NCBI GenBank assembly: GCA_030619905.1 | Contig: JAUXAO010000001.1 | Span: forward strand, 183,051-216,170 | DNA: 33,120 nucleotides | Source of the DNA: a bacterium | GTDB lineage: Bacteria > Patescibacteriota > Minisyncoccia > Minisyncoccales > CG1-02-41-26 | Reading direction: 5' to 3' | Part shown: in pieces, positions 1 to 33,120 of the stretch | How the letters are laid out: every line of letters starts with the position of its first letter | Numbering within the stretch: the stretch's first letter is position 1 | The notes under the pieces: model-generated | What the model saw: only the letters and a program-made list of their open reading frames with translations | Told to the model about the DNA's origin: nothing | Database searches by the model: none | Program-made: the position numbers and the translations under genes

Positions 1-2
1 AG

Positions 3-3000
3 GAAGAGGGAGCGACAACTACGACAACTACAGAAGTAACGAGCACTGAGGCAACAACTACTGAGACAATAACCACAGATACAACTACTACTACAGAAAT
101 AATAGAACCAGATGCCGAAGATGCTGGTGCAGAACAAGCGACGACTACTTATGAACAGGCAACGACAACAGAACAAGAGACAGGAGACCAGCAACAAGAG
201 ACAAGCGACGAGGGACAAGAAGAATCAACGACCACTGATGAAGGTATTAGTGATATTCCGCCAGAAGATACTCTTCCCAACATCGATGCTAAAATTATTA
301 TTTGGTATTCCCTCAATGACCAGGATTGGCAGGAATTGGATACTATTTCTGACTACCCATTGTCTAATGCTTTAAATGACGGCTATTTTGAATATGATGC
401 CTCGTTTTTAAAGAGTTGGGATGATATCAAAAATCTTAAGATTAAATTTGAAGGAGTAATTGGCGGAGAAACAAATATCATTGTCTATCTTGATAGTGTT
501 TGGATAGAAACGAATTGCCAGCAACAGGCAACAAGTGACAAGGGACAAGAGACAGGAGAAGGAGAGACAGACGGAGAAGAGATAAGCGATCAAGGAGAAG
601 AGGTAAGCATGGAGGAAGCGACAACTACCGAGACAACAACTACTGAGGCGACGATGACTGAGGCGACGACAAGCGATGAAGAAATCATAGAAGAGACACC
701 AGAGGAGGAAGCCGAAGAAGAAGCTGAAGAGAAACCAATTGAAGAAGAAGTTGAAGAAGTAGAAGAACCAGAAGAGTTAGTAGAAGAACCAGAACCAGAA
801 GAAGAGGAAGAGTCCGAAGAGGAGGAACTCGAAGAAGAACATCAAGGAGAGATTGAATCGTTATCTAAAAAGAATAGCTTTCGAGCAAATGAAAATCCTG
901 AATTTAGATTCAGGTATAAAAAAGTTTATTATAAATTTTTAGCTTTAAATAAAAAACCTGATACTACTTTCAATTTAACTACAACTACCCCAGATATTAC
1001 TACTGCTACAACAACAGCCACTACTAGTGCAACTGTTACTACTTCTACTAGTATTACCACTGCCACTTCCTCTGAAGATTTATCTTTATTTGAGAATAAT
1101 TCTTCTTCTACCAGTTCTACAGTAGAATCTAATAATAGTACTGCTACATCGGCTACCAGTACGGGAGCTACAACTTCAAGTTCAACTACAACTTTAAGCA
1201 ATGATTCTTTTATTAATTCTAATTCGACCTCTACAATTTCTTTTGAAAATCAAATATTAGGCACCCTTATCTCAGAACCTGTTAATAACTCTAATACTAA
1301 TACTTCTACTCCTCCTGTTAAGAATCTTTGGGAAGATATCAAGGTGAATTTGGAGATTAAAGGACCTGATAGTAACAGAAAAGATTTTGATTATAATATC
1401 TCATTTGAGGATAACGGAGATTTTTCAATAGAGCTTGAAAAACCATCTCAATTTCAGCCGGGTCGCTATAAACTTATTTTTACCATTGAAGAAAATGATC
1501 AAACTCAAGAATTTGAACAAACTTTCACTTGGGGTATTTTAGCTATAAATACAAATAAATCTATATATGTTAGTGGTACTTCTGTTAGTGGTACTTCGTC
1601 TAATATTGGCGATACTTCATGGGTAGGCAGTGAAACTGCCTACATACAGATGGCAGCTTTAAGAGATGATGGTCATACCATATGCGATGCGAATCTAAAA
1701 TTAGAAATCATTTTGCCTCAAGGAAATATCACTTATCCAGAAGTCCAAAAGTCAGGCAAGTGTGGACCGGATAATGTTACAGATGTCCCAGATTATTTCG
1801 CTTACTATCAGATAAGCAAAATAGGTATCCATCAGATGAGGTTAACTAATTTAGATAATGGTTATGAAATAGAAGATTCCTTTGAAGTTAGAGATTATGT
1901 TCCTTTTGATGTTGAGAGAATTGGGCCAACTAGAATCTATCCCCCAGCAATTTATGGAATGACTTTAAAAATAAAAGCTAATGAGAATTTTAGCGGACAG
2001 GTGATAGAAAGTGTGCCAGAATCATTTGAGGTTATAGAAGCGAATCAATCGCGAATATCTACGCGAAATGACGCGAAAGAAATTGTTTGGGATGTTAGTT
2101 GGAAGACAAGTGAGGAATATGAACTTTCATATCAGTTCGATGCTCCAAATATAAGTCCCTACCTTTATCTCTTGGGACCATTAGAAATAGGGAGTTTTCA
2201 AGAAATTAGACAATGGCAGGTGGCGGCGGATAGTCCTGATACAATTACTATTGAACAGCAGATAAATATTATTGATCAGGAGTATTCGATAAGTGCTTCC
2301 GTTTTCCTGCCAGTTGATAGCAGGCTTGGTTTGATAAAATGGGATGGAACAAAATATTCCGATGAAACAGTCTATTTTGAAGCTGTGATTAAAACCGATA
2401 ACCCCGAAAGAGACATCTTCGCAGCTCTTTTTGAGGACGGAGAAACAAACCCAGTAACTGCTACCGGAACGGTCAGTCATACTGGAGATACTAACTGGAC
2501 AAGAGAACGATCTGTCAATCCTATTAGTTTATCTGACGGAACAAGCTACACCGTTAGGATTGCAGGCCCTGATACAGATGCTAATTTTTCTATCAAAGCT
2601 GCGCGGTTGATTATTGTTCAGACCGATGAGACCAGTATTACTTCCACTCAAACTCAGATTGAGGTGGGATATAATGCAATTACAACTGATACTTCTTATA
2701 CTTCCACTACTGACCCAAAAATCTATTATTATGATTCTTCAAAATTTGATCCAGCACCAACTGCCTATTTTGAGGCAACAATAAAAAACGACAATATAAC
2801 AGGAGACGCGACAAATACTAGCCCTACTAACTGTGGTCTTGCGGAAAATGTTGATACCGGGGGCAATGACTGGAATGTTGCCAGTAATGGGGCTTGCGAT
2901 GCCACTAACGATACCTATTCTACAGTTACTACTGCTGGCACCACGCCGACCGACTATCTTAAAATCACCAATTTCAATTTTAATATTGCGCCCGGCAGCA

Positions 3001-4427
3001 CGATAACCGGCATTGTGGCAACCATTGAAGCAAATTCTACGAAGGTGGGAGGGAAATTAGCCGATGATTACAATGTGTACATTGTTAAAGGAAGCACCAT
3101 CAGGACAGATTCAACCGATATGGCATACGTGGATGATTGGCCCACTAGTGATGCTGTTAACACCTATCCTAATGGCGGAGCCACCAACAATACCTGGGGA
3201 GTAGCCGAGGGCTGGACTTCTCTTGATATAAATAATTCCGGGTTTGGTTTGGCATTTGAGGTTTACGAAGCAGATAGCAAAGCCTGTGTTGTTTCTGTTG
3301 ATAATATTACTCTTAAGGTTTATTACACTACGCCTGGCGGTGTAGCCACCACCTCTGTGCGGCTTTGGAATAAGACAGATGGACAAGCAGTTACGGGAAG
3401 CGAAATAGCTACCACTACCACCAGCTGGTCGAGGATTCGGAGTTCAGCAATTGCTTCGGCTAATTTCCCGACAGAGAAAGAATATCTGGTTCAAATTCAG
3501 ACCTCTAATGCCGATATTACAGCCCGTATTGCCAATGCCAAAATTATTTTAGACCAAGCAACCGGCACCGGGATAGATAAAGTAGAAATGGTCCATCAGT
3601 ATGTGAATACTACCATCGTGACTGCCAGCAGTTCCTACACAGGAACTGATTTTGATAATCAATATAATCCTGATAACTGGTCTGTCGGATCATTCAACCA
3701 TTATTTTGAGGCAACGTTAAAAAACAGCCCAGATACCACCTATGCTCAGCTTTATGTTACTGGTTATGGTCCAATCATTAATAGTGAGGTGTCGACTACT
3801 AGTGGTTCATATGTGCGGGAAAGAAGCGCTGATCTTTCCAAAAATGGCAATTGGCCAAGTTCTACCAGTACTCTTGATACTCAGATTAAGGGCTCGCCGT
3901 GCTACAGCAGCTACAGCCCGAGTCCTTCCTGGTCTAAAGTGGCTGACACTCTTGTTCGGGATATTGATAACCTTGGGGATTCTGCCGCTACAGTCGACAA
4001 AGATATTTACTGTGACGATTATAATTGCATTCTTTGGAAAAATAACGCTGCCCCTCCCACAACAGTTTGTATTGATTCAGACCCCAATGTTTACGGCAAT
4101 ATTCTTTGGGACAAAACAGATGCATCAAGTGGCACAAACTGGGCTGATATTGATCATTATTCTATTTCTATCTCAGGAGATGAAATAGGAGGAACCCATG
4201 CTCCAGGAACCATAATTGGTGTTAATAACTGGAATATCGGAAATAAGAACTGGCTGGCCCGAGACCATGGAGAAGGTAGCAGTGCCTATCCTGCAATGCA
4301 GGCCTGTATCAATAAAGGAGCAGGTTGGCGATTACCCAATGGTTTGGAATTAGATAGTATTCGAGACCAAGCCAAAGGTTCAGTTCCCTACTCTCGCCTT
4401 CCAAACATCCAGACCGACTTCTATTGA
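3..4427 (+). CDS. Giant surface protein, N-terminal part (5' truncated by window): Thr- and Glu-rich low-complexity segments, Ig/jelly-roll-like domains, C-terminal DUF1566-like domain; ends at an in-frame TGA
   Basis: Frame of the 336..4427 ORF is open back to base 3 with no stop, so the TTG at 336 is not the real start. DUF1566 hallmark 'AMQACINKGAGWRLPNGLELDSIRDQ' near the C-terminus. Confidence 0.85.
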   Translation, partial: EEGATTTTTTEVTSTEATTTETITTDTTTTTEIIEPDAEDAGAEQATTTYEQATTTEQETGDQQQETSDEGQEESTTTDEGISDIPPEDTLPNIDAKIIIWYSLNDQDWQELDTISDYPLSNALNDGYFEYDASFLKSWDDIKNLKIKFEGVIGGETNIIVYLDSVWIETNCQQQATSDKGQETGEGETDGEEISDQGEEVSMEEATTTETTTTEATMTEATTSDEEIIEETPEEEAEEEAEEKPIEEEVEEVEEPEELVEEPEPEEEEESEEEELEEEHQGEIESLSKKNSFRANENPEFRFRYKKVYYKFLALNKKPDTTFNLTTTTPDITTATTTATTSATVTTSTSITTATSSEDLSLFENNSSSTSSTVESNNSTATSATSTGATTSSSTTTLSNDSFINSNSTSTISFENQILGTLISEPVNNSNTNTSTPPVKNLWEDIKVNLEIKGPDSNRKDFDYNISFEDNGDFSIELEKPSQFQPGRYKLIFTIEENDQTQEFEQTFTWGILAINTNKSIYVSGTSVSGTSSNIGDTSWVGSETAYIQMAALRDDGHTICDANLKLEIILPQGNITYPEVQKSGKCGPDNVTDVPDYFAYYQISKIGIHQMRLTNLDNGYEIEDSFEVRDYVPFDVERIGPTRIYPPAIYGMTLKIKANENFSGQVIESVPESFEVIEANQSRISTRNDAKEIVWDVSWKTSEEYELSYQFDAPNISPYLYLLGPLEIGSFQEIRQWQVAADSPDTITIEQQINIIDQEYSISASVFLPVDSRLGLIKWDGTKYSDETVYFEAVIKTDNPERDIFAALFEDGETNPVTATGTVSHTGDTNWTRERSVNPISLSDGTSYTVRIAGPDTDANFSIKAARLIIVQTDETSITSTQTQIEVGYNAITTDTSYTSTTDPKIYYYDSSKFDPAPTAYFEATIKNDNITGDATNTSPTNCGLAENVDTGGNDWNVASNGACDATNDTYSTVTTAGTTPTDYLKITNFNFNIAPGSTITGIVATIEANSTKVGGKLADDYNVYIVKGSTIRTDSTDMAYVDDWPTSDAVNTYPNGGATNNTWGVAEGWTSLDINNSGFGLAFEVYEADSKACVVSVDNITLKVYYTTPGGVATTSVRLWNKTDGQAVTGSEIATTTTSWSRIRSSAIASANFPTEKEYLVQIQTSNADITARIANAKIILDQATGTGIDKVEMVHQYVNTTIVTASSSYTGTDFDNQYNPDNWSVGSFNHYFEATLKNSPDTTYAQLYVTGYGPIINSEVSTTSGSYVRERSADLSKNGNWPSSTSTLDTQIKGSPCYSSYSPSPSWSKVADTLVRDIDNLGDSAATVDKDIYCDDYNCILWKNNAAPPTTVCIDSDPNVYGNILWDKTDASSGTNWADIDHYSISISGDEIGGTHAPGTIIGVNNWNIGNKNWLARDHGEGSSAYPAMQACINKGAGWRLPNGLELDSIRDQAKGSVPYSRLPNIQTDFY

Positions 4428-4545
4428 TGTTCTACCGAGTACAGCAGTACCATTGCCTTCATCATGAATACCAACTATGGTGAGTTTTACGCGTCAGAGA
4501 CATTCCCTAAGTCCCTCAACACGGTCTATGTCCGCTGCGCCCGCG
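4005..4545 (+). other. DUF1566-like (C-type-lectin-like) domain split by TGA at 4425-4427
   Basis: 'DIYCDDYNCILWKN...GWRLPNGLELDSI...LPNIQTDFY*CSTEYSS...VYVRCAR' matches DUF1566 layout (GWRLP...YWSSTEYS...YVRCVR). Confidence 0.7.
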
Positions 4546-7500
4546 AACAAACGGACGTCCCTTCAGTTTCCAACTCCTGGCTGATTATTCAGGCTTCATT
4601 AAAGCCAGCACCTCCTCCCTATATTACTATCTCAGGTACCGTTTATACTGGTGAAGAAACAGGTCCAATTGGTGCTGGCAGAACAGTGAAAGTTAAAATT
4701 AATGGCGATGGTGAGTATTCAACCTCTACTGACTCTGATGGAACCTATTCTATTCCTAATGTGACAATTAACGAAGTTAATGACGTAGTAACTGTTTTTC
4801 TTGTTACCAATAGTTACCAAGAGAGAGCAAACACGGTTACTTTGGCCTCAAGCACTTCAAATAATATCGGGGGTTTAAATCTCTATCAGAACCGAATCAT
4901 TATCCGGCACGAAGGCGATGGCCCCATTACCATTACTGACTTAGACAAATATGATTACGAACAAGATACTGATATTCTGTTTACTGCTTCTTCTACTCCC
5001 GCCACCTTGACCGCTTCCTCAACTTCGGAGTTTTTCATCTGGTCAGGAGATACTTTCCAGACCGGAGGAGCAGGTGGCAATATTTCCTTGTATGATGTAG
5101 ATATTAGAGGAACCTTTACAGCCACTTCTACCCAAACCATTTCTGTTTCTGGTTCTTGGTTTGCTTCTTCTACAGCTACTTTTACTGCTGCCAGTTCCAC
5201 AGTTACTTTTACGGCTACCACAACCGGTAAGACAATCACCACGGCTGGCAATTCCTTTTACAATTTAACTTTCAATGGTTCTGGAGGAGGTTGGACTTTT
5301 CAGGATGTCGCTACTACTTCGGCCACTACCACTATTTCCAACGGCACCCTTAGCCAGGGAGCAAACAATTTTATAACCCGAAGTTTAACTATTGCCTCAA
5401 ATGCCACATTTACTAAAGCAACTGGTGGAGGAATCTTAATCTTTGAAGGCAGTGGCGAAGGGTATTTTGAAGATAGCAATGAAACTAAGAATAATTTAGG
5501 CAATGTCCAGATTGGGAACTCACCAGCCAGCACGAATCTTAAATCAGATTTTTGGGCTGACAGTTTAACTGTTAATAGCGGGGATATCTTCAGAACAAAA
5601 GGGTATGAAGTAAATATTACCAATTACATTACTATCTACGGAACATATGACTGTACTGATACAGGGGGAGAAGGAGACGAAACTATTACTACCTTGGGTA
5701 CTAATTGGACAGTAGATTCTGGCGCAACTTTTACAGCTGCCAGTTCTACTATTACCTTTACGGCCACTACTACTGGCAAGACAATTACCACGGCTGGCAA
5801 TTCCTTTTACAATTTAACCTTCAACGGCCCTGGTGGTGGTTGGACTTTTCAGGACAATACTACTTCTACTAATAACTTTACTATTAGTAACGGCACAATT
5901 ACTGGACCTTCGAGTGGAATTATTGCTGTAGGAAACAATTGGTTAAATGGTGTTACTTGCGATACTTTATCTTATGAAGGTAAAGATTATAATACTGTTT
6001 TGATCGGAGACCAGTGTTGGATGACAGAAAACCTTGATTATGATAATGGTTGTGAGAGCGTAGAATGGGTAAATGATAGTGACGAAGGATGGTGTGGGTA
6101 TTATGATGATGCTGGGTCAGACGATACATATGGTCTGTTATATCAATGGTCAGCAGCAATGAATGGTACTACCACAGAAGGGGCCCAAGGAATTTGTCCT
6201 AGTGGATGGCATATTCCTTCTCATGATGACTGGACTGATTTAGAGCGTCAAATATGTTCTGATATTGGGAATAGTGGATGTGAAACCACTTTTCCTAAAA
6301 ATACTACAACCACTGGATATCTGGGTGATGGAGAAGCACCAGCCATGGCAGCCAGCACAACTCTCTGGTCAGATGGCGCCCTGGAGAGCGATCCTGACTT
6401 TGCTACTTCTGGACTGGATATCCTTCCTGCCGGTTATCGGGACACCGATGGCGCTTACACCTCTCGCAGCGGCTACGCGCTCTTGTGGTCTTCTACTGAG
6501 ACTGGTACTGATGCTTGGTACCGGGTCTTGCGCTACGTTGTCACGGGTGTCTACCGGGCCAGCTACGATAAGGCTAGCGGGTTTTCAGTGCGTTGCCTAC
6601 AAGATTCGCCTGCTGATGGTAATTTTACTCACAATGATTCCACGGTTCGCTTTTATGCCACTGATTCCGGCAATACCATAACCTCTGGCGGCTCTTCTTC
6701 TTTTTATAACCTAACTTTTGATGGCTCCAATGGTGGCTGGACTCTCCAGGACAGCGCTACTTCTACTAATAACTTTACTATTAGTCAGGGGACAGTAACT
6801 TCTACTACCAGCACTCTGGCTGTTGGCGGAGATCTTGATGTGTCTAATGGAACTTTTAAAAATAACTCAGGTAAAGTTTTATTTAATTCTGATTCAACTG
6901 GCAAGAATATTACTACCGGCGGTACAGGTAATTCTTTTCACGATATTGAGTTTAACGGCTCTGGTGGTTGGACTTTTAACACTGGTGACCACGACATTAA
7001 CAACGACTTCACCATTACTAGTGGGACAGTCACTTCTACTCCCGGCACTTTATTAGTTGGCGGAAACTGGCTTAATTCTACCGGAACTTTCAATGCTACT
7101 TCCGGCACGGTAACCTTTGATGCTGGCTCAACTGGTAAAACAATTGACCCTGGTTCTTCTCCTTTTAATATTATTACCTTTGATAATGGCTCTGGCGGTT
7201 GGACAATCACTGCTAATGCTACTTCTACTAATAATTGGAACATGACTAATGCCCAATCTTTTGCGGCTACTTCTTCAATCACTATTGAAGTTAAGGGCAA
7301 TTATATTATTTCTGATTCCATCCCTGCAGTTACTACCTGGAATTCAAACTCCACTTTATATCTCAACAGCGAGTCTGCTTACACGGTTGGCTCTAAAAAC
7401 CAAAGCGCCGAAGCGGAAGAATACGCAACTTTAAAGATTGGAACAAACACTGATATCAGGATGTGGAACTCTACTTCTTCCAATTACACTATTGATGCTT

Positions 7501-8843
7501 CCGGCTCTTTATATTCTCAAGACCACAATTATGAAGATGGCAAACTTCAAATCTGGGGTGATTATCATACCACCTCTACTGATTATTGGAATTATGCTGA
7601 TGATTTTGATGGAGCAGGTAGTGCTAACCGCCCATGCCAGGTAACTATTAACTCTAATACTTCTATTACTGTTGACAGCGGCGAGACTTTGGAAATTAAA
7701 GGAGGAGAAGCTACTTCTTCAGATATTACTATAATTAATGCTTCAGCTTCATGGGATTTAAATAATAATGGGACTACCACTATTCAGGAAGCTACCATTA
7801 ATTACTTAAACCCAGCTACAGGTACTATTACTGTTTTAAATACAACTTTAAACAATGAAGATACTCCTGAGTCTGGTGCCACCCTTAATGTTGACTGGTA
7901 TTTAGGAGGTCATGTAGTTGATGCCAATTCTACTTCTACTGATGTTGTTAATGCTACCACCACTATTTCGGAAGAGAGTACTACTTCTCAATCTACTGTT
8001 TGGGAATGGTCAGGAAGTGGTTGGGGAACAGCTTCAACCACTCAGACTACTTTAACTGATGCTTCAGGCCTTTTTCCTCAGCCCGGCACTAATGGCGCCA
8101 TTCGGATCAGAGAATACTCAGCGACAAGTACGGCTACTACCTATTACAAATATAATTTGGCAATTACAGCTAATGGTTTCAGTAATTATAATTATTATAA
8201 CGATCAAGGAACTAATTATATAGCTTCGGCTTCAAGTAGTGATGGTGATGTTGATACCTGTATTTCTGAAACATGGCAGAGAGATGATATTGATGCTAAT
8301 AATACTGAACAAACCTTAAATGAACCGCCGACCACTGGAACCTGGTATGTTGGTATGGATTCTGACTTGGAGTTTGGAGTGGATTCTTTAACAGTCAACA
8401 TAGGACCTTTAAATGATATCAACAACCTTACGGCCACGGCTACTACCATAACCTATGTTACTAGTACGGCTGGTTATCTAATTCAGGTTTATGATTCGGC
8501 CGGTAATGACGGAACACTGACAGCTACCTCAAGTCCTTTCATTCCTAGATGGGATTATAATAATGATGCTCCTGATCCTTGGGGGACTTACTGTAAAAAC
8601 AATGCCAGTTTTTGCGGCTTTGGTTATACCACTAGTGATGATAATTTAACTGGCGATAACCGTTTCGGTAGTGCCACTGAGTATGCCGGCTTTACCAGTT
8701 CCACTGAACCAGTAGCAGACCGAGGGACAGGTAGCTGGAAGGGCGAACCAGACACTATCACCTACAAGGTCTCTGTTCCTGAAAGCCAGGAACCGGAGAC
8801 GTATGATACGACTATAACGTATGTATGTACTGCTCAATACTAA
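4428..8843 (+). CDS. Continuation of the same reading frame after one TGA: rest of DUF1566-like domain, carboxypeptidase-regulatory-like segment, repeated 'GNSFYNLTFNGSGGGWTFQD' units, internal FISUMP domain
   Basis: ORF 4464..8843 is in the same frame as 3..4427 and codons 4428-4463 are open (CSTEYSSTIAFI). FISUMP motifs 'DYNTVLIGDQCWMTENLDY', 'GICPSGWHIPSHDDW', 'GFSVRCLQD'. Confidence 0.85.
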   Translation, partial: CSTEYSSTIAFIMNTNYGEFYASETFPKSLNTVYVRCAREQTDVPSVSNSWLIIQASLKPAPPPYITISGTVYTGEETGPIGAGRTVKVKINGDGEYSTSTDSDGTYSIPNVTINEVNDVVTVFLVTNSYQERANTVTLASSTSNNIGGLNLYQNRIIIRHEGDGPITITDLDKYDYEQDTDILFTASSTPATLTASSTSEFFIWSGDTFQTGGAGGNISLYDVDIRGTFTATSTQTISVSGSWFASSTATFTAASSTVTFTATTTGKTITTAGNSFYNLTFNGSGGGWTFQDVATTSATTTISNGTLSQGANNFITRSLTIASNATFTKATGGGILIFEGSGEGYFEDSNETKNNLGNVQIGNSPASTNLKSDFWADSLTVNSGDIFRTKGYEVNITNYITIYGTYDCTDTGGEGDETITTLGTNWTVDSGATFTAASSTITFTATTTGKTITTAGNSFYNLTFNGPGGGWTFQDNTTSTNNFTISNGTITGPSSGIIAVGNNWLNGVTCDTLSYEGKDYNTVLIGDQCWMTENLDYDNGCESVEWVNDSDEGWCGYYDDAGSDDTYGLLYQWSAAMNGTTTEGAQGICPSGWHIPSHDDWTDLERQICSDIGNSGCETTFPKNTTTTGYLGDGEAPAMAASTTLWSDGALESDPDFATSGLDILPAGYRDTDGAYTSRSGYALLWSSTETGTDAWYRVLRYVVTGVYRASYDKASGFSVRCLQDSPADGNFTHNDSTVRFYATDSGNTITSGGSSSFYNLTFDGSNGGWTLQDSATSTNNFTISQGTVTSTTSTLAVGGDLDVSNGTFKNNSGKVLFNSDSTGKNITTGGTGNSFHDIEFNGSGGWTFNTGDHDINNDFTITSGTVTSTPGTLLVGGNWLNSTGTFNATSGTVTFDAGSTGKTIDPGSSPFNIITFDNGSGGWTITANATSTNNWNMTNAQSFAATSSITIEVKGNYIISDSIPAVTTWNSNSTLYLNSESAYTVGSKNQSAEAEEYATLKIGTNTDIRMWNSTSSNYTIDASGSLYSQDHNYEDGKLQIWGDYHTTSTDYWNYADDFDGAGSANRPCQVTINSNTSITVDSGETLEIKGGEATSSDITIINASASWDLNNNGTTTIQEATINYLNPATGTITVLNTTLNNEDTPESGATLNVDWYLGGHVVDANSTSTDVVNATTTISEESTTSQSTVWEWSGSGWGTASTTQTTLTDASGLFPQPGTNGAIRIREYSATSTATTYYKYNLAITANGFSNYNYYNDQGTNYIASASSSDGDVDTCISETWQRDDIDANNTEQTLNEPPTTGTWYVGMDSDLEFGVDSLTVNIGPLNDINNLTATATTITYVTSTAGYLIQVYDSAGNDGTLTATSSPFIPRWDYNNDAPDPWGTYCKNNASFCGFGYTTSDDNLTGDNRFGSATEYAGFTSSTEPVADRGTGSWKGEPDTITYKVSVPESQEPETYDTTITYVCTAQY
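5950..6618 (+). other. FISUMP (Fibrobacter succinogenes major paralogous) domain
   Basis: 'CDTLSYEGKDYNTVLIGDQCWMTENLDYDNGC...YGLLYQWSAAMNG...GICPSGWHIPSHDDWTDLE...LPAGYR...LLWSSTET...GFSVRCLQD'. Confidence 0.85.
6430..6605 (+). other. Candidate DGR-type variable region at the end of the FISUMP domain
   Basis: GC-rich, A-poor stretch in an AT-rich gene; variable codons TAC, GTC, CGC, GTT, GGT, GCC, AGC, GAT are reachable from AAC/AAT by changing A only. No RT or template repeat found in the window. Confidence 0.5.
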
Positions 8844-8880
8844 TATGCGGAAAATGGTGTACAAATAATTAGAAGGATTT

Positions 8881-10020
8881 ATGGATAAAAAATACAAAAA
8901 AGTTTCAGTTCTGTTTAATATTTGGTTTCCAGTTGCTTTAGTATTATTAATTAGTATGGGCTTTGTAGTTCCTTGTATAACAAATGCTCAGATTAGTGTT
9001 TCACCTAGATTGGCTGTCAGTCCTCATACATTTGAGATTGATTTCTTTCCCGGAGAATCAATAACTAAAGAAATCAAAATTACTAATAAAAGTGAAGCAG
9101 CTTTTCCTATGTTAGTAAGAGTGGTTAATTTTACGGCCAGTGACGAAACAGGAAGCACATCATTTGACGAAGTATCAGAAGACCCGTCAATTTCTTCTCG
9201 TAAATGGTTTGAAATTGAAAATCCCAATTTCATTTTGGATGCAGGTGAAACAGAAAAAGTTAATTTTACCATTTCTGTTCCTGAAAATGCCGAGCCGGGC
9301 GGTCATTATGCTGTAATGTTTTTTGAACCTCAGTTACCATCCTTTTATTTTGAAGAAGATAAGCCGCGGGTTGTTCCAGTAATTGGAGTTTTGTTTTTGT
9401 CTTCTGTAAAAACATTTACCTTAGAGCCAGAAGTTAAGGAGAAATTAGAAGTAGTTGAATTTGCCGTACCCAAAGAAGAAAGATTAGTTGCTCTGGAAAA
9501 TCTTACCTCTGCCTTTATTGGAGGAATAGTTCAGGCGGCCAGTGAAGTTACTATAACTAAAAAATCTCCTTCCAATTTTATTTTACGAATCCAGAATAAT
9601 GACATTTATCATATCAAGCCATTTGGCAAGGTTTTAATTCTTAATATCTTTGGCAAGAAAGTGGGAGAAGCGGAAGTTCCCAAAACAACGATTTTACCGG
9701 GAAGGATCCGGCAATTCCCGGTTGAGTTTTTACTGGAGACTCCGAAATATTTAAAATGGCTGCCAGAATCAGTTTCTAATTTCTTAGCAAAGAATTTCTT
9801 CTTTGGAAAATATCAAGCAAAACTTGTGATGGAGACAAGTGATAAAAGACAAGGGACAGAAATGGATTGGCTGCTTATTGCCAATATGAGTTTCTTTGCT
9901 TTCCCCTGGCAATTCTGGCTGGTATTTATTTTAACTGTTCTACTTTTCATTCTTATTTTAGTAAAATATAGAAGAAGAATAATTTTGTCATTAAGAGTGC
10001 TAACCAGGGGCAATGAATAG
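8881..10020 (+). CDS. DUF916/WxLIP-like secreted protein with signal peptide and C-terminal TM anchor
   Basis: 'ISVSPRLAVSPHTFEIDFFPGESITKEIKITNKSEAAFPM...ENAEPGGHYAVMFFEP', C-terminal 'FFAFPWQFWLVFILTVLLFILILVKYRRR'. SD-like AGAAGGA upstream of the ATG. Confidence 0.75.
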   Translation: MDKKYKKVSVLFNIWFPVALVLLISMGFVVPCITNAQISVSPRLAVSPHTFEIDFFPGESITKEIKITNKSEAAFPMLVRVVNFTASDETGSTSFDEVSEDPSISSRKWFEIENPNFILDAGETEKVNFTISVPENAEPGGHYAVMFFEPQLPSFYFEEDKPRVVPVIGVLFLSSVKTFTLEPEVKEKLEVVEFAVPKEERLVALENLTSAFIGGIVQAASEVTITKKSPSNFILRIQNNDIYHIKPFGKVLILNIFGKKVGEAEVPKTTILPGRIRQFPVEFLLETPKYLKWLPESVSNFLAKNFFFGKYQAKLVMETSDKRQGTEMDWLLIANMSFFAFPWQFWLVFILTVLLFILILVKYRRRIILSLRVLTRGNE

Positions 10021-10124
10021 TTAATCAGAGGCCCGTTTCCCGGCAGTTTATAGGAGGTAAATCTCTATAAACTTTAATATTGTTTTGAAATATACCATAA
10101 TACAATAAACCTGTGGAAAACTTT

Positions 10125-10154
10125 TTGACTTAATAAGAAGTTTTGTAGTAAAAT
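10125..10154 (+). promoter_or_regulatory. Putative sigma70-type promoter TTGACT-N18-TAAAAT
   Basis: TTGACT at 10125-10130 and TAAAAT at 10149-10154, in the 217-bp gap before the 10238 ORF. Confidence 0.4.
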
Positions 10155-10237
10155 AAATTTATGTTAAAATAAATAAGTTATAAAAAATATAAAAGTCGGA
10201 ATAAAGTTTTGGATAAAATTTAAAAATCAAATAAGAA

Positions 10238-10873
10238 ATGGCAAAGATAATTAAAAGAAATATAGATATAATCATAGTGGCTGGGATTGGGCTCTCTTTA
10301 GTAATCGTGGCGATGATAGGGGTGTATCAAAGGATACCGATGGCTCCTGTTAATTATGTCAGCGCTGCTACTACTGGTATAAGTGTTTCGGCAACGGTGC
10401 AAGAGTGGCTTACCTTGGGAGTTTCTACCTCATCGGTAGCTCTTTTACCTGATTTAGTTAGTTCAGCTGGTGTTACTGCCATTGCCAGTAGTAGTGACAT
10501 AAATATAACTGTTGGAACTAATAATGCTGCCGGATGGATTCTTAGTGTTGAAAGCACAAATGGAAAATTAACAACATCAACTTATGATATTGATACCTGT
10601 AATGTAACCTCTAGTATTGATGCTGGTACGGATATGTATGGACTCAATGCTACTACTTCACTTGGAACTGTTACCATTAGCCCCAACTATAATTATTGGG
10701 GACAAGATATAGTAGGTACAGCATCTACCACAGATCAGACATTCGCAACGAAGGATGATAAAAACGCAAGTACAACTGTAGCCACAATAAAAATTATGGC
10801 AGCTTGTGACGACCAGCAGGAAGCCGAAACTTACGCCGATACTCTGACCATAACTGCCACCGGAGGTACATAA
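10238..10873 (+). CDS. Small WxL-like surface protein
   Basis: N-terminal TM/signal, 'SVSATVQEWLTLGVS', 'NNAAGWILSVES' (W-x-L), C-terminal 'EAETYADTLTITATGGT'; lies between two DUF916-like genes. Confidence 0.55.
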   Translation: MAKIIKRNIDIIIVAGIGLSLVIVAMIGVYQRIPMAPVNYVSAATTGISVSATVQEWLTLGVSTSSVALLPDLVSSAGVTAIASSSDINITVGTNNAAGWILSVESTNGKLTTSTYDIDTCNVTSSIDAGTDMYGLNATTSLGTVTISPNYNYWGQDIVGTASTTDQTFATKDDKNASTTVATIKIMAACDDQQEAETYADTLTITATGGT

Positions 10874-10938
10874 TGAATTTGTAATTCAGTTTGGTTTGAA
10901 GAAATAGTTTAACCTCTAATAATTTTATATTTAATTTG

Positions 10939-11859
10939 ATGAAGAGGAATATTCTCTTAGTTGTGCTTGTTGGAGGGATAATTTTTAGCCCGCTCCTTTT
11001 TGTGCAGGCAGCTGTTGGAATTTCACCTGTAACTTTTGAATTGACTGGCAGTCCGGGGGATGTAATTATAAATCAACTTAAGGTGTATAATCCTTCAACG
11101 GATACAATAATCGGAATTAAAATGGAGGTAGAAGACATCGCTCCAACAGGAGAGACAGGTCATGTGAGAGTAGAGCCAGCTGAGACAGAAACTTATTCTC
11201 TTGCTCGATGGGTGAAAACAGAGCCTGAAGAATTTACTTTAAATCCCAGAGAAGAAAAATTTGTCACTTTTACTATTACTATTCCAGAAAATGTAGAACC
11301 AGGTGGTCATTACGGTGTGGTTTTAGCAGGAACAAAAGCAGTAGCTGGGCCAGGAGCGGTTGGAGCCACAATAGTTGAAAGAGTAGGAGCTTTAGTTTTA
11401 TTGATAACTCCAGGAGAAATGAAAGAAGAGTTGGTAATAAAAGACTTTACCACCCCTAATTATTCTGAATATGGGCCAGTAGATTTTACGATAAGGTTTG
11501 AGAATAAAGGAACAGTTCATGTAAAACCAGTTGCTTCCATAACTATTACTAATTGGTTAGGGGAAAAAGTAGGTGAAATCCAATTACCTCAGCGGAATGT
11601 TTTACCAAATGCTGTCAGAAAATTTGAAGTTTCCTGGGATAAAAAATGGCTTTTTGCTGGAAAATATACTGCCACTTTAACTGGGAATTATGGAGTATCT
11701 CGTAGCTCTGTCAGTTCGGTAGTAATTACTTTTTGGGCTTTTCCTTGGAAGGTGGGAATAGGAATATTATTAATCATAATATTCTTTATTCTAACTAGAA
11801 AAAGGTGGGCTACTGCTTTTAAGGTTTTGGTTAGAGGAGAGAAAATAATAAAGGGATAG
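10939..11859 (+). CDS. DUF916/WxLIP-like secreted protein with C-terminal TM anchor (paralogue of 8881..10020)
   Basis: 'VGISPVTFELTGSPGDVIINQLKVYNPSTDTIIGIKMEV...ENVEPGGHYGVVLAG', 'FWAFPWKVGIGILLIIIFFIL...VLVRGEK'. ATG at 10939 preferred over TTG at 10936. Confidence 0.75.
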   Translation: MKRNILLVVLVGGIIFSPLLFVQAAVGISPVTFELTGSPGDVIINQLKVYNPSTDTIIGIKMEVEDIAPTGETGHVRVEPAETETYSLARWVKTEPEEFTLNPREEKFVTFTITIPENVEPGGHYGVVLAGTKAVAGPGAVGATIVERVGALVLLITPGEMKEELVIKDFTTPNYSEYGPVDFTIRFENKGTVHVKPVASITITNWLGEKVGEIQLPQRNVLPNAVRKFEVSWDKKWLFAGKYTATLTGNYGVSRSSVSSVVITFWAFPWKVGIGILLIIIFFILTRKRWATAFKVLVRGEKIIKG

Positions 11860-11860
11860 T

Positions 11861-11888
11861 GACAAGAGACAAGAGACAAGCGACAAGA
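11861..11888 (+). repeat. Heptanucleotide array (GACAAGN)x4, intergenic
   Basis: GACAAGA GACAAGA GACAAGC GACAAGA read directly. Confidence 0.9.
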
Positions 11889-11919
11889 TCATCCGGTTTA
11901 TTCTGGGTGATTTTTTGTG

Positions 11920-11925
11920 TATAAT
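11920..11925 (+). promoter_or_regulatory. -10 element TATAAT 6 nt before the ATG at 11932 (leaderless arrangement)
   Basis: TATAAT-AAGTAA-ATG; no clear -35. Confidence 0.5.
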
Positions 11926-11931
11926 AAGTAA

Positions 11932-12897
11932 ATGCGAAAGACAAGCGACAAGCGACAAGTGACAAGAGACAAGAGACAAGAGACAAAAAAGACACGAAAT
12001 TTTCGGTTCAGTGCCAGTTTTGTACTTTTGTTTAGTGTTAGTTTGGTGGTATGTATTTTTTTTCCTTTATTAGGATATTGTCAAACTCCGACAGTGAATA
12101 TTTCGGTAAGCGCTGAAGTAGCTGGTGAAGCTCCTGAGCCCACGCCACCTCCGCCAGGTGGAGGTGGCGTGGTACCACCTTCTCCTGCGGCAAAGGTTAT
12201 CTTTGAAGGGAGAGCTTATCCTAATGCCTTTTTAACTATTTCAAAAAATGGGGTAGTGGCTGCTACTTTTTTTGCTGAAGAATCTGGTTTGTTCAAGAAA
12301 GAATTAACTGGAATTCGTGGAGGAGTTTATAATTTTGGAATCTGGGCGGAAGATACAAAAGGCCGTAAATCAGTTACTTTAAGTTTCAGTGTCAGTATTT
12401 TAGGAGGAAGAACTACTACCATATCTGGAATTTTTATTTCACCTACTATTTCTCTTATTCCCACTCAAGTGGAAAGAGGGAACGAGGTTGATATTTTTGG
12501 TCAAGCTTTTCCCCGGAGCCAAATTAAAATATTTGTTTCTTCACCAAAAGAAACAGTAAAAGACACCCTTAGCGATAAAGAAGGAAACTGGAAATATAAA
12601 TTAGACACTACTCCCTTAGAAGAAAGAGAACACGAGGCTAGAGCTAAAGCTCTTTTCGGAGATGGTGAACAAAGTCCATTTTCTCATACTCTTTCTTTTT
12701 TGGTTCTGGCTCCGGGAGCTTTGGTTTGTGAAGGGGCAGATTTGAATTTTGATGGAAAAGTGAATCTGATTGATTTTTCAATTCTCTTGTATTTCTGGGG
12801 ACAGAGTAAGCCTTCTAATCGTTGTGCCGATATAAATTTCGATGGTATAGTTGATTTAGTGGACTTCTCAATAATGATGTACTGGTGGACAGGTTAG
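11932..12897 (+). CDS. Secreted dockerin-domain protein with Pro/Gly-rich linker and Ig-like domains
   Basis: Two C-terminal EF-hand-like dockerin repeats: 'DLNFDGKVNLIDFSILLYFW' and 'DINFDGIVDLVDFSIMMYWW'; signal peptide; 'PEPTPPPPGGGGVVPPSP' linker. Confidence 0.85.
   Translation: MRKTSDKRQVTRDKRQETKKTRNFRFSASFVLLFSVSLVVCIFFPLLGYCQTPTVNISVSAEVAGEAPEPTPPPPGGGGVVPPSPAAKVIFEGRAYPNAFLTISKNGVVAATFFAEESGLFKKELTGIRGGVYNFGIWAEDTKGRKSVTLSFSVSILGGRTTTISGIFISPTISLIPTQVERGNEVDIFGQAFPRSQIKIFVSSPKETVKDTLSDKEGNWKYKLDTTPLEEREHEARAKALFGDGEQSPFSHTLSFLVLAPGALVCEGADLNFDGKVNLIDFSILLYFWGQSKPSNRCADINFDGIVDLVDFSIMMYWWTG
11940..11988 (+). repeat. Heptanucleotide array (GACAAGN)x7 inside the 5' coding end of the dockerin gene
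   Basis: GACAAGC GACAAGC GACAAGT GACAAGA GACAAGA GACAAGA GACAAAA. Confidence 0.9.
12140..12172. repeat. Perfect 13-bp inverted repeat, 7-nt loop, in coding sequence
   Basis: CCACGCCACCTCC-gccaggt-GGAGGTGGCGTGG. Confidence 0.9.
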
Positions 12898-12926
12898 AAC
12901 AATCTTATAAAATCAAAAAATATTCT

Positions 12927-14114
12927 ATGATATTAAAAATTTTTAAAACCCAATTCTTAATTCTTGTCGTTTGTTGCTTGTTGTTCGTTGCTTCATCAGT
13001 GGGAGCAGCTAAATTATATTTAGCACCTTCAAATCAAACAATTTATCAGGATAACTCCTTTATTGTTGAGGTGAAATTAGATACCGAGGGGGAAGAAATA
13101 AATACTGTGGAAGCAAATTTAATCTATTCGTCAAATTTATTAGAAGTAATTGATATTAGTAAAGGGAATTCTATTTTAACCCTTTGGTTAAAAGAACCCG
13201 ATATCCAACAAAAAGAAGTTTCCCTTATCGGCGGAATACCCAATGGCTTTCAAGGAGAAGAGGGGCTGATTGCCAAATTGATTTTTAGGGGAAAAGAGAT
13301 AGGAGAGGGAATAATCAGTTTTAAAGAAAATTCAAAAGTATTATTGAATGATGGACAAGGAACCAAAGCCCGATTAAGTTTTTTAGAAGGAAGTTATGAA
13401 ATTATCAAGAGGCCAGAAGGACTGCCTGTAATTTCTTCTAAAACTCATCCTGACCAGAATGAATGGTATAGAATAACTAGTTTATCTTTGTACTGGGATT
13501 TAATGGAAGGAGCCGAATATAGTTGGATTTTGAGTAGAGATCCTTTAACTGAACCAGATGAGATTCCAGATAAGCCTGAACCAAAAGAAGGAGTAGCTTT
13601 TTGGATGGGGGCTATGGAGTATGATTTAAAAGAAGAGGGAGATGGAATTTATTACTTTCATTTAAAACAAAAATTATCTGATAAGGGTTGGTCAGAAAGA
13701 ATTACTTACCGAACAATGATAGATACAATACCACCAGAAGAATTCGAACCCCAAATTGGTCAAGACCCGACAATGTATGACGGTAAATATTTTTTAAGTT
13801 TTGTTGCTCAAGATAAAACTTCGGGAGTTGACCATTATGAAGTTACTGAAGTTCCCTGGCTTTCTTTTGAAAAAACAAAAGAGTGGAAGATGGTTCAGAG
13901 TTCTTATTTATTAGGAGACCAAAAATTGAGAAGTGTCATAAAAGTTAAAGCCGTGGACAAAGCAGGGAATGAACGAGTAGCAGAAATTAAGCCGCCTTAC
14001 AAAATAACGTGGGGAGATGCACTTATTTTATTGTTAATCTTGATTGGAATTGGAGTAATTTTATGGTCGGCTAAGAGAATTTCAGCCGTTAAAAAGTTTC
14101 CAATTTCCAAGTAG
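12927..14114 (+). CDS. Cohesin-domain surface protein with C-terminal TM anchor (copy 1)
   Basis: 'KLYLAPSNQTIYQDNSFIVEVKLDTEGEEINTVEANLIYSSNLLEVIDISKGNSILTLWL...' is cohesin-like; C-terminal 'ILLLILIGIGVILW'. ATG 12927 chosen over GTG 12885, which overlaps the upstream gene. Confidence 0.75.
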   Translation: MILKIFKTQFLILVVCCLLFVASSVGAAKLYLAPSNQTIYQDNSFIVEVKLDTEGEEINTVEANLIYSSNLLEVIDISKGNSILTLWLKEPDIQQKEVSLIGGIPNGFQGEEGLIAKLIFRGKEIGEGIISFKENSKVLLNDGQGTKARLSFLEGSYEIIKRPEGLPVISSKTHPDQNEWYRITSLSLYWDLMEGAEYSWILSRDPLTEPDEIPDKPEPKEGVAFWMGAMEYDLKEEGDGIYYFHLKQKLSDKGWSERITYRTMIDTIPPEEFEPQIGQDPTMYDGKYFLSFVAQDKTSGVDHYEVTEVPWLSFEKTKEWKMVQSSYLLGDQKLRSVIKVKAVDKAGNERVAEIKPPYKITWGDALILLLILIGIGVILWSAKRISAVKKFPISK

Positions 14115-14130
14115 ATAATTTCTAAATAAA

Positions 14131-15372
14131 GTGAAAAGATTAATTTTACTTTTAGTTATTTTAATATTTTCTTTCTCCGTAACTTTTCCTGTTAAAGCAG
14201 AGTCATCTTCTCTTTATCTTTTTCCTTCTTCAGGGAGTTTTTTGGTTGGCAGCACTTTTACTGTTTCCATTTTTCTAAATACCGAAGGAAGCGAAATTAA
14301 TGTAGTTTGGGCAGACTTAAAATTCCCTCCAGAAATTTTACAAATTACTTCTCCAACCACTGGCAGTTCTTTTATTTCCGAATGGATTATTCCACCAAAC
14401 TATTCAAACGAAAGGGGAATTATCAGTTTTAGAGGAGGAGTTCCTGGAGGGATTATTACCTCGGCCGGCTTAGTTTCCTCAATTACATTCAGGGCAGTTT
14501 CTTCCGGAAAAGCAAGAATTGAATTTAGCGAGGAATCAAAAGTCTTGTTAAATGACGGCAAAGGGACAGATATTCTTGTTGATACCCGCGGCGGAGAATA
14601 TCAGATTTTAATTCCTCCTCCTGAGGGACCAAAAGTTTTTTCGCCCACTCACCCCAATTCTAATATTTGGTACTCAGATTCGAGTCCAAGCTTTTCCTGG
14701 GAAAAAGAAAAAGGGGTTACTAATTTCTCTTGGAGTTTTGACCAAAATCCTCAGGGCAGGCCGGACGGGATCTCAGAAGGAGATAAAACTCTAGTTTCTT
14801 TTTCAGAAGTTAAAGATGGAATTTGGTATTTTCATATCAGACAAAAAAAAGAAGGAATCTGGGGAAAGACCACTAATGTTCCGATTCGGATAGATACTGC
14901 TCCTCCTAATGATTTTAGTCCCAGAGTTGAAACTTATTCCAGATTAGTTGGTTATCAAACCATGGTTTATTTTGAAACCAAAGATAATTTTTCCGGCGTA
15001 GACCATTATGAAATAAATATAATTGATTTAAGCGTTTTTCCTTCAACTCAGTCATTTTTTGCAGAGGTTACAAGTCCTTATAAGGTTCCTTTTCAAGAAG
15101 CCGGTAAATATAATGTAATTATTCGGGCTATAGACAGGGCAGGAAATATTAGAGAGAGTGAGACAAGGTTCCGTTCGATGACTCCTTTAATTACTCATAT
15201 CGAATTGATGACTCCTTTAATTACTCATATCGAAGGAAAGGGGTTAGAAATCAGGGGAGTTCTTTTTTCTTGGTGGCTAATTGGAATCCTGATATTTATT
15301 TTTATATTTGTAATAGGAATAATAATCTGGCAATTAGTTAAAAAATATACTGCTAAGCATAGAGAATATTAA
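14131..15372 (+). CDS. Cohesin-domain surface protein with C-terminal TM anchor (copy 2)
   Basis: 'SLYLFPSSGSFLVGSTFTVSIFLNTEGSEINVVWADLKFPPEILQI...', GTG start, C-terminal TM. Confidence 0.75.
   Translation: MKRLILLLVILIFSFSVTFPVKAESSSLYLFPSSGSFLVGSTFTVSIFLNTEGSEINVVWADLKFPPEILQITSPTTGSSFISEWIIPPNYSNERGIISFRGGVPGGIITSAGLVSSITFRAVSSGKARIEFSEESKVLLNDGKGTDILVDTRGGEYQILIPPPEGPKVFSPTHPNSNIWYSDSSPSFSWEKEKGVTNFSWSFDQNPQGRPDGISEGDKTLVSFSEVKDGIWYFHIRQKKEGIWGKTTNVPIRIDTAPPNDFSPRVETYSRLVGYQTMVYFETKDNFSGVDHYEINIIDLSVFPSTQSFFAEVTSPYKVPFQEAGKYNVIIRAIDRAGNIRESETRFRSMTPLITHIELMTPLITHIEGKGLEIRGVLFSWWLIGILIFIFIFVIGIIIWQLVKKYTAKHREY
15178..15234 (+). repeat. Tandem duplication, 30-bp period, 2 copies
   Basis: ATGACTCCTTTAATTACTCATATCGAA at 15178-15204 and 15208-15234 (encodes MTPLITHIE twice). 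Confidence 0.95.
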
Positions 15373-15373
15373 T

Positions 15374-16825
15374 ATGAATGATTTAGAAAATAACACTAAT
15401 ATAAAACTAAAATGCACTGAATTATTAATAGTGGTTAGTTTAATATTGGTGTTTATTAACTGGTTGCCTGCAGTAAAAGCAGCAGGGGCTTCCTTATATC
15501 TTTCTCCTAATTCAGGCACTTTTTATGTGGGTAGTACTTTTGATGTATCCATATTTGTTAATACCGGGGGAGAAGATATTAATGCTGTTCAGACAGATTT
15601 GAAATTTGATCCCAAGAAACTTCAGATAGCAAGTCCTACAGCTGGAAAATCTTTTATTTCAGTTTGGATTTCCCAACCAACTTATTCCAATATTCACGGG
15701 ACAGCTTTTTTCCAAGGAGGAATGCCTTCTCCAGGGATTAATACTTCTGCTGGATTAGTTTCTACTATTACTTTCCGAGTTATTGCTCCTGGGGAAACAA
15801 CTATTTATTTCTTAGATTCTTCAAGAGTTCTTTTAGATGATGGGAAAGGAACTGATATTCTGACTTCTATGGGGAGAGGTGTTTACATTCTTTCTATTCC
15901 TCCACCCGAGGGACCCAAGGTTTTTTCTCCAACTCATCCAGACCAAAATAAATGGTACAAGAATCCTAATCCTACTTTTTCTTGGGAAAAAGAAAAAGGA
16001 GTTACTGATTTTAGTTACAGTTTGGATTTTGATTCTCAGGGAATTCCAGACAATACTCCAGAAGGCGATTTTACCTCAATATCTTTTACTGATTTGAAAG
16101 ACGGAATTTGGTATTTCCATGTCAAGGCAAAAAAAGCTGGAATATGGGGAGGAACCAGCCATTATATAGTTCAACTTGATTCTACTCCTCCAGCTTCATT
16201 TACTCCGGGAGTAGAACCCTCAACTAAAACAAGCGTTTCTCAACCTATTGTTTCTTCTATTACCACTGATGCTCTTTCTGGGTTCGACCATTTTGAAGTC
16301 AAGGTGATTGATATCAGTCCTGGTCGGGAAGAAAAGGAGGTTGCCTTTTTTGTTGAAGCAGTTAGCCCATATCAACTTCCAGCTCTTGAAATTGGGCAAT
16401 ATATGGTAGTGATTAAAGCTTTTGATAAAGCTGGGAACTGGCGGAATGAATCAATAAAGATTGAGATTATTCCCAAAGGGATTGCCCTAACAGGAAAAGG
16501 AATTTGGTTCTTTGGGATATTTATACTCTGGTGGCTGATTATAATAATTCTCATTTTGCTCTCTCTTCTGATTATCGGACTTTTAATTCTATGGTGGAGG
16601 ACATATCGGCGGTCTCAAAAAGGAAAGAAATGGAGATTAAAAGAAGGAGAAAATAATTTAAAAGATTTTCCCTTAAAAAAACTATCTTTAGAAGATGAAA
16701 AAATAGAACTTATGATCCGGAAAGAAGGATTAGGAAAATTAGTCGAAGATATTTTAAAAGAAGAAGAAGAAGTTGAAAAAAGGCAGAAAGAATTGGGGAG
16801 AAAGAAAAAGAAACCAAGACCTTAG
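15374..16825 (+). CDS. Cohesin-domain surface protein with C-terminal TM and charged cytoplasmic tail (copy 3)
   Basis: 'SLYLSPNSGTFYVGSTFDVSIFVNTGGEDINAVQTDLKFDPKKLQIASP...', TM 'WWLIIIILILLSLLIIGLLILWW', coiled-coil-like tail. Confidence 0.75.
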   Translation: MNDLENNTNIKLKCTELLIVVSLILVFINWLPAVKAAGASLYLSPNSGTFYVGSTFDVSIFVNTGGEDINAVQTDLKFDPKKLQIASPTAGKSFISVWISQPTYSNIHGTAFFQGGMPSPGINTSAGLVSTITFRVIAPGETTIYFLDSSRVLLDDGKGTDILTSMGRGVYILSIPPPEGPKVFSPTHPDQNKWYKNPNPTFSWEKEKGVTDFSYSLDFDSQGIPDNTPEGDFTSISFTDLKDGIWYFHVKAKKAGIWGGTSHYIVQLDSTPPASFTPGVEPSTKTSVSQPIVSSITTDALSGFDHFEVKVIDISPGREEKEVAFFVEAVSPYQLPALEIGQYMVVIKAFDKAGNWRNESIKIEIIPKGIALTGKGIWFFGIFILWWLIIIILILLSLLIIGLLILWWRTYRRSQKGKKWRLKEGENNLKDFPLKKLSLEDEKIELMIRKEGLGKLVEDILKEEEEVEKRQKELGRKKKKPRP

Positions 16826-16961
16826 AAGAGAAAAGAGAGATAGAAATGGAAAGACACAAAATAGAGCAAAAAAGAGAGAAAATAGAAAAGAAGAGATGGG
16901 AAATGGAACAAGAAAAAGAAAAAATAATAAATAGAATGAAAGAAATCGAATAATTAAATAA

Positions 16962-18401
16962 ATGATTAATCTATTAAACAATATTAAAATAAAACTGAAA
17001 GACACTAAGTTATTAGTAGTGATTGGTTTAATATTGGTGTTTATCAGTATACTACCTGCAGTAGTACAGGCAGCAGAAGCATCTCTATTTTTCAGCCCAA
17101 GCGATGGAATATATCATATAGGGAGCACATTCTTGGTCAAGGTAAAGGTTAATAGTGATGGTACTCCAATCAATGCTGCTCAATCTAAAGTTTTGTTTCC
17201 TCAAGAAATATTAGAAGTGAAAAGTATTTCCAAGGCTGGTTCAATATTTACTCTTTGGCCAGAAGAACCGGTTTTTTCAAACTCAGAAGGAGAAGTTAGT
17301 TTTAAAGGAGGAATTCCAGCTCCTGGATTTACGGGAACAGATAATATTTTAACTATTAATTTTCAAGCCAAGAAAACAGGACAAGCAAAAGTTTCATTTT
17401 CTGAAGCAAAAGTGTTAGCTGCTGATGGGAGAGGAACTAATATTTTGAAACTTACTCAAGAAGCAATCTTTTCAATTACTGAAATTTACCCAGAGGTTAG
17501 CAGGGCCCCTGTTCCCCCTCATCCATTTGACGTAATTGTTGATAATGAAGGAGATCCAACTAATCCTCGTCCATTTCTATATTTTGAAACCAAGGATGAT
17601 TTATCAGGCATAAGCCATTATGAGATAAAAATTGGCCAGGGGGATATATTCTCTTTAGTCATGGTCGAAACTAATCCTCTCCGTCTTTTCCATCAGGCGC
17701 CAGGTTCTTATGAGATTTTAGTCAAAGCAATAGACCAAGCTGGAAATTTTGAAGAATCTTCAGCATTATTAAATATTGAATCTATCCCCATCCCTGAAAT
17801 TTCAGTTTATCCGAGAATTCATACTGCTGGAGAAGAGGAATTTTATATTGCTGGAACAGCGCCTGCAGATTTGACGATAATGATTTTTTTCAAAAGAGAC
17901 CAGGAATTAGTAAAGACTTGGGAGGTTAAAAGTGATAAAAATGGGGATTGGTCTTTTTATACCAGTGATCTTTTTGAATCAGGTAATTATTTAATCTCAA
18001 CCAGGAGTAAAGATCAAAGAGGAGCTATAAGCGATTCTTCGCCGGAATATCAAATAGAAGTGATATTGGCTGGAATTTCTATTGGCCCTTTAATGGTTAC
18101 TTACCGAGCATTATTTCCGATATTAATAATTTTAATTGTTTTGATCACAGGAATTGTTATTTGTCTTATCCTATTTAAGGTAAGAAAGATTAAAAAAGAA
18201 ATTCAGGAAGCTGCCGAAAGTTTAAAAAACACCTTCAATGAAGTAAAAAGAAAGGCCATAGAAAAAATTGAATATCTTGATTCTAAACCAGGGTTAAATC
18301 CAGATGAAGAGAAACTGCGCGATGAGCTTGTAAATATTTTAGAAAAATCCGAGGAAGTAATAGCCAAGGAAATTGAGGATATCAGAGAAGAATTGAAATG
18401 A
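16962..18401 (+). CDS. Cohesin-domain surface protein with Ig-like domain and C-terminal TM (copy 4)
   Basis: 'SLFFSPSDGIYHIGSTFLVKVKVNSDGTPINAAQSKVLFPQEILEVKSIS...', TM 'LFPILIILIVLITGIVICLILF'. Confidence 0.75.
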   Translation: MINLLNNIKIKLKDTKLLVVIGLILVFISILPAVVQAAEASLFFSPSDGIYHIGSTFLVKVKVNSDGTPINAAQSKVLFPQEILEVKSISKAGSIFTLWPEEPVFSNSEGEVSFKGGIPAPGFTGTDNILTINFQAKKTGQAKVSFSEAKVLAADGRGTNILKLTQEAIFSITEIYPEVSRAPVPPHPFDVIVDNEGDPTNPRPFLYFETKDDLSGISHYEIKIGQGDIFSLVMVETNPLRLFHQAPGSYEILVKAIDQAGNFEESSALLNIESIPIPEISVYPRIHTAGEEEFYIAGTAPADLTIMIFFKRDQELVKTWEVKSDKNGDWSFYTSDLFESGNYLISTRSKDQRGAISDSSPEYQIEVILAGISIGPLMVTYRALFPILIILIVLITGIVICLILFKVRKIKKEIQEAAESLKNTFNEVKRKAIEKIEYLDSKPGLNPDEEKLRDELVNILEKSEEVIAKEIEDIREELK

Positions 18402-18416
18402 GAAAAAACGATTAAT

Positions 18417-18827
18417 ATGCCAATTGAAAAATCTGCCGGAGCAATTGTTTTCCGGCGGAATAAAAAAATAAAATATCTTTTAATTCAATACGGTTGGGGT
18501 CATTGGGAATTTCCCCGAGGGCTTATTGAAAAAGGAGAATCTTTGGAAGATACTGCTCGACGCGAAATTAGAGAGGAAACAGGGATAGAAAATATTAGAT
18601 TTATCTCTGGATTTAAAGAATGGATAAAGTTTTTCTTCAAGCTCAAAGGAAAAAATATAATGAAGATTGCCACTTTCCTTTTAGCCGAGACCAAAACTGA
18701 AAAGGTAAAACTATCTTATGAGCATAAGGATTATGGCTGGCTCGATTACAAAGAAGCCCTTAATCGTTTAACTTTTGAAAATTCTAAAGAGGTCCTCAAG
18801 AAGGCAAATGACTTCCTTAAGAAGTAG
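18417..18827 (+). CDS. Nudix hydrolase
   Basis: Nudix box 'GLIEKGESLEDTARREIREETGIE'. Confidence 0.93.
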   Translation: MPIEKSAGAIVFRRNKKIKYLLIQYGWGHWEFPRGLIEKGESLEDTARREIREETGIENIRFISGFKEWIKFFFKLKGKNIMKIATFLLAETKTEKVKLSYEHKDYGWLDYKEALNRLTFENSKEVLKKANDFLKK

Positions 18828-18832
18828 GAATT

Positions 18833-19108
18833 ATGAATATGATAAGTTTTAAAGAGAAAGTTTTTGGGGTAGTGGAAAAAATTCCGGGAGGTGAGGTTGT
18901 AAGTTATAGAGAAGTGGCACAAAGAGCCGGCAGACCTCGGGCTTGGCGGGCCGTAGGTAATATTTTGAGCAAAAACAAAAACCCTGAGTTGCCTTGCCAC
19001 AGGGTGATAAAATCAAATGGGGAAATCGGGGGTTATAATAAGGGAGCAGAAAGGAAGAAAGAACTTCTAAAGAAAGAAGAAGTGAAGATAAACAAATTTA
19101 GAAGTTGA
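18833..19108 (+). CDS. MGMT-family DNA-binding-domain protein (single domain)
   Basis: 'IPGGEVVSYREVAQRAGRPRAWRAVGNILSKNKNPELPCHRVIKSNGEIGGY', PCHRV active-site motif retained; N-terminal domain of Ogt/Ada absent. Confidence 0.9.
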   Translation: MNMISFKEKVFGVVEKIPGGEVVSYREVAQRAGRPRAWRAVGNILSKNKNPELPCHRVIKSNGEIGGYNKGAERKKELLKKEEVKINKFRS

Positions 19109-19132
19109 CAAGAATTGATGATTTTATATAAT
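19105..19132 (+). promoter_or_regulatory. Consensus promoter TTGACA-N16-TATAAT
   Basis: TTGACA 19105-19110 (overlaps upstream stop codon), TATAAT 19127-19132, ATG at 19140. Confidence 0.75.
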
Positions 19133-19139
19133 TAAACTG

Positions 19140-19355
19140 ATGAAAAAGAAGAATATTACAATTGAAGATTTAGCTAGAATGGTTCAAAAAGGATTTAGTG
19201 AAACGGCAAAAAGAAAAGAAGTCGATAGACGCTTTGATGGAGTTGACAAGCGTCTGGACAGAATTGAGAAACTTCTTATCGTTGATCACAGACAAAGAAT
19301 AGAGAAGTTGGAAATGGAAGTAAAAAATCTAAAAGAACTATTAGCAGTAAAATAA
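19140..19355 (+). CDS. Small coiled-coil protein, conserved-hypothetical style
   Basis: 'MKKKNITIEDLARMVQKGFSETAKRKEVDRRFDGVDKRLDRIEKLL...' with own consensus promoter. Confidence 0.75.
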   Translation: MKKKNITIEDLARMVQKGFSETAKRKEVDRRFDGVDKRLDRIEKLLIVDHRQRIEKLEMEVKNLKELLAVK

Positions 19356-19370
19356 ATCTGATTTTGGCAA

Positions 19371-19402
19371 ACAAAAAAGGCCTCTTTAAGAGCGCTCTTT
19401 TT
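19371..19402. terminator. Putative bidirectional terminator between convergent genes
   Basis: CAAAAAAGGC...GCTCTTTTTG stem with one mismatch, followed by T-rich tract, between + gene ending 19355 and - gene ending 19421. Confidence 0.5.
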
Positions 19403-19420
19403 GTTTTTGGTGAGGAACAA

Positions 19421-19768
19421 TTATTTTTTTACTTCTTCCATTATTTTTTTGAAAACTTCTGGTTTTTCTTTAGCTAATTGGGATAAGATTTTCCTGTCTA
19501 TCTCAATCTTTTTTTCTTTTAATTGGTGAATGAATTTATTATAAGGTAAACCAAGTTTCCGACAGGCAGCACCAATTTGAATCTGCCATAATTTTCGAAA
19601 ATCTCTCTTTTTTACTTTTCTATCTCGGTAAGCATAAGTCCAGGCTTTTTGTAAGGCCTGTTTTGCTGATTTATATTTTGATTTCCTGCCCCAGCGGAAT
19701 CCTTTGGTCTGTTTCAGGGCTTTTTTTCTTCGTTTATGAGCAGTTTTACCTCGTTTTACTCGAACCAT
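19421..19768 (-). CDS. rplT: 50S ribosomal protein L20
   Basis: 'MVRVKRGKTAHKRRKKALKQTKGFRWGRKSKYKSAKQALQKAWTYAYRDRKVKKRDFRKLWQIQIGAACR'. Confidence 0.98.
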   Translation of the reverse strand: MVRVKRGKTAHKRRKKALKQTKGFRWGRKSKYKSAKQALQKAWTYAYRDRKVKKRDFRKLWQIQIGAACRKLGLPYNKFIHQLKEKKIEIDRKILSQLAKEKPEVFKKIMEEVKK

Positions 19769-19772
19769 GTTA

Positions 19773-19955
19773 TTAAGAAATTAATTTCTTTATCTTTTTA
19801 GCCAAAGGCTTTGGCATTATCTTCCATTTTCTGATTTTACGGATTCTTTTCCCTGATTTTTTACCGCGGAAATGATTTTGACCAGCAGGTCTTCTTAAAA
19901 CCTTTCCAGTTTTTGTAATTTTAAAACGTTTTTTAAGTGATTTTCTTGTCTTCAT
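19773..19955 (-). CDS. rpmI: 50S ribosomal protein L35
   Basis: 'MKTRKSLKKRFKITKTGKVLRRPAGQNHFRGKKSGKRIRKIRK', between infC and rplT. Confidence 0.93.
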   Translation of the reverse strand: MKTRKSLKKRFKITKTGKVLRRPAGQNHFRGKKSGKRIRKIRKWKIMPKPLAKKIKKLIS

Positions 19956-20469
19956 GATTTTGAGATTGCGATACCATCATTGTTAAACCTCTGGCTTCTC
20001 GCTTAATCTCTCTTTCAATTTTAATAGTAGTTGATTTTTGTAAGATTTCTAGAAACTGATTCATCTTTTGTCTGGCAAAATCGGAAAGACGTTTTTCTCT
20101 TCCTCTTAGAACCATTTCGATTTTTATCTTGTACCCTTTCTTGAAAAATTTCTCCGCTGCTTTTACTCGAGTTTCCATATCATGAGGAGAAATATTAAAT
20201 CTTAATCTTATACTTTTTAATTCGCCGCTTTTTTGCTGTTTTTGTTTTCTTTCTTTCTTTTTTACCTGGTAAGCATACTTTCCATAGTCTCCGATTTTGC
20301 AAACCGGAGGGCTAATTTTCTGAGTCACTTGGATTAAATCAAGCCCGGCTTCCCGAGCTTTTCGTAGAGCATCTTCTAATCTAAGAACTCCCAACTGTTT
20401 TCCATCTTTGTCGATTAATCTTACTTCCCTCGCTCTTATTAGATTGTTGATAAATATTCTTTTGAACAA
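19933..20469 (-). CDS. infC: Translation initiation factor IF-3
   Basis: 'INNLIRAREVRLIDKDGKQLGVLRLEDALRKAREAGLDLIQVTQKISPPVCKIGDYGKYAYQ'; TTG start; 23-nt overlap with rpmI. Confidence 0.96.
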   Translation of the reverse strand: MFKRIFINNLIRAREVRLIDKDGKQLGVLRLEDALRKAREAGLDLIQVTQKISPPVCKIGDYGKYAYQVKKKERKQKQQKSGELKSIRLRFNISPHDMETRVKAAEKFFKKGYKIKIEMVLRGREKRLSDFARQKMNQFLEILQKSTTIKIEREIKREARGLTMMVSQSQNHEDKKIT

Positions 20470-20488
20470 GTAGATAAAAATTATTTAG

Positions 20489-20827
20489 TGGAGGTGGAGG
20501 AAATCGAACCCTCGTCCAGAAATTCTTCCGAAACAATTCTACAAGCTTAGTCTATTTTATCTTTAAGGTAAGAGAATATGAAATAGACAAAATTTCTCAT
20601 ACCCGAGCTCCATAATTTTGGTAATAATCTGGAGCAAGAATAATTACCTATCTCGATATATGGCACCTCTTACTGCTTATCGAGAATCAGCAGGGAGATG
20701 GCATTACGCTAAAGCGTAAGCGGGTTTTGAAAATAAGTTTGCACTTATTAATTCTGAGAGTTTAACGAGATTTCAGAGCTCGGCTTGCTTATTCCAGATG
20801 AAGTTTCTGTCAAAGCCTTTCACCCCC
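20489..20827 (-). ncRNA. ssrA: tmRNA (one-piece), predicted tag ANLFSKPAYALA
   Basis: 5' GGGGGUGAAAGGCUUUGACAG pairs with 3' CACCUCC(A); T-arm GAGGGTTCGATTTCCTC; tag GCA AAC TTA TTT TCA AAA CCC GCT TAC GCT TTA GCG TAA (20742 to 20704), stop inside TTACGC/GCGTAA hairpin. Confidence 0.95.
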
Positions 20828-21271
20828 TTTCATTGCTCTTTGTATTTCTCTTTCAGTTTCTCTCTTTTTAATTTGAGTTCTTTTATCAATCTTTCTTTTT
20901 CCTTTGGCAATTCCAAACTCTATCTTTATTTTTCCTTTATCAGTATACACTTTTAAGGGTATCATCGTCAAGCCTTTTTGCTTGACCTTGCCGATTAATT
21001 GTTTGATTTCGGATTTTCTTAAAAGAAGTTTTCGTGATCTTTTAGGATCATAATCACTTGGAGTATTTTTTGGCTGATAAGGAGGAACATTTGCTCCAAT
21101 TAGAAAAACCTCAGGAGGAGATTCCTTTACAATAACAAAAGAACCTCTTAAGCCCATTTTTCCGGTTTTAATTGATTTTACTTCTTGACCCTGTAAAACA
21201 ACCCCGGCCTTAAACGTTTCCAAGATAGAATAGTTAAATAATGCTTTTTTGTTTTCCAATATGACCTTCAT
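20810..21271 (-). CDS. smpB: SsrA-binding protein SmpB
   Basis: 'NKKALFNYSILETFKAGVVLQGQEVKSIKTGKMGLRGSFVIVKE...KRKIDKRTQIKKRETEREIQRAMKGGERL', adjacent to tmRNA. Confidence 0.97.
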   Translation of the reverse strand: MKVILENKKALFNYSILETFKAGVVLQGQEVKSIKTGKMGLRGSFVIVKESPPEVFLIGANVPPYQPKNTPSDYDPKRSRKLLLRKSEIKQLIGKVKQKGLTMIPLKVYTDKGKIKIEFGIAKGKRKIDKRTQIKKRETEREIQRAMKGGERL

Positions 21272-21315
21272 GCTTTAATTTTAGCAGAAAATAATGTAAA
21301 CTAAAATCATAAATT
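21272..21315. promoter_or_regulatory. 44-bp divergent smpB/argS promoter region with a -10-like TAAAAT on each strand
   Basis: TAAAAT at 21283..21278 (-) 6 nt before smpB ATG; TAAAAT at 21302..21307 (+) 8 nt before argS ATG. Confidence 0.45.
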
Positions 21316-22905
21316 ATGAAAGAGAAGATAGTTCAATTAATAAAAGAAACAATAGATCTTTTGCAAAAACAAAAAGAATTGTCTCAGTTTGAAATTCCTG
21401 AAATTTCGGTTGAATATCCGGAAAAAGAAATTCATGGTGATTATAGCACTAATATTGCCATGAACCTTGCTGGAAAATTGAAGAACAAACCAATAGAAAT
21501 AGCGAAAATCATTACTCAATCATTTAATCAATCACTTTTTGATAAAATTGATGTTATTGAACCCGGCTTTATTAATTTCTCTATTAAAAAGCAATATCTT
21601 CAGGAACAGGTTATAGAAATTTTAGATAAAAGTGAAAGGTTTGGAACATTGACTATTGGTAAAGACAAGAAAATTCAGGTTGAGTTTATTTCAGCCAATC
21701 CAACTGGTCCTTTAACATTAGGAAATGGTCGTGGGGGATTTTGTGGAGACGTTTTAGCCAATATTTTAGAAAAAGCAGGTTATGAAGTAGGAAGAGAATA
21801 CTATATTAATGATGTTGGAGAGCAGATTAAAAAATTAGGGCATTCAGTTATCGGGGACAAGGAAGCAGTTTACAAAGGAGAGTATATAAAAGAATTGAGA
21901 AAAAAGATAAAAGAGAAAGAACCAGAAGAGGCTGGTCAATTAGCGGCCAAGATTATTCTAGAAGAAATAATTAAGCCGAGCGTTAAAAAAATGGGAATTA
22001 ATTTTAATGTTTGGTTTTCAGAAAAAAGTCTATATGAAGATAAGAAAGTAGAGAAAATTCTAGATTGGCTGAAAAAAAATAAACTGGCTTATGAAAAAGA
22101 TGGAGCTCTATGGTTTAACTCAAGCAAGTTTGGCGATGATAAAGACAGAGTTTTAGTCAAAGCTGATGGCGAAAAGACTTATCTCGCTTCTGATATTGCT
22201 TATTTAAAAGATAAATTTGAAAGGGGATTTGATAATTTAATATATATCTGGGGAGCTGACCATCATGGTTATATAAAACGGATAGAAGCTGCAGCCGAGG
22301 CCTTGGGCTATCAAAAAAAACAGGTAAAAATCATTATTATGCAGTTGGTTAGACTTCTTAAAGGAGGTCGAATAGTTCGAATGTCCAAAAGAGAAGGCAC
22401 TTTTATAACTTTAGAAGAATTAGTTGATGAAGTAGGATTAGATGCAGCCAGATTCTTCTTTTTACAAAGAAGTCCAGACAGTCACTTGAATTTTGATTTA
22501 TCTTTAGCTAAAGAACAGTCTGAAAAGAATCCTGTTTATTATGTTCAATATGCTTATGCAAGAATTTGTAGCATAGTGGAGAAATTCAAAGTTCAGAATT
22601 CAAAAGTCAAAACTACGGCTCAAAACTTAAAATTATTAAATCATTTATCAGAATTAAGGTTAATTAAGCATCTTATTAAGTTTCCAGAAATTATTGAAGA
22701 TACGGTTAAAGATTATCAAATTCAAAGATTGCCTCAGTATGCGTATAAATTAGCTGGTTCTTTTCATCAGTTTTATAGAGATTGCCGTGTTTTGACAGAG
22801 GATAAAGAATTAAGTAAATCTCGTTTAGCTTTGATTTTAGCGACAAAAATTGTTTTGAAAAATACTTTGGACATAATGGGTATTTCTGCTCCAGAAAAAA
22901 TGTAA
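21316..22905 (+). CDS. argS: Arginyl-tRNA synthetase
   Basis: 'VEFISANPTGPLTLGNGRGGFCGDVLANILEKAGYEVGREYYINDVGEQ', 'MSKREGTFITLEELVDEVGLDAARFFFL'. Confidence 0.97.
   Translation: MKEKIVQLIKETIDLLQKQKELSQFEIPEISVEYPEKEIHGDYSTNIAMNLAGKLKNKPIEIAKIITQSFNQSLFDKIDVIEPGFINFSIKKQYLQEQVIEILDKSERFGTLTIGKDKKIQVEFISANPTGPLTLGNGRGGFCGDVLANILEKAGYEVGREYYINDVGEQIKKLGHSVIGDKEAVYKGEYIKELRKKIKEKEPEEAGQLAAKIILEEIIKPSVKKMGINFNVWFSEKSLYEDKKVEKILDWLKKNKLAYEKDGALWFNSSKFGDDKDRVLVKADGEKTYLASDIAYLKDKFERGFDNLIYIWGADHHGYIKRIEAAAEALGYQKKQVKIIIMQLVRLLKGGRIVRMSKREGTFITLEELVDEVGLDAARFFFLQRSPDSHLNFDLSLAKEQSEKNPVYYVQYAYARICSIVEKFKVQNSKVKTTAQNLKLLNHLSELRLIKHLIKFPEIIEDTVKDYQIQRLPQYAYKLAGSFHQFYRDCRVLTEDKELSKSRLALILATKIVLKNTLDIMGISAPEKM
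22582..22616 (+). repeat. 7-bp-period array inside argS
   Basis: AAATTCA AAGTTCA GAATTCA AAAGTCA AAACTAC, encoding KFKVQNSKVKTT. Confidence 0.8.
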
Positions 22906-22906
22906 C

Positions 22907-23479
22907 ATGAATAATACTTATTTTATTTTGAGACATGGAGAAACTCTTTATCAACTCAAAAAAGAAGAAATAATATATCCCTGGCCAGAACCTTCGCCCA
23001 TATTATTAACTGAAAAAGGAAAAAAACAGATAGAGAATGTGGCCAAAAAGCTTGAAAGTGAAAAAATTGATTTGATTTTTTCATCAGATATTCCAAGAGC
23101 CAAAGAAACAGCCGAAATTATTTCAAAGAAAATTAGAATTAAACCAATTTTTGATTCCCGAATACGAGAAATCGATATGGGGATTTATAAAGGAAAACCA
23201 GCCAAAGAATATGAAAAGGATTTTTCTGATCGGAAACGAAAATTCTTTGATCAACCCCTAAATGGTGAATCTCGACAAGATTGCAAAAAAAGAATGATGA
23301 ATTCTTTAGAAGAAATTGATAAAAAGTACAGAAACAAGAATATTTTAATAATAAGTCATGGTACTCCTTTATATCTTTTAGAAGGAACAATTAGGGGATT
23401 AAAAGATGAAAAACTTTTAGAGAAAAATAAAGATTTTTCTTTGGAGGTTGGCCAATTTAAAAAATTAGGATACAAATAA
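22907..23479 (+). CDS. Histidine phosphatase (phosphoglycerate-mutase-like)
   Basis: 'YFILRHGETLYQLKKEE', 'LIFSSDIPRAKETAEII', 'ILIISHGTPLYLLEG'. Confidence 0.93.
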   Translation: MNNTYFILRHGETLYQLKKEEIIYPWPEPSPILLTEKGKKQIENVAKKLESEKIDLIFSSDIPRAKETAEIISKKIRIKPIFDSRIREIDMGIYKGKPAKEYEKDFSDRKRKFFDQPLNGESRQDCKKRMMNSLEEIDKKYRNKNILIISHGTPLYLLEGTIRGLKDEKLLEKNKDFSLEVGQFKKLGYK

Positions 23480-23493
23480 TCAAAATACTTCAT

Positions 23494-26394
23494 ATGACTA
23501 TTAATTTCCCGGAATTAGAAAACAAAATATTAAAGTTTTGGGAAGAAAAGAAAATCTTTGAGAAATTAAGGAAAAAGAATAAAGGCAAAAAACGCTGGTC
23601 ATTTTTGGATGGACCAATAACAGCCAATAATCCTATGGGAGTTCATCATGCCTGGGGAAGAACCTATAAAGATTTGTTTCAGAGGTATAAAGCAATGAGA
23701 GGTTTTGATCAAAGGTTTCAAAATGGATTTGATTGCCAGGGTCTATGGGTAGAAGTAGAAGTTGAGAAAGAGCTTGGTTTCAAAGAAAAAAAAGATATAG
23801 AAAAATATGGAATAGGGAAGTTCGTTGAAAAGTGCAAAGAGAGAGTCTTAAAATATTCAGATATCCAGACAAAACAATCAATTAGATTAGGACAGTGGAT
23901 GGACTGGGAAAATTCCTATTTTACAATGTCTGATGAGAATAATTATGCCATTTGGTATTTTTTGAAAAAATGTCTGGAAAAAGAACTTCTTTATAAAGGA
24001 AGAGATGTTGTTCCCTGGTGTCCACGTTGTGGAACAGCTATTTCTCAGCATGAGATCCTGTCTGAAGAATATCAAGAAATTTGTCATAAATCGGTTTTTG
24101 TAAAGTTACCAGTTATTGGTCAAAAAAATCTTTTCTTTATTATTTGGACAACTACTCCCTGGACATTGCCTGCCAATGTTGTATTAGCTGTTCATCCTGA
24201 CTTGGAATACTCTAAGATTAAAAATGAAAAAGGAAATGTTTTTATTCTGCTTAAGGAAAAATCAGAATTAATTCCAAATGGCGAAATCATAAAGACATTT
24301 AAAGGTAGAAAATTAGATGGAATGAAGTATAAGGGAATGTTTGATGAATTGCCCGAAGTTAAAAAATCTCTTAAAAAATATGAGCATAGAGTAATCATAT
24401 GGGATGAAGTAAATACAGAAGAAGGTACAGGCATTGTTCATATTGCCCCGGGTTGTGGTCAGGAAGATTTTCATCTGAGTAAAGATCTAAAGATTCCAGT
24501 TATTGATCCTACAAATGAAGAAAGTAAGTATAAATCCGGGTTTGATTTTTTGAGTGGCAAATTAGTAACCCAAGTAAATGATTTAATCTTTGAAGATTTA
24601 GATAAAAAAGATTTTATTTTTAAAATTGAAAATTATACTCATCGTTATCCAACATGCTGGCGGTGCAAATCAGAATTAATCTTTCGTCTAGTTGATGAAT
24701 GGTATATTTCCATGGAAAAATTAAGAGAAGGATTGATAAAAAGCGCTCCAAAGATAAAATGGATTCCCTCTTTTGGTTTAGAAAGAGAATTGGATTGGCT
24801 CAAGAATATGCAAGACTGGCTGATTTCCAAAAAACGTTACTGGGGTTTAGCTCTGCCGATTTACGAATGTTCAAAGTGTGGTAGTTTTGAAGTAATTGGG
24901 TCCAAGCAAGAATTAAAAGAAAAAGCAGTAGAGGGTTGGAAAGAGTTTGAAGGTCATTCTCCTCATCGGCCATGGGTCGATAAAGTTAAGATTAAATGCT
25001 CAAAATGCGGCCAAGTACTTTCTCGGATTCCTGACGTAGGTAATCCATGGTTAGATGCTGGAATAGTTTCTTTTTCAACAATGAAATATTTTTCTGATAA
25101 GGAATTTTGGCAAAAATGGTTTCCAATTGATTTCATCTCTGAGTCTTTCCCTGGTCAGTTCAAAAACTGGTTTTATTCTCTCTTAGTAATGAGTCAAGTT
25201 TTAGAAGATTGTCCTCCAATGAAAACAATTTTTGGTTATGCAACTGTTGTTGATGAAAAAGGCGAGGAAATGCACAAATCAAAAGGAAATGCTATTTGGT
25301 TTGATGAGGCAGTGGAAAAGATAGGGGCGGATGTAATGAGATGGATGTATGCTGGGCAGAATCCTGTTCACAATCTAAGATTTGGTTACAAAACAGCTGA
25401 AGAAGTAAGAAGAAAACTTCTGACTTTATGGAATAGTTATGTTTTTTTTAAAACATATGTTTCCAAAGAAGAATTTCCAAACAAATCTGAATTTCCAAAA
25501 CCTAAGTCACTTTTGGATAAATGGATTCTTTCTCGTCTGAACAATTTAATTGAAAAAACAACCAAATTTTTGGATGGTTACGATGTTAACCGAACAAGTT
25601 CTGCAATTGAAAACTTTTTTATAAATGATCTATCTCTCTGGTATATTAGAAGGTCTAGAAAAAGGTTTCATTCTTCATCAGAACAAAGTTTAGTACAGGA
25701 TAAAAAAATTAAAAGAGAGGCGGTAGATACTTTGTATTTTGTTCTTTTAAATTTGACTAGATTAGTTTCCCCGATAATGCCATTCTTTAGTGAAGAGATT
25801 TATTCAGGCTTAAAAACAAAAGAGATGTCAGAATCAGTTCACTTGGATGACTGGCCAGAAGTAAATGAAAAAGATATAGATTTGGATTTGGAAAAGAAAA
25901 TGAATAGAGTCAGAGAAATTGTGGCTTTGACTTTGACTGAAAGAGCAAAAGCCGGCATAAAGATTCGTCAGCCTTTAAAAGAATTGAGAATTAAAAATCA
26001 GAAATTAGAAATAAATGAAGAATTATTGGATTTAGTTAGAGAGGAAGTGAATATTAAAGGCATAGTTTTTGATTCTAAAATCAAAGAAGAAATAGAATTA
26101 GACACAGAGATCACAGAAGAGTTAAAAAAAGAAGGCAATATCCGAGAGATTATTCGTCAGATTCAGAGCCTACGTAAAAAAGCTGGATTTACCCCTGAAG
26201 ATAAAATTGTAATTTATTATCAAGGAGAAAAAGACCTAAAGACGATTTTAGAAAAAAATAAGAAAAATATTTTATCAGGAACAAGAGCTGAAGAAATAAA
26301 AGAAGAATTGCCGGAAAAGGAAGTTTTGGCTGGAGAAAAAATAGTCAAAATTAATAAAAAGGAACTTTCTCTTTCAATTAAAAAGGTCAAATAA
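23494..26394 (+). CDS. ileS: Isoleucyl-tRNA synthetase
   Basis: 'FLDGPITANNPMGVHHAWGRTYKDLFQRY', 'QNGFDCQGLWVEVEVEKELG', 'MHKSKGNAIWFDEAVEKIGADVMRW', anticodon-binding and C-terminal regions. Confidence 0.94.
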   Translation: MTINFPELENKILKFWEEKKIFEKLRKKNKGKKRWSFLDGPITANNPMGVHHAWGRTYKDLFQRYKAMRGFDQRFQNGFDCQGLWVEVEVEKELGFKEKKDIEKYGIGKFVEKCKERVLKYSDIQTKQSIRLGQWMDWENSYFTMSDENNYAIWYFLKKCLEKELLYKGRDVVPWCPRCGTAISQHEILSEEYQEICHKSVFVKLPVIGQKNLFFIIWTTTPWTLPANVVLAVHPDLEYSKIKNEKGNVFILLKEKSELIPNGEIIKTFKGRKLDGMKYKGMFDELPEVKKSLKKYEHRVIIWDEVNTEEGTGIVHIAPGCGQEDFHLSKDLKIPVIDPTNEESKYKSGFDFLSGKLVTQVNDLIFEDLDKKDFIFKIENYTHRYPTCWRCKSELIFRLVDEWYISMEKLREGLIKSAPKIKWIPSFGLERELDWLKNMQDWLISKKRYWGLALPIYECSKCGSFEVIGSKQELKEKAVEGWKEFEGHSPHRPWVDKVKIKCSKCGQVLSRIPDVGNPWLDAGIVSFSTMKYFSDKEFWQKWFPIDFISESFPGQFKNWFYSLLVMSQVLEDCPPMKTIFGYATVVDEKGEEMHKSKGNAIWFDEAVEKIGADVMRWMYAGQNPVHNLRFGYKTAEEVRRKLLTLWNSYVFFKTYVSKEEFPNKSEFPKPKSLLDKWILSRLNNLIEKTTKFLDGYDVNRTSSAIENFFINDLSLWYIRRSRKRFHSSSEQSLVQDKKIKREAVDTLYFVLLNLTRLVSPIMPFFSEEIYSGLKTKEMSESVHLDDWPEVNEKDIDLDLEKKMNRVREIVALTLTERAKAGIKIRQPLKELRIKNQKLEINEELLDLVREEVNIKGIVFDSKIKEEIELDTEITEELKKEGNIREIIRQIQSLRKKAGFTPEDKIVIYYQGEKDLKTILEKNKKNILSGTRAEEIKEELPEKEVLAGEKIVKINKKELSLSIKKVK

Positions 26395-26403
26395 TAATAA
26401 AAT

Positions 26404-26736
26404 ATGGTAAATTCATCAAAAAATAAAATACCAGAGAAAAACTCTAAAGAGGATTTTTTTGGCAAAAAAGGGTATCTCTCGAGGCTTGAATTGAGACAAA
26501 AATTAAAAAAAGCTCCTTCAAGAGTTCCAGGCTTGGGAAAATGGTATACTCGGCGAGAAAGAGTGGATATGGAAAAAGAGACATTTGGAAAAGAGTATAA
26601 AGATTATATTACTCGTCGGGAGTTTCAACATCGGCTTCGAAAATTAGAGAGGGAAAAATTCGGAGTAAAAACAGGTAAGGAAAAATTAGAAATCAACAGA
26701 AAAATCAAGTACTTAAAAGAATTGACTGGTTTTTAA
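26404..26736 (+). CDS. Small basic conserved-hypothetical-style protein
   Basis: 110-aa ORF in a tight same-strand run between ileS and recO; no recognised domain. Confidence 0.7.
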   Translation: MVNSSKNKIPEKNSKEDFFGKKGYLSRLELRQKLKKAPSRVPGLGKWYTRRERVDMEKETFGKEYKDYITRREFQHRLRKLEREKFGVKTGKEKLEINRKIKYLKELTGF

Positions 26737-26747
26737 ATTCAATAAAA

Positions 26748-27467
26748 ATGTTCATTCATTACAGGACAAAAGCTTTCTTTTTAAATGAACAGAATAGAGG
26801 GGAAGCTAATCGACTTTTTACAATTTTCACCAATGACTTTGGAAAATTGAGAATTTTTGGGAAAGCCATTCGAAAAATTAGATCAAAATTGAGGGCTGGT
26901 ACTGAGATTTTTTCTCTGTCAGAAATTGAATTTATTCAGGGGAAAAGTCATAAAACATTAACTGACACCGTTCTAATTGATAGATTTGAAAATATAAAAG
27001 AAAATCCAGAGAAATTGAAAGTCGCTTTTCAAGTAGCTGAAACCATGAATTCTTTTTTAGAAGAAGAGGAGAGAGATGATGAAATTTGGAGGCTATTAGA
27101 GGAAACTATTCAGAGATTAAATAACTGCTCACTGAAAACTAAAAACTATTCACTGATTTATTATTATTTCTTCTGGAATCTTGTTTCTATTTTAGGATAT
27201 AAACCCGAACTTTATCATTGTTCTGTTTGCCAGAAAAAATTACTTCCATACAATCTCTGTTTTTCCTCAAAAGAAGGCGGAATAGTTTGTGAATCTTGTT
27301 TTCAGAAAATGGATAAAAAAACAAAAGATTTCTATTTGAAGATAAATATAAATGTAGTTAAAATTTTAAGACTGATTATTAAAAAGAATTGGAATATTTT
27401 AAAACAGTTAAGAATAGGGGAAGAAGATAAAGAAAATCTTAACTCCCTTTTAAAAAAAATTAAATAA
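26748..27467 (+). CDS. recO: DNA repair protein RecO
   Basis: N-terminal OB fold 'YRTKAFFLNEQNRGEANRLFTIFTNDFGKLRIFGKAIRKIRSKLRAG', zinc motif 'CSVCQKKL...CESC'. Confidence 0.9.
   Translation: MFIHYRTKAFFLNEQNRGEANRLFTIFTNDFGKLRIFGKAIRKIRSKLRAGTEIFSLSEIEFIQGKSHKTLTDTVLIDRFENIKENPEKLKVAFQVAETMNSFLEEEERDDEIWRLLEETIQRLNNCSLKTKNYSLIYYYFFWNLVSILGYKPELYHCSVCQKKLLPYNLCFSSKEGGIVCESCFQKMDKKTKDFYLKININVVKILRLIIKKNWNILKQLRIGEEDKENLNSLLKKIK
27129..27156 (+). repeat. 7-bp-period array inside recO
   Basis: TCACTGA AAACTAA AAACTAT TCACTGA, encoding CSLKTKNYSL. Confidence 0.75.
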
Positions 27468-27485
27468 GTTAAACTAAATAAATAT

Positions 27486-29144
27486 ATGTTTAAAAAACCT
27501 TTGATAATTTTCCTGATAGTTTTATTTCTAGGAGTAGGATTAACAGGTCTTTGGTATTATCAAAAGAACAATTATTCCAAAGAAATATTAAAGATCGAAA
27601 TCTTAGGCCCAGAATATGCTCAGGCTGGGGAAGAAATTGAATATTTGGTGAGATACAAGAACAACGGCAACGTTGTTTTAGAAGACCCAGAACTTATTTT
27701 TGAATATCCAAAATATTCGTTTCTTCAGAATGGTGAAGAATTAAGATGGACCAAAAAAGTTGAAGATATTTATCCTGGAGAAGAAAAAAGTGTTAAATTT
27801 AAGTCACGGCTTTTAGGCAAAGAAAATGAAATAGTTACTGCTCAAGCTTGGTTAAGTTATCAACCAAAAAATCTGAAGGCGCGCTATGAATCAAAAACAA
27901 CCTTTAGCACTCAAATCAAATTTGTTCCTTTAACTTTTGAATTTGATCTTGCTTCAAAAATTGAAACAGGTCAGGAACTTCAGTTTTCTTTAAACTATTT
28001 TTCTAATTTTAATTGTGAACTTTCTGACTTGAGAATTAAACTTGACTATCCTAATGGATTTCTTTTTAAAAGTTCTTCACCTCAAACTTTAGAAGAAACC
28101 GAATGGGAAATTACTTCTCTTTTTCAAGCTAGTGGAGGAAGGATAAAGATTTTAGGGGAAATTGAGGGGGAAACAGGAGATCAAAAAGTTTTTCGAGGGG
28201 AACTAGGTATTTATATAGAAGGGGAATTTATTGTTTTAAAAGAGGCTGCTCAATCAATTCAGATTATTGAACCTGCTATTTATATTTCCCAGATGGTGAA
28301 CAATTCTCCAGATTATATTGCTAACCCCGGTGATTTACTCCATTACGAAATTTTCTTTAAGAATATTGGCAAAAAATCTTTTAGCAAAAAGTTCTTATTA
28401 GTTAGACTTGAAGGTAGAGCTTTTGATTTAGAAACTTTACGATCAGATAAAGGTGAGACAGGTCCGAGAGATAATTCTATAATTTTTGATTGGAAAAATG
28501 TTCCAAAACTAAGTTTTCTGGATGCTGGTGAGGAAGGAAAAATTGAATTCTGGATAAAAGTGAAAGATGAAGATTCTGGCGAGGAAATAAAGAATCCCTC
28601 ATTGAAAGACAGAATTCTGATTAGTGAAGCGGAGAAAGAATTTGAAATAAAAGTTAACTCGAAACTCATTGTCTTACAAAAAGCTTATTTTCAGGAAGAA
28701 TTTTTCGGTAATTCTGGCCCTCTGCCTCCAAAAGTAGGTGAGGCTACGACTTATACAATTCTCTGGCAAGTTAAAAACTACTGGAATGATCTTAATAATG
28801 TAAAAGTTAAAGCTGTTCTGCCAAATAATGTAAAACCTACTGGTCGAATTTTTTCTGAGGATGCCAAGTTTACTTTTGATCCTGCCAGCCGAGAAGCAAT
28901 TTGGAACATAGGAGATGTGGCGGCTTATGAGGGAATAGGAAAAACACCTTTGACCTTAGCTTTTCAGGTTGTTTTAACCCCTGATTTAAACCAAGAAGGA
29001 AAAACAGCTCTTTTGGTTAAAGAAGCAGAAGTCATGGGTCAGGATAAGTTTACTCAAGACATATTAAATTCAAAAGCGTCAGAAATTGACACTAGCTTAC
29101 CAGATGATGAAACTATTACTGAGCAACAGGGAATTGTTCAATAA
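27486..29144 (+). CDS. Membrane-anchored DUF11/CARDB-like repeat protein
   Basis: N-terminal TM 'LIIFLIVLFLGVGLTGLWYY', repeats such as 'GPEYAQAGEEIEYLVRYKNNGNVVLEDPELIFEYP', 'NPGDLLHYEIFFKNIGKKSF'. Confidence 0.75.
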   Translation: MFKKPLIIFLIVLFLGVGLTGLWYYQKNNYSKEILKIEILGPEYAQAGEEIEYLVRYKNNGNVVLEDPELIFEYPKYSFLQNGEELRWTKKVEDIYPGEEKSVKFKSRLLGKENEIVTAQAWLSYQPKNLKARYESKTTFSTQIKFVPLTFEFDLASKIETGQELQFSLNYFSNFNCELSDLRIKLDYPNGFLFKSSSPQTLEETEWEITSLFQASGGRIKILGEIEGETGDQKVFRGELGIYIEGEFIVLKEAAQSIQIIEPAIYISQMVNNSPDYIANPGDLLHYEIFFKNIGKKSFSKKFLLVRLEGRAFDLETLRSDKGETGPRDNSIIFDWKNVPKLSFLDAGEEGKIEFWIKVKDEDSGEEIKNPSLKDRILISEAEKEFEIKVNSKLIVLQKAYFQEEFFGNSGPLPPKVGEATTYTILWQVKNYWNDLNNVKVKAVLPNNVKPTGRIFSEDAKFTFDPASREAIWNIGDVAAYEGIGKTPLTLAFQVVLTPDLNQEGKTALLVKEAEVMGQDKFTQDILNSKASEIDTSLPDDETITEQQGIVQ

Positions 29145-29150
29145 AAAACT

Positions 29151-30506
29151 ATGGATTTAACTCAAAAAATTATTTCTCTTTGTAAAAGACGCGGTTTTAT
29201 CTTTCCTTGTTCTGAAATCTATGAAGGATTAGGAGGGGTTTATGATTTTGGGCCTTTAGGAGTGGAATTAAAGAATAATCTTAAAAAAACCTGGTGGGAA
29301 GAAATGATTAAAAACCATGATGATATTGTCGGCTTAGATGCTGCGATTTTGATGAATCCACAAGTATGGAAAGCATCTGGCCATTTGAGCGCTGGTTTTG
29401 CTGATGAATTAATGGAGTGTAAAGATTGTCGTAAACGGTTTAAATTCGATGAATTAAATGGAGATAAATGTCCGGAATGCGGCGGGAAATTAGGCAAACC
29501 TAGAAAATTTAATTTAATGATGAAAACCTATGTTGGGCCGGTTGAAGATGAAGCAACTGTTACCTATTTGCGGCCAGAAACCTGCCAAGGGATTTATATC
29601 AATTTTTTGAATGTTATGAGTTCAATGCGCCTCAAAATTCCATTTGGCATGGTTCAAATTGGTAAAGCCTTTCGGAATGAAATTAACCCCAAAAATTTTG
29701 TCTTTAGGACTCGGGAATTCGAGCAAATGGAAATGGAATGGTTCTGTCATCCTAAAGAGGCAAACAAATACTTTGATTATTGGAAAGAGGAAAGATTAAA
29801 GTGGTATCAAAAACTGGGAATGCGAAAGGAAAATTTAAGGGCTAAAGAAATTTCAAAAGAAGAAAGAGCTCATTATGCTAAGAGACAAATAGATATTGAA
29901 TACCATTTTCCTTTTGGCTGGGGAGAGATTGAAGGGGTTCATAATCGGGGAGATTGGGACCTTAAAAACCATTCAAAATATTCCGGAAAAGATTTGAGCT
30001 ATACAGAGGAAGATGGCTCCAAATACTACCCATATATTATTGAAACTTCAGTCGGAGTGGAAAGAGCTCTTTTTGCCTTTTTATTCGAGGCCTATCAGGA
30101 GATTAAAGGGGGGAGGACAACTACCACAGAATCAGCTAAAGAAGTTGAAGTTTTGTTAAAATTACCCAAATCTTTGGCTCCCATAAAGATTGCTGTGCTG
30201 CCGCTTGTTAAAAATAAGCCAGAGATTGTCAAAAAAGCAAAAGAAGTTTATCAGTTATTAAAACCTTATTTTGTCTGCCAATATGATGAAGTAGGCTCGA
30301 TTGGCAGAAGATACCGAAGAGTTGATGAAGTGGGTGTCGTTGCCTCGATTACATGTGATTTTCAAACATTGGAAGATAATACAATCACAATAAGAGAAAG
30401 AGATAGTATGAAACAAATAAGAGTTGAAATCTCAAAATTACAAGAAGTAATTCAAAAAATTCTTAAGGGAAAAAATTTTTTAGAGCTCGGAAAACTTGTT
30501 AAATAA
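29151..30506 (+). CDS. glyQS: Glycyl-tRNA synthetase (alpha2 type)
   Basis: 'KRRGFIFPCSEIYEGLGGVYDFGPLGVELKNNLKKTWWEEMI', 'CQGIYINFLNV', 'IGKAFRNEINPKNFVFRTREFEQMEMEWFCHP', 'ETSVGVERALFAFL'. Confidence 0.97.
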   Translation: MDLTQKIISLCKRRGFIFPCSEIYEGLGGVYDFGPLGVELKNNLKKTWWEEMIKNHDDIVGLDAAILMNPQVWKASGHLSAGFADELMECKDCRKRFKFDELNGDKCPECGGKLGKPRKFNLMMKTYVGPVEDEATVTYLRPETCQGIYINFLNVMSSMRLKIPFGMVQIGKAFRNEINPKNFVFRTREFEQMEMEWFCHPKEANKYFDYWKEERLKWYQKLGMRKENLRAKEISKEERAHYAKRQIDIEYHFPFGWGEIEGVHNRGDWDLKNHSKYSGKDLSYTEEDGSKYYPYIIETSVGVERALFAFLFEAYQEIKGGRTTTTESAKEVEVLLKLPKSLAPIKIAVLPLVKNKPEIVKKAKEVYQLLKPYFVCQYDEVGSIGRRYRRVDEVGVVASITCDFQTLEDNTITIRERDSMKQIRVEISKLQEVIQKILKGKNFLELGKLVK

Positions 30507-30512
30507 TTTCAA

Positions 30513-30790
30513 CTATTTCTCTATCAGTTTTTTTATATTTATAAATACTTTATTAAAATCGAGACTCGAAATTTTACATATTTTTTTGAGAATGTAAAGT
30601 GGTATTCTATTTTTTCTTACTCTCCAGGCAGAAAAAGTAGCCTTATGGATTTCTAAAAATTTAGCACAATTTTGATCTCTCCCAAACCTTTCCCTTATTT
30701 TTTAAGGGTAGCCTTGTATTTTTACTAACATATTTACCAATACAGGTTGGGAAAGCTGAAAGTTTAATTTTACCTTGGTCTTTCAAAATT
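30513..30790 (-). pseudogene. Possible remnant of an HTH-containing gene, frameshifted
   Basis: Minus strand reads '...KIRERFGRDQNCAKFLEIHKATFSAWRVRKNRIPLYILKKICKISSLDFNKVFINIKKLIEK*' (30701 to 30513); an upstream segment in another frame reads 'KIKLSAFPTCIGKYVSKNTRLPLKNKGKVWERSKLC*'. Confidence 0.4.
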
Positions 30791-30858
30791 TTTAAATAAG
30801 TTCTTATATAACTCTAACTATGATAACTAAAATGATTTTAAATAAGGAGAGAAATAAA

Positions 30859-31806
30859 ATGAGATGTCCAAATTGCGGAAACCAAAATGTAGTCAAAAAA
30901 GGCAGAAGAAAAACTAAATTTGGGTTCAGGCAATTTTATTATTGCAAAGATTGCGAAAAAGGGTTTGTCGGCAGCAAGCTCCCCCATAAAACTTATGGCC
31001 CAAAAATTATTATCAGTGCTGTTAGTTATTACAATCTTGGCAATACACTGGAAACATCTGCTAAACTTACCAACAGAAGATTTAAGGTTAAGGTTTCCAA
31101 AAGTTCTGTCAGCCAATGGTTGAAAGAGCTAAAATATATCTGCACATACAACAAAATCAGACCGGAAGTAGCAAAAAATTATGACCAAGCGATTTTGATC
31201 AGTAAAACTTTTAAGCATAATGATTTAGCTTATAATTTTAAATACCATAAACCAAAATTAGAAATGTTTTGTAGAAATAATGACTTTTTTCCTCTGGCGA
31301 TATATATCAAAAATTTTGAAAAGGGCTGCCCTGATTTTTTTGATGATATTAAAAACAGATGTTCTCAGACAAAGATTAAAGTCAACATTAAAAAAGAGAG
31401 CAGATATAATAATGCTTGTCGGTTAGCTGAGTTTGCTTTGAAATCTTGCGATGTCAGTTCTAAAAGGCACTCAGTGGTTGAAAATTTTATGCTTACTAAT
31501 GATTCTTCAACTATTGCCTGCGAAGTGCCAGTCTGGCTTTGGGAGAAAAATCTGGATATGGGAATAAGCGGGCATGTTGATATTTTGCAAATTAGGTCTA
31601 ATAAAATATATGTTTTAGATTTTAAGCCAAATGCGTTAAGAGAAAATGAACAAAAAGTTGCCTCCCAGCTTTTTTGGTATGCCTCAGGTTTATCGTTTAG
31701 AACTTCTATCCCGTTTAAAAATTTTACCTGTGCTTGGTTTAATGATAAAATTTATTATAAGTTTAACCCAGCAGATACAAAAGTTAGATTTTTAAGAAGC
31801 AACTAA
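30859..31806 (+). CDS. Zinc-ribbon + HTH (transposase-like) fused to RecB-family PD-(D/E)XK nuclease
   Basis: N-term 'MRCPNCGNQNVVKKGRRKTKFGFRQFYYCKDCEKGF' plus 'TSAKLTNRRFKVKVSKSSVSQWLKE'; C-term 'IACEVPVW...GHVDIL...IYVLDFKPN...SQLFWYA' (E, GhxD, DxK, QxxxY). Start at 30859 from SD AAGGAG. Confidence 0.8.
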   Translation: MRCPNCGNQNVVKKGRRKTKFGFRQFYYCKDCEKGFVGSKLPHKTYGPKIIISAVSYYNLGNTLETSAKLTNRRFKVKVSKSSVSQWLKELKYICTYNKIRPEVAKNYDQAILISKTFKHNDLAYNFKYHKPKLEMFCRNNDFFPLAIYIKNFEKGCPDFFDDIKNRCSQTKIKVNIKKESRYNNACRLAEFALKSCDVSSKRHSVVENFMLTNDSSTIACEVPVWLWEKNLDMGISGHVDILQIRSNKIYVLDFKPNALRENEQKVASQLFWYASGLSFRTSIPFKNFTCAWFNDKIYYKFNPADTKVRFLRSN

Positions 31807-31879
31807 TTTTGTCTCTAGAGTAGGCAATGGATTTAGGAAGGAATTTAGTTCTGATTGGAAGAGTGTGAAGATAAAACAA

Positions 31880-31907
31880 GTGACCCATTTTGGAAATTTT
31901 ATATAAT
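31880..31907 (+). promoter_or_regulatory. Putative promoter GTGACC-N16-TATAAT upstream of the 31939 gene
   Basis: GTGACC 31880-31885, TATAAT 31902-31907, ATG at 31939. Confidence 0.45.
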
Positions 31908-31938
31908 AGAAATAAGTAAAAGATACATCTATTAACCA

Positions 31939-33120
31939 ATGAAAAAATGTAAAAAAGGAAAAAACATAAAGAATATAGACATGGTTCTTAAATACAAAAA
32001 AGCCCTGAATTTTGGAAAAGTGTTTAAGGAAAGGCGTGGAGCTAGGCGTGTTTCCTTTGCTGGGCTGATTTTGACAATTCTTATTATAATTTTAATTTTT
32101 CCTGTAAATCTTTTAGCAACAGCCTGGGAAGTAGATACAGCGGTTTATGAGAATGTGTATAAATATGTGGGTTCTCAAGAAACAACTCCTTGCGGTGTAA
32201 CCTTCAGCTCTGACGGAAGCAAGATGTATATTATGGGAACTGCCAGTGATACAGTACATCAATATACACTTTCTACTGCCTGGGATGTTTTAACAGCAAC
32301 TTATGCTGATAAATCTAAATATGTGCGTTCTCAAGATACTTCTCCTTATGATATAACCTTTAGCTCTGATGGAAGTAAGATGTATATTGTGGGAACTGCC
32401 AATGATACAGTATATCAATATACACTTTCTACTGCCTGGGATGTTTCAACAGCAACTTATGCTGATAAATCTAAAGATGTAAGTTCTCAAGAAACATTGC
32501 CTCGTGGTGTAACCTTTAGTTCTGACGGAAGCAAGATGTATATTATGGGAACTGCCAGTGTTACAGTACATCAATATACACTTTCTACTGCCTGGGATGT
32601 TTCAACAGCAACTTATGCTGATAAATCTAAAGATGTGAGTTCTCAAGATACTTCTCCTTATGATATAACCTTCAGCTCTGACGGAAGCAAGATGTATATT
32701 ATGGGATATACCACCGATACAGTATATCAATATACACTTTCTACTGCCTGGGATGTTTCAACAGCAACTTATGCTGATAAATCTAAAGATGTAAGTTCTC
32801 AAGAAACAACTCCTCGTGGTGTAACCTTCAGCTCTGACGGAAGCAAGATGTATATTGTGGGAAGTGCCAGCGATACAGTATATCAATATACACTTTCTAC
32901 TGCCTGGGATGTTTCAACAGCAACTTATGCTGATAAATCTAAATATGTGGGTTCTCAAGAAACATCTCCTCACGGTGTAACCTTTAGCTCTGACGGAAGC
33001 AAGATGTATATTGTGGGAAGTGCCAGCGATACAGTACATCAATATACACTTTCTACTGCCTGGGATGTTTCAACAGCAACTTATGCTGATAAATCTAAAG
33101 ATGTAAGTTCTCAAGAAACA
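31939..33120 (+). CDS. Secreted beta-propeller-like repeat protein (3' truncated by window)
   Basis: ATG at 31939, TM/signal 'FAGLILTILIIILIFPVNLLATAWEVDT', then 52-aa repeats 'GVTFSSDGSKMYIVGSASDTVYQYTLSTAWDVSTATYADKSKDVSSQETTP'; no stop before the window end, so absent from the ORF track. Confidence 0.85.
   Translation, partial: MKKCKKGKNIKNIDMVLKYKKALNFGKVFKERRGARRVSFAGLILTILIIILIFPVNLLATAWEVDTAVYENVYKYVGSQETTPCGVTFSSDGSKMYIMGTASDTVHQYTLSTAWDVLTATYADKSKYVRSQDTSPYDITFSSDGSKMYIVGTANDTVYQYTLSTAWDVSTATYADKSKDVSSQETLPRGVTFSSDGSKMYIMGTASVTVHQYTLSTAWDVSTATYADKSKDVSSQDTSPYDITFSSDGSKMYIMGYTTDTVYQYTLSTAWDVSTATYADKSKDVSSQETTPRGVTFSSDGSKMYIVGSASDTVYQYTLSTAWDVSTATYADKSKYVGSQETSPHGVTFSSDGSKMYIVGSASDTVHQYTLSTAWDVSTATYADKSKDVSSQET
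32173..33120 (+). repeat. 156-bp tandem repeats, 6 full copies plus start of a 7th
   Basis: 'TCTCAAGA' recurs at 32173, 32329, 32485, 32641, 32797, 32953, 33109, exactly 156 bp apart, in frame. Confidence 0.97.

Follow-up and report, generated by a model that had tools for sequence, protein, structure and literature searches.

The smpB gene of this member of the Patescibacteria, a bacterium with a tiny genome, runs into the gene for tmRNA, and the smpB stop codon lies inside the 5′ end of the RNA that its product serves. What becomes of the smpB message, then, when the tmRNA is matured? RNase P generates tmRNA 5′ ends (PMC3985003), and an RNase P RNA gene is present elsewhere in the genome. 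The preliminary description of this locus saw smpB as a substrate of its own product. That idea is not new: it was published in 2014 for Carsonella, in which the smpB-ssrA overlap (credited there to Mao 2009) would let tmRNA maturation produce a non-stop smpB mRNA (Hudson, Lau, Williams 2014, PMC4131195). Working with a RefSeq data set of November 2012, the same authors found the overlap “nowhere else” (PMC4131195). The window considered here is the whole 33,120-nt stretch of DNA that was analysed, and the features of the locus are as follows.

21272 to 21315, minus strand: 44-nt gap from smpB to the divergent argS, presumed site of the smpB promoter (open reading frame list)
20810 to 21271, minus strand: smpB (open reading frame list; SmpB HMM from relatives found by PF01668)
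20966 to 20971, minus strand: -35-like hexamer TTGACG, codons L101-T102 of smpB (comparative promoter scans)
20942 to 20947, minus strand: -10-like hexamer TATACT, codons Y109-T110 of smpB, spacer 18 nt (comparative promoter scans)
20828 to 20935, minus strand: leader predicted at the 5′ end of the tmRNA precursor, about 108 nt (from the position of the -10 hexamer)
20810 to 20827, minus strand: overlap of the smpB 3′ end and the tmRNA 5′ end, 18 nt (open reading frame list, ARAGORN, Rfam)
20486 to 20827, minus strand: tmRNA gene, ssrA (RF00023, 166 bits; ARAGORN)
20704 to 20742, minus strand: tmRNA tag reading frame and stop (ARAGORN, nucleotides 86-124 of the gene as coding)

ARAGORN places the tmRNA at 20488-20827 on the minus strand, with the tag ANLFSKPAYALA, and RF00023 matches 20486-20827 from end to end (model positions 1-374, 166 bits, E 4.7e-66). 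In the acceptor stem, GGGGGUG of the 5′ strand is matched by CACCUCC at the 3′ end, one of the pairs being G-U. The gene therefore has what defines a tmRNA: a full-length covariance match, tRNA-like ends, and an Ala-type tag frame. The smpB ORF encodes 153 amino acids between its ATG and its TGA; it is recognized as SmpB by phmmer and by HMM alignment with relatives found by PF01668, and the C-terminal tail KRETEREIQRAMKGGERL is present. Its 3′ end reads AAA GGG GGT GAA AGG CTT TGA, with the RNase P cut predicted between 20828 and 20827, and its stop (20812-20810) corresponds to nucleotides 16-18 of the tmRNA. TGA is indeed a stop in this genome: read with table 11, both argS and ileS come out full-length, and TGA also closes other genes of the window. 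With the Rfam 5′ end as the anchor of the alignment, every tmRNA of the order starts with the same GGGG/GGGA motif, so the 5′ end at 20827 has not been misplaced locally. The smpB stop thus lies past the point where the mature tmRNA begins, on the same strand, an overlap of the Carsonella kind. ARAGORN, RF00023 and the ORF agree on the 18 shared nucleotides, stop included, that the preliminary description had reported, and the mature 5′ end that it assumed coincides with model position 1 of RF00023 at 20827. The codon boundary to which it drew attention is real, as the cut falls between AAA and GGG, but incidental, as in the common 8-nt form of the overlap (see below) the cut comes after the first base of a codon.

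Across relatives, promoter-like sites are enriched upstream of smpB; no clear site is named in the gap between smpB and argS in the window. A terminator between smpB and tmRNA was considered and rejected, since there is no minus-strand terminator-like site in 19300-21500. Downstream of tmRNA and on the same strand come infC, rpmI and rplT (gene names read from translations). The first start listed for the infC-like ORF directly downstream (19933-20469, minus strand) is a TTG located 17 nt past the tmRNA 3′ end; rare start codons are frequent in infC genes.

For this arrangement a model of nested transcription units can be proposed, and we consider it likely. The smpB mRNA would be initiated upstream of smpB and would reach its stop only by entering the tmRNA. 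The tmRNA would also be initiated at its own sigma70-type promoter, located within the smpB frame, and RNase P would trim the leader of about 108 nt from the resulting transcript. Acting on a read-through transcript, RNase P would leave an upstream piece, a stop-less smpB mRNA ending in ...ATG AAA. Ribosomes arriving at this end would be rescued by tmRNA-SmpB, and ANLFSKPAYALA would be added after ...RAMK, so that the tagged product would be SmpB minus its last five residues. The overlap itself would be opportunistic. Three points make it a sound inference that processing of read-through transcripts would leave a stop-less smpB mRNA: the full smpB transcript includes the start of the tmRNA, the genome encodes RNase P RNA, and tmRNA 5′ ends are products of RNase P. 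The earlier proposal that tmRNA maturation removes the smpB stop is to this extent borne out by geometry, because any transcript of the whole ORF carries the tmRNA 5′ end. A feedback loop, if operating, would lower SmpB output only.

The overlap could also be free of consequences, with smpB translated before the tmRNA folds or is cut, or with the smpB piece degraded at once, and no stalled ribosomes in either case. The acceptor stem that RNase P requires is complete only with its 3′ strand, about 330 nt further along, so leading ribosomes could terminate first. Ribosomes that follow would nevertheless stall once the message is cut, and while we see this outcome as possible, we lean against it.

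The spread of the overlap was established from whole-genome RF00023 searches in the family and the order, after which the loci were fetched. Many of the sampled genomes are fragmented assemblies, and 105 same-strand smpB-tmRNA pairs were obtained. One locus (L031, G018 contig 188, 1501-1581) has a second, short tmRNA-like match besides its normal tmRNA (64.5 bits over 81 nt); this may be a fragment that is permuted or of foreign origin. Sorted by spacing, 43 pairs overlap, 26 have a gap of 0-10 nt, 8 of 11-24 nt, and 28 of at least 25 nt; these counts take in related genomes and ignore kinship. The overlap in the order is beyond chance, with 43 of 105 pairs overlapping and 37 of the 43 measuring exactly 8 nt. 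In these the smpB stop is formed by tmRNA nucleotides 6-8 (GGGGxTGA), and the proteins mostly end in RG. The 18-nt form occurs only in the window and in L023 among the 105 pairs; other lengths are 17 nt (L040 and L083), 21 nt (L019) and 30 nt (L105). The preliminary description named persistence of the overlap in relatives as a check: it is found in 20 of the order's 37 families, but it is absent in 14 of the 23 sampled members of the window genome's own family, and its register varies within one genus (g10, with 8, 8 and 21 nt). Overlap and gap alternate within families, and overlaps are rare in a sample of the wider phylum, where two measure 1 nt and one measures 12 nt. Gained and lost within families, the overlap is therefore not a strictly conserved device. 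A single conserved ancestral overlap state was also rejected, since about 30 changes would be needed on a poorly resolved SmpB tree.

How overlaps arise can be approached through the reading frame in which smpB enters the tmRNA. Entry in the frame of the TGA at nucleotides 6-8 gives an 8-nt overlap in 67 of the 105 tmRNAs, and the other two frames give median overlaps of 39 and 55 nt. The first frame is the one used by 39 of the 43 overlaps. The TGA is present in 37 of 39 overlapping pairs, versus 29 of 62 non-overlapping ones (Fisher p 3e-7, kinship ignored, in a comparison that is partly built into the definition). The base before the tmRNA is A or C, which makes an Arg codon, in 34 of the 37 8-nt overlaps versus 30 of 62 non-overlapping pairs (Fisher p 8e-6, kinship ignored). 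These biases point to translation of the shared codons and use of the tmRNA-borne stop. The overlap is best seen as opportunistic: at crowded junctions, smpB would lose its own stop and borrow one that the start of the tmRNA already contains. In most cases this would be the TGA at nucleotides 6-8 and, in the window, the TGA at nucleotides 16-18 in a different frame. The 18-nt form fits a small indel that would have moved the frame, so that the next in-frame stop, in UUUGAC, came into use. This UUUGAC (20809-20814, minus strand) stands where most tmRNAs read UUCGAC, and it is common in family f1 with or without overlap. That it arose specially to supply the smpB TGA was rejected, because it is common in non-overlapping family members too, for example L009 and L010.

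The preliminary description went further and suggested that the overlap would be a feedback device or a forced choice between the two products. The overlap would then be selected as negative feedback or as an either/or switch, in which both products come from one transcript, maturation to tmRNA destroys the smpB message, and the two partners are balanced. Overlap geometry and recurrence in so many families speak for such a switch. A like logic has been proposed for selB and tRNA-Sec (Mukai 2021, PMC8124441) and for Carsonella (PMC4131195), and it has been shown in E. coli for arfA, a rescue gene whose control through a non-stop mRNA is proven (PMC3989581). However, the overlap is lost or shifted both within the family and within one genus, which does not suit a conserved device; the 26 pairs lying 0-10 nt apart retain the smpB stop; and the tmRNA likely has a separate promoter. 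We regard a selected switch as improbable.

The known systems resemble the present one in part and differ from it in part. In Carsonella smpB also runs into the tmRNA gene and a non-stop smpB mRNA is predicted, but this is an insect endosymbiont with a tail-less SmpB and apparently random C-terminal extensions, and the overlap was called not widespread (PMC4131195). Here the hosts are Patescibacteria with normal SmpB tails, an 8-nt form is preferred in an order, and a nested promoter is predicted. Where selC lies in selB, an RNA gene likewise overlaps the gene of its partner protein, processing is predicted to yield a non-stop mRNA, and the overlap is conserved but non-essential, which we count as a likeness; the whole tRNA, however, sits within the ORF, the partners are other ones, the genomes are mostly large, and the case is a model only (PMC8124441). 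The arfA mRNA loses its stop to an endonuclease and then becomes a target of trans-translation, as experiments have shown, but the cut is made in an RNase III hairpin rather than by tmRNA maturation, and the factor controlled is a backup, not SmpB (PMC3989581). In the compact genomes of animal mitochondria, as far as Doublet 2015 is reported in PMC8124441, 5′ RNA processing at tRNA/protein-gene overlaps cuts the upstream frame, with neither tmRNA nor SmpB involved. In a literature search covering few subscription papers, we found no report of smpB-tmRNA overlaps in Patescibacteria, none of a promoter inside smpB, and nothing on trans-translation in Patescibacteria. What looked in 2014 like a Carsonella oddity recurs across a Patescibacteria order with normal SmpB tails, making the feedback idea testable in many lineages.

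The principal new finding is the promoter-like element inside smpB. In the window it consists of TTGACG (20971-20966), an 18-nt spacer and TATACT (20947-20942); a promoter scan of the window by itself gives chance numbers. No promoter-like site was found in overlapping genomes within 120 nt upstream of the tmRNA 5′ end, and with the scan widened to 260 nt the element appears in relatives at about -120 from the tmRNA. Across 77 overlapping or tight pairs, 91 of the 101 matches (at least 9/12) fall 100-160 nt upstream of the tmRNA (expectation about 6), and a site of at least 10/12 is present in 76 of the 77. The hexamers coincide with smpB codons L101-T102 (TTG ACN) and Y109-T110 (TAT NNT), always 18 nt apart. 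When the tmRNA is less than 25 nt away (90 linked smpB genes), TTG is found in 88 and TATNNT in 89, versus 5 and 6 of 32 unlinked Patescibacteria genes and 3 and 4 of 31 genes from other phyla; related genomes are again included and kinship is ignored. Only two independent linked/unlinked pairs are supported, and both go in the expected direction. The third base of L101 is G in 98% of linked genes (33% expected), and that of codon 110 is T in 90 of 90 (49% expected), for T, N, S, D and I codons alike. These are the two strongest third-base constraints in linked genes, and neither is in the top ten in unlinked ones. A pattern search of 247 genomes of the order, dozens of them beyond the fetched loci, found the TTGAC form in 132 genomes and the synonymous TTAAC form in 20; just one of the latter reads as smpB, and about 15 of the former look unrelated to it, judging from the matches. 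It is highly improbable that the element is a mere protein-coding constraint (L-T ... Y-T), despite its place in a conserved SmpB stretch and the chance-level scan of the window, given a T-ending codon 110 under five different residues, a TTG at L101 that unlinked genes do not share, and the near absence of TTAAC.

The element thus combines -35 and -10 hexamers, a spacer within 16-18 nt and conservation beyond coding need, as is typical of sigma70-type promoters. The tmRNA most likely has its own promoter nested in smpB, with a transcript start predicted about 7 nt past the -10 hexamer, near 20935, so that the leader would span roughly 108 nt. Streptomyces is described as making most of its tmRNA from a promoter of its own (PMC2635970). 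SmpB and tmRNA would then not be forced alternatives, because the tmRNA likely has its own promoter, and the either/or choice from one transcript that had been put forward is left unsupported, since the conserved element would allow tmRNA to be made without smpB mRNA. An independent tmRNA promoter inside smpB, together with smpB mRNA ending elsewhere, had been named beforehand as evidence against the proposal, and the element provides part of this. If true, the nested promoter would explain how tmRNA is supplied without the smpB message despite the shared gene ends, and it constrains, at the level of nucleotides, a part of the smpB coding sequence that is conserved. An order-wide regime can also be imagined, in which tmRNA maturation routinely strips the smpB stop, the nested promoter determines how much tmRNA is made independently relative to the coupled form, and SmpB is held down by its partner RNA; this we find doubtful.

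The full element is missing in three linked genes (L039, L042 and L114). Genomes with a broken element tend to carry a promoter-like site between the two genes. In family f10, the internal element is broken in L052, L076 and L078, and a TTGACC/T-17-TATATT site (10/12) lies in the smpB-tmRNA gap; in two f10 genomes that have no gap, the internal element is intact. In most genomes of family f33, TTGAC-TATNNT is not seen inside smpB ahead of a GGGG start. The one tmRNA sampled from that family, L114, begins with GGGAGTG, and in its smpB the site is broken, reading TTT TCC.

What the first reader, a model, noticed from the sequence alone, without database searches (positions are those of the whole stretch)
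30859..31806. Transposase-like zinc-ribbon/HTH fused to a RecB-family nuclease
The N-terminus looks like the DNA-binding half of IS1/IS6-type transposases. Where a DDE catalytic core is expected, a PD-(D/E)XK nuclease follows with E(VPV), GHVD, LDFK and QxxxY motifs (RecB/Cas4-like). This could be a new site-specific nuclease, defence effector or mobile-element-derived enzyme. It is a lone gene with own SD, next to an HTH gene remnant.
Basis: partly seen in the sequence, partly recalled or inferred. Interest (0 to 1): 0.7.

Follow-up and report, generated by a model that had tools for sequence, protein, structure and literature searches.

The report
Mobile nuclease with transposase-like DNA-binding end
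A gene of a very small bacterium fuses the DNA-grabbing end of a jumping-gene enzyme to a DNA-cutting domain; its relatives sit inside or beside genes for giant surface proteins, some between the halves of a split self-splicing protein element, so it probably spreads itself by cutting DNA, though cutting has not been tested.

Summary
Window 30859-31806 encodes a 315-residue protein: IS1/IS1595-type zinc ribbon and HTH (residues 1-98), a middle region, and a RecB/Cas4/RecE-like PD-(D/E)XK core (H204, D241, D254, K256, Q270, Y274). The AlphaFold2 model (pLDDT 87) matches nucleases and a zinc-ribbon protein, with no DDE fold among the listed hits. Selection is purifying (dN/dS about 0.14).

It belongs to an apparently undescribed family, patchy in Patescibacteria and also in the archaeon Altarchaeum (intact, decayed and fragment copies). 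Nine long-form members each sit beside a four-helix-bundle gene found at that strength nowhere else in 380 genomes. In seven genomes the only Peptidase_S74 fibre-like surface gene lies within about 3 kb. In three genomes the nuclease and bundle genes lie between the halves of a split intein in that surface gene; related genomes carry intein-free alleles. The window copy is a solo, short-form member on an island between glyQS and an M16 peptidase gene, before a beta-propeller surface gene.

Best explanation: a homing-endonuclease-like mobile nuclease with a new architecture (confidence 0.5). Cleavage, specificity and homing are inferred. It is neither an IS1 transposase nor a Cas4. Novelty: new variant of a known kind.

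The parts
30859..31806 (+). The nuclease gene: 315 aa, IS1-type zinc ribbon and HTH fused to a PD-(D/E)XK nuclease
   Evidence: ORF; single copy in its own genome; family alignments A1 and A3; AF2 model pLDDT 87
30844..30851 (+). Shine-Dalgarno-like AAGGAGAG
   Evidence: sequence
30859..30969 (+). Zinc ribbon, residues 1-37 (C3, C6, C29, C32)
   Evidence: NCBIfam IS1_IS1595_Zn; four Cys invariant; NrdR zinc-ribbon structural hits
30991..31152 (+). Helix-turn-helix, residues 45-98
   Evidence: NCBIfam IS1 match 3-98, Pfam HTH_33 weak; helices 48-59, 64-75, 81-90 in the model
31456..31764 (+). RecB/Cas4/RecE-like PD-(D/E)XK core, residues 200-302
   Evidence: PDDEXK_1 in 8/12 members; RecE, Cas4 SSO0001, AddAB, DinG structural hits; motif residues
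31807..31907 (+). 3' non-coding stretch alignable with the Altarchaeum copy
   Evidence: blastn alignment runs past the stop codon to 31907; also seen against the second, decayed Altarchaeum copy
30516..30698 (-). Degenerate HTH-like gene remnant on the other strand
   Evidence: read-through translation; no Pfam or NCBIfam match
31939..33120 (+). Beta-propeller surface-protein gene next to the nuclease; cut by the contig end, remainder probably at G000:C4:3-2762
   Evidence: Pfam beta-propeller families; matching continuation at the start of contig C4, followed by the M16 gene
29151..30506 (+). glyQS, left border of the island; in four relatives it is followed directly by the M16 peptidase gene

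Best explanation
The gene encodes a mobile, homing-endonuclease-like DNA nuclease. The IS1-type zinc ribbon and HTH bind DNA and supply targeting. The RecB/Cas4-like PD-(D/E)XK core cuts at or near a conserved site in or beside a surface-protein gene. Repair from the nuclease-bearing copy then spreads the gene, as in intronless or intein homing. Long-form relatives travel with a four-helix-bundle partner, and in three genomes they sit between the halves of a split intein whose splicing would spare the host surface protein. The window copy is a short, solo, free-standing member beside a surface-protein gene. Shown: domain architecture, purifying selection, patchy cross-domain distribution, decayed copies, linkage to surface genes, split-intein nesting with intein-free alleles elsewhere. 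Inferred: DNA cleavage, sequence specificity, homing itself, and that the window copy still moves.
For: Architecture. Spread: found in the window genome, Torokbacteria (76% aa) and Altarchaeum (65% aa, on a contig that also carries an archaeal-type L12/P1 gene), but only 3 of the first 100 relatives searched matched, one of them the window genome itself and the other two relics. Altarchaeum holds one intact copy, one near-full decayed copy and an N-terminal fragment, with weaker fragments besides; relics in two patescibacterial genomes. Tree: holding the window member together with the other member from its own class is rejected, p-AU 7e-9. Split intein: G100, G202 and G231 have HINT-N with C1 and TxxH, then nuclease and four-helix bundle, then HINT-C ending HN-T, as separate ORFs that overlap or lie close together in G100 and G202. 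The G231-G100 module is 56-67% identical whereas the flanking exteins are 30-39%. In G143, of the same family as G231, the surface gene carries no intein and lies beside rplJ and rplL. Partner gene: E<1e-47 in exactly nine of 380 genomes, all adjacent to the nuclease. Surface link: in seven of seven nuclease genomes with an S74 gene there is one S74 gene, within about 3 kb of the nuclease (chance about 3e-15 under random placement). Free-standing homing genes between conserved genes, and collaboration with splicing elements, are known (PMC6083498).
Against: The core resembles recombination exonucleases and Cas4 more than known site-specific homing endonucleases, and no structural hit reached E 0.001 in the PDB. 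No target site, terminal repeats or target-site duplication were identified. The window copy has no intein and no partner gene. The window and Torokbacteria copies differ heavily at synonymous sites, so transfer is not recent. Linkage to surface genes could also reflect function or a permissive insertion hot spot: the glyQS-M16 junction holds other surface-type genes in two relatives.
Confidence: 0.5

Rival explanations
1. A host-serving recombination nuclease that diversifies repetitive surface-protein genes: it cuts in or near the repeats and gene conversion among repeats alters the surface protein.
For: Consistent neighbourhood of long repetitive surface proteins: S74/fibre type, beta-propeller in the window, NosD beta-helix next to both near-full Altarchaeum copies, LamG near G320 and G027. 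Relatives of the core act in recombination (RecE, AddAB).
Against: Most S74-bearing genomes lack the nuclease (91 of 380 have S74, 17 of 380 have any nuclease-profile match). Decayed copies and split-intein nesting are typical of a selfish gene.
Confidence: 0.15
2. A gene riding in a permissive hot spot beside surface genes, with another role such as defence against phages or plasmids.
For: Weak matches to Argonaute-associated Cas4-like nuclease models in 8 of 12 members. The glyQS-M16 junction holds different surface-type genes in relatives.
Against: No PADLOC match stronger than about 2e-5 and no Argonaute or other defence gene recognised among the neighbours read. The hot-spot idea does not predict nesting inside an intein.
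Confidence: 0.12
3. An autonomous insertion sequence in which a PD-(D/E)XK enzyme replaced the DDE transposase.
For: IS1-type DNA-binding half; several copies in Altarchaeum.
Against: No convincing terminal inverted repeats or target duplications; one copy in the window genome; no near-identical copies in the genomes examined.
Confidence: 0.07
4. An effector or toxin-like nuclease released by intein/HINT processing, the solo copy being an orphan.
For: HINT domains in giant surface proteins carry NYN nuclease domains, and Pretoxin-HINT models match weakly.
Against: The sequence after HINT is the conserved C-terminal domain of the surface protein, not a variable toxin. The nuclease is a separate ORF, and no immunity gene was recognised.
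Confidence: 0.08

Closest known systems
IS1/IS1595 transposase N-terminal region (InsA-type zinc ribbon and HTH)
   Same: Zinc ribbon with four Cys plus HTH over residues 3-98
   Different: No DDE core found; a PD-(D/E)XK nuclease follows; no terminal repeats found
Cas4/RecB/RecE PD-(D/E)XK nucleases (including solo Cas4)
   Same: Motif order H, GxxD, DxK, QxxxY and fold
   Different: Lacks the Cas4 Fe-S cysteine set (my reading of the alignment against the known Cas4 arrangement); has the transposase-type N-terminus; no CRISPR context noticed
PD-(D/E)XK homing endonuclease I-Ssp6803I
   Same: Restriction-type catalytic core in a mobile gene; family listed in PMC3943268 and PMC6083498
   Different: No sequence match in the PDB chain search and not among the 50 Foldseek hits shown; different DNA-binding end; relatives in inteins, not a group I intron
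'Fractured genes' with split inteins and free-standing endonucleases (Dassa et al. 2009, cited in PMC10448857; the paper itself is not held)
   Same: In G100, G202 and G231 a free-standing nuclease ORF lies between split-intein halves in a host gene
   Different: From memory, those endonucleases are Vsr-like; here the nuclease is Cas4/RecE-like with an IS1 end and a four-helix-bundle partner; the window copy has no intein
S23/23S rRNA-IVP/Avd four-helix-bundle proteins (partner gene)
   Same: Predicted fold of four helices; best structural match an S23-family protein, with DGR Avd also listed; Pfam 23S_rRNA_IVP E=4e-6 for one member
   Different: No reverse transcriptase in 9 of 11 genomes, and on another contig in the other two, so not a DGR

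Membership tests
IS1-family transposase | N-terminal zinc ribbon and HTH | tested here: met
   (below the full-length IS1 curated cut-off)
IS1-family transposase | DDE catalytic core | tested here: not met
   IS1 profile match stops at residue 98; C-terminal half matches PDDEXK_1 and RecB/Cas4-like structures
IS1-family transposase | terminal inverted repeats and target-site duplication | tested here: inconclusive
   none convincing; exact ends not defined
Cas4 | RecB-type motifs H, D, (D/E)xK, QxxxY | tested here: met
Cas4 | four-cysteine Fe-S cluster | tested here: not met
   no conserved C-terminal cysteine cluster; the four invariant N-terminal Cys form the zinc ribbon
Cas4 | curated Cas4 model score | tested here: not met
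   TIGR00372 16.1 bits against cut-off 65
Homing endonuclease (functional class) | located in a self-splicing element, or free-standing next to its target gene | tested here: inconclusive
   met in three relatives; the window copy is free-standing beside a surface gene, target unknown
Homing endonuclease (functional class) | site-specific DNA cleavage and biased inheritance | not testable with these tools
   needs bench assay
Split-intein fractured gene | two intein halves as separate ORFs with catalytic residues, flanking a nuclease ORF | tested here: not met
   not met for the window: the intein model finds nothing in the window genome; met in relatives G100, G202, G231
Diversity-generating retroelement | reverse transcriptase with Avd | tested here: not met
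   no RVT_1 in 9 of 11 genomes, other contigs in the remaining two

The most novel reading that the evidence does not exclude
A new class of mobile nuclease in which a transposase DNA-binding half and a Cas4/RecE-like core, with an obligate four-helix-bundle partner, drive the spread of split inteins into the giant surface proteins of Patescibacteria. These inteins would form a wider set that carry unusual nucleases (also NYN) in the slot normally held by a LAGLIDADG endonuclease.
Probability: 0.25. Interest if true: 0.82.

Novelty: new variant of a known kind. Interest (0 to 1): 0.6.

Why it matters
Homing endonucleases fall into six or so catalytic families (PMC3943268, PMC6083498). A Cas4/RecE-like core joined to an IS1-type DNA-binding end and tied to a four-helix-bundle partner would add a new construction, give a marker for gene flow between Patescibacteria and Altarchaeota, and link mobile genes to the large surface proteins with which these small cells may meet their hosts. 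I found no paper describing inteins with such nucleases in this phylum, but the library is partial.

Tried and rejected
DDE transposase: no support. Cas4 membership: score far under cut-off and no Fe-S cysteines. Autonomous IS: no ends found. DGR: no linked reverse transcriptase. Defence system: only weak PADLOC matches. Plasmid and phage collections: no protein match. Viral contigs gave only short phage nucleases lacking the zinc ribbon, one next to an Erf/RecT-like gene by my reading of the ORFs. Four-helix-bundle gene beside the window copy: none. Intein in the window genome: none. A host-family clade test for G100, G202 and G454 was borderline (p-AU 0.057), so I do not use it as proof of transfer.

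Full report
1. Observation. The ORF at 30859-31806 is real, with its own Shine-Dalgarno-like sequence. Residues 3-98 match the IS1 transposase model (E=1e-6) and residues 3-37 the IS1/IS1595 zinc-binding domain; all 12 family members match the latter. Eight of 12 match Pfam PDDEXK_1, best E=5e-7. The AlphaFold2 model of the window protein has mean pLDDT 87. Foldseek against the PDB lists DinG, RecE, Cas4 SSO0001, AddAB and MGME1 for the nuclease and NrdR for the zinc ribbon, none under E=0.001; no DDE enzyme is among the 50 hits shown. Against viral models the best hits are PD-(D/E)XK nucleases, best E=5e-5. Active-site residues are H204, D241, D254, K256, Q270 and Y274. The window-Torokbacteria comparison gives dN 0.125 and dS 0.91.

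2. Distribution. The gene is single copy in its genome. Close relatives occur in Torokbacteria (76%) and Altarchaeum (65%); the Altarchaeum contig also encodes an archaeal-type L12/P1, so misbinning is unlikely (my identification). In 380 phylum genomes 17 have some match to the profile, of which 11 are strong. Altarchaeum carries one intact copy, a near-full decayed copy, an N-terminal fragment and weaker fragments. Relics occur in G049 and G027. The tree has two groups, the short form (window, Torokbacteria, Altarchaeum) and the long form (nine genomes). The other member from the window's class falls in the long group, and holding the two together is rejected.

3. Partner gene. All nine long-form members have an adjacent gene for a predicted four-helix bundle. 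In 380 genomes that family scores E<1e-47 in exactly those nine and next best at 2e-24. Its model (pLDDT 87, four helices) resembles an S23-family protein and, lower down, the DGR Avd protein. Reverse transcriptase is absent from 9 of 11 genomes and unlinked in the other two.

4. Surface genes. Peptidase_S74 occurs in 91 of 380 genomes. Seven of the nuclease genomes have an S74 gene; each has one, within about 3 kb of the nuclease, about 3e-15 by chance if placement were random. G454, G329 and G128 carry the nuclease just downstream of the surface gene with no intein at that point. In the window and both near-full Altarchaeum copies the next gene downstream encodes a repetitive exported-type protein (beta-propeller; NosD beta-helix).

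5. Split inteins. In G100, G202 and G231 the surface gene is interrupted after S74 by HINT-N (C1, TxxH) ending in a stop; then nuclease and four-helix-bundle genes (G231 also has an NYN gene); then HINT-C (ending HN-T) and the conserved C-terminal domain. In G100 and G202 the ORFs abut or overlap, suggesting translational coupling. Between G231 and G100 the module is 56-67% identical (HINT-N 60, nuclease 67, bundle 63, HINT-C 56), whereas S74 is 39% and the C-terminal domain 30%; rplJ is about 30% and rplL 65%. In G143, of the same family as G231, S74 and the C-terminal domain follow each other without an intein, beside rplJ and rplL. This is an intein-free allele, although not a precise empty site.

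6. The window locus. In four relatives (G002, G013, G014, G023) glyQS is followed directly by an M16 peptidase gene; G001 and G005 have other surface-type genes there. In the window genome the contig ends inside the beta-propeller gene; contig C4 begins with matching repeats, ends that gene at 2762 and continues with the M16 gene. So an island of HTH remnant, nuclease and surface gene lies between glyQS and M16; that the two contigs are neighbours is inferred. Homology with the Altarchaeum copy runs past the stop codon to 31907. No convincing terminal repeats were found.

7. Mechanism. Best supported is a homing-like mobile nuclease: DNA recognition by zinc ribbon and HTH, cutting by the PD-(D/E)XK core, repair copying the gene. 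Free-standing homing genes between conserved genes, and free-standing endonucleases that collaborate with splicing elements, are known (PMC6083498), and so is a PD-(D/E)XK homing family (PMC3943268). Against it, the core is closest to exonucleases and no target site is known. Cleavage, specificity and homing are inferences.

8. Novelty. Each ingredient has precedent; the combination of IS1-type DNA-binding end, Cas4/RecE-like core, four-helix-bundle partner and split inteins in patescibacterial surface proteins was not found in the papers searched. I rate it a new variant of a known kind.

Noticed in passing
L143:2744-3784 and 5192-6271 (G454); L145:1017-2216 (G434); L144:879-2078 and 2511-3710 (G217): Inteins inside giant fibre-like surface proteins of Patescibacteria, up to four HINT matches in one protein. 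Three carry an in-frame NYN nuclease domain in the endonuclease slot (E<1e-17); another holds an unidentified insert.
   Followed up: partly
L034:7604-8450 (G231): An NYN gene lies between HINT-N and the nuclease, after a short ORF resembling the nuclease's N-terminal leader, as if inserted into or beside that leader.
   Followed up: partly
L033:1138-1548; L039:1518-1997: A small gene family near the nuclease in G329 and G128, one member matching Pfam LPD3 at its cut-off.
   Followed up: partly
L043:7719-8300; L044:7740-8294: Short phage PD-(D/E)XK nucleases related to the C-terminal domain but without the zinc ribbon, one beside an Erf/RecT-like gene by eye.
   Followed up: partly
L032:3596-4345 (G468): A LAGLIDADG-like ORF, by eye, several kb from the nuclease.
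   Followed up: no
L001:6960-7112: Three imperfect 25-base repeats (GGCAACGRATxxxGGAA) downstream of the Altarchaeum nuclease.
   Followed up: no
window 3-8843: Two very long Thr/Ser-rich exported-type proteins at the start of the window.
   Followed up: no
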